Positions 1 to 64,000 of a stretch of 64,000 nucleotides of DNA are shown here, piece after piece. Position 1 is the first letter of the stretch. Each line of letters starts with the position of its first letter. The DNA is from a bacterium (lineage in GTDB: Bacteria; Armatimonadota; UBA5829): contig JAJFUS010000006.1 in assembly GCA_021372295.1 (NCBI GenBank), positions 1 to 64,000 of the forward strand, in the 5' to 3' direction. The notes beneath the pieces were generated by a model. The model was not told the origin of the DNA. It saw only the letters and a program-made list of their open reading frames with translations, and ran no database searches. The translations under genes were made by a program, and so were the position numbers.

Positions 1-112
1 AATGATCCCTTAAGGGATCATTCAACTCTGAGTCAGAAGGTCAAGGAAACCTGGTTTCCTTGCAGAGTCCAGAGACAGGGTCTCTGGCAGGGTTTGGGGC
101 AGAGCCCCAAAT
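1..112. repeat. Hairpin-rich intergenic repeat, copy A
   Basis: The window opens with a perfect 22-bp palindrome (1-22, centred on CTTAAG). Three consecutive perfect inverted repeats follow: CAAGGAAACC/GGTTTCCTTG (42-51/53-62), CCAGAGAC/GTCTCTGG (69-76/80-87) and TTTGGGG/CCCCAAA (93-99/105-111). The order and wording of the first part recur at 35881-35957, so this is a dispersed element and not simply a terminator. It may extend to the left of the window. The gene that follows starts about 110 bases downstream. Confidence 0.7.
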
Positions 113-221
113 CTCCCCACATTTGACATACACCCTGATGCGCCATGCCGCTTGATTTTGCGATCGATAGCGATTATCATTGGCCTTGTTCATCATCGTT
201 TATTCCGAGGTATTTCCACTA

Positions 222-1604
222 GTGCGAAAAGTACTTCCCCTTATATGTTTTATCATTTGCATGTCGGCGCAGACATTGCCTGCCGACGAACTTCGCGGCG
301 GATGGGTCACTGCCTGGAACAAAGGACTGTTTACACAGTCTCAAGCCGATGCCACTATTTCCGACGCAAAGCGGGCCGGACTGAACGCGCTGCTTGTGCA
401 GGTTCGCAAGGTCGGTGACGCATATTACGAGTCCTCTATAGAGCCTCGCGGAGACAATCTCGCGTCGGGCTTCGATCCGCTGGCGTATATGGTCAAAACG
501 GGTCATTCTAGCGGCATTCAGGTTCACGCATGGGTCAATATATGTCGAATCTGGCGCGAAAAAGAGCCTCCAATTGATCCCAAGCACATAGTCAACCGGC
601 ATCCCGAGTGGCTTAACGTGGATTATGGCGGCCACTCGCGCGCATCCGACGGCATGTTCCTAGACCCCGGCGTTCCCGAGGCTCGCGAATATACTGCGTC
701 TCTGGTGGCCGATATTGCGAAGCGCTACGACATTGACGGCATCCACCTGGATTATATCCGTTACCCGGGCAAAGAGTGGGGATACTCGCCGACGGCGCTG
801 GCTCGTTATCGAGCAGAAACCGGCGCTTCCGGCAAACCCAAGCCCGAGGATCGCAAGTGGCTGCGCTGGCGAGCGGAAAAAGTCACTGAAATGCTCGGCC
901 TCATACGCAAGCGGGTACGCGCAGTGAAACCGAATGTCGTAATATCGGCGGCGACAGTCACGTGGGGCGATTGTTGCCCCAGCTTCAGTGAAAATCTTGC
1001 CTGTAAACTCACCTGCCAAGACTGGAACGACTGGCTCGACACCGGTCTTCTGGACGCCAACGTTCCCATGAACTACAGATCCGAGAGTTCGAGCAAGTCG
1101 GCGGCGCAGTTCAGGGCATGGCTCAACGGTTTCAAGAAATGGAATGGCGGCAGGCCGACTTACGTCGGTCTGGACGTGCACAACAATAACTCCGCGGGAA
1201 TTGTTCGGCAGATAGAAGCCGTTCGCAAAGCCGGGCTGCAGGGGTACGTGTTGTTCTCGTTTAACGAGTCCGCGCTCAGGAATGCAACCGTCGCCGCGCT
1301 GGCAAAACAACATCCAAACACCGGCAATGCGGGCAGCATTGAGGTAATTGCGAGCAGGCAGATGTTCGATAAAGGTGTCAGATGCGCAATGGCAAATCAG
1401 CTCGGCATGGCTGAGGTCTATTTTAAGAAAGCAGTGGAACTGGAGCCGGGTTACATCGAAGCGCATTTCCGACTTGGACGCGTTTACCTAAGAGAACGAA
1501 ATTATGCTTCGGCAAAAGAGGAATTCGAAGCTGTTCTGAAGCTCGACCCCACGCACTCAGGCGCAAAAGCCGAGCTGGATGCCATGAAATTGAACCTCGA
1601 TTGA
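222..1604 (+). CDS. Secreted GHL10-type glycosyl hydrolase-like protein with C-terminal TPRs
   Basis: Predicted exported protein resembling the glycosyl-hydrolase-like GHL10/DUF187 (YngK-type) TIM-barrel family, which acts on or binds polysaccharides. The N terminus reads as a signal peptide: MRKVLPLICFIIC, then a short c-region ending TLPA-DE. The opening barrel strand is ELRGGWVTAWNKG, a typical family start. The DGIHLDYIRYPG segment is the usual catalytic-strand signature of the family. The last 80 or so residues form two TPR units (AEVYFKKAVELEPGY and ASAKEEFEAVLKLDP). I chose the GTG at 222 because GAGG lies 11 bases upstream and it gives a clean signal peptide; a TTG at 180 would add 14 residues. 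The barrel-TPR combination suggests a scaffolded surface enzyme, but the substrate cannot be read from the sequence. Confidence 0.82.
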   Translation: MRKVLPLICFIICMSAQTLPADELRGGWVTAWNKGLFTQSQADATISDAKRAGLNALLVQVRKVGDAYYESSIEPRGDNLASGFDPLAYMVKTGHSSGIQVHAWVNICRIWREKEPPIDPKHIVNRHPEWLNVDYGGHSRASDGMFLDPGVPEAREYTASLVADIAKRYDIDGIHLDYIRYPGKEWGYSPTALARYRAETGASGKPKPEDRKWLRWRAEKVTEMLGLIRKRVRAVKPNVVISAATVTWGDCCPSFSENLACKLTCQDWNDWLDTGLLDANVPMNYRSESSSKSAAQFRAWLNGFKKWNGGRPTYVGLDVHNNNSAGIVRQIEAVRKAGLQGYVLFSFNESALRNATVAALAKQHPNTGNAGSIEVIASRQMFDKGVRCAMANQLGMAEVYFKKAVELEPGYIEAHFRLGRVYLRERNYASAKEEFEAVLKLDPTHSGAKAELDAMKLNLD

Positions 1605-1682
1605 AGGTGTTTCGCCGGCAAATGTCGAACAAACTCCATGTTGGGGACATTTTAACCTCTAACGTCTAAGGAGGGCCTGATT

Positions 1683-3263
1683 ATGCCAAAGGTTCTTGTC
1701 AGCGATAAGTTGGCCAAAGAAGGTATCGATATACTTAAGCAGGTTGCTGAAGTAGATGTAAACACCGGTCTGCCCGAGGATGAATTGTGCAAGATCATCG
1801 GGGACTACGACGCTCTTGTGATCCGCAGCGGCACCACCGTCACCGCCAAAGTCCTGGAGGCGGCCACCAAACTTAAGATTATCGGCCGCGCAGGGGTTGG
1901 AGTCGATAACGTGGACGTGCCCGTCGCGACCGAAAAAGGCGTGATCGTGGTGAACAGCCCCGGAGGCAACACAATCGCCGCCGCAGAGCTTACCGTCGCG
2001 ATGCTGCTGGCGCTATCACGAAACATCCCGCAGGCTTACTGTTCCATGACCGAAAAACAGTGGAACCGCAGCAAGTATGTCGGCAACGAAGTTTACAAGA
2101 AAACGCTCGGCATCCTTGGACTGGGCAAGATCGGCCAGGAAGTGGCGAAACGCTGTCAGTCTTTCGGCATGAAAGTGATCGCCTACGACCCGTTCATTTC
2201 GTCCGAGACCGCTGATGCACTCGGGGTCGAAATCGTTGAATTTAATGACTGCCTCAAGCGCAGCGATTACATTTCGCTGCACCTGCCGAAAAACAAAGAG
2301 ACCATCGGTTTGATCGGCGCGAAGCAGTTCGATATGATGAAAGACGGCGTTCGCATAGTCAACTGCGCGCGCGGCGGCATTATAGACGACGGCGCGCTGG
2401 CCGAAGCCATCAAAAGCGGAAAATGCGCCGGAGCGGGGCTGGATGTATATGTTTCCGAACCGCCTGATTTCTCGAACGAGCTTTTCTCACTGCCTAATGT
2501 CGTAACCACACCGCACCTCGGCGCATCGACCGAAGAGGCCCAAACCAATGTGGCTATTGACGTGGCCGAGCAGATCGTGGATGTGTTTGAGGGCAAATCG
2601 GCTCGCAGTGCCGTCAACATGCCAGCGCTTTCCCCCGAAGTCTTGGCCGCAGTGCAGCCGTTCCTGCCTTTGGCGGAGAAAATGGCGTCACTTGCCGCGC
2701 AGACCACTGAGGGTCGGCCTTCTCAGATATCGATCCGATACTGTGGAGAACTGGCCGAAGGAGAGACCGGACCCATCACGCGCTCGGTGCTTGTCGGTCT
2801 GCTGAGGCCTGCTCTGGGCGAAAATGTGAACTCGGTCAATGCGCCGGTTATGGCGAAATCGCGCGGCCTTGAGGTCGTGGAAAGCAAGTGCGCCGACGGC
2901 GGCGACTATGCGTCGCTGCTTTCAGTCAGCGTGACCACCGACAAGGGCGTCTATGAAGTTGCAGGAACGCTGTTCGGCGCTCGCGATATGCGGGTCGTGA
3001 AAATGGGTGGTTTCCCGATGGACCTCGTTCCTGAAGGTGTCGTGCTTGTCGCTCCACATATGGACAAACCCGGCGTTATCGGAAATGTCGGCACGCTTCT
3101 GGGCAATGAAGGAATAAACATCGCCAGCATGTATGTCGGCCGCAAAACCGCCGGAGAGAACGCGATAATGGTTCTCAATGTTGATGCCGAGATTCCCGCG
3201 TCGGTGCTGGAAAAGATTACTCAGCTCAATAACATCGACAGCGTCAAACAAGTGCGCTTGTAA
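1683..3263 (+). CDS. serA: D-3-phosphoglycerate dehydrogenase
   Basis: Catalyses the NAD-dependent oxidation of 3-phosphoglycerate, the first step of serine biosynthesis, in the cytoplasm. At 526 residues it has the long form: N-terminal substrate domain, Rossmann domain with the [13 protein letters not shown] dinucleotide motif, the active-site region with HLGAST, then the intervening (ASB) domain and a C-terminal ACT domain ([20 protein letters not shown]) that normally binds serine for feedback inhibition. AAGGAGGG lies 8 bases before the ATG. A strong terminator follows at 3269-3304. The gene stands alone, with no serB or serC nearby. Confidence 0.97.
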
Positions 3264-3268
3264 TCAGA

Positions 3269-3304
3269 GTAAGGAGCGCATTTGTTACAAAATGCGCTCC
3301 TTAC
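3269..3304 (+). terminator. Intrinsic terminator of serA
   Basis: A perfect 15-bp stem (GTAAGGAGCGCATTT at 3269-3283 and its complement at 3290-3304) closes a 6-base loop. It is followed by ACCGTTTTT. It lies between the convergent serA and KGG genes, so it may stop transcription from both sides. Confidence 0.85.
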
Positions 3305-3327
3305 ACCGTTTTTCTGGCCCGAATCTG

Positions 3328-3657
3328 CTATTTTTTGGACTGTTTTTGTTCTTGCGCCATTTTCTCTTTCATACGGGTGCTGCGCATCTCGCCTCCGCGT
3401 CGCCCAATCTCCGCATAAAACTCTGATCCGCGCTCCTGTCTTACCGTTTCTCCGCCTTTCTTGCCTATCTCGCGATAGAACTGCGGGCCGTATTTTTTCT
3501 TGACCGCTTCTCCGCCTTTGCGTCCGGCTTGCTTTGCCAGTTCGGGATTTGCTGCAAATCCGCCGGATTGATCATGCTCATGTGAACCACGGTGCGCTTC
3601 AGAAATTTTCCTTGCGCCGGTGGACCCGCGGCGAGGTCCAGGTTTCTCTTCGGCCAT
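3328..3657 (-). CDS. KGG-motif stress-induced protein
   Basis: Small (109 aa), hydrophilic, glycine- and charge-rich protein of the KGG/YciG group, related to plant Em-type LEA proteins and generally linked to stress or desiccation. Three motif units are visible: GGFAANPELAKQAGRKGGEA, then two YGPQFYREIGKKGGET-like units. There is no signal peptide, so it should be cytoplasmic. The chosen ATG has GGGAGGGGG upstream at a suitable distance; an in-frame start at 3675 is also possible. About 95 bases upstream is a promoter-like pair resembling general-stress (SigB-type) promoters, which fits the predicted role but is inference. Confidence 0.85.
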   Translation of the reverse strand: MAEEKPGPRRGSTGARKISEAHRGSHEHDQSGGFAANPELAKQAGRKGGEAVKKKYGPQFYREIGKKGGETVRQERGSEFYAEIGRRGGEMRSTRMKEKMAQEQKQSKK

Positions 3658-3753
3658 GAGGACACCCCCTCCCAAAAGGTTGTGACTCGATACCCAAATT
3701 GTGTGTCGAGTGTTGCCGGAATTGTCACAGATACACTTACATCCGCCTGAGAG

Positions 3754-3780
3754 ATACCCATTTATGCCCGCAAGGAAAAC
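3754..3780 (-). promoter_or_regulatory. Possible stress-sigma (SigB-like) promoter of the KGG gene
   Basis: On the minus strand GTTTTC (3780-3775) and GGGTAT (3759-3754) are separated by 15 bases, close to the GTTTAA/GGGTAT pattern of SigB-type promoters. A second GGGTAT lies at 3695-3690. The match is short and could be chance. Confidence 0.35.
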
Positions 3781-3954
3781 AGAAGTTTAGTGATATACTT
3801 TGATGGCGACGCGTATGTCAACTGTGCGATCACAATATTAACACAGCAGACACGCAAAGACAAGGGTCGGAGTGCGAGAAACGCGGAAATTTGTCATCTG
3901 AGGTGCTCGGACAACTCGCGAACGCGAATTATCCGAGCAAAATCGTGGCAGGAA

Positions 3955-5865
3955 TTACTGTACGTATTGCATCTTTTCTTTTGCGAATTCATCGGCCGGA
4001 TCCAGTTCCAGGGCGCGAAGGAACTGTTTCTTTGCTTCGGCCCTTTGCCCCAAGTGAGACAAACACCAGCCGAGTTGATCGTGTCCATAGGGGTCGTAAG
4101 GGATTTCGCGCACATATTTGGCGAACAGGTCGCGTGCCTTGCGAAGATGATTGAAGTCGTGTTTGTTCTGGTAAAGCAGAGCGTGGTCTCGCCCGAGGAA
4201 CAATACCCATTCCGATGAACCCACCTGGCGATAGGCTTCTTCGGCGACTTTTATCGACTCGTCATAGCGCTTCAAACCGAACAGCACCTGGCACTTCTTA
4301 AACTTGCAGCCCATGTGTTGTCCTTTGGACGCCTTCAGACCGGCCTCCGCCTGCTGCAGTATTTCGGGTCTATACTTTTCGTGATTCACATCGGACAACA
4401 AAAGACAAGCACGCACATAACATGCGTCATCAGAGCCCGGGCCAAGCGACTTCTCCGCTTCCGCAAACAGGGCATCCATCCGCTCACGACTTCCGTCCCA
4501 CTGCGACAGTAGCCCAGTACCATAATCGATGTAGATCCCCGCGTCTTTAGGATCGATCCGACGCAGATGGGCATACGACTTGTCTCTATCCTGATATCGG
4601 CCAAGCTGCAGGCTCATCCACATCAGGTTCTGCCATCCAAGCTGGCAGTCACGATCCATTTTGACCGCTATGAGCGCCTCACGAAGTGAATTGTTGCAGT
4701 TTTCCTCCCACTCCCGCTTGGCTGAAGACACCATTTTATTTAAGTAGTGCCCTTGGCGGGCGTTTGACGCGGCGCTATTATAACTTTGAGCAAGACAGGC
4801 ATGAAGGAAAGCGTTGTCCGGCCACAAATCGACTGCGCACCGGCTCTGCTCAATGGCCAGCTTTCCATTCTGACGACATCTGGCTACATAAGCAAGAGCG
4901 CTGTGGGCGCGGTACATATTCGGGTCGGACGCAGCAACCTCGCGTAGTTCTTTTTCGGCCAAACCATACTCGAACATCTTGGTGAGCAGCAGTCCGTGCC
5001 AGACGTGCATCAGAGAATTGTCGTCAAACCTGTCAGGTATTGCTTTTAGCAGCACCTGCAGCTTTGCGTTGGATTTTAACTCTGGACCGTAAGACGGCCC
5101 GTACCAGTAATACTCGAGCAGCCTGAGTGCCGCAAACGAAGAATCTGGATCGCGTTCGACCATACTCCACCGCATCGCTTCCACTTTCTTCATATCGGTC
5201 TCGTACCAGCTCTCTCCGTAAAGCCGCAGAATATCAGGGCTCGTAAAGTTTGATTTGTGCAGCTCTTTGAACTGTCGGGGCGACGGCTCAATGCCCATCG
5301 CTTTGAGAATATAACCAGTGGCCTTCACCTGCTGTTGCGGCAGATCGGCGATTGTCCCGGACAGTTTGAAGACGGTTTTAGACTTTAGGTGATGTGTATC
5401 ATAAATAAACAGAGTAATACCGTCGGTTTTTCCTCGAATCGTGAGATCGCCCGTCACAACATATCGCGTCCCCATAGCTTTTCCGTATTTGATTGACTGC
5501 GCATCTAAAACCGGCTTGTCTGGATCGCCTCCAGACTGGCAAACTCGCATCGCCAACTCGCTGCCTGTAAGCTCCTGGGTCACGCTTGTCGGCGCGCAGT
5601 AAAGCCTGTCCGCAAGCGACCTCGCGAACCCGGCTGCCCAGTATCTTGAACTGGAATCTCCACTGCCTCTGAAGTTGAAAACCGCAAGAGTGTCGTTTGA
5701 TTTCTCCTTAGGCAGTTCGACATGGATCGGGCGTTGTGCCGGTCGATCTAGGGTGACACCATTGCGGCCAAACATATACGTCCCGATAAACCAAGCCCCC
5801 AAACCCAGGCATCCGACAACAATAATTGCTCCAATGACAAGAACAGTAATCACTATCTTGTTCAT
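3955..5865 (-). CDS. Membrane-anchored TPR protein with TolB/FlgO-like domain
   Basis: A 636-residue protein with one N-terminal membrane segment (about residues 4-27, IVITVLVIGAIIVVGCLGLG). An approximately 130-residue domain follows, beginning NDTLAVFNFRGSGDSS and containing GTRYVVTGDLTIRG, the pattern of TolB-N/FlgO-like domains often found before TPRs. The rest is a long TPR array with clear units near the C terminus (YGHDQLGWCLSHLGQRAEAKKQFLRALELDP, shown here only as a motif region). It probably sits on the outer face of the inner membrane as a protein-interaction scaffold. GGAGGG lies 6 bases before the ATG. It is a monocistronic gene on the minus strand. A small stem TGCTCGGA/TCCGAGCA (3904-3939) lies just beyond the stop codon. 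The specific function is unknown. Confidence 0.8.
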   Translation of the reverse strand: MNKIVITVLVIGAIIVVGCLGLGAWFIGTYMFGRNGVTLDRPAQRPIHVELPKEKSNDTLAVFNFRGSGDSSSRYWAAGFARSLADRLYCAPTSVTQELTGSELAMRVCQSGGDPDKPVLDAQSIKYGKAMGTRYVVTGDLTIRGKTDGITLFIYDTHHLKSKTVFKLSGTIADLPQQQVKATGYILKAMGIEPSPRQFKELHKSNFTSPDILRLYGESWYETDMKKVEAMRWSMVERDPDSSFAALRLLEYYWYGPSYGPELKSNAKLQVLLKAIPDRFDDNSLMHVWHGLLLTKMFEYGLAEKELREVAASDPNMYRAHSALAYVARCRQNGKLAIEQSRCAVDLWPDNAFLHACLAQSYNSAASNARQGHYLNKMVSSAKREWEENCNNSLREALIAVKMDRDCQLGWQNLMWMSLQLGRYQDRDKSYAHLRRIDPKDAGIYIDYGTGLLSQWDGSRERMDALFAEAEKSLGPGSDDACYVRACLLLSDVNHEKYRPEILQQAEAGLKASKGQHMGCKFKKCQVLFGLKRYDESIKVAEEAYRQVGSSEWVLFLGRDHALLYQNKHDFNHLRKARDLFAKYVREIPYDPYGHDQLGWCLSHLGQRAEAKKQFLRALELDPADEFAKEKMQYVQ

Positions 5866-5941
5866 GCTTCACCCTCCACCTGCCGAGCTTATCAATGTAG
5901 TGGTATATTCGGGATAATTGGTGGAATGTCCTGCAAGACAA

Positions 5942-5975
5942 AAAGACCGGCGGCCTTGATCGACCACCGGTCTTT
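5942..5975 (-). terminator. Intrinsic terminator of the tRNA-Ser transcript
   Basis: On the minus strand AAAGACCGG and CCGGTCTTT form a 9-bp stem and are followed directly by a T run. The element begins three bases after the CCA end of the tRNA. Confidence 0.85.
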
Positions 5976-5978
5976 ATC

Positions 5979-6066
5979 TGGCGGAGAGGCAGGGATTCGA
6001 ACCCTGGGTGACTTGCGCCACGACGGTTTTCAAGACCGTTCCATTAAACCGCTCTGGCACCTCTCC
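5979..6066 (-). tRNA. tRNA-Ser (UGA anticodon)
   Basis: A class II tRNA of 88 bases including an encoded CCA. The acceptor arm is GGAGAGG/CCTCTCC. The anticodon stem-loop is GGTC-TTGAAAA-CC with anticodon TGA, followed by a long variable arm. The T arm is GGGTTCGAATCCC. It has its own sigma-70-like promoter and terminator, so it is a separate transcription unit behind acyP. Confidence 0.97.
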
Positions 6067-6083
6067 AAGTTGTTGACTGTTAA

Positions 6084-6112
6084 ATTATACCGTATCCGAA
6101 GACTTCTGTCAT
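6084..6112 (-). promoter_or_regulatory. Promoter of tRNA-Ser
   Basis: On the minus strand ATGACA (6112-6107) is followed after 17 bases by TATAAT (6089-6084). The predicted start lies about 10 bases before the mature 5' end of the tRNA. Confidence 0.7.
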
Positions 6113-6119
6113 CTCCGGG

Positions 6120-6419
6120 TTAGTTGTAAGTCGCCCCAGATGAAAATCTCACGAACTCACCCGTCGGGGTTGTCCAGGCGACGTGGACGTTCTCCACATG
6201 GCTCATACGCGGGCCGTTATGCAAAGCCACAAGCAGCGCTTCGAGAGGACCTTCCTCGCCTTCGGCGATGACCTCCACATCTCCATTTCGCAAGTTGCGA
6301 ACCACACCGACCAGTTGCAGTTCTCCAGCGCGCTCCAGCACAAAATACCGAAACCCCACACCCTGCACGCGCCCCTGCACCACAGCGTGCAATCGTTTCC
6401 GGCTAATATCACCGCTCAT
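6120..6419 (-). CDS. acyP: Acylphosphatase
   Basis: A small cytoplasmic enzyme hydrolysing acyl-phosphate bonds. The 99-residue protein carries the signature GRVQGVGFRYFV with the phosphate-binding Arg24, and GVVRNLRNGDVEV with the catalytic Asn42, at the usual spacing. The length is normal for the family. It is the last protein gene of the kdsA - oxidoreductase - acyP row, 14 bases after the oxidoreductase stop. Confidence 0.95.
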   Translation of the reverse strand: MSGDISRKRLHAVVQGRVQGVGFRYFVLERAGELQLVGVVRNLRNGDVEVIAEGEEGPLEALLVALHNGPRMSHVENVHVAWTTPTGEFVRFSSGATYN

Positions 6420-6433
6420 GCCCGGTTATCCAC

Positions 6434-7426
6434 TTATATGTACAATTCGGCAATACTCACTCCACACCCGCTCTGAGCCGAACGCCACGCCGCCTCGGCC
6501 AACTCGATAACATGCAGCCCACACTCCGGCGGAACCCAGTTTTCGTCCCGCCCAAGAACGGCGTCACAGAAGCTCTGGTCGGTATTTCCGCTCTCGGGCA
6601 AGTCCAGAGGGTCTCTCATCTCGCCCTGTGCGTCGCAGTAAGTCAGGCGTCCGTTTCTATAGAAGATAATGCCTTTCGTGCCCCAAATCGTGAAATCTTC
6701 GTGCCATCGACAAACCGAGTCGCCGACAATAGTCACATTCCCAAGCGCGCCGTTAGTGAATTTGATCGCGATAGACGAATCAATGTCCACCAGAGTACCA
6801 CGATTGTCGATAAACGCCCGCACACTCTCGACAGCAAGCCCGCTCGTCCACAAAATCATATCGAGCAGATGACTGCCGGAATCGTTGAGCTGGCCGCCGC
6901 CGGAAAGCGACGGGTCAAGCCGCCACGTGCCCTTCTGACTTGCTTTCCAAGACTGAGACTGCAACGCCGATACGGCGATAATCTCGCCTAACTGGCCGCT
7001 TTGCACCATACGCTTGATATACCGATACTGAGGTTTGAAGTGACGCTGATAGACCACCATCACAACCTTGCCCGACTCCTGCGCCCTCGCTACGATGTCT
7101 CGCGCCTGAATGGCATTGCAGGCCACCGGCTTCTCCACAAGAACGTGAAGCCCGGCGTTTAATGCGTCCATCACCTGCTCGTAATGATAAACGTGAGGAG
7201 TGCTGATTTCAACTGCATCGAGCCGGCCAGCCTTCAGCAGAAGCCCTAAATCCTGATATGACGGCACATCTCTCAACTCCGGCGCTTTCTCTTTTGCTGC
7301 GGCGATTCGGCTCGGGTCGACGTCACAGAGCGCGGCAATTTCGGCGTCCGGCGACTCCATGAAGCCGTGAATGTGCCGGTATGAAACTCCTCCGACACCC
7401 ACTATGCCTACCCGAATCTTCTGCAT
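6434..7426 (-). CDS. Gfo/Idh/MocA family oxidoreductase
   Basis: An NAD(P)-dependent sugar or inositol dehydrogenase-like protein of about 330 residues. The N-terminal Rossmann fold starts KIRVGIVGVGGVSYRHIHGF. The conserved EKPVACN motif (the catalytic Lys of the EKP tripeptide) is present, as is the C-terminal alpha/beta domain with a SGGGQLNDSGSHLLDMILW segment. The substrate is not predictable. I chose the ATG at 7426: GAGGGG lies about 11 bases upstream, whereas the ATG at 7435 nearly touches the ribosome-binding site. Its position after kdsA suggests a role in envelope sugar metabolism, which is inference. Confidence 0.9.
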   Translation of the reverse strand: MQKIRVGIVGVGGVSYRHIHGFMESPDAEIAALCDVDPSRIAAAKEKAPELRDVPSYQDLGLLLKAGRLDAVEISTPHVYHYEQVMDALNAGLHVLVEKPVACNAIQARDIVARAQESGKVVMVVYQRHFKPQYRYIKRMVQSGQLGEIIAVSALQSQSWKASQKGTWRLDPSLSGGGQLNDSGSHLLDMILWTSGLAVESVRAFIDNRGTLVDIDSSIAIKFTNGALGNVTIVGDSVCRWHEDFTIWGTKGIIFYRNGRLTYCDAQGEMRDPLDLPESGNTDQSFCDAVLGRDENWVPPECGLHVIELAEAAWRSAQSGCGVSIAELYI

Positions 7427-7510
7427 AACGGCCATACCCCCTCGTAATTGGCTGAGAGCCAAGAGTGGAGAGATAAGAGTTAAAAACTATTGTCGATCAG
7501 CAGTTGTCCA

Positions 7511-8332
7511 CTATCCCCTGACCAGCGCCCGCTCAATCGCCACCGCATCCGATAAAACTTTTGGCAAATCATCGAGGCTGAGCATGCTGGCGGCATCGCA
7601 CATGGCGTTTGCTGGGTCGGGATGAATCTCCATAAACAGGGCATCCACTCCCACCGCCACCGCCGCTCGCACAAGATGTGGAATGAACTCCCTCGCGCCG
7701 CCCGACGCATTGCCCAAACCGCCCGGCCTTTGAACAGCGTGAGTGGCGTCGAAAATCACAGGACAACCCAACCCGCGCATAATCGGCAGGCTGGTCATGT
7801 CCACCACCAGGGTGTTGTATCCGAACGACACACCTCGCTCGGTCAGGCAGATATTCTCATTGCCGGTGCTGCGCGCCTTGCCGACGCTGTTCTTCATATC
7901 CCAAGGGGCCAGAAACTGGCCTTTTTTGATATTCACGCACTTGCCCGTACGGGCAGCCGCGACAATAAGGTCTGTCTGTCTGCACAAAAACGCGGGAATC
8001 TGCAGTATATCGGCGACCTCGGCTATCGGTTTCGCCTGAAATGTCTCATGGACGTCGGTGAGCACCGGCAGCCCCAGCTTCGACTTGACCGACGCGAGTA
8101 TCTCCAGCCCTTTATCAAGACCAGGCCCGCGGAACGACTCCACACTGGTGCGGTTCGCCTTGTCGAACGACGCCTTGAATATATATGGAACCCCGAGGCC
8201 GTCGCAGATGCTCTTTGCTTTTGTCGCGACCTCAAGGCACAATTCTTCCGATTCTATTACACACGGCCCCGCGATGAGCGCCAGAGAGCGGCCGTCGCCA
8301 AACTCTATATTGCCTGCTTTGGCAAGTATCAT
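7511..8332 (-). CDS. kdsA: 3-deoxy-8-phosphooctulonate synthase, metal-dependent type
   Basis: Condenses phosphoenolpyruvate with arabinose-5-phosphate to KDO-8-phosphate, the first committed step to the KDO of lipopolysaccharide inner core. The 273 residues show the family motifs [60 protein letters not shown] and [13 protein letters not shown]. The Cys in AGPCVIES is the metal ligand of the Aquifex-type, metal-dependent class; E. coli KdsA has Asn there. The gene implies an outer membrane with KDO-containing LPS. It follows ftsZ after a 277-base gap. AGGGAG precedes the ATG. Confidence 0.95.
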
Positions 8333-8609
8333 GTAAAACTATCTCCCTAACCCAAATTATCTTCCACAACTAACGACTAAACACTTATCCGCCAAGCGCC
8401 CATATTCCTGCACGAGCGTGTTTAGAGGTTTCAGAGCTTTGAGGATCGAGAACAGAGGAGTAGCAGAGATTTTGGAGAGATGGTGAATAAGGCAAAGAAC
8501 CCACATTATGTGGACGAATGATGTTCCCGGACAAGCCGCCGACAGACATATAGCCCGATCGCGGCGGCTCTGTCACTTTGTAATCGTCATTTAACAGGAA
8601 GCGCACGGC
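8333..8609. other. Intergenic region between ftsZ and kdsA
   Basis: No convincing ORF. One inverted repeat, CCGCCG/CGGCGG, about 50 bases past the ftsZ stop, could be a weak terminator but lacks a T run. The last 60 bases before kdsA contain its ribosome-binding site. I see no clear consensus promoter. Confidence 0.5.
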
Positions 8610-9710
8610 CTATCTTCTGCGCAAAAACGCAGGTATATCCAGCTCACCTTCGGGAATAAGCACCGGTTCAGGCACATCGAGCACCGACGACGGCCTCGGA
8701 GGAGCGCTCTCGCCCACTGCAGCCATCGTCTTCGACTCAGCCATCTGCTGCTGCCGATGCTGACCATCAAAGCCTGTCGCCAGAACCGTTATGCGAACTT
8801 CGTTATGCATGGATTCGTCGATAACCGTGCCGAATATCACGTTCACGTCTTCGGCGTCGCACGCCTTGTAGACTATATCGGCGGCATCATAGACTTCAGA
8901 GAGAGTCAGATCAGGACCGCCCGTGATGTTTATAAGCACACCGCGCGCGCCGTCGATTGTCGTCTCAAGGAGAGGACTCGCGCAGGCCATCTGAGCCGCA
9001 TGCGCCGCCTTCTGCTCGCCGCTGCCCAAGCCGATCCCCATCAGAGCCGTGCCCTGGTTCACCATAATCGTCTTCACGTCGGCGAAGTCAACATTAATCA
9101 TACCCGGAATGGTGATAATGTCTGAAATGCCTTGCACACCCTGCCGCACAACGTCGTCGGCGACATTAAAGGCATCTTTGAGCGTGGCTTTCTTTTCAAC
9201 GACGTCCAGCAAACGGTCATTCGGAATGGTGATGAGCGTATCGACCCTGTCTCTGAGCTCCTTAACGCCGCCCTCCGCAACTCTAGCGCGGCGCGGCCCC
9301 TCAAATGCGAACGGCTTGGTCACAACCGCGACCGTAACCGCGCCCATTTCCCTGGACATCTCCGCAATAACGGGAGCGGCTCCGGTGCCGGTGCCGCCGC
9401 CCATACCCGCGGCTATAAATACCATATCGGCTCCCTCAAGAAGCCTGCGAATCTCTGGACGGCTCTCCTCGGCAGACTCTCGACCCATCTCGGGGTTGCC
9501 GCCTGCACCCAGACCTCTGGTGAGATTCGCGCCGAGTTGGAGCTTGCTCTTGGCAGCGGACAGTTCCAAAACCTGGGTATCGGTGTTCATAACCAGAAAA
9601 TCGACGCCCGTGAGACCGGAGTCCATCATCCTGTTGACGGCGTTCATACCTCCACCGCCGACCCCGATTACCTTGATTTTTGCGTAATAATCGCCCGAAC
9701 CGTTCACCAT
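8610..9710 (-). CDS. ftsZ: Cell division GTPase FtsZ
   Basis: The tubulin homologue that polymerises into the Z-ring at mid-cell. The 366-residue protein has the GTP-binding loop GGGTGTG at 104-110, the T7 loop region [11 protein letters not shown], and a short variable linker. It ends in the conserved C-terminal peptide [10 protein letters not shown] that binds FtsA and other membrane tethers. AAAGGAG precedes the ATG. It is the last gene of the division cluster, 88 bases after ftsA, with no visible strong terminator between them. Confidence 0.98.
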
Positions 9711-9798
9711 CCGACTACGCTCCTTTCGCCGTCAAAGTTATAAATAGTTATGACATCCATGCCGTGTAAATCAAATGAAAAACGTGTTGTATTTTCTA

Positions 9799-11031
9799 CT
9801 ATCTGCCCTTACGAAACTTGAACATGTCAAGCAGGCTCTGTTTAAGTGTAACACTCTTCTGCTCATCCCGCAAGTCCGAATGTTGTTTTGCCGCATATAA
9901 AACTAAGCCGACGGCCGTCGAAAAAATGGGGCTCTGCACAGTATCGTTCAAGCCGCCGACATTCCTCGGCAGCCCAAGCCTCACCGGCATCCCGAGCACG
10001 TTTTCGGCAAGTTCCAGCGTCCCGGGCATCTGCGATCCGCCGCCTGTAAGCACGGCACCCGCCGCCAGCAGTTCGATATAGCCGGACTTGATAAGCTCCT
10101 CGCGAACCATACTGAAAATTTCCTGCATGCGGGGCTCTATTATCTTCGCAAGGATTTCCCTGGGAAGTTCCCTGGAAGATTCCGCTCCGAGGCTCATAAT
10201 CTCGAACGTGTCCTCCGGTTCGATCATGTCCACAGTCGCGCAGCCCGACACAATCTTGGCTCTTTCGGCTTCTTCCTGGGCAGCCCGTAGACCCACCGCA
10301 ATATCTTTTGTGACGTGATTGCCGCCGACCGGAAGCACCGCCGTGTAGAAAATCTCACCATTGGCGAAGACCGCGACATCGGTCGTGCCGCCGCCGATAT
10401 CCACAAGCGCGACCCCAAGGTCTTTTTCGGCAGGAATTATGGCGCTTTCGCTGGTGGCTATAGGTTCGAGGACGGTCATGTCGATCTCAAGCCCGGCGCG
10501 CTGGACACACTTCACTACATTGTCCAAAAATGATGTCGAGCCGGTGACAATATGTGTCTCCACTTCCAAGCGGCTGCCCGACATGCCGACTGGGTCTTTA
10601 ATGCCGTCCTGGCCATCCAGCGTAAAGTCTCTGGGCAGCGCGTGAATGATCTCGCGCTCCGGCGGCAGAACGATCACCTTGGACGCATCGACGACCCGCT
10701 CTACGTCGGAACGGGTAACTTCTCTATCCGAGCTGGAAATCGCGATCACCCCGCGGCTGTTGAGCGATGAAATATGCTCGCCCGTCACGCCGACAACCAC
10801 CGACCTGATCGAAACCGTACCGCCCATTTTCTGAGCCTTGTCCGTGGCGCTCTGAATGGCCTCCGTGGTGGCGTCGAGATCGACCACAACCCCTTTGCGC
10901 AAACCGTTGGACGGGGTCAGCCCCACGCCGATAATGTCCGCACTGCCGGCGTCGAAATCAACGTCCGCAAGCACGCAGCAGGTCTTTGTAGTCCCTATGT
11001 CCAGGCCAGCGATAAATTCTTTTCGACTCAA
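9799..11031 (-). CDS. ftsA: Cell division protein FtsA
   Basis: An actin-like ATPase that tethers FtsZ filaments to the inner membrane. The 410 residues begin EFIAGLDIGTTKTCCVLADV (phosphate 1), with VALVDIGGGTTDVAVF (phosphate 2) and LTGGGSQMPG (adenosine motif). The C-terminal KQSLLDMFKFRKGR is the expected amphipathic membrane-targeting helix. The start is TTG at 11031 with GGAG eight bases upstream. It sits directly upstream of ftsZ, as in most bacteria. Confidence 0.97.
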   Translation of the reverse strand: MSRKEFIAGLDIGTTKTCCVLADVDFDAGSADIIGVGLTPSNGLRKGVVVDLDATTEAIQSATDKAQKMGGTVSIRSVVVGVTGEHISSLNSRGVIAISSSDREVTRSDVERVVDASKVIVLPPEREIIHALPRDFTLDGQDGIKDPVGMSGSRLEVETHIVTGSTSFLDNVVKCVQRAGLEIDMTVLEPIATSESAIIPAEKDLGVALVDIGGGTTDVAVFANGEIFYTAVLPVGGNHVTKDIAVGLRAAQEEAERAKIVSGCATVDMIEPEDTFEIMSLGAESSRELPREILAKIIEPRMQEIFSMVREELIKSGYIELLAAGAVLTGGGSQMPGTLELAENVLGMPVRLGLPRNVGGLNDTVQSPIFSTAVGLVLYAAKQHSDLRDEQKSVTLKQSLLDMFKFRKGR

Positions 11032-11060
11032 TGTGTCGTCTCCGTAACGGGTGTAAGGTT

Positions 11061-11417
11061 TTAAGATTCTCGTTTTCTATTCATGCTGGTCTGCGTCAGC
11101 CAGTAACGGCGGATCAGGGACAAATTGAGAAACACCCTCCACCCCAGTACCACTACCGCAGCCAGGAAAAGGTCAAGCCCAATTTGATCGCCCAGGTAAG
11201 CAAGCATGGCGGCCAGAATGGTGTTTACGACGAATCCCGATATGAATATGTCGTCGTGAAACTTGCCTTCAATACCAGCTCTGATACCGCCGAATATGGA
11301 ATCAAGCCCGGCCAATGTGGCCAGCGACAAATACGCCGCGTAATCGGACGGCACTCTGATCGGAAGCCAGTATACAAGAAACCCCAGCGCCAAGCCCACC
11401 AAGGGCAGCCAAATCAT
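11061..11417 (-). CDS. DUF1290 small basic membrane protein (Sbp family)
   Basis: A 118-residue protein with about three membrane segments (MIWLPLVGLALGFLVYWL; a middle segment around residues 57-80; VVNTILAAMLAYLGDQIGL) and a basic C-terminal tail. This matches the DUF1290/Sbp family, usually found beside DUF881 proteins and ftsZ in Gram-positive genomes. It lies between DUF881 and ftsA with short gaps. A role in division or envelope assembly is suggested by context only. Confidence 0.85.
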   Translation of the reverse strand: MIWLPLVGLALGFLVYWLPIRVPSDYAAYLSLATLAGLDSIFGGIRAGIEGKFHDDIFISGFVVNTILAAMLAYLGDQIGLDLFLAAVVVLGWRVFLNLSLIRRYWLTQTSMNRKRES

Positions 11418-11460
11418 GATATTCTCCGAAAGAACATATTACTATTACAAAAAAACTCTG

Positions 11461-12219
11461 CTACTTTTGCCTCTTACCGGGCAAAACCGGATGCGCCACA
11501 CTGAATCTGGTGCTCCCGGCGTAAGCTGGAACCAATAGATCAGACTGTCTCCTGACCTCGATCATATCCAGCAAAAACAACGCGTCCGCGACACCGCCGG
11601 GCAGCGTCAGCGCTTTGTCGAGCACATTCGATTTGCCGATAGCGGTAATCAGATAAGGCGGCGCAACTTGAACCGAGTTTACCAACACAACCGGCCCCAC
11701 GCATCTCACCGACGAATTAGCGATCAAGCGCTGGTCATTCACAGAAATCGCCTCGGCTCCCGAGGCGAAAAGCTCATCCACTATAGCCCGGATGTCCGAA
11801 TCGTGAACCACATAGTTCTCGATGACATCCGCGCGCGTTTCTGAAGGGTCCAGCTTCGGGCTATCGTGAAGCGTCACCACAATTCCCGCTCCGCGAACCG
11901 CCACTGTCCCCGCAAGCATCTTAGACTCGTTAAGCGTCTGCTCCAGACTCTTTGCGCTCGATAGACCAGCCGCCTGTTGGCGGGCCATATCTTCGTTGCG
12001 CTGCTTAAAATCGGCCAACTCCTTGCGCAGTCGCAGATTTTCCTGCTTGGACGCACTGAACGCGGCTCTAAGCGCCGGCATCCGGTTCGGCACACCATCG
12101 TTGGCGGCCTGCCGCTGCGTCTTCAGAGACAACGCCAACAGCATCCCCAGAACAATGCAAAGCGCCGTAACCTGAAACACCCACGATTTGCCGCGAACGG
12201 ACGACATGTTGATTGACAT
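11461..12219 (-). CDS. DUF881 family protein
   Basis: A single-pass membrane protein: an N-terminal anchor (VFQVTALCIVLGMLLALSL), then a coiled-coil stretch (about residues 50-95, SKQENLRLRKELADFKQRNE), then the DUF881 globular domain with GIVVTLHDSP and a segment reading AIVDELFASGAEAISVNDQ, typical of the family. The start is uncertain: a GTG at 12237, an ATG at 12219 and an ATG at 12207 are in frame, and none has a strong ribosome-binding site. I chose 12219. It follows ftsQ by about 27 bases. The family is common downstream of ftsQ in Gram-positive division clusters; its biochemical role is unknown. Confidence 0.85.
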   Translation of the reverse strand: MSINMSSVRGKSWVFQVTALCIVLGMLLALSLKTQRQAANDGVPNRMPALRAAFSASKQENLRLRKELADFKQRNEDMARQQAAGLSSAKSLEQTLNESKMLAGTVAVRGAGIVVTLHDSPKLDPSETRADVIENYVVHDSDIRAIVDELFASGAEAISVNDQRLIANSSVRCVGPVVLVNSVQVAPPYLITAIGKSNVLDKALTLPGGVADALFLLDMIEVRRQSDLLVPAYAGSTRFSVAHPVLPGKRQK

Positions 12220-12246
12220 TTTTACACAGTCACACACCGCGGAGCG

Positions 12247-13050
12247 TCATGACGCATTTTGCGCGACCGCCTTCGGCCTCCATACGGGAGCACTGGGACA
12301 GCTCAGGTCTATGTATATCGCTTCCCTTGCAATCGACGGACGGTATGCGAGCGCGCTTCGCAGCAGTGACATCTTCCTTGCTATATCATCGGGCTGACCG
12401 AGCCTGACGTAAAAACCACTGCTCATATTTAAGCATATATCACCATCAGGGTCAATGGAAATTTTATCGACCCGAATGTTTTCGTTCCGAGCCAATTTAA
12501 CAACCTCAAGCGCGCATCCGACTCTATCCGACCCCGCCACTTTGCCAGGCTGCAACCCTGTCAAGTTCGATATTTCGATCAATGGAATGCCTCTAACGGG
12601 GCCGCAGGTCTTGTGAAACATCAGGCCGTCATCCTGAATCATGCAGCACGTCCGGCCATCCGTAAGCACAGCGCCCGCTTTCCGTTCGGTCACCTGAACC
12701 CACATCTTATCAGGGAATTTTCTGCCTATTCTAACCGACTCAATCTCGTTCAAACCAAGTATTGCTGAACTCACCGGATATTTCCGAACCAGAAAAATAT
12801 TTTTGCCGATCATGCACTGCGAATATTTGTTCACCATCTCGCCATCGGACAGTTCCACTCCCTGAATACCGACTTTGCTGACATTCAGATCAGGCGTCTG
12901 CAGAGCGTAAGTAATCGACATCGACAACAAAACCGACATAAAGAAAAACGAAAACAACAGCCTGTAGTTTGGCTTCTTGCGATTTCGAGTCGATCTGCTT
13001 ACCGGCCGTGTTCTGCGTCGAACACATCTGCGAGTTGTCGCTCGTCTCAC
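12247..13050 (-). CDS. ftsQ: Cell division protein FtsQ/DivIB
   Basis: A bitopic inner-membrane divisome protein. A very basic cytoplasmic tail of about 28 residues is followed by one membrane helix (LLFSFFFMSVLLSMSITYAL) and a POTRA-like domain (VSKVGIQGVELSDGEMV). The beta-domain includes ESVRIGRKFPDKMWVQVTERK, the usual FtsQ signature. At 267 residues it is of normal size. The GTG start has GGGGG eight bases upstream. It starts 17 bases after ddl ends, the classic ddl-ftsQ order. Confidence 0.93.
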   Translation of the reverse strand: MRRATTRRCVRRRTRPVSRSTRNRKKPNYRLLFSFFFMSVLLSMSITYALQTPDLNVSKVGIQGVELSDGEMVNKYSQCMIGKNIFLVRKYPVSSAILGLNEIESVRIGRKFPDKMWVQVTERKAGAVLTDGRTCCMIQDDGLMFHKTCGPVRGIPLIEISNLTGLQPGKVAGSDRVGCALEVVKLARNENIRVDKISIDPDGDICLNMSSGFYVRLGQPDDIARKMSLLRSALAYRPSIAREAIYIDLSCPSAPVWRPKAVAQNAS

Positions 13051-13066
13051 TGTTGAAACCCCCGAA

Positions 13067-14122
13067 TCAAACGTTGTCTTCCATCGCGTATTCGATCAAC
13101 ATATCCAGCAGCCTGCCGAACGAAATTCCCGCCGCCGCCGCCGCCTGCGGCAATAGGCTGGTGGGCGTCATGCCGGGAATTGTGTTGACCTCAAGGACGA
13201 ACATCTCATCATTGGTCATAATTATATCCGTCCTTGACACGCCTTTGCAACCCAGCGATTTATGCGCCGCAAGCCCCAATTCCTGAGCCCTCTCGGCAGC
13301 TTCCGAGCTTATTACAGCGGGCACGATTTCCTGCGTCGCCCCCGGAGTATATTTTGCCTCGTAGTCGTAAGACCCATTTTTCGGAACGATCTCGATCACC
13401 GGAAGCGCGAAAGGCTCATTGTTGCCGAGCACAGCGACAGTCAGTTCCCTGCCCTCGATAAATTGCTCAATGATTATCTGACCGTCATAGCAAACAGCAT
13501 CTTTGATAGCATTATTCAACGCCTCGCGACTGTTTACCTTCGTCATTCCGATACTCGATCCCTGACGGCTCGGCTTGACTATAACCGGGTAGCCGATTTT
13601 GTCGACCGCCGCAGTGATGAACTCCTCATCCCACTTGCCATTCTTGCAGCAGAAATCCACCGACGCGGGAACCGGCACGCCGTCGATTGCCAGCACTTTC
13701 TTCGCCATCGACTTGTCCATCGCAAGCGCACTCGCCAAGACTCCCGAGCCGGTATATGGAATCCCAAGAAGTTCGAGGAAACCCTGAACAGTGCCATCCT
13801 CGCCGTACCTGCCATGGAGCGCGAGAAAAACCACATCCGGCCTCAGACCGGAATCGCCCGCTATCTCCTGCACGGACACCAACTTGTTTTCACTGCAAAG
13901 CGCGGCTCCGACTGACGCAACAGCCTCCACCTCGGTCGATGCGCCCTGCAGGCACTGCCGCCTGGTTCCTGGAATCAGGGCAGCGTCCACGCCGACCGCC
14001 TCGTATTTGCCCATATCGAGCGCATCCAGTATCTGCTTGCCGGTCGATAACGAGACTCCCCGCTCACTCGACATACCACCCATCATCACCGCAACTTTGA
14101 TCTTGCCTTTTCGTTCTACCAT
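13067..14122 (-). CDS. ddl: D-alanine--D-alanine ligase
   Basis: An ATP-grasp enzyme that joins two D-alanines for the peptidoglycan stem peptide. The 351 residues show the N-terminal VAVMMGGMSSERGVSLSTG motif, the ATP-grasp segment GYPVIVKPSRQGSSIGMTKV, EQFIEGRELTVAV, and the C-terminal metal-binding EVNTIPGMTPTSLLPQAA. It overlaps murB by 7 bases (ATGGTAG), which implies translational coupling. Confidence 0.97.
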   Translation of the reverse strand: MVERKGKIKVAVMMGGMSSERGVSLSTGKQILDALDMGKYEAVGVDAALIPGTRRQCLQGASTEVEAVASVGAALCSENKLVSVQEIAGDSGLRPDVVFLALHGRYGEDGTVQGFLELLGIPYTGSGVLASALAMDKSMAKKVLAIDGVPVPASVDFCCKNGKWDEEFITAAVDKIGYPVIVKPSRQGSSIGMTKVNSREALNNAIKDAVCYDGQIIIEQFIEGRELTVAVLGNNEPFALPVIEIVPKNGSYDYEAKYTPGATQEIVPAVISSEAAERAQELGLAAHKSLGCKGVSRTDIIMTNDEMFVLEVNTIPGMTPTSLLPQAAAAAGISFGRLLDMLIEYAMEDNV

Positions 14123-15018
14123 TCGCCCACTAACCTGACCTCATATTCCAAATCTACACCATGTATATCTTTGACCAACTTTTTGACCTTTTCCGCTAAC
14201 GTATAAAGGTCTGAAGCTGTGGCGTTATGTGCATTCATGATAAAGTTTCCGTGGATTTCCGATACAACCGCCCCGCCCTCACGCATGCCCTTGCAGCCCG
14301 CACCGTCAATCAATCCGCCAGCGCTCAGACCTGTGGGATTCTTAAAGAAACACCCCGCACTCTTGCCCTGCGGCTGAGTGTCGGCGCGGTGTTTTCTTAC
14401 GCCCTCCAAATGCTGGGCGATGGCCTCTCCGTCACCGGTCTTCATCTTAAACGAAGCATACGTAATAATGAGAGATTTGTCGTATTGAAAGCGACTGTTT
14501 CGGTAGCTGAACCCGCATTTTGCTCTCTGAAGGGTCTTCTTTTCGCCGGTATCGGTCACGACCCGAACGCTGTCGGTCACTTCGTCTATATATCCGCGAT
14601 GAGTGCCCGCGTTCATTACAATCGCCCCGCCGACGCTGCCGGGAACAGTCCCTACTCCTTCAAGCCCGCTGAGATTGTTTTTGGCGGCAATATCGGCTAC
14701 CCTCGAAATCCTCGCTGCCGACCCCGCCACAATCTGCCTGCCTTGGACTTCTATACTCGAAAACTGCTCGCCCAGCTTGATTACGATTCCACGTATGCCC
14801 CTATCCGAGACAAGCAGGTTCGCGCCGTCGCCTATTACCATCCAGGGGATTTCGTGCCGGGATATGTATAACATGAGTGCGGATAGTTCGTCTTCATTGG
14901 ACACTTCAACAAAGTAATCAGCCGGTCCGCCGACACCAAGCGTAGTGTATCCGGCCATAGGCTCGGATTCGGTGACTCGTCCGGTCGCAATGAGTTTCAG
15001 GTCGTCGATAACACTCAT
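14116..15018 (-). CDS. murB: UDP-N-acetylenolpyruvoylglucosamine reductase MurB
   Basis: A FAD- and NADPH-dependent enzyme that completes UDP-MurNAc synthesis. The 300 residues include the FAD-binding segment MVIGDGANLLVSDRGIRG, GTVPGSVGGAIVMNAG, the catalytic region YRNSRFQ and the late GKSAGCFFKNP/LIDGAGCKG motifs. The size and motifs fit the shorter (type II) MurB. It starts one base after murC ends. Confidence 0.97.
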   Translation of the reverse strand: MSVIDDLKLIATGRVTESEPMAGYTTLGVGGPADYFVEVSNEDELSALMLYISRHEIPWMVIGDGANLLVSDRGIRGIVIKLGEQFSSIEVQGRQIVAGSAARISRVADIAAKNNLSGLEGVGTVPGSVGGAIVMNAGTHRGYIDEVTDSVRVVTDTGEKKTLQRAKCGFSYRNSRFQYDKSLIITYASFKMKTGDGEAIAQHLEGVRKHRADTQPQGKSAGCFFKNPTGLSAGGLIDGAGCKGMREGGAVVSEIHGNFIMNAHNATASDLYTLAEKVKKLVKDIHGVDLEYEVRLVGEW

Positions 15019-15019
15019 A

Positions 15020-16390
15020 TTACGCGCCTCTCTCTGAGAGAATCGCAGCCAAGCTCTCGCTGACAGCGCGTATATCGCCAGCGCCCAGGATTATTACCAG
15101 GTCGCCGCTCGTCAATTTATCCGCCAGACCGACAGCAATCTCATTCTTTTCGGGCGCGTATCGGACATCGGCAAAACCGTTCGAGCGCATTTGATCGACA
15201 ATGATCCCGGCGGTTACGCCATCAATTGGCTGCTCGCGGGCCGCGTATATCGAGCTGACAATCACCTCGTCAGCAATCGAAAGAGCCTCAGCGAACTCAC
15301 CGGCGAAGGCCTTTGTGCGCGAATACAGATGAGGCTGGAAGACGGCGATTATATGCCTGTCTTGGTGAGCTAAACGCGCGCCGGAGAGCGTCGCCTTGAT
15401 CTCAGCCGGGTGATGAGCGTAGTCATCGACGACCGTTACACCGCTCTCATCATAAAGAATCTCCCAGCGCCGACCGGCCCCGGTGAAATCGCGAAGCCCC
15501 ATGCGGACGGCGTCAAAATCAGCGCCAAGCTCGAATGCCGCGCCTGCCGCCGCAAGAGAATTAAGCACGTTCTGCCTGCCAGGAACGCTCATTGTGACCT
15601 TGCCCAGAGTCTTGCCGCCAACCGAGAGCATATACGTCGGCTCAGGATTCGACACATCCACGTCAGCGGCTAAAATATCGGGCGAACCGTTTGTGCCGAA
15701 CCACACGACTCGCCTGCCGCAGCCGTTTAGTACCCGGCGCGCGCGGTCGTCGTCGCCGCACGCGATAATCGTGCCGTTCTCATCAACCTGCCCGGCAAAC
15801 TTTCTGAATGTCTCTTCGATGCGCTCGATTGTGCCGTAATGATCAAGGTGATCGGCGTCGATATTGGTGATGACCGCAATCGACGGATAAAGATGCAGAA
15901 ACGAACTGAACGCCTCGCATGCCTCGGTCACAAAAACAGACCCATTGCCAATTCGCACGTTGCCGCCCAAAGACTTCACGTCGCCGCCGATAAGCACATT
16001 TGCGTCCAGATCGGTACGCTCCAGAATCGCGTTCAGCATAGAGGTGGTGGTGGTCTTGCCATGCGTGCCCGATACTGCGACCCGGTGCTTGTACGGCTCC
16101 ATCAACCGGCCCAGCATCACAGGTCGCTCCAGCGTCTCCACACCCAACCGAGCCGCTTCGACCATCTCCGGGTTGTCTTTGGGAATCGCAGCCGAGTAAA
16201 CAACCACGTCCGCGCCGGTCACATTGCCCGCCGCATGCCCGATATGTATCGTGACACCGGCTGATTCGAGGCGTCGGGTGACGTCGCTCTCCTGCCGATC
16301 CGAGCCGCTTACATGCTCGCCACGCTTATTGAGAACGTGGGCAATGGCGCTCATTCCAGCGCCGCCTATACCTATTAGATGATAATGCAA
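15020..16390 (-). CDS. murC: UDP-N-acetylmuramate--L-alanine ligase MurC
   Basis: Adds L-alanine to UDP-MurNAc in the cytoplasm. The 456 residues carry the N-terminal HLIGIGGAGMSAIAHVL Rossmann motif, the ATP-binding P-loop SGTHGKTTTTSM, a DADHLDHYG segment and the C-terminal DDYAHHPAEIKATL motif, all diagnostic of MurC within the Mur ligases. A 107-base gap with heptamer-like repeats separates it from murG upstream. Confidence 0.97.
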   Translation of the reverse strand: MHYHLIGIGGAGMSAIAHVLNKRGEHVSGSDRQESDVTRRLESAGVTIHIGHAAGNVTGADVVVYSAAIPKDNPEMVEAARLGVETLERPVMLGRLMEPYKHRVAVSGTHGKTTTTSMLNAILERTDLDANVLIGGDVKSLGGNVRIGNGSVFVTEACEAFSSFLHLYPSIAVITNIDADHLDHYGTIERIEETFRKFAGQVDENGTIIACGDDDRARRVLNGCGRRVVWFGTNGSPDILAADVDVSNPEPTYMLSVGGKTLGKVTMSVPGRQNVLNSLAAAGAAFELGADFDAVRMGLRDFTGAGRRWEILYDESGVTVVDDYAHHPAEIKATLSGARLAHQDRHIIAVFQPHLYSRTKAFAGEFAEALSIADEVIVSSIYAAREQPIDGVTAGIIVDQMRSNGFADVRYAPEKNEIAVGLADKLTSGDLVIILGAGDIRAVSESLAAILSERGA

Positions 16391-16405
16391 AATGAAACCC
16401 CGTGT

Positions 16406-16440
16406 ATTTGATTAAGAATTAAGAATTATTGAGAATTGGC
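16406..16440. repeat. Short AT-rich tandem repeat in the murG-murC gap
   Basis: Degenerate tandem units of AGAATTA (ttaagaattaagaatt, then attgagaattgg). A short inverted repeat (ATATC...GATAT) follows. It belongs to the short-unit repeats seen in several other gaps of this window. Confidence 0.6.
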
Positions 16441-16497
16441 ATATCGGAGGTTTCTGATATCTCATGCCTTGGGACACCCATATCTCGGCCCACACAC

Positions 16498-17568
16498 CTA
16501 TCTCCTAACGCATTCCTCAGCCACGCGCCTCGCCGCATCGATCCTGGCAAGCGATGCGCTCGCATCAGCCATTGCGCGAAGCCTGTCGGGATCGGATCGC
16601 AAGTCGATCACCAAATTCCCGAGCATGCCATTTGTCGCCGAGGCCTCTTCACACATAATCCCTGCGTCTCGGTTAACAAGATACTCCGCATTGCGCTTCT
16701 GCTCTCCTGTAACGGCATGCGGATATGGAACCAATATACTCGGCAGCCCCGCCAAAGTCAGTTCGGCAATCGTCGACGCGCCACTGCGACATATTACAAG
16801 ATCAGCCGCCGCTATGGCACACGGCATGTCCAGGTAGGCCATCACGTGATATAGGTCCGATTCCGCAGATCGACAATCGTCCATATTACGTTTGCCGACC
16901 TGATGGAGCACCTGCGTATTGCCGTCATTAACCATCGACCACATATCCATTACGAGTTCGTTGAGACGTTTGGCGCCCTGACTTCCGCCAACCACCAATA
17001 TAGTAAACGCATCCTCGCGCAAACCCAGCTCGCGCCTGGCCTCAGCTTTTCCACGCAGTGACTGAAACTCCTTGCGCGTCGGAAGCCCGGTCAGAACGAC
17101 TTTGCCCTCCGGGAAATACGCAGCCGACAGATCGAACGACACACAGACTTTGTCGGCTATTCGCGACAGCCAAAGGTTGGTTCTGCCGGGCACGGTATTT
17201 TGCTCGTGAATGACGATCCTTATGCCCAGGCTTTTCGCGGCAACCAGCACAGCGGCGGTCGTATAACCGCCAGTGCCGACTACTACGTCCGGCTTGAACT
17301 TGCTCAGAATTCTTCTTGCGCGAAATACTCCCGCGATCAGCCTGCCTGTAGATGCTATGTTCTTGATCGACAAAGACTTCGTCAGCGACGAACTCGGCAC
17401 AGCCTCAAACTCGATGCCGGCGGCCCTCGCAATCGCGCCCTCCGGCCCGTGCGAGCTACCGACGAACAGAAGCTCGATAGCCGGATCGATGTCGCGAAGA
17501 GCCTCCCCCACGCTTACCGCGGGATACACGTGACCGCCCGTTCCGCCGCCCGTCAACACTACTTTCAT
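16498..17568 (-). CDS. murG: Undecaprenyldiphospho-muramoylpentapeptide GlcNAc transferase MurG
   Basis: A peripheral membrane GT28 enzyme that converts lipid I to lipid II. It opens KVVLTGGGTGGHVYPAVSVG, the classic GTGGHxxPA loop, and the C-terminal half has the VGGSQGAKRLNE and CRSGASTIAELTLAGLPSILVPYPHA motifs that bind UDP-GlcNAc. The start is ATG at 17568; an upstream in-frame ATG would add nine residues not seen in the family. Its first 113 bases overlap the end of ftsW. Confidence 0.97.
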   Translation of the reverse strand: MKVVLTGGGTGGHVYPAVSVGEALRDIDPAIELLFVGSSHGPEGAIARAAGIEFEAVPSSSLTKSLSIKNIASTGRLIAGVFRARRILSKFKPDVVVGTGGYTTAAVLVAAKSLGIRIVIHEQNTVPGRTNLWLSRIADKVCVSFDLSAAYFPEGKVVLTGLPTRKEFQSLRGKAEARRELGLREDAFTILVVGGSQGAKRLNELVMDMWSMVNDGNTQVLHQVGKRNMDDCRSAESDLYHVMAYLDMPCAIAAADLVICRSGASTIAELTLAGLPSILVPYPHAVTGEQKRNAEYLVNRDAGIMCEEASATNGMLGNLVIDLRSDPDRLRAMADASASLARIDAARRVAEECVRR

Positions 17569-18700
17569 ATAAATCCCGTTCTTCCAATTCCACATTGACC
17601 TGCCGTGAAACCGACAGGAGTATTCCAGCTGCGATCATCATAGAAATAAGTGACGACCCGCCATAGCTGATAAACGGCAGCGGCACGCCGGTCGCCGGAA
17701 TCGACGCGCTCACAACCGCAACATTTACAATCGCCTGCAGCCCGATAATCGAGCTGATTCCCACCGCCACCAGATTGCCGTACGTGCTCTTAGACCTGCG
17801 CGCGACATCCAGCCCACGGTAAACCAGAAGAAGGAAAACCGCCAGCAGCACTATGCCGCCAATCAGTCCAGCCTCCTCACCGAGTGTGGCAAAAATGAAG
17901 TCGGTGGACGCCGCCGGTATATAGAGTTTCTCACGGCCCTCGCACAAACCCACGCCCGTCAGACCGCCGGTTCCAAGCGCAATCAACGAGTGGATCACCT
18001 GATAACCATCGCCGTAAGGATCTTTCCAAGGATTGAGCCAAACCCATATTCGCTGCAGACGATACGGCTCAAGCAGCACGAGTCCGCCCACAGCCGCAGC
18101 GCCCGTTCCCAATATGCACACAAGATGCCGTTTCATTGCGCCAGCGGCGTAAAGCATTATGAAACACGTTCCAACAATCGCCAGCGTGGTTCCAAGATCA
18201 GGTTCGATCACGATTAACCCGCACATAACCGCCACAACAAGCGCAGGCGCGATCCAACCCTCGCCCAGCCGCCTTATACGCATCTTGCGCCTGGAAAATA
18301 TCCCAGCCAGATACAGCACGACCGCAATCTTCGCCAGTTCCGACGGCTGCAGGTTGACCGGCCCAATCGGAATCCATCTGAACGCGCCGTTAACCCTTCG
18401 TCCGACTCCCGGAACCATAACCGCGACAAGCAGCAGCAATGAGACCACCAGCAGTGGCAAAGTCCACTTTATAAGACTGGCGAGCCGCACCCTCGACACC
18501 GCAAACATCAGCCCAAGCCCAGCCGCCGCAAACATGATCTGGCGCTTAACCATATACCAGATGTCGTAATTCGCCCACTTGGCGTCGCCGGTCTTTGCGT
18601 AACTCGCGTCGAACACCAGCAGCACTCCCGCGATCAGCAGCAGCGCGACAGCTCCCATCACTCCAATGTCCGGCGGAGCAAGCCTGGCTTCCTTTCTCAT
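17456..18700 (-). CDS. ftsW: Lipid II polymerase FtsW (SEDS family)
   Basis: The multi-pass SEDS glycosyltransferase of the divisome, partner of FtsI. The 414 residues hold about ten membrane segments and family motifs such as WIPIGPVNLQPSELAKIAVV, GLIVIEPDLGTT, the TDFIFATLGEEAGLIG loop and GVPLPFISYGGSSLI. The C-terminal tail after about residue 368 is hydrophilic and basic (GKRGGGSSRHRSGYRASVRR) and is encoded within the 5' end of murG in another frame. It lies directly after murD, as in many dcw clusters. Confidence 0.95.
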   Translation of the reverse strand: MRKEARLAPPDIGVMGAVALLLIAGVLLVFDASYAKTGDAKWANYDIWYMVKRQIMFAAAGLGLMFAVSRVRLASLIKWTLPLLVVSLLLLVAVMVPGVGRRVNGAFRWIPIGPVNLQPSELAKIAVVLYLAGIFSRRKMRIRRLGEGWIAPALVVAVMCGLIVIEPDLGTTLAIVGTCFIMLYAAGAMKRHLVCILGTGAAAVGGLVLLEPYRLQRIWVWLNPWKDPYGDGYQVIHSLIALGTGGLTGVGLCEGREKLYIPAASTDFIFATLGEEAGLIGGIVLLAVFLLLVYRGLDVARRSKSTYGNLVAVGISSIIGLQAIVNVAVVSASIPATGVPLPFISYGGSSLISMMIAAGILLSVSRQVNVELEERDLYESSVDGRRNGRSRVSRGKRGGGSSRHRSGYRASVRR

Positions 18701-18747
18701 GTCTGTTCTCCGTTATGCGTCAGCCAATGCTTTCGCAATTCGCCTTT

Positions 18748-20118
18748 CTAACTTTTTGACTGGACTGCTTCTTTGAACACCTGGCCGCGGTGCTCAAACG
18801 AGTTGAACATGTCGAAACTCGCGCAGCCCGGCGTGAGAACTACAACATCGCCCGGCTCGGCCAGTTTTCGAGCAATTTCCACAGCTTCCTGCATCGAACC
18901 CGCGCGAGATATAGCCTCAAACCCGGCCTTTCGAGCGGCGGCGTCTATCAAACCCGCGTCCGCGCCGATGAGCACCACGTGCTTCGCCTTGCGTTTGAAC
19001 GCCTCGCCCAGAGGAGCGTAGTCCGACCCCTTGTCCTTGCCGCCCGCGATTATTATCTGCGGCTCGTCAATCGCCTCGACCGACCGCACCGCCGCATCGA
19101 CATTGGTGCACATGGAGTTGTTGATATACTCCACGCCGTCGATCACAGCCACCGACTCCAGCCTGTGCTCCACTGGCTTGAACTCTCTGACGGCCTTGAG
19201 AATACTCTCGGGCTTGACGCCCATAGCCAGAGCCGCGCACGACGCCGCGAGAACGTTTTCGACATTATGCTCGCCCCTAAGCGGTATGTCAGACCGAGTG
19301 CAGACAACCGTCTCTACGCCGTCAAGCCGCACGATCAAATCATCGCCACGGACAAATCCGCCCTCGCTGATATCAGACTTTCGACCAAACATCAAAACTC
19401 GACCCTTAAGGCCAGACGCAAGCGACGCCGTAAACGCATTCTCGGCGTTTGTGACCGCGAAGTCACCGCCGGATTGATTCTCAAATATACGCGCTTTGAG
19501 TCCCGCATACTCTTCGATGCTCGCATGACGATCCATGTGGTCGCTCGTCACATTCAGCAGCATCGCGACTTTCGGCTTGAACGAAGTAATCCATTCCAAC
19601 TGAAAAGTGCTGATCTCGGCCACTATTACGCTGTCGGCGGTCGCCTTGTGCGCAGCCGTAACCAACGGCAACCTGATATCTCCCGCCACAACGTTTCCCG
19701 CAATATACGTATCGCGGCCGTCCGCCATCATGATCTGACCGGTAAGGACAGTGGTGGTGGTCTTTCCATTCGTACCAGTAATAGCAATAATCGGAGCCTT
19801 CGACAGCCTATACGCCAACTCGATCTCTGAAATGACCTCGATCCCACGTCTTTCAGCCTCGGCAAAAACAGGCATGCTCTTCGGCACACCCGGGCTTGGA
19901 ACGACGAGGTCTATGCCGTCCAGATCGACCGAGTCCGACCCCGCTCTGACCTCCGCGCCGATCCGATCCGCGAAATCGATTGCTTCAGCAAGCTGAGACG
20001 CGTCTTTCTTGTCATATAGCATAGTGCGCGCGCCAAGCTCACGCATCACTTCCGCAACAGCCAAACCGGTCCGCGCCATGCCGATTACCGCTATCGACTT
20101 ATCATTATAGCCAGACAT
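18748..20118 (-). CDS. murD: UDP-N-acetylmuramoylalanine--D-glutamate ligase MurD
   Basis: Adds D-glutamate to UDP-MurNAc-L-Ala. It begins SGYNDKSIAVIGMARTGLAV. The P-loop is ITGTNGKTTTTVLTG, followed by NVTSDHMDRH and a C-terminal GGKDKGSDYAPLG motif that is diagnostic for MurD. The ATG at 20118 shares one base with the mraY stop (TAATG), so I preferred it over the in-frame extension into mraY. The last codons lie in a GTCAAAAAGTTAGAAAG repeat that also occurs at the end of ftsI. Confidence 0.97.
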   Translation of the reverse strand: MSGYNDKSIAVIGMARTGLAVAEVMRELGARTMLYDKKDASQLAEAIDFADRIGAEVRAGSDSVDLDGIDLVVPSPGVPKSMPVFAEAERRGIEVISEIELAYRLSKAPIIAITGTNGKTTTTVLTGQIMMADGRDTYIAGNVVAGDIRLPLVTAAHKATADSVIVAEISTFQLEWITSFKPKVAMLLNVTSDHMDRHASIEEYAGLKARIFENQSGGDFAVTNAENAFTASLASGLKGRVLMFGRKSDISEGGFVRGDDLIVRLDGVETVVCTRSDIPLRGEHNVENVLAASCAALAMGVKPESILKAVREFKPVEHRLESVAVIDGVEYINNSMCTNVDAAVRSVEAIDEPQIIIAGGKDKGSDYAPLGEAFKRKAKHVVLIGADAGLIDAAARKAGFEAISRAGSMQEAVEIARKLAEPGDVVVLTPGCASFDMFNSFEHRGQVFKEAVQSKS

Positions 20119-21182
20119 TACCACCAACCCATCGCCGCACCGGCAAACCCAAGCACAGCGGCAATCACTCCGCAAATCCAGAACCGCACCACGACCTTCT
20201 GCTCAGGCCAGCCCAGCATCTCGAAATGATGATGCACCGGGCTTTTTAGGAACACCCGCCTGCCGGTTCCCGTTCTGATTCGAGTATATTTAAACACAGC
20301 CCACTGGAGGGCTGTCGAAAGGCCGTCGAGAATAAATACCATCCCGATCACGATCAATAGAACCTCGCGATGCGTCACAATCGCAGATGCGGACAGCAGC
20401 GCACCAAGCGCGAGGGAACCCGTATCGCCCATGAACACCTTGGCAGGATTTGCATTGTACCAAAGAAACGCCAGACATGCACCGGACGTCGCGACAAGCA
20501 ACGGTGTAAGAACAAAAGGCCACGTGGTAAAGCCAATGATCAAATCGCCCGAAGGGGGCAATCCACACCACACAAGAACAGGGACTAAAATCAACACTAA
20601 TCCTGAAACGAGACCATCCAGCCCGTCTGTAATGTTGACAAAATTCGACATCCCTGCAATGAAAAATGTGGCAAGCACCCAATATGCCTCACCAAGGAAA
20701 AAATGCTTCCCTGCAACGTTTAGCACAGGGTCGAAGCCGGCCTGCCGCAGCCACAGCACGAATCCTGCGGCGATTAGCAGTTGCAGTGCAGCTTTGGGTT
20801 TGCTGGAGATACCACGTATGCCTCTAACCGGCTTGATAGTTAAGTAGTCATCGACCAGCCCCACAAAGGCATAACTCAACACCAATATCAGCAGCGCCAT
20901 CAAATATCTGAAACATTCAGGGTAGAAAAACTCATGAAGAGACGTCTTTCCGGCGCTATACAGCGCTGTGGGCACTCCAATAAGAATACCTAGGATTATT
21001 ATTATTCCGCCCATTGTAGGCGTTCCAGCTTTTGATTTATGAGACTCAGGACCATCGACCTGGATCGTCTGCCCTATCTTCAAACGCTTCAACAAGCGTA
21101 TGACACCAGGTGCAATCATCATCGACACAACAAACGCGACAGCAAACGTCAGCACCACAAGATTATAGTCAAGAAACAGCAA
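20118..21182 (-). CDS. mraY: Phospho-N-acetylmuramoyl-pentapeptide transferase MraY
   Basis: Transfers phospho-MurNAc-pentapeptide to undecaprenyl phosphate, giving lipid I. A 354-residue polytopic protein with the motifs SHKSKAGTPTMGGI (start of the first catalytic loop), VGLVDDYLT (the aspartate pair), NFVNITDGLDGL, FMGDTGSLALGALL and PVHHHFEMLGWPEQKVVVRFW. It overlaps the end of murF by 14 bases. Confidence 0.97.
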   Translation of the reverse strand: MLFLDYNLVVLTFAVAFVVSMMIAPGVIRLLKRLKIGQTIQVDGPESHKSKAGTPTMGGIIIILGILIGVPTALYSAGKTSLHEFFYPECFRYLMALLILVLSYAFVGLVDDYLTIKPVRGIRGISSKPKAALQLLIAAGFVLWLRQAGFDPVLNVAGKHFFLGEAYWVLATFFIAGMSNFVNITDGLDGLVSGLVLILVPVLVWCGLPPSGDLIIGFTTWPFVLTPLLVATSGACLAFLWYNANPAKVFMGDTGSLALGALLSASAIVTHREVLLIVIGMVFILDGLSTALQWAVFKYTRIRTGTGRRVFLKSPVHHHFEMLGWPEQKVVVRFWICGVIAAVLGFAGAAMGWW

Positions 21183-22542
21183 TCAGCCCCTCCACAATCC
21201 GCTCCATCTTCATAGCGCGTGAGCCTTTCACCAGCACGACATCACCCTCGCACAGCTTTGACGGCAATTCGCGGGCGGCAAGCGCGCTGTCATCGAACTC
21301 GCTTACCAGGCTCACGGGCATACCGGCGTCAATCGCGCCGCGGGCGATAAGCTTGGCAAGCTGACCGACCACCACCAGCATATCTATGCCGCACTCTTTC
21401 ACGACCCTGCCGGTCTCCATGTGCGCGTTCAAAGCGTGATCACCGAGCTCTAGCATATCGCCCAGCACGGCTATTTTTCGAGTGCCCTCCATCATCGCAA
21501 GAGTCCTCAAAGCGCTCTGCACCGACGCCGGGCTGGCGTTATACGTGTCGTCAATAACTACCGCGCCCTTGCGCGTAGGGATCACATTCGAGCGCTTCTC
21601 TGGAGCCTTGAAGTTCGCCAGAGCCTCGCGAATATAGTCGTGCGGAATCTCCAACACCTCGCCGACGGCAATCGCGGCCAGAGCATCCTTTATATTGTGC
21701 TCGCCCGGCACGTGAATGCGAACGTCGAACGACCCTCGCGGTGTCTGTACCTCGAAAGCGCAGCAGCCCTTGGAATCCAGACCAGCCGAGACCGCGCGTA
21801 TATCGGAGGTCGCGCTCTCACCGAATGAGACAACCCTGCACTTCGCCCGAGCGCTCAAACGGTCGAAATAAGCATCGTCCGCGTTGAGAACCGCAGCGCC
21901 GTCTGCGGGAAGATAGTCCAAAAGCTCACCCTTGGCGTCAGCGATGGCGTCGATGCTGCCCAACAGCTCTATGTGAGACATGTGAATGTTGGTAATCACG
22001 CCGACAAACGGTTTCGCGATCTTCGCCAGATACTCTATCTGACCTGCGCCGCGCATGGCCATCTCCACCACGGCTGTCCGGTGCTTTGGCGAAAGCTCAA
22101 ACAATGTCAGGGGCAGCCCGATCTCATTGTTGAAATTGCCCGCGCTCTTCAAGACCGGCCCTCTCGCCGCCACAACAGCCGCAATCATCTCTTTGGTGGT
22201 AGTTTTGCCGACGCTGCCCGTCACTCCGACCACCACCGGGTCGAATTTGGATCGATAATACGCGGCAAGCTCGCCGAGAGCGGCAAGGGTGTCGTCCACG
22301 CGAATCGCCAGACACCTCGCCTCAACCTTACGAGACACGACCACGCCCGAAGCGCCCTTAGCAAGCGCGTCGGCAAGGAATTTGTGTCCCTCCGAACTTT
22401 CTCCAGTCAGGGCGAAGAACAAATCGCCCGGCTTGATGGTGCGCGTGTCGGTGCTGACACCAGTGATCTTCGTATCCAAATCGCCCGAGAGCAATTCTCC
22501 ACGCACTGCCTGCAAAACTTCTTCAGCTTTGATTGTCTGCAT
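21169..22542 (-). CDS. murF: UDP-MurNAc-tripeptide--D-alanyl-D-alanine ligase MurF
   Basis: Adds D-Ala-D-Ala to the UDP-MurNAc tripeptide. The 457 residues show VSTDTRTIKPGDLFFAL, the P-loop GVTGSVGKTTTKEMIA, a MAMRGAGQIEYL motif specific to MurF and VIDDTYNASPASV. It starts 18 bases after murE ends. Confidence 0.97.
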   Translation of the reverse strand: MQTIKAEEVLQAVRGELLSGDLDTKITGVSTDTRTIKPGDLFFALTGESSEGHKFLADALAKGASGVVVSRKVEARCLAIRVDDTLAALGELAAYYRSKFDPVVVGVTGSVGKTTTKEMIAAVVAARGPVLKSAGNFNNEIGLPLTLFELSPKHRTAVVEMAMRGAGQIEYLAKIAKPFVGVITNIHMSHIELLGSIDAIADAKGELLDYLPADGAAVLNADDAYFDRLSARAKCRVVSFGESATSDIRAVSAGLDSKGCCAFEVQTPRGSFDVRIHVPGEHNIKDALAAIAVGEVLEIPHDYIREALANFKAPEKRSNVIPTRKGAVVIDDTYNASPASVQSALRTLAMMEGTRKIAVLGDMLELGDHALNAHMETGRVVKECGIDMLVVVGQLAKLIARGAIDAGMPVSLVSEFDDSALAARELPSKLCEGDVVLVKGSRAMKMERIVEGLIAVS

Positions 22543-22560
22543 GTCTCGAACTCTCCGCTC

Positions 22561-24045
22561 TTAGCTCTTAATCTTCAATTCGATAGCTTCCAACGCCACT
22601 TCCCTGTCGTCGAAGTGGATCGTCTTATCGGCAAATATCTGATAATCCTCGTGACCCTTGCCCGCGATCACGACCAAATCGCCTGTTTCGGCCATCCCAA
22701 TCGCCTCAAAAATCGCTTTCCGGCGATCCTCCTGCACTGTGATCTTCGACTTCTTATCGTCAGGAATGCCGCCCAGAATATCATCGATAATCGCCGATGG
22801 ATTCTCTTTTCGCGGGTTATCGGACGTAATCACTGCAATATCGGCCAAATCCGTCCCGATCTTGCCCATAATCGGACGCTTGCCCTTGTCGCGATTGCCG
22901 CCGCACCCGAAGACCGCGATAAGGCGCTTATCCGTCAGAGTCCTGGCAGTTTTGAGCACGTTTTCCAACTCGTCGGGAGTGTGGGCATAGTCCACCAACA
23001 CGCCGAAAGCCTGCCCGCATTCGACCGATTCAAACCGACCAGGCGCACCGGCTGCATTCGCGAGACCCTCGCTTATCGTATCAAGGCTTAGGCCGAGGGC
23101 GATTCCCACAGCCGCGGCCGACAGCGCGTTATAGACGTTAAACGCCCCGCCGATATTCATCGCGACCGGCGCACTCTCATCGCGATAGGTCATATTAAAC
23201 GCAACCGACTTCTCACTGACAACCGCATCACTTGCGACGACATCCGCGCCGTCGCTCATACCAAATGTAATAACGCTTCCGCAAGAGGCCGCGATGACTT
23301 TTCCGGCCTGAATATCGTCAAAATTTATAACCGCGTGGAACGCCTTGTTCGAGAGCTTCGGCAAATCCCTAAAGAGAATCGTCTTCGCATCGAGATAGGC
23401 TTCTTCGGTAATGTGGAAGTCGAGATGGTCGCGCGCAATATTGGTGAACACGCCGCAGTCGAACTCGCAGCCCAGCGCTCGACCCTGATATAGACCGTGC
23501 GAACTGACCTCCATCGCGACGACTTCGACACCCATATCGACCATTTGAGCCAATATACGCTGCACATCGACGCTTTCGGGCGTAGTGTGTTCGGTTTCGA
23601 TCATCTCGCTGTCTATCTTCGCCCCGAGAGTGCCGATCAGACCCGACTTCATCCCAGCCGTCTGAAATATCGACTGAATCAGGTGCGTGACGGTCGTTTT
23701 GCCGCTGGTACCCGTGACGCCGATCAACTTGATCTTACGCGACGGATAGCCGTAAAACGCCGACGCGATTTCGCCCATAGCCACCCGGCCGTCCGGCACG
23801 ACCACATAAGGCACGCCTCGTTCAAGCGCCTCGGGCACTTCGCGTTCAGCCACAATCGCCGACGCGCCGGAGTCGAGCGCGCTCATAACGAACTGATGAC
23901 CGTCGAACGATCCACCCTGCATCGCGATAAAAACATACCCCGGACCGACTTTGCGGCTGTCATACGCGATACCCGACACCTGCGCATCGCCCGCGTTTAC
24001 CGACCTGCCGTCCGTCAATAACCTGCTAAGCTCTGAGAACCACAT
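22561..24045 (-). CDS. murE: UDP-MurNAc-L-Ala-D-Glu--meso-diaminopimelate ligase MurE
   Basis: Adds the third residue of the stem peptide. The P-loop is GVTGTSGKTTVTHLIQ and the DNPRKENP motif is the signature for meso-diaminopimelate rather than lysine specificity, so the peptidoglycan is probably DAP type. I chose the ATG at 24045 (WFSELSRLLTDG), the usual family start. The only ribosome-binding-like bases (AGGT) touch this ATG, and a TATAAT lies exactly 7 bases upstream of it, so the mRNA is probably leaderless. A terminator lies just upstream at 24069-24138. Confidence 0.96.
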   Translation of the reverse strand: MWFSELSRLLTDGRSVNAGDAQVSGIAYDSRKVGPGYVFIAMQGGSFDGHQFVMSALDSGASAIVAEREVPEALERGVPYVVVPDGRVAMGEIASAFYGYPSRKIKLIGVTGTSGKTTVTHLIQSIFQTAGMKSGLIGTLGAKIDSEMIETEHTTPESVDVQRILAQMVDMGVEVVAMEVSSHGLYQGRALGCEFDCGVFTNIARDHLDFHITEEAYLDAKTILFRDLPKLSNKAFHAVINFDDIQAGKVIAASCGSVITFGMSDGADVVASDAVVSEKSVAFNMTYRDESAPVAMNIGGAFNVYNALSAAAVGIALGLSLDTISEGLANAAGAPGRFESVECGQAFGVLVDYAHTPDELENVLKTARTLTDKRLIAVFGCGGNRDKGKRPIMGKIGTDLADIAVITSDNPRKENPSAIIDDILGGIPDDKKSKITVQEDRRKAIFEAIGMAETGDLVVIAGKGHEDYQIFADKTIHFDDREVALEAIELKIKS

Positions 24046-24052
24046 ACCTAAT

Positions 24053-24058
24053 ATTATA
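24053..24058 (-). promoter_or_regulatory. -10 box of a probably leaderless murE promoter
   Basis: TATAAT on the minus strand ends 7 bases before the murE ATG, so transcription would begin at or next to the start codon. No good -35 is visible (TCCCGA lies at the expected distance). The intrinsic terminator just upstream makes a promoter here necessary if murE is to be expressed independently of ftsI. Confidence 0.6.
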
Positions 24059-24068
24059 CACCCATCAC

Positions 24069-24138
24069 AAAAAAATCGGGACTGCATGACCTCCGCACAA
24101 GACTTGCCCATTCATCTTATGCGGCTTCACGCAGCCCC
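24069..24138 (-). terminator. Long intrinsic terminator between ftsI and murE
   Basis: On the minus strand a composite hairpin is formed: an outer 12-bp stem (TCACGCAGCCCC/GGGACTGCATGA on the plus strand, 24127-24138 and 24078-24089, two G-U type pairs) and an inner 10-bp stem (CCGCATAAGA/TCTTGTGCGG in minus-strand sense). The outer stem is followed by GA and seven T. It should end the mraZ-ftsI transcript or a small RNA encoded in the gap. Confidence 0.75.
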
Positions 24139-24300
24139 TCCATGAGCGAATGGCCAAATCGGCTGACCAACCCGCCTGCTCCTCGCAAAATTCGCCCAGA
24201 CGCGAGGAGCTAAAATTGATTGGGACGGCGGAGGAAGAGTCGGGCTCGCCCAAGATCCTTCCGCTCCCTGTTTCCCGCAGCCCCAAATCAAAAAGTTTGA
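24139..24300 (-). ncRNA. Candidate structured RNA in the ftsI-murE gap
   Basis: The 160 bases upstream of the terminator fold well in minus-strand sense. One hairpin pairs GCGGA...TCCGC around GGGC-GA-GCCC (about 24230-24265). Another pairs GCTCCTCGC with GCGAGGAGC around a 15-base loop (about 24178-24211). The element carries GGGGCTGCG both at its start and in the terminator stem. An open frame of 73 codons exists here but resembles no protein I know. It matches none of the RNA families I can recall (RNase P, SRP, tmRNA, common riboswitches). It could be an operon-internal small RNA or a repeat element. Confidence 0.35.
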
Positions 24301-24329
24301 AAGTTAGAAAGTCAAAAAGTTAGAAAGTG
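24296..24329. repeat. Short tandem repeat overlapping the 3' end of ftsI
   Basis: Units of AGTTAGAAAGTCAAAA run across the ftsI stop codon, so the last residues of FtsI (LSNFLTF) are encoded by the repeat. The 17-mer GTCAAAAAGTTAGAAAG recurs in inverse orientation at the end of murD (about 18744-18760). Confidence 0.6.
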
Positions 24330-26103
24330 GGAGTTGCGCCATGCGTTTCAGGTCTTCTTCACGTTTCTGCTTGATCTCGTGATTGCTTGGCGCATCGGAC
24401 GGCACTTTCAAATACCACAGCGCCTTCTCGCCTATCTCCTGGAACACCGGCCCCGCGACGGTCGCGCCCCAGTGCGAGCCCTTAGGTCGATTAACCACCA
24501 CAGCTATCGCCAGCCTGGGACTACTCGCCGGAGCGAACCCCATAAACGACGCGATATACGCGCCCGGTTCATACCCACGTCCGTTAGTCTTGGCAATTTG
24601 CGCACTGCCGGTCTTGCCCGCGACAGTGCGGCCGTCAATTCTCGCCGCTTTTCCTGTGCCCGAATCCACGCAGCTCTTCAACAATTTCACGGCCATCCGC
24701 GCCGCTTCTTCAGATATCACACGGGTCTTTTTACCCGGAGTGAACGCCTTGTATATCGAACCGTCCGAATTGCGAACCTCCCGCACGATCTTCGGTTCGA
24801 CACGCACCCCGCCGTTTGCAATCGTAGCGTACACACTCGCCATCTGCAGAGGAGTCACCGCCAACCCCTGGCCGAACCCGATATTCGCCAGACGAATAGG
24901 CCGCCACTTATCGGGAGACTCTATATAACCGACCGCCTCGCAGCCAAAACCCGTGTCCGGTCTATCCAAAAGCCCAAAAGCCTTCTCATACTTATACAGT
25001 TTCTTCGACCCAAGCCTCAGAGCCACATGCGCCGCCGCTATATTACAGGACTGCTCAATCATCCTGAACATATCTACGCCGCCGTGACCGTCCAGATAAG
25101 GCCTGTGAAGTGTACACCTGATGCGGCCGCCTTTCATCTTCTCGCAGCCTGTGCAATGCGCCAATATACTGCGCGGGCTGATTCCCTCGTTGAGCGCGGC
25201 GGAAGCCGTCACCATCTTCAAAGTGCTGCCCGGCTCATACAAGTCGGCTACGGCGCGGTTTCGCCACAACGGCGGTCTCGTCTTGCGAACGTTGTTGGGG
25301 TCATAAGTCGGATAATTCGCCAGCGCGAGAATTTCCCCTGTGGCAGGATCCAACACCACCGCGCACGCGCTGCTAGGAGAGTACGTCCCGGCCATCTTGG
25401 CCAGCGCCTGTTCGGCAATATGCTGGATAGTCGTATCGATGGTGAGATATACGTCTTTGCCGTCCTCTGGCTCGCGGATCACATGCCGGGTTTCGGGAAT
25501 CACTCTGCGGTGGCTATCGAGTTCAGCGCGATACTTGCCATCAATGCCGCTCAATAGACTATTGCTGACGCTCTCGATACCTTCGGCTCCCCCGTTGTCA
25601 ATGTTCGTAAACCCGACAACCTGCGCAGCCAGCGAACCGGCGGGGTAAACCCGCTTGGTATCTCGCTGGATGCCGATGCCCGGAAGCCGGGTGCGGTTTT
25701 TCCAGACCTCGTCGCCGATCCTTGCGTCGATCTGACGCCCCAGCCACACGAAATTTCGTCCGCCGCTCAGCTTTTCTTCGATGATGCTGGGCTCCTTATC
25801 GAGAAGCGCCGCCACTCGAATTGCCGTCCTGGAAGGATCGGACATCTCTCGCCGATTGGCAAAAACGGACGCCGTTTCGATGTTGACGGCCAGAGGGCGG
25901 CCGTAGCGGTCACATATCGAACCTCTGGAGGCAGAGATGGCAATCTCTCGAAATCTTATGGCGGCAGCTCTGCTCGCAAAATAATCGTGCTGCAGAACCT
26001 GCAGATACACGAGCCTCCCCGCAACCGCCACGTAAAGCATCGAAAACACGAGGAAGAGCCATGTAGTCCGTTTTCTCACAAATCCTCTGTGTCCCGGGGC
26101 CAT
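24304..26103 (-). CDS. ftsI: Peptidoglycan D,D-transpeptidase FtsI (PBP3)
   Basis: The class B penicillin-binding protein of the divisome that crosslinks septal peptidoglycan. One N-terminal membrane helix (TTWLFLVFSMLYVAVAG) is followed by the pedestal domain (ISASRGSICDRYGRPLAVN). The transpeptidase motifs are SxxK in YEPGSTLKMV, SxN in EQSCNIAA and KTG in AGKTGSAQ. No PASTA repeats are present, unlike many Gram-positive PBPs. The ATG at 26103 has GGAG six bases upstream; a TTG further out would add ten residues. It follows ftsL in the usual order. Confidence 0.96.
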   Translation of the reverse strand: MAPGHRGFVRKRTTWLFLVFSMLYVAVAGRLVYLQVLQHDYFASRAAAIRFREIAISASRGSICDRYGRPLAVNIETASVFANRREMSDPSRTAIRVAALLDKEPSIIEEKLSGGRNFVWLGRQIDARIGDEVWKNRTRLPGIGIQRDTKRVYPAGSLAAQVVGFTNIDNGGAEGIESVSNSLLSGIDGKYRAELDSHRRVIPETRHVIREPEDGKDVYLTIDTTIQHIAEQALAKMAGTYSPSSACAVVLDPATGEILALANYPTYDPNNVRKTRPPLWRNRAVADLYEPGSTLKMVTASAALNEGISPRSILAHCTGCEKMKGGRIRCTLHRPYLDGHGGVDMFRMIEQSCNIAAAHVALRLGSKKLYKYEKAFGLLDRPDTGFGCEAVGYIESPDKWRPIRLANIGFGQGLAVTPLQMASVYATIANGGVRVEPKIVREVRNSDGSIYKAFTPGKKTRVISEEAARMAVKLLKSCVDSGTGKAARIDGRTVAGKTGSAQIAKTNGRGYEPGAYIASFMGFAPASSPRLAIAVVVNRPKGSHWGATVAGPVFQEIGEKALWYLKVPSDAPSNHEIKQKREEDLKRMAQLPLSNFLTF

Positions 26104-26161
26104 GTCATCTCCAGAAGTCGGAGGGGAGGTCAAAAGTCAGAAACCTCCACTCCGGTATCGT

Positions 26162-26554
26162 CTAATCGTCAGTACTCTTGGCGCTGGCGACAGTCTGAGG
26201 GGGATGGACATAGTCGTAATCGGTCGCATATACCATCCCGGTCTTTTCGGCAGCAGCCACCACCTTATGCGGACTCGAAAGACGGTTGTACTCCACCTTG
26301 AGCCGCTCGTTCATAAGCTTGGCGGCGCGGCACTCGGCGGTAAGCCTGGCGCGATTGTATCCGGTGACCGTCACGTTCGCATAAACCGCGACCCAACCGA
26401 ACAGCATCACGACCGCAATCACTGGAAGGAGCATCTTGAGACCATGTTTAAACCGGGCGAAACGAAGCCGCCGACTTCGAGCGCGCAGCGCCCTCGGCGA
26501 TAAGCGAGTGGTTCCCGCAGTGTCTGTTTTCCGCCGCACAGCAGCAACAGCCAT
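26162..26554 (-). CDS. ftsL: FtsL-like cell division protein
   Basis: A 130-residue bitopic protein with a basic N-terminal tail of about 38 residues (RRLRFARFKHGLK), one membrane helix (MLLPVIAVVMLFGWVAVYA) and then a short heptad-type coiled coil (ARLTAECRAAKLMNERLKVE). Sequence identity in FtsL is always poor. The call rests on topology and on the position between rsmH and ftsI, where ftsL normally sits. AAGGAGG lies 8 bases before the ATG at 26554. Confidence 0.8.
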   Translation of the reverse strand: MAVAAVRRKTDTAGTTRLSPRALRARSRRLRFARFKHGLKMLLPVIAVVMLFGWVAVYANVTVTGYNRARLTAECRAAKLMNERLKVEYNRLSSPHKVVAAAEKTGMVYATDYDYVHPPQTVASAKSTDD

Positions 26555-26591
26555 CCCAATGCCTCCTTTTGTGCCTGCCAGCACTTGTTTT

Positions 26592-27533
26592 TTAAGCTAT
26601 CTTCTGCCCCACTCGCAGTCTCGAACTGCGAGATCGGGGATTATCCCTGATTTCATCGGCGCTTGGTATGACCGGCTTCTTTGTCACGACCTCGAGTACC
26701 TTCTTCGCGCCGCATCTGCACTCCGGTAGTCTCGGCGGACACTCGCAGTGACCGGCATACCGCCTAAAAGTGTTCTTAACAATCCTGTCTTCAAGGCTGT
26801 GAAAACTGATTACCGCCACGCGCCCACCGATCTTCAAAGCCTCTATAGCGGCGGGAACACCCTCCTCCACCGCCTCCAGTTCGCGATTCACGACGATCCT
26901 GATCGCCTGAAACGTGCGGGTCGCCGGATGAATATCCTGCTGCCAGCGGTTCTTAGCCGGGATTGCCGACACAACTATTTCGGCAAGTTCTCCCGTGCGA
27001 GTGATCCGACCAGCCCCCCGCCTCTCGACAATCGCCTTGGCGATTCGCCTCGAATAACGTTCTTCGCCGTACCGCCAGATCAGATCGGCAAGATTTTGTT
27101 CGCTGTAAATGTTTACAATATCCGCCGCACTCGCCGTACCTTCTGCCGGGTTCATTCGCATGTCAAGCTCTTCGTCACGAGAGAAACTAAACCCGCGCTC
27201 GGCATCGAGTTGATGCGATGAAACCCCTAGATCGAAAAGCGCGCCGTCGAGTTCCCCAACGCCAAGCGACTCCAAAACCGATCCGAGATCTCGGAAGTTA
27301 GCCCGCACGAGCCTGACACTCTCGCCAAACCGCTTCAAACGCTGCCCGGCATATTCTATGGCTTCCGGGTCACGATCAATGCCGATAAGGATGCCATCGG
27401 AACCGATTCGCTCCAGGATGGCCTCGGAATGGCCTCCGCCGCCCAAAGTCCCGTCAAGAAAAACGCCGCCCTCCCGTGGGTCGAGCAGCGAAATGATCTC
27501 GTTAACCAGGACCGGTTTGTGATACTCCGGCAT
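26592..27533 (-). CDS. rsmH: 16S rRNA (cytosine(1402)-N4)-methyltransferase RsmH
   Basis: S-adenosylmethionine-dependent methylation of C1402 in 16S rRNA. It begins PEYHKPVLVNEIISLLDP, then GVFLDGTLGGGGHSEAIL (SAM-binding), LFDLGVSSHQLDAERGFSF, TFQAIRIVVNREL and VISFHSLEDRIVKNTFR, all hallmarks of the family. At 313 residues it is of normal length. The ATG at 27533 overlaps the end of mraZ by 32 bases; an upstream in-frame start is less likely. Confidence 0.97.
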   Translation of the reverse strand: MPEYHKPVLVNEIISLLDPREGGVFLDGTLGGGGHSEAILERIGSDGILIGIDRDPEAIEYAGQRLKRFGESVRLVRANFRDLGSVLESLGVGELDGALFDLGVSSHQLDAERGFSFSRDEELDMRMNPAEGTASAADIVNIYSEQNLADLIWRYGEERYSRRIAKAIVERRGAGRITRTGELAEIVVSAIPAKNRWQQDIHPATRTFQAIRIVVNRELEAVEEGVPAAIEALKIGGRVAVISFHSLEDRIVKNTFRRYAGHCECPPRLPECRCGAKKVLEVVTKKPVIPSADEIRDNPRSRSSRLRVGQKIA

Positions 27534-28002
27534 CCTGTGCTCCCGGCCTCCCGTCGCCTGGCGCTCCAAGCAGCGCCACTCCAGAGGCTATAAGATCAGC
27601 CACGCTGTCATTTTCATATTGATACTTTTCAAGTTCCTGCGGAGACCACAACTCGACGCACCGCCCACGGCCGTACACGACAACATCGTCGGTAATGCCC
27701 GCGTATCGGCGATGCTCAGGCGTAAGTTGCACTCTGAACTGACCGTCCGCGCTCGCCGTAACCATCTCCCCAAAGAAATGGCGATGCAGCCGCGTGACAT
27801 GCGGGTTCAGCAGCAGTTCAAGCGGGCCGCCGAAGCTGTTGAGCTGTTCTTCAAGCTGGGTTTTCCAATCCAACGGAAAAACACACAGGCAGCCTAAACC
27901 CTTCGTTATGATGAACTCTTCTCCAAGCTCATAACGAAACTTCTTGGGCATAACAAACCTGCCCGCCGAGTCCAAACTGTGTGTGTACGACCCACCAAAC
28001 AT
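27502..28002 (-). CDS. mraZ: Transcriptional regulator MraZ
   Basis: An AbrB-fold DNA-binding protein that controls its own division cluster. It starts MFGGSYTHSLDSAGRFVMPKK and has the second half-repeat TASADGQFRVQLTPEHRRYAGI, the two-fold MraZ architecture. The tail of about 20 residues after the second domain (GVALLGAPGDGRPGAQDAGV) is low-complexity and partly overlaps rsmH. GGAGG lies 9 bases before the ATG. It is the first gene of the cluster. Confidence 0.96.
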   Translation of the reverse strand: MFGGSYTHSLDSAGRFVMPKKFRYELGEEFIITKGLGCLCVFPLDWKTQLEEQLNSFGGPLELLLNPHVTRLHRHFFGEMVTASADGQFRVQLTPEHRRYAGITDDVVVYGRGRCVELWSPQELEKYQYENDSVADLIASGVALLGAPGDGRPGAQDAGVSQTGPG

Positions 28003-28202
28003 GGGGATCAGCCTCCAGCGATCACTCCATCACTATACCTATCAGTTGCCAATAAAACTCCATTTAAAATGCAAAATTGCGGCTTTGCCGAAGATTAAAT
28101 TCCATTATCATGCCAACAAAGCACCAACTGATGTAGAGAGTTTAGCAGCAGAGTCGGTCATTGTCAAGTGGCGACAGGAAAAAAGATGGACTATTTTCGC
28201 TG
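28003..28202. other. Intergenic control region between mraZ and the divergent small gene
   Basis: A 200-base gene-free, AT-richer region that must hold the promoter of the mraZ cluster. On the minus strand a TATAGT (28037-28032) is a possible -10 without a good -35. TGGAG/TGGCA words recur in it at 11-12 base spacing near mraZ (four copies within 60 bases) and could be MraZ operator repeats, but this is speculative. Confidence 0.35.
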
Positions 28203-28232
28203 TTGCGAACGCTTGGGCAACTGTGATATAAT
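28203..28232 (+). promoter_or_regulatory. Promoter of the small gene at 28342
   Basis: TTGCGA (28203-28208), an 18-base spacer and TATAAT (28227-28232) with an upstream TG that makes an extended -10. The predicted 5' leader is about 100 bases. Confidence 0.7.
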
Positions 28233-28341
28233 GAGCTACTTGTGAGTCCGACGCATGCGTCGGCAGAAACCAGCAGATATTCTACCGGATGCGCAGCGCG
28301 CGCCGGAATTGAGTTCTAATTTTTGCACGAGGTGGATTTCA

Positions 28342-28707
28342 GTGGCTGAGAAAGGTAAACTTAGTAAGACCGCGCGGGCTTCAACCCATTTTGGCAAAGC
28401 CGAAGCGCAGACCGTTATCGAGAACGACAGCTCTCGAGGTAAAGTATTTGTGGAAGTAAAGAAACTTATGACGGAAGCCGGCATCGGGTTCCAGAACCTG
28501 AGTTCTTCGCATCCGATCATCGTGAACAAGGGCAGCTTCGACCAGGCCTTGACCGTCGTCAAGGGCGCTCTCGTCGATGGCGAAACCTCTCGTTACACTG
28601 TTGAAAAGGAAGAAGCAGGCCATGTCGTTCTTGTGGAGAACACTCCCAAAGAACCGACTCGAATGGTAATCAAAGAAAGCCCGTTCGTCTGGTACGCCGC
28701 AGTCTAG
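28342..28707 (+). CDS. Conserved-looking small protein of unknown function
   Basis: A 121-residue soluble protein that I do not recognise. It is highly charged at the N terminus (AEKGKLSKTARASTHFGKAE), with alternating strand/helix character after that and an aromatic end (FVWYAAV). No signal peptide or membrane segment is present. The GTG start has GAGGTGG upstream. It has a good extended -10 promoter and a strong terminator, so it is a genuine and probably well-expressed single gene. It lies divergent from mraZ and convergent with PBP2. Confidence 0.75.
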   Translation: MAEKGKLSKTARASTHFGKAEAQTVIENDSSRGKVFVEVKKLMTEAGIGFQNLSSSHPIIVNKGSFDQALTVVKGALVDGETSRYTVEKEEAGHVVLVENTPKEPTRMVIKESPFVWYAAV

Positions 28708-28714
28708 TCGCATT

Positions 28715-28757
28715 AAGTAAGTCACGAGAATGCTTTGAGTTTTCGTGACTTACTTTT
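28715..28757. terminator. Bidirectional intrinsic terminator
   Basis: A perfect 13-bp stem, AAGTAAGTCACGA (28715-28727) with TCGTGACTTACTT (28743-28755), lies between the small gene and the stop codon of PBP2. T-rich bases flank it on the plus side and the loop side is A/T rich. It serves two convergent genes. Confidence 0.8.
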
Positions 28758-30603
28758 AATCCCCACTCACAAAGACCTTCTTCTGCCCGATTTCGCCCAC
28801 TTTCTTCTTGCCGAAGTACACATCCATAATCGCGCGGCAGACCGGCGCGGCGGCCGTGGCTCCGTGACGACCATGCTCGACTATACACGCAATCGCTATT
28901 CGGGGTTTCTCCACCGGAGCAAAACAGACGAACCACGCATGCGCCGCGCCTCTGTTCTCAGCCGAACCCGTCTTTCCCGCAACAGTGATACCCGGAATGT
29001 TGCACACTCTGCCGGTTCCCTCAGTAACTGTAGCGCGCATGGCCTGCCGAACCATCTCAAAGTTTTCCGGTGAAGCATCGACCTGGTGCATAACTATAGG
29101 TTTCGTGCGGCTGATGATCTTGCCGTTGCGATCCAGCACTTCATCGAGCAGATACGGCTTATAGACCTTGCCCTTGTTCGCAACCGCAGCGATAGCCAGA
29201 GCCATCTGGAGCGGGCTTGTCTCAACGTATCCCTGACCGATACCGCAGCTCGGAGTCTCACCGGGATACCACTTCTGCTGAGAGGGAGTGCTCTTGAACC
29301 GCTTTTTCTTCCACTGGGTGCTGGGCATGGTGCCGACGTGGTTGTCATCGTAACGGCTTTCGTAAGGCAGGTCGATCCCCGTAGCCTGGCCGATGCCGAA
29401 CTGTTTCGCGACTCTCGCCATTCGATCAATCCCGAGACGCAGTGAAAGTCTGTAAAACCATACATCGCACGACTCGGCGATCGCACGTTTGAACGTCACC
29501 CCACCGCCGTGCACTTTCCAGCAGCCGAACCGGTGGCGGCCGAAGTAAAACGACCCCGGACAGCTCACCGTGGTATGTTCGTTGCAAACGTTGTAGACCA
29601 GCCCCGCAATCGCCATAATCGGCTTGAACGTGGATCCGGGTGGATAAACGTTGTACACACTCCTGTTCTGCAGCGCCCTTTCGCGGGTGATCTTGTCCCA
29701 ATCCGAACGCTTTATGCGTTTGACGAATATATTGGGGTCGTAAGAAGGCTTGCTGACCATCGCCAGCACCTTGCCGGTGTTGACATCAATAGCTGCGACC
29801 GCGCCGGTCTGATTGCCCAGCGACCGCTCGGCGGCGACTTGCAGATCACGGTCTAGGGTAAGCTTGAGAGTCTTGCCTGGAACGGAACGCTTCTCGCCGA
29901 GTATCCGCACGACCCTGCCCATCGCATTGACCTCAATTTGCTTGCCGCCGTCCGTTCCTCTCAGCAGGTCTTCATACTCTCTTTCGAGGCCGGACTTGCC
30001 CACATAGTCGCCAGGGCGATAGTCATTCTTGCCCTCTTTTTCGGCCTCGGCAAGGCGCTCCTCGCTGATCTCACCGAGATAACCCACCACATGCGCAACC
30101 GCCTGGCCGTCAGGATAATTTCTGAGGTTGTCGAGCTCCACGCTCACACCGGGCAGTTCCATGCGAAGCTCGCCGATCCGGGCAACCGTCATCAGCGGCA
30201 CATCGACTTCCACCCTCACCGGCGCTCCAGGACGAGACTCGCCTTTCCTGACGCTTGTCTCCAACCTGTCGGAAAGCTCATCGGGAGTGATCTTTAGAAT
30301 GTCGCAGAGTATACGCATGGCGCGCTCGTGTTCGTTCAAGACATCGGGGACGGCCAAAACCACGAACTGAGGACGGCTGGTGGCAATGACCCTGCCCTTG
30401 CGATCGAGCAAAGTGCCTCTTGGGGCGCGGGCGCGAAGCAGCTTGATCCTGTTCGACTCGGAAGCCTGCATCAACTCGTCACCGAGAGCAACCTGCAAAT
30501 ACCAGAGGCGCGCAAGCAGGATTAGGAACAACACCGACACGACTATCGCGAACGCATTGATTCGCGCAAGCTGGAGTTTGCGGTCTTCGGATCTGCTGGC
30601 CAC
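28756..30603 (-). CDS. mrdA: Penicillin-binding protein 2 (elongasome transpeptidase)
   Basis: A class B transpeptidase that normally pairs with RodA for cell elongation. The 615 residues contain an N-terminal membrane helix (INAFAIVVSVLFLILLARLWYL within the first 40), a pedestal domain beginning RAPRGTLLDRKGRVIA, a linker with YRPGDYVGKSGLEREYEDLLRG typical of PBP2/MrdA, then SxxK in YPPGSTFKPI, SxD in ESCDVWFY and KTG in AGKTGSAE. The GTG start follows AGGGG. It is 12 bases downstream of the class A PBP gene, and the two form a cell-wall synthesis operon. No rodA is in the window. Confidence 0.95.
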   Translation of the reverse strand: MASRSEDRKLQLARINAFAIVVSVLFLILLARLWYLQVALGDELMQASESNRIKLLRARAPRGTLLDRKGRVIATSRPQFVVLAVPDVLNEHERAMRILCDILKITPDELSDRLETSVRKGESRPGAPVRVEVDVPLMTVARIGELRMELPGVSVELDNLRNYPDGQAVAHVVGYLGEISEERLAEAEKEGKNDYRPGDYVGKSGLEREYEDLLRGTDGGKQIEVNAMGRVVRILGEKRSVPGKTLKLTLDRDLQVAAERSLGNQTGAVAAIDVNTGKVLAMVSKPSYDPNIFVKRIKRSDWDKITRERALQNRSVYNVYPPGSTFKPIMAIAGLVYNVCNEHTTVSCPGSFYFGRHRFGCWKVHGGGVTFKRAIAESCDVWFYRLSLRLGIDRMARVAKQFGIGQATGIDLPYESRYDDNHVGTMPSTQWKKKRFKSTPSQQKWYPGETPSCGIGQGYVETSPLQMALAIAAVANKGKVYKPYLLDEVLDRNGKIISRTKPIVMHQVDASPENFEMVRQAMRATVTEGTGRVCNIPGITVAGKTGSAENRGAAHAWFVCFAPVEKPRIAIACIVEHGRHGATAAAPVCRAIMDVYFGKKKVGEIGQKKVFVSGD

Positions 30604-30615
30604 TGTAGCGCGCCC

Positions 30616-32943
30616 CTACTCTCTTGCACGGCTGTGCACTGTGCACACCTGCATCGGCGCTTCGTCGATGGGCATCCGTTTTTTTACGGACGGGCAGTTG
30701 CGCGTGGCCAGAAGACCGCTGTCCCGGCAGATGACTACGTCGACGTACTGCACTTCCTTCTTTGGCTGGCTCCTGCGAGGACGGCTATCTTCCTCGGTAC
30801 GGCGAGATTTCGTGTGAACAGCGCAATATGTCGTCGGCTCAGTTCCTCGAAGCATCCTCTCGACATGCGTAGCCGGGCAATTACCCGTAGCGAGCAATTG
30901 GCTTTCATCACACAGCCTGACGGATACAACGTCCGAATCCTCATCAGTCACGTCAGGCTTAGACTCGGTTGATTCGTCTCGTCGTTCTTCATGCCGTGGC
31001 TCGGTGCGCGCGCGATTCTCCTCCTGGTGAACGGCACTCGGCGCTTTCTCGACATTGGCTTTCTGCGGGACCTTATTGTCGTCCTTATGGATCTCTTCAT
31101 ATATCGGCAGCGACTTGAGCATAAACTCTTTCCAGATCGGAGCGCATACCAACCCGCCAAATGCGCGCCTCATCGACTCATAATTGTCATTACCGACCCA
31201 GCACGCCGCCACCAGCTTGCCGGGAACGTATCCAATAAACCATGCATCTCGGTCATCGTTAGTAGTTCCTGTCTTGCCTCTTGCCTCGGAAACGCCTCTA
31301 ACCGAAGTACCGGTTCCGCCTCTGCGCGTAACCACCGCCCTGAGCATCTTGTCCATATCGGAGTTGACTTTCTCGGATATGACCCGCCTGCCCTCTGGCA
31401 CGTAGTCCTGATAGATCTCGCCGCGACTGTTGGTCACGCGGATTATCGAGCACGCATCGACGTGCACGCCATCGTTTGCGAAAGTGCCGTAAGCCGAGGC
31501 AATCTCAATGGGGCGAAGTCCGCCGATGCCGCCGATTGCGGTCGACAAATAAGGCTCAAGTGGCGACTCTATACCCATCAACTGAGCATATTTGATGACA
31601 TTCTCCATGCCGACTTTCTCGGCCACCTTTATGGCAGGAATGTTGATCGAGCGCGCCACCGCCGACTCCATCGTCACCCAACCATGCCATTTATTGTCGT
31701 AATTCTTTGGCCTCCACGCGCCGCCGGAGCCGTTGGGGAACGAAACAGGCCCGTCGAGTATCTTGTCCGAGGGCTTCATTCCCGCCGCTAATGCGGCCGT
31801 ATATACGAACGCCTTGAATGCACTTCCAGGCTGGCGCTTGGCTTGAGCGCAGCGGTTGAACTGGCTCGCCGGATCGACGCTGCCCACCATCGCCCGAATA
31901 TATCCAGTGGCTGGTTCGATTGCAATAAAGCACCCTTCGCTTACGTGGCGCAGCTTTTCGTGTCTTCTCACGCCATTGCGGAGAGCGTCTTCAGCGATCT
32001 CCTGCATTTTGTAGTTAAGGGTGGTATAGACCCTCAGACCGCCCTTGAACAGCACGTCGTCGCCGTACTTTTCCTTGAGCTGCTTAGTAACATAATCGAC
32101 AAAATGCGGAGCCTTGTAAGTATTTCGACCTTTGGTTCGCCGCACAATACGCAAGCCCTCTGCCTTTGCCTCGTCACGCTGCTGCGAGGTGATGTAACCT
32201 AGATCCGCCATTGCATCGAGGACAACATCCCGCCTGCCCTTTGCGGCTTCCGGGTCTTCGTGCGGAGAATATCCCGACGGCTTCTGAGGCATACCGGCAA
32301 GCATCGCGCACTGGGCGAGATCGAGCCTGCCAACATCCTTCCCGAAATACACACGCGCCGCCGCCTGCACGCCGAACGCCCCACTGCCGTAGTAAACCTG
32401 GTTCAGATAGAGCTCAAGAATCTTGTCCTTGGTAAAGCTGCGCTCCATAAGGATCGCCAGCACGACTTCCTGGATTTTGCGGTTCACCGTCTTGCGCTGG
32501 GTCAAATACACATTCCTCGCGAGTTGCTGTGTAATGGTACTGCCGCCCTGAGCCATTCTCTGGCCGCGCAAATTCTGCCACACGGCTCGCGCGATACCGC
32601 GCATGTCGATCCCTGAATGGTGATAAAACCGCTTGTCTTCTATCGCAACGGTCGCGTCGCGCAGATTTTTGGGGATGTCGTTCAAAGGGACATTCGTCCG
32701 ATCCTCGCGATAAATGCGGCCGAGGATGACATTGTCGCTGGAGTAGATGATCGTCGCCTCGGGCGGCTCAAAATCGCCCACCGACGGCAATTCCTTTGAC
32801 AGGTTGATAAAAAGGCCGAGCGCCACCCCCACCGAGGCGCTCACTCCCAACAATATCATAACCTGTAACGCAGTCACTATAGACCGCAGCCTGCTTCGCC
32901 TGCCGCGGGTTGTTTCGGATCTTCGTGATGAAGATGATGCCAT
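30616..32943 (-). CDS. Class A penicillin-binding protein (PBP1A type)
   Basis: A bifunctional peptidoglycan glycosyltransferase/transpeptidase of 775 residues. It has an N-terminal basic tail and membrane helix (ALQVMILLGVSASVGVALGL), a GT51 domain (AIEDKRFYHHSGIDMRGIAR, GGSTITQQLARN, YYGSGAFGVQAAARVYFGK) and a transpeptidase domain with SxxK in RQPGSAFKAF, SxN in ARSINIPA and KTG in RGKTGTTND. A charged linker of about 60 residues follows. The C terminus holds two cysteine-paired repeats, CDESQLLATGNCP...YCAVH and CRDSGLLATRNCP...VCTVH. Such a motif is known, usually once, at the C terminus of some Gram-positive PBP1 proteins. A consensus promoter lies directly upstream. Confidence 0.96.
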   Translation of the reverse strand: MASSSSRRSETTRGRRSRLRSIVTALQVMILLGVSASVGVALGLFINLSKELPSVGDFEPPEATIIYSSDNVILGRIYREDRTNVPLNDIPKNLRDATVAIEDKRFYHHSGIDMRGIARAVWQNLRGQRMAQGGSTITQQLARNVYLTQRKTVNRKIQEVVLAILMERSFTKDKILELYLNQVYYGSGAFGVQAAARVYFGKDVGRLDLAQCAMLAGMPQKPSGYSPHEDPEAAKGRRDVVLDAMADLGYITSQQRDEAKAEGLRIVRRTKGRNTYKAPHFVDYVTKQLKEKYGDDVLFKGGLRVYTTLNYKMQEIAEDALRNGVRRHEKLRHVSEGCFIAIEPATGYIRAMVGSVDPASQFNRCAQAKRQPGSAFKAFVYTAALAAGMKPSDKILDGPVSFPNGSGGAWRPKNYDNKWHGWVTMESAVARSINIPAIKVAEKVGMENVIKYAQLMGIESPLEPYLSTAIGGIGGLRPIEIASAYGTFANDGVHVDACSIIRVTNSRGEIYQDYVPEGRRVISEKVNSDMDKMLRAVVTRRGGTGTSVRGVSEARGKTGTTNDDRDAWFIGYVPGKLVAACWVGNDNYESMRRAFGGLVCAPIWKEFMLKSLPIYEEIHKDDNKVPQKANVEKAPSAVHQEENRARTEPRHEERRDESTESKPDVTDEDSDVVSVRLCDESQLLATGNCPATHVERMLRGTEPTTYCAVHTKSRRTEEDSRPRRSQPKKEVQYVDVVICRDSGLLATRNCPSVKKRMPIDEAPMQVCTVHSRARE

Positions 32944-32960
32944 ATTTACCTCGCACTACG

Positions 32961-32990
32961 ATTATAGTTTCGCACCCACACGGGTGTCAA
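32961..32990 (-). promoter_or_regulatory. Consensus sigma-70 promoter of the class A PBP operon
   Basis: On the minus strand a perfect TTGACA (32990-32985), an 18-base spacer and a perfect TATAAT (32966-32961). The predicted start gives a leader of only about 10 bases that still contains GAGGT before the ATG. Confidence 0.85.
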
Positions 32991-33001
32991 CAGCCCATCC
33001 A

Positions 33002-33010
33002 TGGTATAAT
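33002..33010 (+). promoter_or_regulatory. Extended -10 promoter of queD
   Basis: TGG-TATAAT directly downstream of the divergent PBP promoter. There is no clear -35, as expected for extended -10 promoters. The predicted leader is about 20 bases with AAGGAG before the queD ATG. Confidence 0.65.
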
Positions 33011-33037
33011 TTGTCTATTCAAGGAGCGCCAAGTCAC

Positions 33038-33400
33038 ATGTACGAGATTACCATAGAAGATAGTTTCGACGCAGCCCACCGTCTTCCCAACTACCAGGGA
33101 GACTGCAGCCGCGTCCACGGCCACACATACAAAGTGCAGGCTCGGTTCCGCGCAGACATGCTGGACTCAGTCGGCATGGCCATCGACTTCCGCATGGCCA
33201 AAGAAATTCTCAGAGAAACCCTGAATATCATGGACCACCATTATATTAACGAATTGCCGGAGTTTTCGGATCAAAACCCGACCGCGGAAAACATCGCCAG
33301 ATTTATTTACGACCGCGTTATAACGCGAGAGCGCTTGCTTCACAGCGTAAGCGTCTGGGAAACGCCCACCTCCTGCGCGACATACAGCCGGGAGGATTGA
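33038..33400 (+). CDS. queD: 6-carboxy-5,6,7,8-tetrahydropterin synthase QueD
   Basis: Converts dihydroneopterin triphosphate to 6-carboxytetrahydropterin in the preQ0/queuosine pathway. The 120 residues show the zinc ligands His14, His27 and His29 and the catalytic Cys23 in FDAAHRLPNYQGDCSRVHGH, followed by the DFRMAKEIL and DHHYINELPEF motifs and a C-terminal VWETPTSCATY. AAGGAG precedes the ATG. It is the first gene of a queD-queE-HgdB-like operon; no queC, queF or tgt is visible nearby. Confidence 0.95.
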   Translation: MYEITIEDSFDAAHRLPNYQGDCSRVHGHTYKVQARFRADMLDSVGMAIDFRMAKEILRETLNIMDHHYINELPEFSDQNPTAENIARFIYDRVITRERLLHSVSVWETPTSCATYSRED

Positions 33401-33405
33401 CCAAT

Positions 33406-34137
33406 TTGTGTAAAGGCCATCTGTGCGAGGTTTTCGCGTCAATCCAGGGCGAAGGGGTTTACTGCGGGCAAAGGCAGACGTTCGTCCGTCTTTGGGGATG
33501 CAATCTGTCGTGCGACTATTGCGATACATCTCGCGCAAAAATCGACCGGCCGGCATTCGCAAAGGCTGAAATTCGCCCCGGCGAGGATCAGTTCGATGAA
33601 CTAACCAACCCAATCGACGTTGACACGACCCTAGCTATCTGCCGCAAACTCGGCTCCGAAACGGTCGCGCTCACCGGTGGCGAACCTCTTGTGCAGGCGG
33701 ATTTTCTCATAGCGCTTATGCCCGCGCTTCAGCAAGCCGGGTTCATCACGTATCTTGAGACAAACGGCTCTTTGCCCGGCGAGCTCTCACGCATAATCGA
33801 ACACACCAATATTATCGCCATGGACATCAAACTGCCAAGCGCAAGCGGAATATCGAACTTGTGGGGTACTCACACCAAATTCCTGGAGATTGCGCATGGG
33901 TCAAACGCAGAAATCTTCATAAAGACCGTAATCTCGCCCGGCACACCGGACGAGGAGATGCTGCGCTGCGCCCGGATTATCGCCGGCATCGACCGCTCGA
34001 TCCCTCTGGTGATCCAGCCCGTAAGCGGAGCCGAATTCAATGCATCAACCCTGCTGCGCATGCAGAAAATTGCCGCCGAGTCGCTCGCCGATGTGCGGGT
34101 AATCCCGCAATGTCACAAATTACTCCAAATACCATGA
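33406..34137 (+). CDS. queE: 7-carboxy-7-deazaguanine synthase QueE (radical SAM)
   Basis: A radical SAM enzyme that contracts the pterin ring of the QueD product to 7-carboxy-7-deazaguanine. The iron-sulfur motif is in GCNLSCDYCDT (CxxxCxxC), preceded by EVFASIQGEGVYCGQRQTFVR, the typical start of QueE. The later motifs TGGEPL and ETNGS are present. The start is uncertain between TTG at 33397 (which overlaps the queD stop) and TTG at 33406; the spacing from GGGAGG favours 33406. It overlaps the next gene through ATGA. Confidence 0.95.
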   Translation: MCKGHLCEVFASIQGEGVYCGQRQTFVRLWGCNLSCDYCDTSRAKIDRPAFAKAEIRPGEDQFDELTNPIDVDTTLAICRKLGSETVALTGGEPLVQADFLIALMPALQQAGFITYLETNGSLPGELSRIIEHTNIIAMDIKLPSASGISNLWGTHTKFLEIAHGSNAEIFIKTVISPGTPDEEMLRCARIIAGIDRSIPLVIQPVSGAEFNASTLLRMQKIAAESLADVRVIPQCHKLLQIP

Positions 34138-35111
34138 AAAAAATCGGCATTACTACAACAATACCTGTAGAGGTGGTCTACGCAGCGGGATGCGTGCCCG
34201 TCGACCTCAACAACATCTTCATCACCTCCGACAACGCGCCCCAACTCGTTGCCGAAGCCGAGTACCAGGGCTATCCCAGAAATGCCTGCGGTTGGATCAA
34301 AGGCATTTACTCGACGGTAAAGAAAACGCAGTTGGACGCGGTAATAGCCGTGGTCGAGGGCGATTGTTCGCAGACTCAGGCGATGGTCGAAACACTGGAG
34401 ATGGACGGTGTCGAGATAATTCCATTCGCCTACCCGTACGGCCGTGACCAAGACCTGCTGCGCATGCAAATCAACAAACTCATTTCTCGATTAGGCGCGA
34501 CCTGGGATGACGCGCTGGCGTGGAAGAGCCGTCTCGACCGCATCCGGCAAAAAGTGCGCCTGATCGACGATCTCACATGGCAAACAGGCTTAATATCGTC
34601 TTTCGAGAACCACTATTACCAGATCAATTGCAGCGACTTTTTGGGCAACCCCGACACATACGAAGCCGAAGTAGACGCGCGCCTGGCTCAGTTTGACTCG
34701 TCACTGTCCACTTGTAGCTCCCCGCTGCGCCTGGGCTTTATCGGAGTCCCGCCGATCTTCACCGACTTCTACCCGTATATCGAAAGCCTGGGCGCGCATG
34801 TGGTATTTAACGAAGTGCAGCGTCAGTTCACAATGCCGTTCGATGCTGCCGGCCTTGTAGAGCAGTACGCGCTTTACACCTACCCTTACGATGTCTTCGC
34901 AAGAATAGCTGATATTAAAAGCGAAACTCAGAGGCGCAAGCTTGACGGTCTGATCCACTACACCCAAAGCTTCTGCTTCAGGCAAATTCAGGACATGATA
35001 ATCCGCAAGGAAGTGGACGTGCCGATTCTGACGGTCGAAGGCGACGCGCCAATGAAGCTGGACGCGCGAACGAAGGTCAGAATAGAGAGCTTCGTCGAAA
35101 TGCTGAGCTAG
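34134..35111 (+). CDS. HgdB/BcrC-like 2-hydroxyacyl-CoA dehydratase family Fe-S protein
   Basis: A 325-residue protein resembling the 2-hydroxyacyl-CoA dehydratase / benzoyl-CoA reductase BcrC-HgdB family (PF06050), which holds [4Fe-4S] or double-cubane clusters and performs low-potential reductions. Visible features are ITTTIPVEVVYAAGCVPVDLNN at the start (family N-terminal motif), Cys52 in NACGWIKG, Cys78 in VEGDCSQT and a late Cys in YTQSFCFRQ. The ATG at 34134 overlaps the queE stop (ATGA), which implies translational coupling; an in-frame ATG at 34110 is also possible. No partner subunit or activase lies beside it. The reaction is unknown. The link to deazapurine metabolism is inferred from the operon only. 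Confidence 0.8.
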   Translation: MKKIGITTTIPVEVVYAAGCVPVDLNNIFITSDNAPQLVAEAEYQGYPRNACGWIKGIYSTVKKTQLDAVIAVVEGDCSQTQAMVETLEMDGVEIIPFAYPYGRDQDLLRMQINKLISRLGATWDDALAWKSRLDRIRQKVRLIDDLTWQTGLISSFENHYYQINCSDFLGNPDTYEAEVDARLAQFDSSLSTCSSPLRLGFIGVPPIFTDFYPYIESLGAHVVFNEVQRQFTMPFDAAGLVEQYALYTYPYDVFARIADIKSETQRRKLDGLIHYTQSFCFRQIQDMIIRKEVDVPILTVEGDAPMKLDARTKVRIESFVEMLS

Positions 35112-35590
35112 ATGCCGGCTGCGACTCGTTTATCGGCCCGAGGATCCGGATCATCTATCATCGCAATCACGCTCTCTTCCGTCATACCCAGAACCACGGA
35201 CATCTCTTCGACAAGCAGTTTCTTTGCTCTCTTAAGCTGGTGCTGCTCGCTGACTTTCGGGTAGCGAGACTTCGGCTCTGTAACCCCTCGTCGAATAGCG
35301 CCCGCAAGGGCAAGAGGATCACCCCAGGTGAGGTTTCTAAGGCCGTCATTTTGAGGGCCCTCTCCGTCACCCGAAAGAATCTGCAGCGCCTGCTTGAGCT
35401 TGTCGGCAGTCGCTACGGGACGAAGCCCGAGTTCGTCAGCGGAATCGACAGGAACAAAGATCGTGGAGCAAAGAGATGGCTTGGGGATCACGTAATATTC
35501 GCGGCATTCTCCATCCTGCTCGCGGCGTTCTATAGCGTCTATGGTTCCGACGCCGTATCTTGGGTGCAAGACTGTATCACCGATATTCAT
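35108..35590 (-). CDS. carD: CarD-like RNA polymerase-binding transcriptional regulator
   Basis: A 160-residue protein with an N-terminal CarD/CdnL/TRCF RNA-polymerase interaction domain (MNIGDTVLHPRYGVGTIDAIER, then STIFVPVDSADELGLRPVA) and a helical C-terminal domain (QLKRAKKLLVEEMSVVLGMTEESV) that in CarD/CdnL contacts promoter DNA. Such proteins stabilise open complexes at rRNA and other promoters. The ATG at 35590 fits the family start; a GTG at 35623 would add eleven residues. Its stop codon and that of the convergent gene share the palindrome CTAG. Confidence 0.9.
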   Translation of the reverse strand: MNIGDTVLHPRYGVGTIDAIERREQDGECREYYVIPKPSLCSTIFVPVDSADELGLRPVATADKLKQALQILSGDGEGPQNDGLRNLTWGDPLALAGAIRRGVTEPKSRYPKVSEQHQLKRAKKLLVEEMSVVLGMTEESVIAMIDDPDPRADKRVAAGI

Positions 35591-35880
35591 AGGGAAAACA
35601 GTCCCCCTTTCGTTTAGACTCACGCCGGGATTTTACGGGCTGGGGACCCGATCCATCCAGGAAGCTTTTCAGCGCAAGACTATGGTGAAGTCAAGCAAGA
35701 TGCACCCTCGGTGGCTAGAGGAATGCCACCCGACAGTGTCACTCACCGAGCCTTATTCTACTACAATCCTCGCCCCAAGTCAAGTTTCATGGTAATTCAG
35801 TTCTGCGAAATTATCCGAGGCCTCCGCCCTTGGAACCCACTGTGGCCGCTGGCTCCAAGCCTCCAATGCAGAGTTACATG
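35591..35880. other. Gene-free region upstream of carD
   Basis: No credible ORF. An inverted repeat CTTGGAACC/GGCTCCAAG (about 35829-35859) is present. I could not find a clear consensus promoter for carD. The region ends in the repeat described next. Confidence 0.4.
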
Positions 35881-35957
35881 CTTCCTTAAGGGGGCGTATA
35901 ACTTGAGTCAGAAGTCCAGGAAACCGGGTTTCCCGGCAGAGCCCAGAGACAGAGCAA
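35881..35957. repeat. Hairpin-rich intergenic repeat, copy B
   Basis: The second copy of the element at positions 1-112. It contains in the same order CTTAAGGG, TTGAGTCAGAAG, a hairpin GGAAACC/GGTTTCC (35919-35933) and CCAGAGACAG. The differences in the stems are largely compensated (CCGGGTTTCCCGG versus CCTGGTTTCCTTG), which suggests the pairing matters. The third hairpin of copy A is missing. The element ends three bases before the stop codon of the malic enzyme gene. Confidence 0.65.
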
Positions 35958-35959
35958 AA

Positions 35960-37381
35960 CTAGAACTCAAAGTATATAGGCGTCTTCGACGCATTCGGAT
36001 CGGCAGCGACATCCATCACGGCCCGAGTCACCCGCGAAGCAACATTTTCATCGAACGCGCTGGGGATGATATAGTCCGAACGGAGTTGGTCAGGCTCTAT
36101 TGTCGATGCAATAGCCTTAGCCGCGGCAGTCACCATCTCACGAGTCACGCGCCTGACACCCGAGTCCAAAAGCCCCTTGAAGAAACCCGGGAAGCACAAA
36201 ACGTTGTTGATCTGGTTCGGATAGTCAGACCTGCCGGTTGCGACCACCGCCGCGAAATCGGCCACTTCCTCCGGTGGGACTTCCGGTACTGGGTTTGAGA
36301 GCGCGAATATGATCGGATCCTTGGCCATCACGCGCATGTCATCGCCGCGAAGCAGGTCAGGGCCGGACAATCCCAGAAACAGATCGGCCCCCCTGAGCGC
36401 TTCTTTCATCGAGCCCATAAAGTTTTCCTTGTTCGTCACCCGGGCAAGCCATGCCTTCGACGGCACTTCATCGCCGCGACCGTCATATATCGCGCCTTTC
36501 CTGTCGCAGACGATCACGTCACCCACCCCGAGATCCATCAGCGTCCGAGTGCACGCGCAGCCCGCAGCTCCAGCTCCGACAACCACCGCCCGCATATCCG
36601 CCGGGTTCTTGCCGGTCAATTTGACCGAGTTTATAAACGCCGCTCCGACCACTGTAGCCGTGCCATGCTGATCGTCGTGAAAAACAGGAATGTCCACCGC
36701 TTCGGTGACCCGTCGTTCGACCTCAAAGCACCTCGGAGCCGCGATATCCTCCAAATTGATCCCGCCGAATGTCGCCGCCACGCTGATGGCTGTCTGGACA
36801 AGGACTTCAATGTCGGTAGTTTCCACGCATATCGGGAAAGAGTTTACTCCGCCGAACTCTTTGAAGAGCACCGCCTTACCCTCCATTACCGGCAGCGAGG
36901 CCACCGCGCCGATGTTGCCGAGCCCCAAAACTGCGGAGCCGTCGGTGATTACGGCGACTGTATTCCGCCTGATCGTATAATCGCGAGCGGCGGCTCGATC
37001 TTTTTGAATCGCCTGGCAAACCCGGGCAACGCCGGGCGTATACGCCATCGACAAATCAACATAATCTTTCAAGGGCTTCTTGGAGACCACATCCAGCTTG
37101 CCGGCCTCGTGCAGCTTGAACGTGCAGTCATACACATCCAGCACTTCAATATTGGAAACCGATTTCACGGCATTTACGACGCTCTGGGCATGTTCTTCGC
37201 TGATAGTATCGACCACAATATCGCGCACGATGTGCGTCCGGTCGGAACTGACTACATCTATCGCCCCGATGCTGCCGCCCGCTGAAGCGATCGCAGAGGT
37301 TACTTCCGAGAGTTTCCCAATCTCGTTGGGATATCTCATCCTTATCGAGATGCTGTTGCCTGGACTGGGTGTCTTCTTCAA
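35960..37381 (-). CDS. NAD(P)-dependent malic enzyme with N-terminal ACT domain
   Basis: Oxidative decarboxylation of malate to pyruvate. Residues 1-90 or so form an ACT-type regulatory domain (SISIRMRYPNEIGKLSEVTSAIASAGGSIGAIDVV). The malic domain follows with DLSMAYTPGVARVC, NTVAVITDGSAVLGLGNIG, FKEFGGVNSFPIC and FHDDQHGTATVV, then the Rossmann domain VVVGAGAAGCACTRTL and FALSNPVPEV. I chose the TTG at 37381 because AAGGAG lies 7 bases upstream; the longer frame would run through a non-coding-looking GAGAGTGGA repeat. The ACT domain suggests allosteric control by an amino acid. Confidence 0.92.
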   Translation of the reverse strand: MKKTPSPGNSISIRMRYPNEIGKLSEVTSAIASAGGSIGAIDVVSSDRTHIVRDIVVDTISEEHAQSVVNAVKSVSNIEVLDVYDCTFKLHEAGKLDVVSKKPLKDYVDLSMAYTPGVARVCQAIQKDRAAARDYTIRRNTVAVITDGSAVLGLGNIGAVASLPVMEGKAVLFKEFGGVNSFPICVETTDIEVLVQTAISVAATFGGINLEDIAAPRCFEVERRVTEAVDIPVFHDDQHGTATVVGAAFINSVKLTGKNPADMRAVVVGAGAAGCACTRTLMDLGVGDVIVCDRKGAIYDGRGDEVPSKAWLARVTNKENFMGSMKEALRGADLFLGLSGPDLLRGDDMRVMAKDPIIFALSNPVPEVPPEEVADFAAVVATGRSDYPNQINNVLCFPGFFKGLLDSGVRRVTREMVTAAAKAIASTIEPDQLRSDYIIPSAFDENVASRVTRAVMDVAADPNASKTPIYFEF

Positions 37382-37739
37382 TTTCCGCTCCTTCGAGAAT
37401 AGCTGAGAGTGGAAAATGGAGAGTGGAGAGTCCAGACTCGTGAGCACTCAGTCAGCTGTGTATTTTGTGGCATCATTGTTCCAAAACGAAACGCTCAACC
37501 ACATATTTACTGCAACACACGATCTCAAATTTCCTTCCAGCGCCCAGTTGTTACCTCGCAACAATTCCTGTTCTTGCACATGCGCTCTCAAGTTGAGCCG
37601 CTAAATGACGATAATCAATGATAGGAGGCGTGCCCGTAGCGCCTTCGTGCGTCAGGAGTAGCAGGTTGAGTTTGCAATCTCTAGCCTCTTACTTCTAGCG
37701 CCTAACTTCTGAAACATCTGGAGGTCGCGGCAGCAAGTG
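37382..37739. other. Gene-free region between malic enzyme and pilM, with short tandem repeats
   Basis: This 358-base gap must contain the divergent promoters of the malic enzyme and pil genes, but I see no consensus pair. It carries two short degenerate tandem repeats, GAGAGTGGA-like units at 37401-37430 and CTCTTACTTCTAGCGCCTAA-like units at 37678-37710. No ORF in it looks real. Confidence 0.5.
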
Positions 37740-38861
37740 ATGTTAAATTCACTTTTCAGCAAAGAGACGACAGTCGGAATCGACATTGGCTCGAGCTGCA
37801 TCAAGGCAGTGGAAATCGAGCCGACCGGGCGCGGGTGGGAACTTACAAACGCGGCGGTCACGCCCACCCCCAGTGAAGCGATCAAGGAAGGCGTTATCAC
37901 AAACATTGTTGATGTCTCGCAGGAAATTCGTTCCCTCTTGAAAGAAGCGGGTATACGAGCCACCGGAGCCATCTGCGCTATTTCAGGATCCCAGGTAATA
38001 GTGCGACAGGTGCAGTTCCCGAAGATGCCCGAAGCGACTCTTCGGAAGTCGATCAAGTATGAGGCCAGCAAGCATATATCCTCCTCCATGGAAGACAGCG
38101 TGGTCGAGTTTGAAATCCTCGGAGACATGCCGGATTCCAACCAGATGAACGTCATGCTTGTTGCCGCCCCGCGCGAGATGGTGGATTCGCGGGTCAAGGT
38201 TATCGAAAGCGCCGGGCTTGAGCCTTTGATGGTGGACGTCGAAGCGTTTGCCATTATCAGGTCGCTCGTCGAGTTCAGCGCATCCGACGAATACCTACAC
38301 CGCACGGTCGCGCTCATAGACATGGGAGCCAGCCATACCGATGTCAACATCGTCAGCCGGGGCGAGTTTGCCCTGACGCGCAATATCCCCATAGCCGGCA
38401 ACAGCTTCACCAACGCGATCAAATCGCTCACCGGCGCGTCTTTCGAGGACGCCGAACGGATGAAGCTGGACATGGCAAAAGGATACCCGCTGGACCAGAT
38501 CAGCGCCATGGACGACGAAAACCGCAACTGGAAAGTCGTTCAGCCGCTTTTGGACGAACTGATCCGCGAAGTCAGGCGTTCGATCCATTTCTATCAGTCT
38601 CAGTATCCCGAAGGCAACTCCGAGACGATGGTCAGCAAGATCGTCCTCACAGGGGGCACTGCTCAAATGCCCGGAATGGATGCCTATATGTCCTCGAAGC
38701 TCAGTGTGCCCACGGCGATTTCGGAAGTGTTCAAACAAACAGCCATAAGCACAGGCCGAATCCCCGCGGAATTCGTAGCCCAGCACAGCCCATTACTGGC
38801 CGTAGGAATGGGGCTTGCTTTGAAAGACTTGATGCCCGACGCTCAAAAGGCAGCAGCCTGA
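37740..38861 (+). CDS. pilM: Type IV pilus assembly protein PilM
   Basis: An actin-like cytoplasmic ATPase that binds the N terminus of PilN in the alignment complex. The 373-residue protein opens with LFSKETTVGIDIGSSCIKAVEI (phosphate-1 loop) and has ALIDMGASHTDVNIV and KIVLTGGTAQMPGMDAYM (adenosine motif), the PilM pattern. GGAGG lies 12-15 bases before GTG(37737)/ATG(37740); either could start translation. It is the first gene of the pilMNOPQ-BTC row. Confidence 0.95.
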   Translation: MLNSLFSKETTVGIDIGSSCIKAVEIEPTGRGWELTNAAVTPTPSEAIKEGVITNIVDVSQEIRSLLKEAGIRATGAICAISGSQVIVRQVQFPKMPEATLRKSIKYEASKHISSSMEDSVVEFEILGDMPDSNQMNVMLVAAPREMVDSRVKVIESAGLEPLMVDVEAFAIIRSLVEFSASDEYLHRTVALIDMGASHTDVNIVSRGEFALTRNIPIAGNSFTNAIKSLTGASFEDAERMKLDMAKGYPLDQISAMDDENRNWKVVQPLLDELIREVRRSIHFYQSQYPEGNSETMVSKIVLTGGTAQMPGMDAYMSSKLSVPTAISEVFKQTAISTGRIPAEFVAQHSPLLAVGMGLALKDLMPDAQKAAA

Positions 38862-38869
38862 TGCAATTT

Positions 38870-38975
38870 AATATTTGGATATTTGATATTTAATATTTTG
38901 GGGTTGCCTATAAGCCAACAGTTTTCTGTGAGCACCAACCCAAATATTAAGTACAAAATCCAATATAAAATCAAA
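38870..38975. repeat. AT-rich inverted and tandem repeats in the pilM-pilN gap
   Basis: ATATTTGAT-like units are followed by an imperfect large hairpin: TAATATTTTGGGGTTG (about 38891-38906) pairs with CAACCCAAATATTA (about 38937-38950). More ATAAAATC-like units follow. The composition is much richer in AT than the flanking genes. It could modulate expression between pilM and pilN. Confidence 0.55.
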
Positions 38976-38995
38976 GATCCGAAAGGGGTTTTCTG

Positions 38996-39601
38996 ATGCC
39001 TTCCATAAATATGATCGCTCCCAGACGCGCGGAAAAACAGCGTCTGGAAAGAGATATGCGAAGACTGGTTCTGGTCATTATGGCGGAACTGATCCTCGCC
39101 GTGGTTTTGGGCGGATGGGTCTGCACAAAGGCTTTTAACATGCGCGCCGAAATCCGCGGATTGGACGAGCAGATAGCCAAACTGCAGCCGGTCGTAAAAG
39201 AAATCGAGCAGTACGAGAGCGCAACCACAAAGCTCAAGCCAAAACTGGATCTTTTGGGAAATGCAAAAGATTCCACAATGCGCTGGTACAACTCGCTCGA
39301 CAGGCTCACACAGAGTCTCGCTTCCTCGACCTATCTGACCAAAATCTCAACATCGGCAGCGCAGGACAATAAAGATGAATCGACCGTTATAAACCTGTCC
39401 GGAGTCTCCAGCGCCCAGGCGCGAGTCGGAGAGACAATGCTGCGCCTGCAAACCATTCCCGATTTCGACAAGGTCGATCTCCACTACACGCAGAAGACGT
39501 CCGGCAAAGAAAGCACGGGCATCGAGTTCGAGATCGGGGCGGCGATGAAGGGCAGCGATTCGTCGAAGGAGGTGAAGAGCGATGGCGCAAATCAGTCTTA
39601 A
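38996..39601 (+). CDS. pilN: Type IV pilus inner-membrane protein PilN
   Basis: A 201-residue bitopic protein. The N-terminal INMIAPRR resembles the INLLP peptide by which PilN binds PilM. One membrane helix (LVLVIMAELILAVVLGGWV) is followed by a coiled coil (EIRGLDEQIAKLQPVVKEIEQ) and a ferredoxin-like periplasmic domain. It overlaps pilO by 20 bases. Confidence 0.9.
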   Translation: MPSINMIAPRRAEKQRLERDMRRLVLVIMAELILAVVLGGWVCTKAFNMRAEIRGLDEQIAKLQPVVKEIEQYESATTKLKPKLDLLGNAKDSTMRWYNSLDRLTQSLASSTYLTKISTSAAQDNKDESTVINLSGVSSAQARVGETMLRLQTIPDFDKVDLHYTQKTSGKESTGIEFEIGAAMKGSDSSKEVKSDGANQS

Positions 39602-40331
39602 ACCCAGCTCTAAGAGTATAACAGCGCTCATTGTGATCGCGGTCGTCATATTTTTCGGATGCGCGCTCGGATATATGGCCGCAGCCGGTAAGCTGAAAAG
39701 CTCCGCCTCCGAGATACAAGCAAAAGAAAAGAAAGTGACCGAGAGCAAGGAAATCGCTCAAAAACTGGAACAGTCCAAGCTCGATTACCTTGACGCAAGG
39801 AGCCAGATACGCTTTCTTGAGTCGTCCGTCACCACGGAGGCATACGTTCCGACGCTCTTGAAGCAACTTGAGTATCTCGGCAAGTCTGTCAATCTCAAGG
39901 TGATAGGGATTCGCCCACAGGCTGTAGAGGTTAAGGCCGCGCCGCGAAAGCTCTCCAGCGGAGCGCAGGCCGCAAACGGAAACGTCGAAGGCGCATCCGA
40001 GCAGAGCAGCAATTCGCAACCAGGCGATCAGTCGGCAAAAAAGACGGTATCTCCTTACGACGAACTCAAAGTGGAAGTCGAAGTAGAAGGCAAGTATATG
40101 AACGCTCTCGACTTCCTGTATAAACTCACCAGCTTCCCGAAGATCATCGCGGTGAACAGCGTTGAGATGAATCCCAGCGACGACAAGGGAATCGTCGGTT
40201 CGCCCATGCTGAATATCAAGATGAAAGTCACCGCGTTCGTTTTCAAGGACACGGGAGTAATCGTCGAACCAAACGTTATCACCGGCAGCAATCCGACTGC
40301 CGAAAGGAGAGACAAGAATGAAGCCGGATAA
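39582..40331 (+). CDS. pilO: Type IV pilus inner-membrane protein PilO
   Basis: A 249-residue bitopic protein that heterodimerises with PilN. It has a membrane helix (SITALIVIAVVIFFGCALGYM), a coiled coil (KSSASEIQAKEKKVTESKEIAQKLEQ region) and a PilO-type ferredoxin-like domain (LLKQLEYLGKSVNLKVIGIRP ... VEVEGKYMNALDFLYKLTSFPKII). A serine/glutamine-rich insert sits at about residues 125-155. It overlaps the next gene by 14 bases. Confidence 0.9.
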   Translation: MAQISLKPSSKSITALIVIAVVIFFGCALGYMAAAGKLKSSASEIQAKEKKVTESKEIAQKLEQSKLDYLDARSQIRFLESSVTTEAYVPTLLKQLEYLGKSVNLKVIGIRPQAVEVKAAPRKLSSGAQAANGNVEGASEQSSNSQPGDQSAKKTVSPYDELKVEVEVEGKYMNALDFLYKLTSFPKIIAVNSVEMNPSDDKGIVGSPMLNIKMKVTAFVFKDTGVIVEPNVITGSNPTAERRDKNEAG

Positions 40332-40965
40332 TAAGCAGATCCCACAGTTGATCGTGCTTGGGGTACTTGTCCTGATCTGCATCGGCTATGTGTCCTTCAA
40401 GGTCATCTCTCCCGGCGCAAAGCCGAAGGCTCCCGCTGCTCAGTCTCAGTCTGAGACGGCGCAGTCGGACGACAAGGCCGCCAGCGATGACTCCGCCGTC
40501 AAGGCCGTTACATCGCCCACAGGAATCTTCCCCGACCTGGCGTCCATGCCCGCGAGAAGAGACCCGTTCACGCCGGTCGGATCGCTCGATCAGAACGAAG
40601 AGAAGCCCGCGAAGGTCGCAGTGAAGACCGAACACACTCGCGCGAGAATTGTAAGCAATCTCAGGGCAAGAGTCCCGCGCATCGAAGCCAATCCGTTCAA
40701 CCCGTTCAGCGGATCGGGCGGAAAGTCGGTAAGCTCCGGGCAGGTTCAAGTGCAAGTGCAGGAAGAAGAACCGCTGTTCACGCTCACAGGCGTAATCAGA
40801 GGAGACAGTAACGTCGCCATCATCCGATCCGGAGAAGGCGGCCGATATATTGCAAAGCAAGGCCAGCTCATCGACGGGCGCTACAGAATTGAGTCCGTGT
40901 CTGACGACGGCGCTACGCTGGTCTACAAAAACCGTCGTATTCACGTGAAATTAGGAGGAGTTTAG
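40318..40965 (+). CDS. PilP-like periplasmic pilus protein
   Basis: A 215-residue protein with one N-terminal membrane anchor (LIVLGVLVLICIGYVSFKVI), a disordered Ser/Ala-rich linker, a motif MPARRDPFTPV and a small beta-domain at the C terminus (EEEPLFTLTGVIRGDSNVAIIRSGEGGRYI region, then VKLGGV). Position and domain fit the PilP homology-region protein that links PilNO to the secretin; canonical PilP is a lipoprotein, whereas this one looks membrane-anchored. It ends one base before pilQ. Confidence 0.8.
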   Translation: MKPDNKQIPQLIVLGVLVLICIGYVSFKVISPGAKPKAPAAQSQSETAQSDDKAASDDSAVKAVTSPTGIFPDLASMPARRDPFTPVGSLDQNEEKPAKVAVKTEHTRARIVSNLRARVPRIEANPFNPFSGSGGKSVSSGQVQVQVQEEEPLFTLTGVIRGDSNVAIIRSGEGGRYIAKQGQLIDGRYRIESVSDDGATLVYKNRRIHVKLGGV

Positions 40966-40966
40966 A

Positions 40967-43219
40967 ATGCGAGCTAACATCACCGCCTTCGTGCTGGCCC
41001 TTGTCATACTGATTTCCGGCGCAGCCGCCGCTGACAAGGCGATAACGGGAATTAACGTAGCAAACAAGTCCGACCGGGTAATAATCACGGTTCAGGGAAA
41101 TAGCGCCCTGAACATGTCGTGCCTGAAATCGGCAAAGGGGAAATTTATCGGGTTCCAGTTCCCTTGCGCGCTGACCGCCAAAGGACGGCTGGTCGGCATA
41201 CGTTCAGGCAAGATATACAACGTCAGATACTCGAACTTCAGCTCAAGGCCTGCCGCTACACGCGTAGTGGTGAACACCAACGGCCACGTGCAGTACTCAA
41301 CCGAATGGTCGGCTGATAAGAATCGAGTTGAAATCACCGTGTGGAAGAACGGCAAGCCAAAGGATAACGTGACACCCGCCGTGCAGACACAAATTCCAGA
41401 GCCTGAATCGGCTGCAATAGCGTCTATAGATCGGCCGGCCGATAATCCGCCCGCCATGCTCCGCACACAGACACTTGCACTGTACGCAAGCGCGAACACA
41501 AAAGCCATGCCAACCGCTTCCGCGAAGCCCATAGAGCCTGTGACCAGAGTCCTCGGCGAAGCGCAGGAAATCGCGCAAAAGCCCGCGGCCAAGCATATAG
41601 TGCTCGCCAGAGTCGACACTCCGACCATCGGACGACTCGCCCAGGATGTGGAAAAGAGAGTATCGCTCAACTTCCTCGGCGCAGATATCAATGACGTTTT
41701 GAAAGCGCTCTCAATGCAGAGCGGCCATAATATAGTCGCCGGTAAAGACGTCACCGGAAATGTGACCGTGAGCTTGTCTGATGTAAGCATGGATGAAGCT
41801 ATGAACTATGTCGCCAAGCTCAGCGGATACAGCTATGTGAAAAACAATAGCACCTATCTGGTGGGATCGCAGAGCACCCTCGCAGCGCTGACCAATGGTG
41901 AGCAGGACAAGCCGGTAGAGAGAGTGGTCGATGTAATTCGGTTGTATTACGCAAATGTTGATGAAACCGCAATGGTATTATCCACCGAATTTCCAGATTT
42001 GAAGTTCAGCTTGGACACAAGCAAATTCGAGTCCGACAAAAACAAGAAGACACGCGGCGGTTTTCTTATGGTCTCAGGCCCCAGCAATATAATCAAGAAA
42101 GCAAAAGCCGCGGCGTCAAACGTTGACGATGAGGTTGGAAGACTCCTCGGCGAGGTCACAGAAATATATAAGGTCAAATATGTAGATGCAGCCGAGCTCA
42201 AAGAAACCATCGAAGGCGTCTTGCCTGGGCTGATCTGTCATTTCGGGCCTGGAGATGATTTCAACCCAATTATGTCATCCACAATTGCAGGCACGTCCAT
42301 GGTCTCCCCGCTGATGCCCAACTACAAACTGATGGATCGCCAGCTTGGCCCGTTGAATGAAAACGGCGGCCTGATAAAAGAGACCAAAACTGTCGACCGT
42401 ATGACCAAGCCACAGACGATTACCATAACCGGCACAAAACCGGATGTGCAGAAAGCACTTGAACTAGCGGCTAAACTTGACGTAAGGTCGCCGCAGATCA
42501 GCATCGAAGCAAAGATCACCTGCATTACCAAAAGCGGCGCTGAACAGCTTGGCGTGGAATGGAGTTGGGACGCCATTTCGTTCCTGGAAGACGTCACAGC
42601 CCCGCTGATCGTCACCGATAAAGATCTGGATGCCGAAGTGGCGATTTCGGAGAACGTGAGCGTCGATAAGAGTCTGAAGAGGTGGTTCAGACAACCTGTC
42701 GACTTCTCCGCGACCCTCGACGCCCTGGTCACCAATGGCAATGCCACAGTGCTGGCCTCGCCGAACCTGACATGCGTGGAAGGAAAGCCGGGTAAGTTCT
42801 TTGTCGGCGATGAAGTGACTTACGTCAGTTCGGTCAGCGCATCCTCAGGCGGCGAGAAAACTTACGAAACAGACACAAAACAGGCCGGCGTGGCACTAAG
42901 TGTGATTGGAAATGTGAGTGAAGACAGTTACATAACACTCAATCTGCATCCCGAAGTCAGTTCGATCACGCTCACAACAACAGACAGCGTCACCGTTCCC
43001 ACCGTGAGCAGAAGATATACCGATCAGATCGTACGCGTAAAAAACGGATCGACTATCGCTATTGGCGGCCTCATCAGAAACGATGAGATCGAAACAATGA
43101 GCAAAATCCCGTTTTTGGGCGATCTGCCGTTCTTCGGGCAATTGTTCAGACACAAGTCCACATCCAGCGAAAAGAATGAAGTCGTGATGTTCATCACGGC
43201 GAAAATCGTAGAAGACTGA
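40967..43219 (+). CDS. pilQ: Type IV pilus secretin PilQ
   Basis: The outer-membrane secretin through which the pilus passes. The 750 residues have a signal peptide (ITAFVLALVILISGAAAA), one AMIN domain, a low-complexity linker, a STN/N0 domain (VSLNFLGADINDVLKALSMQSG), N1-type modules (VDVIRLYYANVDE; VTEIYKVKYVDAAELKETIEG) and the secretin core ending VRVKNGSTIAIGGLIRNDE and KIPFLGDLPFFGQLFRHKS, the standard secretin signature. The gene closes the alignment-complex operon, and a strong hairpin follows at 43230-43263. Confidence 0.95.
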   Translation: MRANITAFVLALVILISGAAAADKAITGINVANKSDRVIITVQGNSALNMSCLKSAKGKFIGFQFPCALTAKGRLVGIRSGKIYNVRYSNFSSRPAATRVVVNTNGHVQYSTEWSADKNRVEITVWKNGKPKDNVTPAVQTQIPEPESAAIASIDRPADNPPAMLRTQTLALYASANTKAMPTASAKPIEPVTRVLGEAQEIAQKPAAKHIVLARVDTPTIGRLAQDVEKRVSLNFLGADINDVLKALSMQSGHNIVAGKDVTGNVTVSLSDVSMDEAMNYVAKLSGYSYVKNNSTYLVGSQSTLAALTNGEQDKPVERVVDVIRLYYANVDETAMVLSTEFPDLKFSLDTSKFESDKNKKTRGGFLMVSGPSNIIKKAKAAASNVDDEVGRLLGEVTEIYKVKYVDAAELKETIEGVLPGLICHFGPGDDFNPIMSSTIAGTSMVSPLMPNYKLMDRQLGPLNENGGLIKETKTVDRMTKPQTITITGTKPDVQKALELAAKLDVRSPQISIEAKITCITKSGAEQLGVEWSWDAISFLEDVTAPLIVTDKDLDAEVAISENVSVDKSLKRWFRQPVDFSATLDALVTNGNATVLASPNLTCVEGKPGKFFVGDEVTYVSSVSASSGGEKTYETDTKQAGVALSVIGNVSEDSYITLNLHPEVSSITLTTTDSVTVPTVSRRYTDQIVRVKNGSTIAIGGLIRNDEIETMSKIPFLGDLPFFGQLFRHKSTSSEKNEVVMFITAKIVED

Positions 43220-43229
43220 CTTGCAACAA

Positions 43230-43263
43230 TCGGGCGTTAGTCGCAAGTCGCACTAACGCCCGA
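43230..43263. other. Perfect hairpin between pilQ and pilB
   Basis: A 12-bp stem (TCGGGCGTTAGT/ACTAACGCCCGA) with a 10-base loop, and no T run after it. It could be a processing or mRNA-stability element, or a factor-dependent terminator. Confidence 0.6.
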
Positions 43264-43346
43264 ACTGAAATCTAATTGGACTCTTAAGCCGAGTAGACAT
43301 TCGGCCGATAACTATATCTGAGGCGTTCGCGCACTCAAAGGTACTT

Positions 43347-45077
43347 ATGCAGAAGACTGAAGCAATTGGCGAGATATTCTTAAGACTGGGAATCGTCTCG
43401 AGGCAGCAGCTCGACCAGGCCATGGACAAGCAGAAGCTCCTGAAGCGACAGGACTCGCTCGGCGACGTGCTCGTCAGTATGGGACTGATCTCGGAGAAAG
43501 ACCGTGTCAGGGCATTAGGCGAGCAGTGGGGCGTGCCTTTCGTGGACGTATCCGAGCTTGAAGTGGACAGCGCGGTCGTAAAGCTGGTGGCGCAAAGCGT
43601 TGCGCGCAAACTCAAGGTGCTGCCCGTTGCCAGGAAGAATGGCAAGCTCGCCCTTGCCATGAAGAACCCGCTGGATATCTTCGCCATTGACGAAATTCGC
43701 ATGATGACCGGCGCGGACGTGGAACCCGCGATTGCGCCCGAAGAAGACATCATCAACGCCATCGGACGACTCTACAGGGCCGGGGCGAGTTCTTCCGAGC
43801 AGTTTAACGACGTTATAAAGGAGTTCGACTCCGCCAATATAGACTTCACCGGCGGCAATCATGGAGATGAAGACGAAGACATCTCCATCGAGCAGCTTCG
43901 GGAACTCTCTGAAGAGGCCCCGGTCATAAAGCTGGCCAACATGATTATCAGCCGGGGAGTCAGCGACGGAGCAAGCGATATTCACATAGAGCCAGGCAAA
44001 GACGGCGTGCGAGTCCGCCTGAGAATAGACGGTCTTCTGCACGAGGTAATGCAAGTTCCAAAGAAAGTCCAGGCGTCGCTGACGTCCCGTTTCAAGATCA
44101 TGGCCGAGATGGACATCGCCACCAAGCGAACTCCGCAGGACGGCAGAATCTCGGCGGTAATCGACAACAGGCAGTTCGACTTTCGTGTATCCACTCTGCC
44201 GTCGGTATTCGGTGAGAAGATCGTTCTGAGAATTCTGGACAAGAGCTCGATATCCATCGGGCTTCACAAACTTGGCCTGCTGCCGGAGACACTCGAACGG
44301 TTCGAAAGCCTGATCTCCCGCACATACGGGATCATACTGGTCACGGGACCGACAGGCAGCGGCAAGTCGACGACGCTTTACTCGGTTCTTTCAAAACTCA
44401 ACTCGGGCGAAAAAAACATTCTGACTATCGAAGACCCGGTCGAATACGAAGTCGCGGGTCTTACGCAGGTTCAGATCAACACCCGAGCCGGCCTGACGTT
44501 CGCGTCGGGCCTCAGAACCATGCTCAGGCAGGACCCGGATATAGCGATGATCGGTGAAATTCGAGACGCCGAGACCGCGACAATCGCCACCGAGGCGGCT
44601 TTAACGGGTCACCTTGTGCTATCGACCCTGCACACAAACGACGCGCCTGGCGCGCTGACTCGAATGGTCGATATGGGGATCGAGCCATTCCTGATCGCAT
44701 CGAGCGTAATCGGTGTATTGGCGCAGAGGCTTGTGCGAGTGGTCTGCCCGAAGTGTAAAGAACAATATCAACCGCCGCGCGACGCGATCAAGCGGCTGGG
44801 AATAGATGTCGATGGCGACACCAGAGTGAGTTTTTATCGAGGCAAAGGCTGCGACCACTGCCGCGGCAATGGATACAAGGGCAGGCTCGGAGTCTACGAA
44901 CTGATGCTGGTCAACGACCGCGTCCGCGACCTGGTGCTGCAAAAATCGTCTGCGCACCTAATACGCGAAGCGGCAATCGAAACAGGAATGAAGAGTCTGA
45001 AAGACGACGCCATAGCAAAGATTTTGCTGGGACAAACGACACTTGAGGAATGCCTGCGGGTCATATACGCGGGTTAG
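43347..45077 (+). CDS. pilB: Type IV pilus extension ATPase PilB
   Basis: A hexameric secretion ATPase that powers pilus extension at the inner membrane. The 576 residues have an N-terminal MshEN-type region (EAIGEIFLRLGIVSRQQLDQAM ... ALGEQWGVPFVDVSELEVD), Walker A GPTGSGKSTTLY, Asp box IEDPVEYE, Walker B MIGEIRDAETA, His box LVLSTLHTNDAPG, and the tetracysteine zinc motif CPKCKEQ...CDHCRGNGYKGR that distinguishes PilB from PilT. MshEN domains bind c-di-GMP in several PilB/MshE proteins, which is relevant to the sigma-GGDEF gene downstream. Confidence 0.96.
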   Translation: MQKTEAIGEIFLRLGIVSRQQLDQAMDKQKLLKRQDSLGDVLVSMGLISEKDRVRALGEQWGVPFVDVSELEVDSAVVKLVAQSVARKLKVLPVARKNGKLALAMKNPLDIFAIDEIRMMTGADVEPAIAPEEDIINAIGRLYRAGASSSEQFNDVIKEFDSANIDFTGGNHGDEDEDISIEQLRELSEEAPVIKLANMIISRGVSDGASDIHIEPGKDGVRVRLRIDGLLHEVMQVPKKVQASLTSRFKIMAEMDIATKRTPQDGRISAVIDNRQFDFRVSTLPSVFGEKIVLRILDKSSISIGLHKLGLLPETLERFESLISRTYGIILVTGPTGSGKSTTLYSVLSKLNSGEKNILTIEDPVEYEVAGLTQVQINTRAGLTFASGLRTMLRQDPDIAMIGEIRDAETATIATEAALTGHLVLSTLHTNDAPGALTRMVDMGIEPFLIASSVIGVLAQRLVRVVCPKCKEQYQPPRDAIKRLGIDVDGDTRVSFYRGKGCDHCRGNGYKGRLGVYELMLVNDRVRDLVLQKSSAHLIREAAIETGMKSLKDDAIAKILLGQTTLEECLRVIYAG

Positions 45078-45094
45078 AAGTCGGAGGCACAGAG

Positions 45095-46231
45095 TTGGAA
45101 GCTCGGCTGGATTCAAATTTTGACGACGAGATAATCGAGGCATCGGGCGAATCGAGTGTCAAGTCGATTGAGGACTTGCACCTCGACGACCTGCTGCGCG
45201 AGGTAGGTGAGCGTGGAGCGTCCGACCTGCACCTTGCGGTCGGCCTGCCGCCGATGCTGCGCGTGGACGGTTCGCTCAACCGCACCAACTATCGTCCGTT
45301 GGGGCCGAATGACACTCAGCGGATCGTTTACGATATACTGACCAACGACCAGGTCGAAAAGTTCGAGCGAACAAAAGAACTCGACTTTTCTTATGGCGTG
45401 AAGGGCATCGGCAGGTACCGTGTCAACGTCTACAGGCAGCGCGGCAGTGTCGGCGCGGCCTTGAGAGCTATTCCAGACCAGGTTCCGACATTCGAGCAGC
45501 TCGGGCTTCCACCAGTGCTTCGTGAACTGTGTAAGAAACACAGTGGACTGATCCTGGTCACCGGCCCGACCGGCAGCGGCAAGTCCACCACAATAGCGTG
45601 TATGATCGACACAATCAACAGCGATAAGCCTCTGCACATAATGACGATGGAAGACCCAATAGAGTATCTCCATCGACACAAGAGATGCATGGTCAATCAG
45701 CGCGAACTGGGCCAAGACACCGACGCCTTCAGCAACGCATTACGGGCTGTCCTAAGAGAAGACCCTGACGTGATTCTCATCGGAGAGATGCGCGACCTGG
45801 AAACCATATCCGCCGCGCTCACTCTCGCCGAGACCGGCCACCTTGTGTTCGGCACGCTCCACACCAGATGCGCGCCGCAAACTATCGACCGCGTGGTGGA
45901 CGTCTTTCCACCGCACCAGCAGGATCAGATCAGAGTGCAGCTTTCCAATACCATCGAAGCGGTAGTCGCTCAGCAGCTCCTGCCGCGAAACGGCGGAGGC
46001 AGATGCGCCGCCATCGAGATCATGGTCGCCACCTCGGCCATCAGAAACCTGATCCGGGAAGGCAAGACCTATCAGATATACAGCTCGCTGGAAACGGGCG
46101 CGCAGTTCGGCATGCAGACTATGGACAGACAGCTCTCCGAAATGCAGCGGATGGGCTATATAACTCAGGAAGAGGCGCTTGCCCGCGCAATTGACAGAGA
46201 AAACGTGAAAAGGCTGCTCCAGGGGGGTTAA
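45095..46231 (+). CDS. pilT: Type IV pilus retraction ATPase PilT
   Basis: A retraction motor of about 378 residues. It has HLDDLLREVGERGASDLHLAVG at the N terminus, Walker A VTGPTGSGKSTTIA, MEDPIEYLH, Walker B ILIGEMRDLETI, GHLVFGTLHT and no zinc-binding tetracysteine, all pointing to PilT. The start is probably TTG at 45095 with GGAGG eight bases upstream; an ATG at 45050 inside pilB has its Shine-Dalgarno too close. The AIRNLIREGK segment matches the PilT AIRNLIRE motif needed for retraction. Confidence 0.95.
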   Translation: MEARLDSNFDDEIIEASGESSVKSIEDLHLDDLLREVGERGASDLHLAVGLPPMLRVDGSLNRTNYRPLGPNDTQRIVYDILTNDQVEKFERTKELDFSYGVKGIGRYRVNVYRQRGSVGAALRAIPDQVPTFEQLGLPPVLRELCKKHSGLILVTGPTGSGKSTTIACMIDTINSDKPLHIMTMEDPIEYLHRHKRCMVNQRELGQDTDAFSNALRAVLREDPDVILIGEMRDLETISAALTLAETGHLVFGTLHTRCAPQTIDRVVDVFPPHQQDQIRVQLSNTIEAVVAQQLLPRNGGGRCAAIEIMVATSAIRNLIREGKTYQIYSSLETGAQFGMQTMDRQLSEMQRMGYITQEEALARAIDRENVKRLLQGG

Positions 46232-46237
46232 AGCAAT

Positions 46238-47452
46238 ATGTCAACCTTTGTTTATACGGCGCTGGACCCAAGCGGTAAGACCGTCAAGGGCAAAGTGGAT
46301 GCCGAGAGCGAGCAGTTGGTGCTCTCCAAGCTCCACGAACAAAGATACCATATACTTTCGGTGACGCAGGAGAAATCACGCACCGCCAAGCCGACGACGT
46401 CCACGCCGTCGAATAAAAAAGTCAAACTCAATGACATGGTCATATTCAGCCGGCAGTTCGCAACTATGATCGACGCCGGCATAGCCATAGTCCGATGTCT
46501 GGACATTCTGGAAAGTCAAACGAAAGACCCAGTCCTGAAGCCTGTCATCGCGCAGTGCAAGAAAGACGTCAAGGGCGGCTTAAGCCTTACCGACGCATTC
46601 AGCAAACACCCTGGCGTGTTCTCGCGACTGTATGTAAACATGGTCAAGGCGGCGGAAACCGGCGGTATTCTCGATAAAATACTGGAAAGACTTTCAGGGT
46701 TCCTGGAAAGCGAGCAGGAGATTCGCGGCAAGATCAAATCGGCTATGATTTACCCAATCCTGGTCTTGAGTTTCGCGGTGATTATGATTATCGCGCTGTT
46801 TCTATTCGTTTTGCCCAAATTCAAAGAGATATTCGATTCTATGGGCGTAGAAATGCCGGGCGCCACCAAGTTTTTGTTCAGCGCCAGCGACTTGGCGGTG
46901 AAGTTCTGGTATGTTGGTCCGATCCTGGCGGTCGGCGGATTCTTTGCCTACAAGTGGTACAGCAAAACCGACAGCGGCGCCTGGCAAATCGACACCATGA
47001 AACTGAAGTTTCCTGTTATCGGCGAACTGGTGCAGAAGATGGCGATCTCCAGATTCTCGCGAACATTCGCCACTCTCATCGCCAGCGGTGTACCTATGAT
47101 GAGGTCGCTGGAGATAGTCGGAGAAACATCGGGCAATCGCGTCATTGCACACGCAATCGAGAGCGCTCGCAACGCCATCCGCGAGGGGCAGAAGATTAGC
47201 GCTCCACTTGCGGCCAGCGGACTTTTCCCAACTATGGTCACACACATGATCGACATCGGCGAAGAGACCGGCCGGCTCTCCGAAATGCTTGCCAAGGTCT
47301 CGGACTTCTACGATCAGGAGGTCGACAACGCCGTGAAGGGGCTCACCTCTATGATCGAGCCTCTTCTGATAGTCGTGATGGGCGGATTGGTAGGTTTCAT
47401 CGCCGTATCCATCATGGCTCCTATATTCAAGCTGATCAGCTCAGTGGGGTAA
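46238..47452 (+). CDS. pilC: Type IV pilus inner-membrane platform protein PilC
   Basis: A polytopic GspF/PilC-family platform protein (404 aa) on which the ATPases act. It contains two T2SF domains: one with DMVIFSRQFATMIDAGIAIVRCLDIL, VFSRLYVNMVKAAETGGILDKIL and the membrane helix AMIYPILVLSFAVIMIIALFLFVLP, and a second with ISRFSRTFATLIASGVPMMRSLEIV and THMIDIGEETGRL, ending in a membrane helix. It starts 6 bases after pilT. No pilin gene follows, so the pilins are elsewhere. Confidence 0.95.
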   Translation: MSTFVYTALDPSGKTVKGKVDAESEQLVLSKLHEQRYHILSVTQEKSRTAKPTTSTPSNKKVKLNDMVIFSRQFATMIDAGIAIVRCLDILESQTKDPVLKPVIAQCKKDVKGGLSLTDAFSKHPGVFSRLYVNMVKAAETGGILDKILERLSGFLESEQEIRGKIKSAMIYPILVLSFAVIMIIALFLFVLPKFKEIFDSMGVEMPGATKFLFSASDLAVKFWYVGPILAVGGFFAYKWYSKTDSGAWQIDTMKLKFPVIGELVQKMAISRFSRTFATLIASGVPMMRSLEIVGETSGNRVIAHAIESARNAIREGQKISAPLAASGLFPTMVTHMIDIGEETGRLSEMLAKVSDFYDQEVDNAVKGLTSMIEPLLIVVMGGLVGFIAVSIMAPIFKLISSVG

Positions 47453-47511
47453 TCAGTTGTTAGTGTTTAGTTGTTAGTATTTAATTATTGTCACGGGGAT
47501 CCATGATCCCC
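47453..47511. repeat. Short tandem repeats and hairpin between pilC and the sigma factor
   Basis: TTAGTGTTTAGTTGTTAGTATTTAA-type units (47459-47485, written here only as a pattern) are followed by a small hairpin GGGGATC-CAT-GATCCCC (47495-47511). The hairpin lacks a following T run of more than three. Confidence 0.55.
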
Positions 47512-47542
47512 AGCACTTATTTCTATCTTGTGAGGCAACAAT

Positions 47543-48886
47543 ATGCGGATGGGAAGTGTCCGAAAACTTAGTGAAGATGAAATCCAGGATCGCCTGACTC
47601 AGTATGCCCAGCATCCTGAACCCATTGTCAGGGACGAGATAGTCCTCCAGTACGCCAACCTGGTCGAGAGCATTGGCCGCAGGTTCATGGGAGCATGCGA
47701 GCCTCTGGAAGACCTTGTCCAGGAAGGCTACGTCGGGCTGATTACGTCTGTAGACAAATACGACGGCGATAAGGGAGTAAAGTTTTCGACTTACGCCACG
47801 CATTTCATAGTCGGTCAAATAAAGCACTATCTGCGCGACAAGGGCAAGATCATCAAAGAGCCGGCATGGCTTCAGGAACTCAACCAGAAGATGACCCGAG
47901 TGATCGAGGCCTTAAACCAGCAACACAACCGCCAGCCCAGCGAAAAGGAAATTGCGGAAGTGATGCAGATGCCGGAAAGCACCGTGCGGGAAATGCTCAC
48001 AACGCGCGAGGTCTTCAAAGTGACTTCTCTCGACGGCGATAAAGACGAAGGCTCCGGCCCAAGGGAAGAAGAGAAAATCTCAGACCAGAAAGTGGTCTCG
48101 TTCCAACTTCCCCTAGAGGATAAGATCGTCCTCGAGGCAGCGCTCGATCGCCTGAAGGACATCGAGCAGCAGGTGATAGCCGACCACTTCTATAAAGGTC
48201 TAAACCAGACCGAAATCGCAAAAAAACTGGGCATAAGCTGCAATTATGTCTCGCATATACTGCGTAATGGCACGAAAAAACTCAGAAAAATTCTGGCCAC
48301 CGACGAGATCCGCGATGCGCAGATGCAGCGAACTCACGTCTCCAAGCGCTCAAAACCCAGGGACAACGCAGTCGAGTCTATGAGCGTGCTGGATTCCAAT
48401 ACCGGCCTCTACAATAGAGGGTATTTCATGGAGCGGCTCGATGAGGAAATAAGCCGGGCATATCGCAGCAATCACAAGCTGTCGATCCTGCTTGTGGACA
48501 TACAGCTTCCCAGCGATCTGGACAGCTATATTCGCATGGTCAGGATGGACGACTACCTTTACAACGTAGCCCAGTCCATACGTGTGCAGGTTCGCAAAAT
48601 GGATCTGGTCGCGCGGTTCGGAGAAACATCGTTCGCACTTCTGCTTCCACACATAGCAACCAATGCGCAGCACGTCGCGGACAGGGTGGCTTCAATCACC
48701 GCGTCGGTGGAAATGGACTCCGGTCGAAAGCAAAAGGTCAGCGGCACGGCGAATATCGGCATTGCCAAATATCCCGCGGACGCCTTCACCGCCAAAGACA
48801 TGCTCGAAAAAGCAGCCGAGAACCTGGGCGTTCCACTGGAACAGCTAATGCGCGAGAGCAACTCGCAGATGAAAAAGGCAGCATAG
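47543..48886 (+). CDS. Sigma factor (SigB/WhiG-FliA-like) fused to a degenerate GGDEF domain
   Basis: A 447-residue fusion. Residues 25-100 are sigma region 2 (EPLEDLVQEGYVGLITSVDKY, then VKFSTYATHFIVGQIKHYLRDK). Residues 106-165 are region 3. Residues 190-252 are region 4 with the helix-turn-helix LNQTEIAKKLGISCNYVSHIL. This is a group 3 sigma factor of the SigB/SigF/WhiG type. After a basic linker (255-280) comes a GGDEF fold, 284-437: LDSNTGLYNRGYFMERLDEE, LSILLVDI, then RKMD (351-354), LVARF and GETSF (360-364) where RxxD, five residues and GGDEF are expected. The catalytic signature is lost but the RxxD inhibitory-site motif is kept. The gene follows pilC by about 90 bases. I infer a c-di-GMP-responsive sigma factor, perhaps for pilus or surface genes. 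There is no anti-sigma gene beside it. Confidence 0.88.
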   Translation: MRMGSVRKLSEDEIQDRLTQYAQHPEPIVRDEIVLQYANLVESIGRRFMGACEPLEDLVQEGYVGLITSVDKYDGDKGVKFSTYATHFIVGQIKHYLRDKGKIIKEPAWLQELNQKMTRVIEALNQQHNRQPSEKEIAEVMQMPESTVREMLTTREVFKVTSLDGDKDEGSGPREEEKISDQKVVSFQLPLEDKIVLEAALDRLKDIEQQVIADHFYKGLNQTEIAKKLGISCNYVSHILRNGTKKLRKILATDEIRDAQMQRTHVSKRSKPRDNAVESMSVLDSNTGLYNRGYFMERLDEEISRAYRSNHKLSILLVDIQLPSDLDSYIRMVRMDDYLYNVAQSIRVQVRKMDLVARFGETSFALLLPHIATNAQHVADRVASITASVEMDSGRKQKVSGTANIGIAKYPADAFTAKDMLEKAAENLGVPLEQLMRESNSQMKKAA

Positions 48887-48925
48887 CCTTCCAGGCTCTA
48901 GGACATATCGAAAGGGAGAGGGCAC

Positions 48926-48958
48926 GACGCCCGAAGGAAAAGGAGACCTTCGGGCGTC
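48926..48958 (+). terminator. Hairpin after the sigma-GGDEF gene
   Basis: A perfect 12-bp stem, GACGCCCGAAGG/CCTTCGGGCGTC, with a 9-base purine loop. No T run follows, so termination is uncertain; it separates the sigma gene from the RNA gene downstream. Confidence 0.5.
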
Positions 48959-48964
48959 AACACG

Positions 48965-48993
48965 TTGTAAAGCGCGGCATGGTGTGGTAATAT
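48965..48993 (+). promoter_or_regulatory. Promoter of the 6S-like RNA
   Basis: TTGTAA (48965-48970), 17 bases and TAATAT (48988-48993) preceded by TGG (extended -10). Transcription would start near 49000, about 25 bases before the closing stem of the RNA. Confidence 0.55.
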
Positions 48994-49023
48994 ACTTATG
49001 GCAATAGAATATGGGCAATGATT

Positions 49024-49217
49024 TAAGGCCCTGCGGTGTACGTGATTAGTCGAGGAAGTTTTGAGCCGACACTCAAAATTGAAGGAGCCTTTCTTGCCGA
49101 TCCCTAAGTGGCAGTCCCGAGCAATCGGGAAATCGCGAAGGTCTGCAGGAGGCGCCGCCCTGGTTCGCTAGGGTTCAAAAACTCGGTAGACACACGGCAC
49201 AGGCGGGGCCTTTTGCT
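49024..49217 (+). ncRNA. ssrS: Probable 6S RNA
   Basis: No protein is encoded here, but the sequence has the plan of 6S RNA, the regulator that mimics an open promoter and binds housekeeping RNA polymerase. The ends pair in a long closing stem: AAGGCCCTGC (from 49025) with GCGGGGCCTT (to 49212), extended by GTG/CGTG with GCAC pairs. A TTTTGAGCCGA segment on the 5' side and GGTTCAAAAACTCGG on the 3' side lie where the central bubble of 6S RNAs carries similar words. Terminal arms include CCCTGG-TTCG-CTAGGG and CCCGA-GCAA-TCGGG. A T-rich tract follows the closing stem. The length of about 190 is right. A covariance search would settle it. Confidence 0.6.
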
Positions 49218-49262
49218 TTTGACTCTCTCGCGCAAAAATCCGGCAGTCGGGAGGTGTCGAGG

Positions 49263-49463
49263 ATGACACGCAGTGAGATCTCGGGAGCGATTGTGAGGAT
49301 GAAAACCAGGGACGAGTATGACGGCATGCTCGGCAAGGTGTGCGGCGCGGAAGATGGGGGCGAGATGCTTGTGGTGAAACACCGGCCAATTACTTTTCCT
49401 CGCCGCCGAAACACTACTCTCCATTGTTTCAGGAGAGATGAAATCGAGATAGTAAGAGGCTGA
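49263..49463 (+). CDS. Small hypothetical protein, possibly KOW/SH3-like
   Basis: A 66-residue frame beginning MTRSEISGAIVRMKTRDEYD and ending RRDEIEIVRG. GGGAGG lies 8 bases before the ATG and a strong terminator follows the stop by 20 bases. The alternation of short strands with DGMLGKVCGAEDGGEMLVVKH suggests a small beta-barrel of KOW/SH3 kind, but I cannot name it. It could be cotranscribed with the RNA upstream if termination there is incomplete. Confidence 0.5.
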   Translation: MTRSEISGAIVRMKTRDEYDGMLGKVCGAEDGGEMLVVKHRPITFPRRRNTTLHCFRRDEIEIVRG

Positions 49464-49482
49464 CGGCCTCTGTTGATATAAC

Positions 49483-49521
49483 AAAAGGCGTTTCGCAGAT
49501 ATGCGGAGCGCCTTTTTGATT
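49483..49521 (+). terminator. Intrinsic terminator before the photolyase gene
   Basis: A 14-bp stem, AAAAGGCGTTTCGC with GCGGAGCGCCTTTT (three G-U or T-G pairs), a 6-base loop and TTTTTGATTTTT after it. It ends 12 bases before the photolyase ATG. Confidence 0.85.
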
Positions 49522-49533
49522 TTTGGCGCAATC

Positions 49534-50898
49534 ATGGATAAAAACCTTTACGCAAAGAGAGTGGTCGAGCTCAATAATCTTCCCGTTGATGAGGGCGGCA
49601 AGTGTGTAATATACTGGATGCAGCGTTCTCAGCGCGCAACCGACAACCCCGCGCTCAACTCTGCCGTCAATCTGGCGAATGATCTCGGCAAGCCTCTGCT
49701 CGTCTATTTCGGCCTATTTGACGTATACCCGATGGCAAGCGTTCGGGTTTTTAAGTTTATGCTCGAAGGCTTGAAAGAAGCGTCCGCAGCTCTGATCGAC
49801 AAAGGCATTCCGTTTCTAATGCGCCGGGAGATGCCCCCTGAGGGCATAGTTCGAGCGGCAATCGAATTTAACGCATGCGCGGTTGTAGTGGATGAAGATT
49901 ACCTCAACATCGGACGCTCATGGCGCAAAATCGCCGCCGACAGACTGCCCGTCAGGCTCATTCAGATCGACGCCGAAACCATTGTCCCCGCGCGGATCAC
50001 CCACAAAGAGGAATGGGGCGCATACACCATCCGTCCAAAGATTCTCAAAGCTCTAGACCAGTATATGACGGACATCCCCGACAGCTCAATCAATCACAAA
50101 CTGCGCTTGGAACCCGGCAATTCGATTGATCTATCAACAGTCGATCCTCTTACTCTTGCCAACTCACTGGACGTGGATCAGCAGGTCACTCCGACGCCCC
50201 ACTCTATCGGTGGATTGTCCGAAGCCTTAAGCCGGCTTGAACGATTCATCCGCGAAGGCCTGCCCCGCTATAGTGACGAGAAAAACGACATCGGAGTATC
50301 GGTGTCCAGCAACCTGAGTCCGTATCTGCATTTCGGGCAAATATCATCGCTTCGCACTGCGTTGGCTGTGCAAGATGCCGACGCGCCGGGAGAGAGCATA
50401 GACGCATTTCTGGAACAAATCATAGTGCGGCGCGAGCTTGCAATCAATTTCTGCCTGTATAACAATCGCTACGATTCCCTGGACGCAGCCTCCGACTGGG
50501 CGCGCCGCACGCTCGATGCCCACCGCACAGACGAGCGCCCGGAACTCTACTTGCTGGAAGAACTGGAATCAGCGCAGACTTACGACCAATTGTGGAATGC
50601 GGCTCAACTCGAACTTGTACGGTTCGGCAGGATTCATTCGTATATGCGCATGGTTTGGGCAAAAAACATACTCGTGTGGTCGCCGACCCCCGAAGAAGCC
50701 CTCTCACAAGCGATCTATCTCAACGACAAATACGCCCTCGACGGCCGCGACCCCAACGGCTACGCAAACATTGCGTGGTGCATATTCGGCAAGCACGACC
50801 GCCCATTTGCCGAACGCCCCATCTTTGGCAAGATTCGCTGCATGACCAGCGAGGCCACTATGCGCAAAACCCATTGGCGCAATTACATCAAACCCTGA
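49534..50898 (+). CDS. phr: Class II deoxyribodipyrimidine photolyase
   Basis: A light-dependent FAD enzyme that splits cyclobutane pyrimidine dimers. The 454 residues show the class II pattern: VIYWMQRSQRATDNPAL near the N terminus, LSPYLHFGQIS, EQIIVRRELAINFCLYN, HSYMRMVWAKNILVWS and the C-terminal DRPFAERPIFGKIRCMT. The ATG at 49534 (MDKNLYAKRVVELN) lies after the terminator; an upstream in-frame ATG at 49501 would fall inside that hairpin. The gene indicates a lit habitat or one exposed at times to sunlight. Confidence 0.95.
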   Translation: MDKNLYAKRVVELNNLPVDEGGKCVIYWMQRSQRATDNPALNSAVNLANDLGKPLLVYFGLFDVYPMASVRVFKFMLEGLKEASAALIDKGIPFLMRREMPPEGIVRAAIEFNACAVVVDEDYLNIGRSWRKIAADRLPVRLIQIDAETIVPARITHKEEWGAYTIRPKILKALDQYMTDIPDSSINHKLRLEPGNSIDLSTVDPLTLANSLDVDQQVTPTPHSIGGLSEALSRLERFIREGLPRYSDEKNDIGVSVSSNLSPYLHFGQISSLRTALAVQDADAPGESIDAFLEQIIVRRELAINFCLYNNRYDSLDAASDWARRTLDAHRTDERPELYLLEELESAQTYDQLWNAAQLELVRFGRIHSYMRMVWAKNILVWSPTPEEALSQAIYLNDKYALDGRDPNGYANIAWCIFGKHDRPFAERPIFGKIRCMTSEATMRKTHWRNYIKP

Positions 50899-50922
50899 GA
50901 GATTAAAAGCGGCTCGGCGCTC

Positions 50923-51510
50923 CTATGTTTTTCGATACCCGGCAAGGAAACGCTTCACGTAAAGCTCATAATCGAACTCAACGGAAGTATTGATGACCTT
51001 ACTAAACAACATGTTTGTAAGCATTGGGCCTGCAAACGTCCTGACAATCTGATCGATGTTATTTTCCTTAAGCTCACCAGTCTGTTGATAATAACGAAAA
51101 AACTTGGCGAGCCCATCATCAAACGATTGCATGATTCTCAGAGCATCTCCACTAAGTAACACGGGGTATCGACTCAGCTCAGGAAGCAAACTAATGATGT
51201 GGTCAATATCGCTGCTTAGAGTCACACTTAAACCCTTCGCGAGCGCAAGAAGGTCCTGCTCCAAGTTTCCGGTAGGCTCAAAAAGCAAGTCCAGCATTTT
51301 TTGCGCTTGCCGGTTGATTCCGGCAGACAATAGCTCGTCTTTGGAACGGAAATGACGGTACAATGTGACCTCTGTAAACCCCGCCCTGGCGGCAATTTCC
51401 CTTGTGGTCGTACCCAGGTACCCTTTTTCGTCCAATATGTCCATTGCTGCCGCAATCAAGGCTTCATAAGTCGAACTCCTTGATTCATCGCGATGCTTAT
51501 CGTTAGCCAT
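50923..51510 (-). CDS. TetR family transcriptional regulator
   Basis: A 195-residue regulator with the N-terminal helix-turn-helix TTREIAARAGFTEVTLYRHFRSKDELL and a helical ligand-binding C-terminal domain. It lies 12 bases downstream of the tolC-like gene on the same strand and opposite the transporter genes, so it most likely represses the efflux system by binding the palindrome in the shared promoter region at 52971-52990. The ligand is unknown. Confidence 0.93.
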   Translation of the reverse strand: MANDKHRDESRSSTYEALIAAAMDILDEKGYLGTTTREIAARAGFTEVTLYRHFRSKDELLSAGINRQAQKMLDLLFEPTGNLEQDLLALAKGLSVTLSSDIDHIISLLPELSRYPVLLSGDALRIMQSFDDGLAKFFRYYQQTGELKENNIDQIVRTFAGPMLTNMLFSKVINTSVEFDYELYVKRFLAGYRKT

Positions 51511-51522
51511 TTCGCATTCCTC

Positions 51523-52896
51523 TCAGGATGATTGTTTTCTCGCTCCAAGATAGATGATTTTGCCCTGTTTCACGCTTTCTCCGAGGCAATCCAGCCCCTC
51601 TGCTTCAGGCTGCGTGGACGTCGCGCGCTGCAGTTCCGCAAGGGCAACCGCATAATCGTATTTCGCCTGCACCGCGTTAAACCTCGCCTGGGTAAGCGCA
51701 GATTCCGCGTCGGCAACTTCAACGAGTATTGTAATACCCGAATCATATCTGTCATTGGCCAGCTTGAGCGATTTCTCAGCCAGATTAACGTTCTCCTGGG
51801 CAGTGCTAACCCGCTGGGTCGCTTCAGTCAGACTTGTCAGCGCAGTCTGAACTTCCAAAGACACAGCCAGCTTGACCTGCTCAAGCGAGTCTTTTGATTT
51901 ATTTTCGTCCGCAAACGCCTGAGCGACCTTGGCTTTCGTCATACCGCCGTCCCAAACGGAAAACTTCAAGTCCAGCAGCGCGCTCCACGTAGTGTGACCG
52001 GTCGTGAAACCGTACGCAGGAATATTATGATCCACTTCACCTGCTATACCAAGCGACGGCTTATTGCCGGTCTTCTGCAGTTTGACATTCTTGCTGCTGA
52101 GCAAAACTGCGGTCTCAGCCCCTTTTATTTCAGGTCGACGTCGATAAGCCTGCGCAGTGCACTTTACCACATTTTCCTTGCAGTCTTCAACATTGATATC
52201 GCTGTCGACAAGCTCAGTTTGCGAGGTAACACATATACCTAGAACCCTGTTAAGCCCAGCCCGAGCAATGGTCACATGCGCCTTTGACTGAATCAGTGTC
52301 TGATTGAGATTTGCGACCTCCACTTCGCTGCGGGTAACATCAAAGTCCGCCACAGTGCCAGCCGCGAATTTGTCCCTGGCTTCCTTGAGGCGTTTGTTAG
52401 CCACGTCTACCGCCGCCTGAGCCACGTCCTGCTGCCCTTTGGCGCGAAGCACTTCGTAATATGCCTGCTTAACATTATATATCAACTTTTGCGACGCGCT
52501 CTGCAGGCTCATGTAATCTATCTGATATTGATACTTCGCGATGTCCGAAACAAAGCCCAATTTGCTCGATATATCAAGTGGCATAAACAAGTTCAGGCTT
52601 CCGGTTGTGGCGTACTGAGGTATGGCGTTAAAACCTCCGAATTCAAACCCCGGCCCTTGATTAAGATGCGTGATTTCGGCCTCAAGCTTGGGCATAAAGT
52701 TAGACTTTGCCTCGGCCATTCCACCAACGGATTTTTGAAGCTGGTCCAGCGCCGCTTTTATCTCAGGATTTTGGCAGAACGCTATCTGTATTGCCTGGTC
52801 GATGGAAATCGGCATTTTTGAATCGTCACTTGCGGACTGAGCATACGCAGGAACACATAAAGCCAGCGCCAGAATTGCACAAGAAAGTTTCTTCAT
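51523..52896 (-). CDS. TolC family outer-membrane efflux channel
   Basis: A 457-residue protein with a signal peptide (KKLSCAILALALCVPAYAQS) and two repeated OEP halves, each with long coiled-coil helices (for example QDVAQAAVDVANKRLKEARDKF and AQENVNLAEKSLKLANDRYDSG, typical TolC repeat motifs). It forms the trimeric outer-membrane duct for the HlyD/DHA2 pump encoded divergently. It has its own consensus promoter. Confidence 0.92.
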   Translation of the reverse strand: MKKLSCAILALALCVPAYAQSASDDSKMPISIDQAIQIAFCQNPEIKAALDQLQKSVGGMAEAKSNFMPKLEAEITHLNQGPGFEFGGFNAIPQYATTGSLNLFMPLDISSKLGFVSDIAKYQYQIDYMSLQSASQKLIYNVKQAYYEVLRAKGQQDVAQAAVDVANKRLKEARDKFAAGTVADFDVTRSEVEVANLNQTLIQSKAHVTIARAGLNRVLGICVTSQTELVDSDINVEDCKENVVKCTAQAYRRRPEIKGAETAVLLSSKNVKLQKTGNKPSLGIAGEVDHNIPAYGFTTGHTTWSALLDLKFSVWDGGMTKAKVAQAFADENKSKDSLEQVKLAVSLEVQTALTSLTEATQRVSTAQENVNLAEKSLKLANDRYDSGITILVEVADAESALTQARFNAVQAKYDYAVALAELQRATSTQPEAEGLDCLGESVKQGKIIYLGARKQSS

Positions 52897-52949
52897 TACT
52901 TCACCTTGATTTTATTGCAGCCATGCTGCGCATTTTTGCCATAATTGAC

Positions 52950-53009
52950 TTGACAACCAAAACATATTGGGTATATAGTTAGTATATACTTACGCACTCA
53001 ATCTGTCAA
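52950..53009. promoter_or_regulatory. Overlapping divergent promoters with a probable TetR operator
   Basis: Plus strand: TTGACA (52950-52955), 16 bases, TATATA (52972-52977). Minus strand: TTGACA (53009-53004), 17 bases, TATACT (52986-52981). The two -10 regions sit side by side inside an inverted repeat GTATATA-GTTAG-TATATAC (52971-52989), which also contains the palindrome AGTATATACT. A regulator bound there would block both promoters at once. Confidence 0.8.
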
Positions 53010-53028
53010 TAATAAAAAGGAGAGCTTT

Positions 53029-54516
53029 ATGAGCGCATCCAATCAAACTAATGTCTGCGAGGAATGTGATAAGACAGTGCCCTCAAATAACAATGGAAAC
53101 AAACCATCGACACCCGCCAAGAGTCGTCCTGCGTGGACTAAGGCGCTTACAATTGCGGCGATTGTTGTAGTTGCGGCAGCCGGCTGCGTTATCGGTATCC
53201 GATACTGGGATTACGCGACCACACATGTTTCGACCGACAACGCCATGCTCACCGGCGATGTCGTTCAAATTTCGCCGCAGGTGAGCGGCACTGTGGAAAG
53301 CGTCTTTGTCAAAGACAATCAGATGGTCAAAAAAGGCCAGCTTCTTGTCGTCCTGGACGATGCAACCTATCGCGCCAATGTGCAGCAGGCTCAGGCTAAT
53401 CTCGAAGCCGCGATCGCGCAGGCCGAAGGCGCCGGAATAAGCGTGTCTCTGACCGGGGACACCAGCAGTGCCCAGATCCTGCAGGCCGAAGCCGGTGTAG
53501 CTCAGTCAACCGACGCAATAGGCAGCGCCGAGGCGGACGTCGCCCAAAACGAGGCAGCGGTTCAGCAAGCCAGAGCCAACGCAAAAAGTGTTGAAGCAAA
53601 CGTGAAAACCACCGAGGCACAAGTAGATACTGCGCGAGCGGGAGTCCGTGTTGCAGAGGCTGCATTGGCGGCGGCGAAAGCCGAACTCGGCAAATATGCG
53701 CGGGACAACAAACGCTACCAGGAACTATATTCCAGAGGCTCGGCCAGCGCGCAAATGGCCGATCAGGCCGCAGTCGCAGAGCAGACCGCGCAATCGCAGG
53801 TAGATACAGCCGAGCAGCAGGTCGCAGCAAGCAAGGCGAAACTCAGCGAAGCCCAGGCAGGTTGCCAGGCGACAAAAGAGCAGTTTGCATCTGCAAAAAT
53901 CGGCATCAGCCAAGCCGAGGCAAGACTTGCCGCTTCGCGAAAGAATGCCCGCCAGGCCTTCGCGCGGCGCGAACAAGCACACGCGCAGCTCTCCCAAGCC
54001 AACACCGCGCCGAAGCAGGTCAATCTCAGCAAGAGTTCCGCCAAACAAGCGCAGGCTCGCATCGAACAGGCCAAAGCAGCCCTTGAGACAGCAAAACTCC
54101 AGCTTTCATACACCCGCATATTTGCCCCCGTGAGCGGTCGTGTAAGTAAGAAAACAGTTCAGCAGGGCGCTCTGATGCAGGCCGGAACGCCGTTAATGGC
54201 TATCGTACCGCCGCCGCCACACAATATCTGGGCGGTCGCCAATTTCAAGGAGACTCAGACCACTCACATTCGCCCAGGTCAGAGCGCGGAAATCGAGGTG
54301 GACGGCTTTCCCGGCAAAGCTTTCAAGGCGCACGTGGACAGTGTCGCGTCGGCCACTGGAGCAACTTTCGCTCTGCTTCCGCCCGACAACGCCACCGGCA
54401 ACTTCACAAAAGTGGTTCAGCGCATTCCGGTCAAACTCGTTATAGACAAAGGCCAGAAAAATGTTGACGACCTCAGAGCCGGAATGTCGGTGGAAGTAAC
54501 AATCAAGACCAAATAG
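53029..54516 (+). CDS. HlyD/EmrA family periplasmic adaptor
   Basis: A membrane fusion protein of 495 residues. A cytoplasmic tail of about 40 residues is followed by a membrane helix (ALTIAAIVVVAAAGCVIGI). The first half of the biotinyl-lipoyl domain contains VSGTVESVFVKDNQMVKKGQLL. A very long alpha-helical hairpin rich in Ala, Gln and Glu (about residues 120-360) follows. The second lipoyl half is IFAPVSGRVSKKTVQQGA, and a beta-barrel ends the protein. EmrA-type adaptors are usually about 390 residues, so the hairpin is lengthened by roughly 100 residues. AAAGGAGAG precedes the ATG. Confidence 0.94.
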   Translation: MSASNQTNVCEECDKTVPSNNNGNKPSTPAKSRPAWTKALTIAAIVVVAAAGCVIGIRYWDYATTHVSTDNAMLTGDVVQISPQVSGTVESVFVKDNQMVKKGQLLVVLDDATYRANVQQAQANLEAAIAQAEGAGISVSLTGDTSSAQILQAEAGVAQSTDAIGSAEADVAQNEAAVQQARANAKSVEANVKTTEAQVDTARAGVRVAEAALAAAKAELGKYARDNKRYQELYSRGSASAQMADQAAVAEQTAQSQVDTAEQQVAASKAKLSEAQAGCQATKEQFASAKIGISQAEARLAASRKNARQAFARREQAHAQLSQANTAPKQVNLSKSSAKQAQARIEQAKAALETAKLQLSYTRIFAPVSGRVSKKTVQQGALMQAGTPLMAIVPPPPHNIWAVANFKETQTTHIRPGQSAEIEVDGFPGKAFKAHVDSVASATGATFALLPPDNATGNFTKVVQRIPVKLVIDKGQKNVDDLRAGMSVEVTIKTK

Positions 54517-54534
54517 CAGGCGGAGAGTTCCTAT

Positions 54535-56127
54535 ATGAATACAGAAACAGGAGAAGCGATGGCGCCCGAATATACGCGCTACTCGCCGACAGTACGGGCT
54601 CTCTTGCTGGCTGCGGCGGTATTGGCGTGCCTTTTGGAAGTGCTCGATCTGACCATTGTGAACGTCGCGATCCCGACGATGATGGGCAATCTCGGCGCCA
54701 CGCTCGACAATATCAACTGGGTCGCCACGGGATACATGCTGGCAAACGTGGTCGCGCTGCCGATGACAGGCTGGATGGCGGCGTGCATCGGACGACGACG
54801 GCTTCTGTTGAGTTCAATTATGATATTTACCGTCAGTTCATTATTCTGCGGTATTTCGGAATCCCTGTCAATGCTGATTTTGTTCCGAGTCATACAGGGG
54901 CTGGGCGGGGCGTCGCTTATGTCGGTCTCTCAGGCGATGCTGATGGATGTCTTTCCGCCGCACCGGAGAGGCCTGGCGCAGGCCATTTTTGGGGTCGGGC
55001 TTATGGCCGGGCCATGCGCCGGACCGGTTTTGGGCGGGTATCTGGTGGACAATTACTCCTGGCCATGGATATTCTTTATTAATTTGCCGGTTGGAATAGT
55101 CACAGTCGTGATGATGTGGATGTTCTTGAAAGACCCGCGAAACGTCCAGTCGGCAACAAATGAGCCCATCGATATTCTCGGCATTTCATTTATGGCAATT
55201 GGGCTTGGATGCCTGCAATTGATGCTCGACAAGGGCGAGACCGAAGGCTGGCTTGACTCGTCCTTTATTCGATGGCTGGTCGTTCTGTCCAGTCTGGGCC
55301 TGGTATTCTTTATTGTCCGCGAACTGACTACACGCTATCCGGTCGTCAACCTGCGCAACCTCAAACACCGCGGGCTTGCAGCCGGGTGCAGCTACGCGTT
55401 CTTTGCCGGGCTATGCATGATGAGCTTTTTGATGATGCTGCCGGTATTCCTGCAAAATATTCGTCAGTATACGGCAATGCGCACCGGCGAGATGTTGGTT
55501 CCGTTTGCTATCGCATCGGCGGTAACTATGCCGATCACCGGCATGCTGATGAACTATATATCGCCCCGCATTCTGACGGCTGTCGGCTCGCTAACGGCTT
55601 CCTATGGAATGATAATGATGTCCAGGGTCACCTCACTTACTGGCTATGAGCATCTGTTTTGGGGGCAAGTCTTATTCGGCGCAGGTATCGGGCTTCTATT
55701 TGTGCCTCTTATGACCGCGGCGCTCGCAGGCTTAAAAGGCAGAGATCTGGCTGAAGGGTCGGGGCTTTTCAACCTGTTCCGTCAGCTTGGTGGAAGCATC
55801 GGGATCGCTTACATGACAGCCAGGCTGAATCAGGCTACGGTATTCAGCCACAATATTATCGCGGAACATGTCACCATTTATGACCCGGAAGTGATCTCGC
55901 GTCTGACGATGTATAAGCAGTTTTTCATGAGTAAAGGCGCTTCGGCGGTTGTAGCAACGCAGCAGGCTCTCAAAGCTATGGATCAGATAATTCTTGGACA
56001 ATCCACCATTATTGGTTTCGGAAACATATTTCTGCTTATGGCCATACTTTTCGTCCTGACGACGCCGCTCTCCCTGCTTCTAAGCAATACGGTGCCGGGC
56101 GATGAAAAAGTCAGCGGCCACCACTAG
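54535..56127 (+). CDS. DHA2 family (EmrB/QacA) MFS drug transporter
   Basis: A 530-residue proton-driven exporter with about 14 membrane segments. Early motifs are LLEVLDLTIVNVAIPTMMGNL (motif D1) and NINWVATGYMLANVVALPMTGWMA, followed by the motif A loop IGRRRLLLSS and the motif C GVGLMAGPCAGPVLGGYL. It forms the inner-membrane part of the tripartite pump with the HlyD and TolC proteins next to it. It starts 18 bases after the adaptor gene. Confidence 0.95.
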   Translation: MNTETGEAMAPEYTRYSPTVRALLLAAAVLACLLEVLDLTIVNVAIPTMMGNLGATLDNINWVATGYMLANVVALPMTGWMAACIGRRRLLLSSIMIFTVSSLFCGISESLSMLILFRVIQGLGGASLMSVSQAMLMDVFPPHRRGLAQAIFGVGLMAGPCAGPVLGGYLVDNYSWPWIFFINLPVGIVTVVMMWMFLKDPRNVQSATNEPIDILGISFMAIGLGCLQLMLDKGETEGWLDSSFIRWLVVLSSLGLVFFIVRELTTRYPVVNLRNLKHRGLAAGCSYAFFAGLCMMSFLMMLPVFLQNIRQYTAMRTGEMLVPFAIASAVTMPITGMLMNYISPRILTAVGSLTASYGMIMMSRVTSLTGYEHLFWGQVLFGAGIGLLFVPLMTAALAGLKGRDLAEGSGLFNLFRQLGGSIGIAYMTARLNQATVFSHNIIAEHVTIYDPEVISRLTMYKQFFMSKGASAVVATQQALKAMDQIILGQSTIIGFGNIFLLMAILFVLTTPLSLLLSNTVPGDEKVSGHH

Positions 56128-56154
56128 GAACGAGCAGGAGATAGGTGAGTAATC

Positions 56155-56421
56155 ATGCATCAAGCAATCAAAGATAAGCAGTTGAGTAACTACCTGCTTG
56201 ATGAGTTGAAAGAGCATGCAGACGAGCTGATTTCAGTCCTGCGCTGGCTGTGGACACTTAATCTCGCAGCCTCTATTGCAAGCATTCTGGTTCATCAATA
56301 TGTTTATTCAGCAATTGCAGGAGTATCGTTTGCAGCGTGTCTTTACGGCGCTGCAGTCGCAGGAAGAGCAAAAAGGGCTTTAGAAGACGCCGCTGCGCCA
56401 TACAAAGATGATATGAAGTGA
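56155..56421 (+). CDS. Small hypothetical membrane protein
   Basis: An 88-residue protein with an amphipathic, charged N terminus (HQAIKDKQLSNYLLDELKEHADEL) and one or two membrane segments (TLNLAASIASILV and VYSAIAGVSFAACLYGAAVA), ending in a charged tail. A GGTGAG-like Shine-Dalgarno precedes the ATG. It follows the DHA2 gene by 27 bases and is probably the last gene of the efflux operon. I do not recognise the family. Confidence 0.65.
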   Translation: MHQAIKDKQLSNYLLDELKEHADELISVLRWLWTLNLAASIASILVHQYVYSAIAGVSFAACLYGAAVAGRAKRALEDAAAPYKDDMK

Positions 56422-56500
56422 TTGATTGAGTTTCTCCAGGCCATCAGCTCCAGTATTATCGCCACGACTGACGCTCCGCATGACTGCATAACGCGCGGTA

Positions 56501-56546
56501 TGCTATAATAAGCAAGCGGTTCGACAACGTCTGCGAGCCGTTTTTT
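56501..56546 (+). promoter_or_regulatory. Extended -10 promoter and leader hairpin of the DUF1015 gene
   Basis: TGC-TATAAT (56501-56509) is an extended -10. Transcription starting near 56516 would open with a hairpin CGGTTCG/CGAGCCG (56517-56523/56534-56540) followed by six T, the form of a small intrinsic terminator. It may act as an attenuator or as a 5' stabilising stem. Confidence 0.55.
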
Positions 56547-56572
56547 CAATGCCGAAATACTGGAGCTTCAAA

Positions 56573-57853
56573 TTGGCCGAAATCGCGCCCTTCAGGGGCA
56601 TACGCTATAACAAAACGGTTGTGGGAGATCTAAACAAGGTCACGAGCCCACCTTATGATGTCATCTCGCCCGAAGAAAAACAGCGATACCTGCAGCTTCA
56701 CCCGCAGAACTTCGTCCGGTTGATCCTTGGCGAAGACAAAGATACCGATACGGATTCGGACAATCGCTTCACTCGTGCGAACGCCTACATCAACGACTGG
56801 ATCGCAAGCGGCGCGCTCGCCCAAGACGATAAGCCGTCGATCTACATATACAACCAGGAGTTCGAGCAACACGGCAAGCTCAGCAAAGTGCGCGGGTTTA
56901 CAGTCGCGGTGAAATTGCATCATTATTCAGACAAGGTCATTCTCCCGCACGAAAACACGCTCGCAAAGCCAAAAAGCCACCTCGGCCCGCTTCTCCGCGC
57001 CACCAGGACGAACCTCGACAGCGTCTACGGCCTTTACGCCGACGAGCAAGGCGTATTGGACGCAATAATGGATCGAGTGATGGAAGCCGACCCGGCCGCC
57101 GACGTTCGCGACCGCGACGGAGTCCGGCATCAGCTCTGGGTCTTGAGCGACCGCGATGAGATAAACAAGATCGTAAAATTCATGAGCGACAAACAGATCG
57201 CCATAGCCGACGGGCATCACCGCTATGAGACCGCCCTGGCGTACTCAGACGAAATGCGCGAGAAGTCCCCATGCGCGTGCGGCTGCTGCGAGCTGCCGTC
57301 CGATTATGCGCTGATGACCGTCGCCAACGTCTTCCAGAAAGATATGACCATATTCCCGACGCACCGCGTGGTCGATAATCTTTCGGATGAAGCGCTTACA
57401 TCTCTGGATGATCGGCTTCGCGAACTCTTTGATATAGAAAACTCTTCCAAATCGGGCTTGATCGACGACATGAAGAAGCGATCAGCCATAGGCATGTATC
57501 GCGCGGGCTCGGCAAAAACAGTCAAGCTCAAGCGCGACCCAGGCGAACTGTTAGAAGGCAGCGACGCCAGCCGCAATCTGGAGCTTAACATCCTCCACAA
57601 GCTCGTGCTGGAACGAATCCTCGGCATAGACAAAGACAAGCTGCGAGACCAATCGCATATCATATACACGCGCGATGCCCAAGAGGCTATGACGCTCGTA
57701 GACTCAGGCGAAAAGCAGATAGCGTTCCTGCTCAATAACATCGAGGTGAAGTCGGTTCTGGACATTGCAGCCGCTGGCGAGAAAATGCCTCAGAAGGCGA
57801 CTTACTTTTACCCCAAACTCCTCAGCGGTCTCGTGCTGAGAAAAATGGACTGA
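56573..57853 (+). CDS. DUF1015 family protein
   Basis: A soluble protein of 426 residues of the DUF1015 family (sometimes annotated as SerA-associated HTH-like or phosphatase-like proteins; the function is not established). Typical motifs are AEIAPFRGIRYN at the start, VTSPPYDVISPEEK, NFVRLILGED and IADGHHRYETALAY. A cysteine cluster CACGCC lies at about residue 240. I chose the TTG at 56573 with GGAG seven bases upstream, since it yields the usual family N terminus; an ATG at 56549 has only a T run before it. It is followed by a glycosidase-like gene after 6 bases. Confidence 0.9.
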   Translation: MAEIAPFRGIRYNKTVVGDLNKVTSPPYDVISPEEKQRYLQLHPQNFVRLILGEDKDTDTDSDNRFTRANAYINDWIASGALAQDDKPSIYIYNQEFEQHGKLSKVRGFTVAVKLHHYSDKVILPHENTLAKPKSHLGPLLRATRTNLDSVYGLYADEQGVLDAIMDRVMEADPAADVRDRDGVRHQLWVLSDRDEINKIVKFMSDKQIAIADGHHRYETALAYSDEMREKSPCACGCCELPSDYALMTVANVFQKDMTIFPTHRVVDNLSDEALTSLDDRLRELFDIENSSKSGLIDDMKKRSAIGMYRAGSAKTVKLKRDPGELLEGSDASRNLELNILHKLVLERILGIDKDKLRDQSHIIYTRDAQEAMTLVDSGEKQIAFLLNNIEVKSVLDIAAAGEKMPQKATYFYPKLLSGLVLRKMD

Positions 57854-57859
57854 CACGAT

Positions 57860-59824
57860 ATGGCTTCGAGCATCAAGCGCCTCAGCACGGGCAACGAATA
57901 TGTGTCTATCCCGGACATCAATACCGCGAACGGCGGCATTCAGTGCATAGGCTTCGTTCACCGAGCGTTTCGGGCTTCGATCGAGCTGCACGGCTCTAAA
58001 GAAGCTCCGCTGCTCAAACCCTTGGTCGAAGTGGACGGTGAAGATCTCTTCGAGGGCGGCATGCGCCACGACCTGTTGTCGTTCTGGATACCGAGCTTTG
58101 AAGTAGCCTCTCCCAGATTAAAAGCGACCTCAACCGTGTTCGCGCCTCTGGAACGCAGAGGATTTGCATGCGTACTGACTCTGCAGAACACTTCGGACTC
58201 GGTCTTGACCGTCAGAGCGGGCTGGAAGGGCTGTTGGAGATCGAGCTACCACAGTGCCAATCTGTCCAAGCAAATGTCCGGAACCAAGCATGCGAGTATC
58301 AGTTCATGGCGGCCCGGCGTGCCGATTATAGAATTCCGCGGGCACACTCCGCTGTTTGCAATGGCAATGGTATCGCACAACGGCGTCCCGGCAACTATTA
58401 CCGATCCGGACATGCACTTGCGAATATCTGAGTGGACAGGCGAAAGCATTTCCGCCGGAGCCGGCAGCCCGATATACTACGAGATGATCGACAAATATAC
58501 GCTTGAACCCGGCCAGAAAGTGGATGTGACGGTGTATGTCGGGATCGGACTTGAAGAAGTATCGGCCATCGCGTCCGCTGAGGAATTGCAAATGCAGGGC
58601 TGGGACCGGATGCTCGCCAGCCTGCGGAAGTGGCTGGACAAGCACACCATCGAATGCGACGACACCTATTTCAAGCGAATGATAAACGTCAATTCGTTTT
58701 ACAATTACTTCTTCTCGCAGGCCACAACCCTGGACACCGAAGAACTCATTCTGGCGACCGCACGCAGTTCCCGGAATGAGTCGTGCGCTTCCTACTGGGA
58801 TCGCGACGCAATGCGATGGTCGCTGCCCGCGGTTCTCCAGATGAACTGGGAACAGGCGCGCAAAATGCTGATCTACGCATTCACGACTCAGCTCCCAAAT
58901 GTAGGAATCCGTTCGCGCTTCATAGACGGGATCGTGCTGGAGCCCGGTCTTCAACTCGATCAGCTGTGCGCGCCGATCCGGGCGCTGGATATGTATGTCG
59001 AAGTCACAGGCGATATGTCGATCCTCTTCGACAGGCGCGTCCAGGCCGGAGTAAACACCATCCAACAAATACTGGCCGCGCAAAGGCATCCTGAAACGGT
59101 GCTCTTTGAAACACTGCTTCTGCCTTCAGGAGAGGCGTCGGCATATCCTTATGTGTGCTTCTCCAACGTGCTCGTGTGGCGAAGTTTGGTTGATATAGGT
59201 CGGATTTACTCTCGAATTCGCGACATAGACCGCGCAGAAGAGGCAAACAAGCTGGCAATACAGGTTAAAACCGCCGTCCTGGATAATTTTATTGTCGATG
59301 GACCTCTGGGCAAGATGTACGCGCACGAGATCGACCTAAACGGCAACCATCGCCTGGGCGACGACCCAATGGGAAGCCTGCAGTTGCTAAGCTATTTCGG
59401 CTTCTGCACTCAGGGCGACCAGGTTTACAAGAATACGGTCAACTGGATACACTCAGAGCACAACACAATGTCAGGCAAGGGAAACACATTTGAAGCGCCT
59501 CTGACGCAGGACGGCAGCGGGCCGTCGGTTGTAGGTGTGATAATAGACTTGCTGACCGGACGCTCGGCGCAGGCTCTCGACTTCCTAAAACGCGCTGAGC
59601 TTGACGACGGCATAGCCTGCGCGACGGTAGACTGCGAAACCGGCATAGCGAGAAACGGCATGGCGTTCGCAAGCTGCGCGGGGTATCTGGCTTTCGGACT
59701 CCGCACTGCCTTAAACGCAGTGAGCCCGCAGACAGCCCTGATCGAAAAAAAGAAACGGCCAAGTGAAGCTCTTTATCATCCGCCGCCCGAAACCAGTCAC
59801 GACACAAGAAAAGCGCGAATGTAA
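57860..59824 (+). CDS. Six-hairpin glycosidase-like protein
   Basis: A 654-residue cytoplasmic protein (no signal peptide). The N-terminal 270 residues look like a beta-sandwich. The rest is an (alpha/alpha)6 barrel, with the segment NESCASYWDRDAMRWSLPAVLQMN typical of glucoamylase-like, GH15- or GH125-like proteins. Candidate acidic residues occur in SYWDRDAMRW and LPSGEASAYPY. The exact family and substrate cannot be read with certainty. It sits 6 bases after DUF1015 with no obvious Shine-Dalgarno, so it is probably translationally coupled. Confidence 0.75.
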   Translation: MASSIKRLSTGNEYVSIPDINTANGGIQCIGFVHRAFRASIELHGSKEAPLLKPLVEVDGEDLFEGGMRHDLLSFWIPSFEVASPRLKATSTVFAPLERRGFACVLTLQNTSDSVLTVRAGWKGCWRSSYHSANLSKQMSGTKHASISSWRPGVPIIEFRGHTPLFAMAMVSHNGVPATITDPDMHLRISEWTGESISAGAGSPIYYEMIDKYTLEPGQKVDVTVYVGIGLEEVSAIASAEELQMQGWDRMLASLRKWLDKHTIECDDTYFKRMINVNSFYNYFFSQATTLDTEELILATARSSRNESCASYWDRDAMRWSLPAVLQMNWEQARKMLIYAFTTQLPNVGIRSRFIDGIVLEPGLQLDQLCAPIRALDMYVEVTGDMSILFDRRVQAGVNTIQQILAAQRHPETVLFETLLLPSGEASAYPYVCFSNVLVWRSLVDIGRIYSRIRDIDRAEEANKLAIQVKTAVLDNFIVDGPLGKMYAHEIDLNGNHRLGDDPMGSLQLLSYFGFCTQGDQVYKNTVNWIHSEHNTMSGKGNTFEAPLTQDGSGPSVVGVIIDLLTGRSAQALDFLKRAELDDGIACATVDCETGIARNGMAFASCAGYLAFGLRTALNAVSPQTALIEKKKRPSEALYHPPPETSHDTRKARM

Positions 59825-59872
59825 CGGGTATACTCTTTGCATCCTGCATGAAATCCCGGATGGAAAGAGACT

Positions 59873-62527
59873 ATGGCCGATCTTGACCTGCACTCCATGG
59901 AAGTCGAAGAAGCACTGGAGGCGTTGCAAACCACGCGCGACGGTCTCAGCGGAGCCGAGGCTGCCCGGCGTCTAGAGGATTACGGCCCCAACGAGATAGC
60001 GCGGCACGAGCGCGTCTCATGGATCGACACGCTGGTCGCTCAGGTCAAAAACCCGCTCGTATATATACTCATCATCGCCGCCGCCATATCGTTCGCCACA
60101 AAACACGCCACCGATGCCGCCGTCATACTTGCAGTCGTAGTTATCAACACTGTCATCGGATTCGTGCAGGAGTATCGCGCCGAGCGCGCCATGGCCGAAC
60201 TTGCAAAACTCGCCGCGCCGAAGGCCACAACCAGACGAGACAACATTCAGCACCAGATCCAATCCGCCGAACTCGTTCCCGGCGACATAATACTCCTTGT
60301 GGCCGGCGACAGAGTCCCGGCGGATGCTCGCCTGACCGAAACCGTCGGCCTTCAGACAGACGAATCAGCGCTCACTGGCGAAAGCGAGCCTGTCGAAAAG
60401 TCGATCCAGAGCGTCGCCCCGGACGCTCCCCTGCCCGATCGGACATGCATGATCCATTCAGGAACGGTAATCTCTCGCGGACGAGGCGAAGCGGTCGTAA
60501 CAGCCACCGGAGAGCAGTCGGCATTCGGGCGAATCGCGGAGGAAGTCCTCAGCCAGCAGCGCCAGCAGACGCCATTGCAGAGCGAACTCGCCGTGCTCGG
60601 GCGAAACCTCGGACTGGTGGCTCTCGCACTATCAACGCTGGTATTCGCGGCGGGAGTGATGCGAGGGCAAGACCTATTCGATATGTTTCTTTATGCGGTG
60701 GCGTCGGCTGTTGCAGCGATACCCGAGGGGTTGCCCGCCGTGGTCACGATAGCGCTTGCAATCGGCCTCAATGCAATGGCGAAAAAAAACGCCATCATCC
60801 GCCGACTGCCCGCGGTAGAAGCGCTCGGGTCGGCAACAGTAATCGTCTCCGACAAAACCGGCACTCTCACGCAAAACAAGATGACCGTCCGCGCTATACA
60901 TCCGCCCAATGCGGATCGCGAGATCGCCGGAGACAACATTTTTACCGACGAACGCTGCAAAACACTGCTCCACGCCGCCGTTCTTGCAAGCGACTCCCAA
61001 CTCGTTGAAACCGACGGCAAAATCACCGCCACAGGCGACCCGACGGAAGCCGCGCTCGTAATCGCCGCCGCGAAAGCCGGTCTAAAAGAACCCGAACTCA
61101 AAACCCGATGTCCAAGGCTCGCGGAGATCCCATTTGAGTCCGAGCACGGGTATATGGCTGCACTCACCTCATGCGAGAACGGCGCGCAGATATACGTAAA
61201 AGGCGCGCCTGAAGCTATTCTCACCCGATGCTCGCACGCGCTCATCGACGGCAAAAAAATGCCGATTACGCCAGAAATCAGAGCCCAGATCGAGCTGGCA
61301 AACAAGAACATGGCCAATCAGGCGCTGCGCATGCTTGCGGTCGCATGCAAGCCTCCTCAAATAACCCCTAATCATCTGAAACCGGAGGACATCGACGGCG
61401 GCCTGACACATCTCGGGCTGGTCGGTATGATCGACCCTCCTAGACCAGAAGCCATCGACGCAGTCGAAAAGTGCCGCAGGGCAGGAATTCGAGTAATGAT
61501 GGCGACCGGCGACAACCGCGACACCGCCCGCGCCATTGCCGGGGAATTTGGCCTGATCGAAGAAGACTCGCTCGCAATCGACGGCAAGGAGCTGGCTCAT
61601 CTAACTAACCGCCAGCTCCTGGAAAAGCTGGATAAAATCGCGGTATTTGCGCGGGTCGAGCCGGATCACAAACTAAGGATCGTGAACGCGCTCAAGGAAA
61701 TGGGCGAGGTCGTGGCGGTGACAGGCGACGGCGTGAATGACGCCCCCGCGCTCAAAAGAGCCGATATAGGGGTAGCGATGGGACTGAGCGGCACTGGCGT
61801 AGCTCGGGAAGCAGCCGACATGATCCTCGCAGACGACAATTTCGCCACAATAGTTTCAGCCGTCGAGGAAGGGCGCATCGTCTTCGAGCGAATCCAGAAG
61901 GTGGTGTCATATCTCATCGCCACAAACGCCGGCGAGATTCTCACCGTCGCCGTAGCTGTGTCAATCGGATGGCCTCTGCCGGTATCGGCCGTGCAACTTT
62001 TGTGGGTCAATCTCATCACTGACAGCGCTCCGAGCCTGGCGCTTGCCGCCGATCCACCCAGCGAGGACGTGCTCACAAAACCGCCTCGCAACACATCTGA
62101 AAACGTCATAAACCGGCAATCCATTCAGAGGCTCGCGCTGGTCGCCCCCATAATGGCTGTCGCAAGCCTAGCGGCATTTTTGCTGGGTCAGAGCGCGCAC
62201 GGCCTGGCGACAGGCCGCAGTATGGCGTTCGTAACGCTCTCCGCGGCACAGCTTTTCAACGCCGTAAACGTGAGATCATCAGGAAAGTCGACATTTCAGA
62301 TATCACCGTTCACAAATATGTGGCTCGTCGCGGCAATAATCATCGCCCTGATTCTGCAAATCATGCCGGTACAGATACCAGGACTGCAGAAGATATTCGG
62401 CACAGTCGGGTTATCGCTCGCACAGTGGGCAACAGCTATCGGGCTAGCAAGTCTCATCCTCTGGACTGAAGAAGTGAGAAAGATCATCGCCCGATTCACC
62501 GGCGATGCATCTTCCCCAAATTCCTAA
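59873..62527 (+). CDS. Cation-transporting P-type ATPase, P2A (Ca2+) type
   Basis: An 884-residue pump. It has an N-terminal cation ATPase domain ([23 protein letters not shown]), actuator motif [11 protein letters not shown]4 motif AIPEGLP, phosphorylation site [11 protein letters not shown], nucleotide-binding KGAPEAI, hinge [10 protein letters not shown] and [12 protein letters not shown]. The ion-site residues of SERCA-like pumps are kept: Glu in PEGLP (M4), Asn and Glu in NAGEILT (M5), and Asn, Thr and Asp in NLITD (M6). Ca2+ (or Mn2+) is therefore the likely ion. A TATACT at 59829-59834 may be its own -10. Its stop overlaps that of the convergent gene. Confidence 0.95.
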
Positions 62528-64000
62528 CCCATCACGCACAAGACCTTCGCCGTGCGGCCTTTCTCGACCTGCGGCAGAATGTTGCCTTCGATCACGCGAC
62601 CATCCATCTCCAGTGTCGCGACGCCCTTCTGCACATGTACGGGGTTTCTGACTTCTATCTCGTACGTTGCGCCCCGGAATTTGCGAGCGACCTTAAAACC
62701 ATCCCAAGAATCGGGGACACATGGGTCGATAATGAGACCATTGTATGTCGGCCTGACGCCAATTATGTAGTCCAGCGCATCCCTGAACATCCATACTCCC
62801 GAACCCGTAAGCCACGAGTGACTGGCCTGGCCGAACGTCGGATGGTCGTCGCTGGTGACATACTCTGCATAGACATACGGCTCCATCTTATACACATCCG
62901 GGTCGTGCGCCTGCACCATTGGTAAAGTTTTTCGGTAATCCTCATACGCCCGGTCGCCATTGCCCAAAATAAGGTTTCCAAGGATTGCCCATGCCGCGAC
63001 ATGGTTAAAGATTGCGCCGTTTTCTTTCTTGCCGGGCACGCATCTGGTAGCCAAACCTATACCCTCATCGAGCTGTGTATAACTTGGGGATAAAATCTTT
63101 GGCCCTCTCGAAGTTATGCACAATTTATTTGCGGAGTCCATTGACAAAGGCCCTCTGACTTGATCCGCTACCCCGGAAATCACAGCCCAACTTTGGGCGT
63201 TCATAAATATCTTACCCTCGGGATTTTTCGCAGAACCGATGACATCGCCGTCGTCTCTGATACCGCGAATGTACCATTCTCCGTCCCAGCATCGCCGGTT
63301 TATGGCATCTCGTACCAAACCGTACTCACGCCGATATTTTCGAGCGGTTTCAGTAATATAATCTGCACTCGGACAGCAAGTCTGCGCGCCCACATAATCC
63401 AGCATTTCAGCGGTCTCGCGAAGTATGTAGCACAGGAAATGTGCGACCCACACGCTTTCGCCTATACCCTTGCGCCCGACATAATCCAAAGTATCGTTCC
63501 AGTCGCCGGGGCCAAATTTGGGCAAATGATTTTCCGTAAGCTGGCTGAGCACATAATCGCAAGCCCGAGTTACATGTTCGAGTATATTCGCCTCGCCGCC
63601 ATCCTGAAACGCAACCACATTCGTCAGGAAATCAAAATCGCCGGTCTCCTTCAAATAATTGATCACCGCGAGAGGAATCCATAGCGGAGTGTCGGAATGG
63701 CCGGTCTTCTCACCCTGCCCTGTGAGCTTGAAGTAATTGTGAAGTGTGCTGCCATCCTGAAACTGATGCGTCAGCACTTCAAGCAGCCTATCCGCGACGG
63801 CATTCGCATCGCTTATGATCGGCCCCATCATATCCTGGCACTGATCCCGCATCCCAACGCCGTAAAGCAGCCCGCCATGATAATAACCCGCATTCCGATT
63901 CGCGTTGAATGTGACCCAGGACTGACGCTTGCCCCAGATATTGACCATCCGGTTCAGTTCGGGGTCAGGAGTCTCAGCAATTGCCGACGACAAATATTCT
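62524..64000 (-). CDS. GH94-like glycoside phosphorylase (C-terminal part, runs off the window)
   Basis: The C-terminal 490 or so residues of a large GH94/cellobiose phosphorylase-like protein. The frame is open to the window end, so the N terminus is missing. It has PELNRMVNIWGKRQ, YYHGGLLYGVGMRDQCQDMMG, KTGHSDTPLWIPLAV, and FGPGDWNDTLDYVG, which holds the catalytic Asp of GH94 (GGDWNDGMN in cellobiose phosphorylase). It ends with SHSWLTGSGVWMFRDALDYIIGVRP and the beta-sandwich. These enzymes phosphorolyse beta-linked disaccharides or longer glucans in the cytoplasm. The exact specificity (cellobiose, chitobiose, beta-1,2-glucan) cannot be decided from this part. Confidence 0.9.
   Translation of the reverse strand, partial: EYLSSAIAETPDPELNRMVNIWGKRQSWVTFNANRNAGYYHGGLLYGVGMRDQCQDMMGPIISDANAVADRLLEVLTHQFQDGSTLHNYFKLTGQGEKTGHSDTPLWIPLAVINYLKETGDFDFLTNVVAFQDGGEANILEHVTRACDYVLSQLTENHLPKFGPGDWNDTLDYVGRKGIGESVWVAHFLCYILRETAEMLDYVGAQTCCPSADYITETARKYRREYGLVRDAINRRCWDGEWYIRGIRDDGDVIGSAKNPEGKIFMNAQSWAVISGVADQVRGPLSMDSANKLCITSRGPKILSPSYTQLDEGIGLATRCVPGKKENGAIFNHVAAWAILGNLILGNGDRAYEDYRKTLPMVQAHDPDVYKMEPYVYAEYVTSDDHPTFGQASHSWLTGSGVWMFRDALDYIIGVRPTYNGLIIDPCVPDSWDGFKVARKFRGATYEIEVRNPVHVQKGVATLEMDGRVIEGNILPQVEKGRTAKVLCVMG

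Follow-up and report, generated by a model that had tools for sequence, protein, structure and literature searches.

A sigma factor fused to a GGDEF domain closes a type IV pilus operon

The window, by which we mean the whole 64,000-nucleotide stretch of Armatimonadota DNA that was analyzed, carries a type IV pilus operon with the gene order pilM-pilN-pilO-pilP-position ORF-pilQ-pilB-pilT-pilC-fusion. The last gene encodes a sigma factor joined to a GGDEF domain; its membership of the pilus cluster had been missed in the preliminary description of the locus.

37737..38861, + strand: pilM (Pfam PilM_2, 211.7 bits)
38996..39601, + strand: pilN (Pfam PilN)
39582..40331, + strand: pilO (Pfam PilO)
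40318..40965, + strand: ORF at the pilP position (no Pfam match)
40967..43219, + strand: pilQ secretin (Pfam Secretin, 148.1 bits)
43347..45077, + strand: pilB extension ATPase with an N-terminal MshEN domain (Pfam T2SSE and MshEN)
45050..46231, + strand: pilT retraction ATPase (Pfam T2SSE)
46238..47452, + strand: pilC (Pfam T2SSF), directly upstream of the fusion gene with a 90-base gap
47543..48886, + strand: sigma factor-GGDEF fusion gene, 447 aa (open frame; fusion kept in ~190 Armatimonadota genomes)

A GTGAGG ribosome-binding site precedes the ATG of the fusion gene. The encoded protein contains sigma-70 regions 2, 3, and 4, a linker, and a C-terminal GGDEF-fold domain, and all of its Pfam matches exceed the gathering scores.

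47642..47848, + strand: sigma-70 region 2, residues 34-102 (Pfam PF04542, 61.5 bits)
47876..48034, + strand: sigma-70 region 3, residues 112-164 (Pfam PF04539, 42.7 bits)
48140..48289, + strand: sigma-70 region 4, residues 200-249 (Pfam PF04545, 61.2 bits)
48299..48385, + strand: linker, residues 253-281, with little conservation; it opens with the end of a long predicted helix (233-269)
48386..48826, + strand: GGDEF-fold domain, residues 282-428 (Pfam PF00990, 79.2 bits against a cut-off of 23.8; AlphaFold2 and Foldseek)

The preliminary description had placed sigma regions and a complete GGDEF fold in one uninterrupted frame. Both points were borne out: the Pfam domains lie within a single 447-aa ORF, and modeling of the full protein with AlphaFold2 on a 110-row alignment gave a confident fold, with a mean pLDDT of 84 and values of ~87-98 in most blocks of the GGDEF part. 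A Foldseek search against the PDB retrieved GGDEF structures (4urg_A, TM 0.81 over target, 2.7 Å), and sigma factors matched separately. In the model, helix 233-269 runs from region 4 into the linker; with a pTM of 0.48, the relative placement of the sigma and GGDEF halves is not given by the model.

We read the sigma part as that of a group-3 (SigF-like) sigma factor, nearer to SigB/F/G than to FliA/WhiG. The nearest NCBIfam models were SigB/F/G (TIGR02980, 175 bits against a curated cut-off of 234.35) and cyanobacterial SigF (PRK07408, 169.7 bits, under the curated cut-off of 261); the FliA/WhiG model (TIGR02479) gave 115.3 bits against a curated cut-off of 189.6. Since the SigB/F/G and SigF scores fall below their curated cut-offs, the sigma part is a separate branch. 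The recognition-helix residues of region 4 (S232 and N234-H238) were kept in at least 90% of fusions.

The fused domain has a dead active site and invariant I-site residues

We aligned 110 distinct fusions, 33-85% identical to the window protein. The control set comprised 70 GGDEF domains taken from this same set of genomes, almost all of them with the motif intact. Residues of the c-di-GMP inhibitory site (I-site) were mapped by a profile match to full-length PleD (9g85_A, 288-442); the pairing of R305/R351/D354 with PleD R313/R359/D362 assumes no gap before them, and that of R381 with R390 takes in one inserted residue.

48455..48457, + strand: R305, equivalent to PleD R313, the I-site arginine given by the partner protomer (110/110 fusions, 35/70 controls)
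48593..48604, + strand: RKMD (R351, D354), equivalent to PleD R359 and D362, the primary I-site (R and D in 110/110 fusions)
48620..48634, + strand: GETSF, residues 360-364, in the GG(D/E)EF position (GG[DE]EF in 0/110 fusions)
48683..48685, + strand: R381, equivalent to PleD R390, the third I-site residue of the same protomer (108/110 fusions)

As the preliminary description had noted, GETSF (360-364) replaces GG(D/E)EF in the window protein and RKMD (351-354) stands five residues before it. GG[DE]EF is found in none of the aligned fusions, and only 17/110 still have Asp at D319, the position of the first metal aspartate (the metal Asp is present in 70/70 controls). Neither the metal aspartates nor GG(D/E)EF nor the conserved lysine, asparagine, and histidine positions hold up across the fusions: each is either lost or scattered. 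The proposed loss of cyclase activity thus holds by sequence. Two fusions of family f44 (L106 and L194) have a more cyclase-like active-site region, with DIDDLGAINDTHGFAQGDRL and GGGTF, which would fit an origin of the fused domain as an ordinary cyclase.

Retention of RxxD alongside loss of GGDEF among homologues had been set beforehand as a test of the receptor reading. By sequence that reading stood, with R351 and D354 in 110/110 fusions and GG(D/E)EF in 0/110. Beyond the RxxD motif considered earlier, the I-site arginines R305 and R381 are kept too. Exactly four positions of the C-domain are invariant (E302, R305, R351, and D354), and three of these four are I-site residues (hypergeometric 3e-5, relatedness ignored). 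RxxD is also common among the active-looking GGDEF domains of the lineage (R at the R351 position in 59/70 controls, D at the D354 position in 63/70), so its conservation may be partly ancestral or structural; R at the R381 position occurs in 54/70 controls. By comparison, R at the R305 position rises from 35/70 controls to 110/110 fusions (p ~5e-18, not corrected for relatedness). We therefore take RxxD alone as a modest signal, and R305 with the whole residue set as a strong one.

E301 and E302 are likewise much more conserved in fusions than in controls. In the most eroded lineage, f6, two proteins (L186, L189) keep R..D and another (L190) is without the R. The secondary-site arginine may sit elsewhere in a GGDEF domain, as with R163 in DgcR (PMC8041772), and R305 would thus be one of two known solutions. 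Judged by its residues, the C-domain is quite likely to bind c-di-GMP.

Other GGDEF proteins also depart from the usual pattern. A degenerate GGDEF protein with S[SA]TRL in place of GGDEF and an RDYD I-site (L161, L163; G242:C2:304200-305500 and G244:C3:5800-6900) is encoded near a gene for an intact-motif GGDEF protein in both genomes. Proteins L160, L162, and L164 keep the GGDEF motif intact but contain an insertion and lack RxxD at the I-site; they are apparently one conserved family in the class.

The fusion has a single origin and is widespread in the Armatimonadota

In a phylum-wide search all 291 Armatimonadota genomes gave a match, and the scores were bimodal. About 190 of the 291, counted by hand from the search tables, have the full fusion (E usually <1e-90, profile A1), and the others have sigma-like matches only. 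Uninterrupted fusions occur in independent assemblies, some of them single-contig. A frameshift joining two genes, which the preliminary description had named as grounds for abandoning its reading, is ruled out by the ~190 genomes that carry the fusion. In one genome, G274 (L194/L214), the fusion gene is read in two frames.

We built a tree of the sigma part from 136 rows, 115 of them fusions. The 115 fusions form one clade (SH-aLRT 97), within which the sigma-only proteins of family f17 (L191, L193) are nested as sister to a fusion. These proteins end in a short basic tail and have no GGDEF domain; we take it that f17, whose genomes encode only one or two GGDEF proteins, lost the sensor secondarily. 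Among the sigma-only proteins, those of f17 are the only true orthologues of the fusion. The sigma-only matches L195-L210 and L213 had been considered as orthologues minus the domain and were rejected, as the tree places them in a separate paralogue group. The simplest history would be a single early fusion in the phylum, with the GGDEF part lost later in f17. The lineages of the tree track genome families, so inheritance of the fusion looks mainly vertical.

The fusion gene was missing from 15/15 genomes without any GGDEF match; in these genomes the absence of the domain holds by definition, but that of the sigma half does not. Three genomes (G080, G187, G249) have many GGDEF proteins yet no fusion. 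Evidence on occurrence outside the Armatimonadota comes from one pattern-limited contig scan and from plasmids. The contig scan returned three further full-length fusions and one sigma-only match; two of the fusions come from contigs named Armatimonadetes and the third, with a protein 79% identical, from a contig labeled bacterium. In the plasmid search, 0/602 matching records covered 80% of the fusion protein.

The fusion is linked to pilus genes and lies downstream of a WhiG-type promoter-like site

Enough flanking sequence was available for 105 loci, and in 77 of them the fusion is immediately preceded by pilC on the same strand. A secretin-like gene takes this place in two loci (L090, L095), and in families f12, f13, f14, and f24 the fusion gene does not adjoin pilC. 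Of the 20 species in genus g73, 11 carry the fusion, and their PilM matches have E<=2.3e-44; in the 9 that lack it, E>=5e-38. Here pilM and the fusion are far apart or on different contigs (in G088, at 0.21 versus 2.08 Mb of one contig), and we reason from the PilM pattern that in this genus the fusion comes and goes together with the pilus machine.

The MshEN domain of PilB lies at 43527-43787 of the window (Pfam, 82.9 bits). MshEN is a c-di-GMP-binding family; with such a domain in the same operon, c-di-GMP may exert two levels of control over the pilus. We also observed an apparently large set of type IV pilin/pseudopilin N-methylation motifs, at 19-55 per genome, in five genomes (G000, G232, G235, G242, G244).

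Two promoter-like sites of the sigma-28 (FliA/WhiG) type were found in the operon.

37588..37614, + strand: sigma-28 (FliA/WhiG)-type promoter-like site TCAAGTT-N12-GACGATAA before pilM, present in most same-family relatives
43285..43311, + strand: second candidate sigma-28-type site, between pilQ and pilB, 1 mismatch

The site before pilM is the sole strict-pattern match in the 2.65 Mb genome, and its position is kept in relatives (L216-L226). The candidate between pilQ and pilB has a similar counterpart in L236 and L237 only and is otherwise not conserved. The genome encodes two true FliA/WhiG sigma factors (248.2 and 233.2 bits; TIGR02479 cut-off 189.6) and one true SigB/F/G sigma factor (284.8 bits; TIGR02980 cut-off 234.35). 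The pilM site was at one point taken for the fusion's own target, an idea that we dropped because of the two true FliA/WhiG sigma factors; given these and a FliA/WhiG-type pilus promoter, transcription of the pilus operon does not have to depend on the fusion. The pilM promoter may be read by the true FliA/WhiG sigma factors. Its conservation in the family, together with its uniqueness in the genome by the strict pattern, suggests that the pilus operon in Armatimonadota is controlled by a WhiG-like sigma factor.

We found nothing conserved as a fusion promoter between pilC and the fusion gene. Nor was any shared promoter motif conserved before the pilins, including the cyanobacterial SigF pattern. 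Whether type IV pilus genes are direct targets of the fusion is close to evenly balanced, and we lean slightly against it.

A proposed c-di-GMP switch in cis, and its alternatives

We infer that c-di-GMP gates this sigma factor in cis by acting on the fused C-terminal domain, with an output probably tied to type IV pili, and we consider this reading probable. The GGDEF domain would have lost catalysis and been retained as a c-di-GMP receptor. As in product-inhibited PleD, one protomer would grip a c-di-GMP dimer with R351, D354, and R381 while a second protomer contributes R305, and this cross-link would probably dimerize the sigma factor or else re-orient the region 4-linker helix. Either change would alter how the sigma factor engages RNA polymerase. 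If the fusion behaves like WhiG of Rubrobacter and Streptomyces, as we think most likely, high c-di-GMP would keep it inactive. The fusion perhaps acts one step below the FliA/WhiG-type sigma factor that would read the pilus operon, in a cascade from a WhiG-like sigma factor to the pilus operon, to the fusion sigma factor, and on to further genes. We incline, by a little, to a broader proposal: that the fusions are a phylum-wide class of sigma factors in which c-di-GMP cross-links dead GGDEF domains and switches promoter recognition without an anti-sigma factor, pili being the ancestral output.

The same residues could have been kept by a degenerate GGDEF domain that does not bind c-di-GMP and serves as a dimerization or docking module, with Arg and Asp needed for the fold or for partner contacts. 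The main point for such a module is that E301 and E302, which are not known ligand residues, are also conserved in the fusions; R298, E302, and R305 lie on one helix that could be a protein interface, and RxxD is common in local GGDEF domains anyway (59/70 and 63/70 at the R351 and D354 positions). We nonetheless regard docking as unlikely, since it leaves unexplained both why the four PleD I-site residues are together almost the sole invariants and why R305 rises from 50% of controls to 100% of fusions. Alternatively, c-di-GMP might be bound without direct gating, the sigma factor being tethered to a cyclase or to the pilus machine and its release or localization regulated. GGDEF domains can be cross-linked via I-site c-di-GMP (PMC8041772), from which a cyclase partner would be an extrapolation, and PilB of the same operon has its MshEN domain. 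However, nothing in the sequence names a partner, and tethering does not require a phylum-wide covalent fusion; we find this reading improbable.

An active diguanylate cyclase, with the sigma part as its partner or anchor, can claim that Pfam names the domain GGDEF at 79 bits, but the loss or scattering of the catalytic-site positions and of GG(D/E)EF contradicts it, leaving it hardly credible. As for an assembly frameshift or chimera of a sigma gene and a GGDEF gene, nothing in the window speaks for it and the gene is split in one relative (G274); the uninterrupted fusion in ~190 independent assemblies, including single-contig genomes, refutes it.

If c-di-GMP does gate the sigma factor in cis, this single protein would provide the shortest path by which a second messenger changes RNA polymerase specificity. 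The family also records the fate of a dead GGDEF domain, with catalysis lost in 110/110 aligned homologues and the primary inhibitory site kept in 110/110. As a soluble protein, the fusion lends itself to in vitro transcription assays that compare the presence and absence of c-di-GMP, and it is possibly a portable c-di-GMP-controlled sigma factor. The preliminary description knew of no comparable sigma-GGDEF fusion, and we likewise found none described in the open-access literature, nor any c-di-GMP work in Armatimonadota there. The parts, a sigma factor and a degenerate GGDEF receptor, are known; what appears new is that they are joined and arranged in cis.

Comparison with known systems

The closest known system is RsiG-WhiG, which a 2021 description called the only sigma/anti-sigma complex known to be a c-di-GMP target; in Rubrobacter it controls type IV pili (PMC8325347), a point absent from the preliminary description. 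It resembles the fusion in bringing together c-di-GMP and a group-3 sigma factor, control by c-di-GMP being what we propose for the fusion. The Rubrobacter WhiG pilus promoters are of the TAAA/GCCGATAA type, the same as the site before pilM here (PMC8325347). RsiG, however, is a separate coiled-coil anti-sigma factor with its own c-di-GMP motif, whereas the fusion carries a GGDEF-derived receptor on the sigma factor itself. The fusion seems to have reached a type IV pilus output independently of RsiG-WhiG.

Degenerate GGDEF receptors (PelD and similar) share with the fusion a GGDEF fold and a dead active site, and the I-sites of PleD, WspR, and DgcR share with it RxxD and two more arginines. 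The known GGDEF receptors and I-sites regulate exopolysaccharide export, cyclase activity, and other processes, whereas the domain described here is joined to a sigma factor of RNA polymerase.

Cyanobacterial SigF drives pilA, which encodes the major pilin of type IV pili, and in Nostoc it is part of a cascade from SigJ to SigF to pilA (PMC6495340). The cascade that we propose, from a WhiG-like sigma factor to the pilus operon and the fusion, would resemble it. The cyanobacterial SigF model describes a sigma factor of 258 aa that has no GGDEF domain, whereas the fusion carries one. The ECF41 and ECF42 sigma factors are regulated in cis by a fused domain that follows region 4; to our knowledge, these extensions are not second-messenger receptors. 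ECF41 and ECF42 belong to a different class of sigma factor from the fusion, but both arrangements place a C-terminal domain after region 4.
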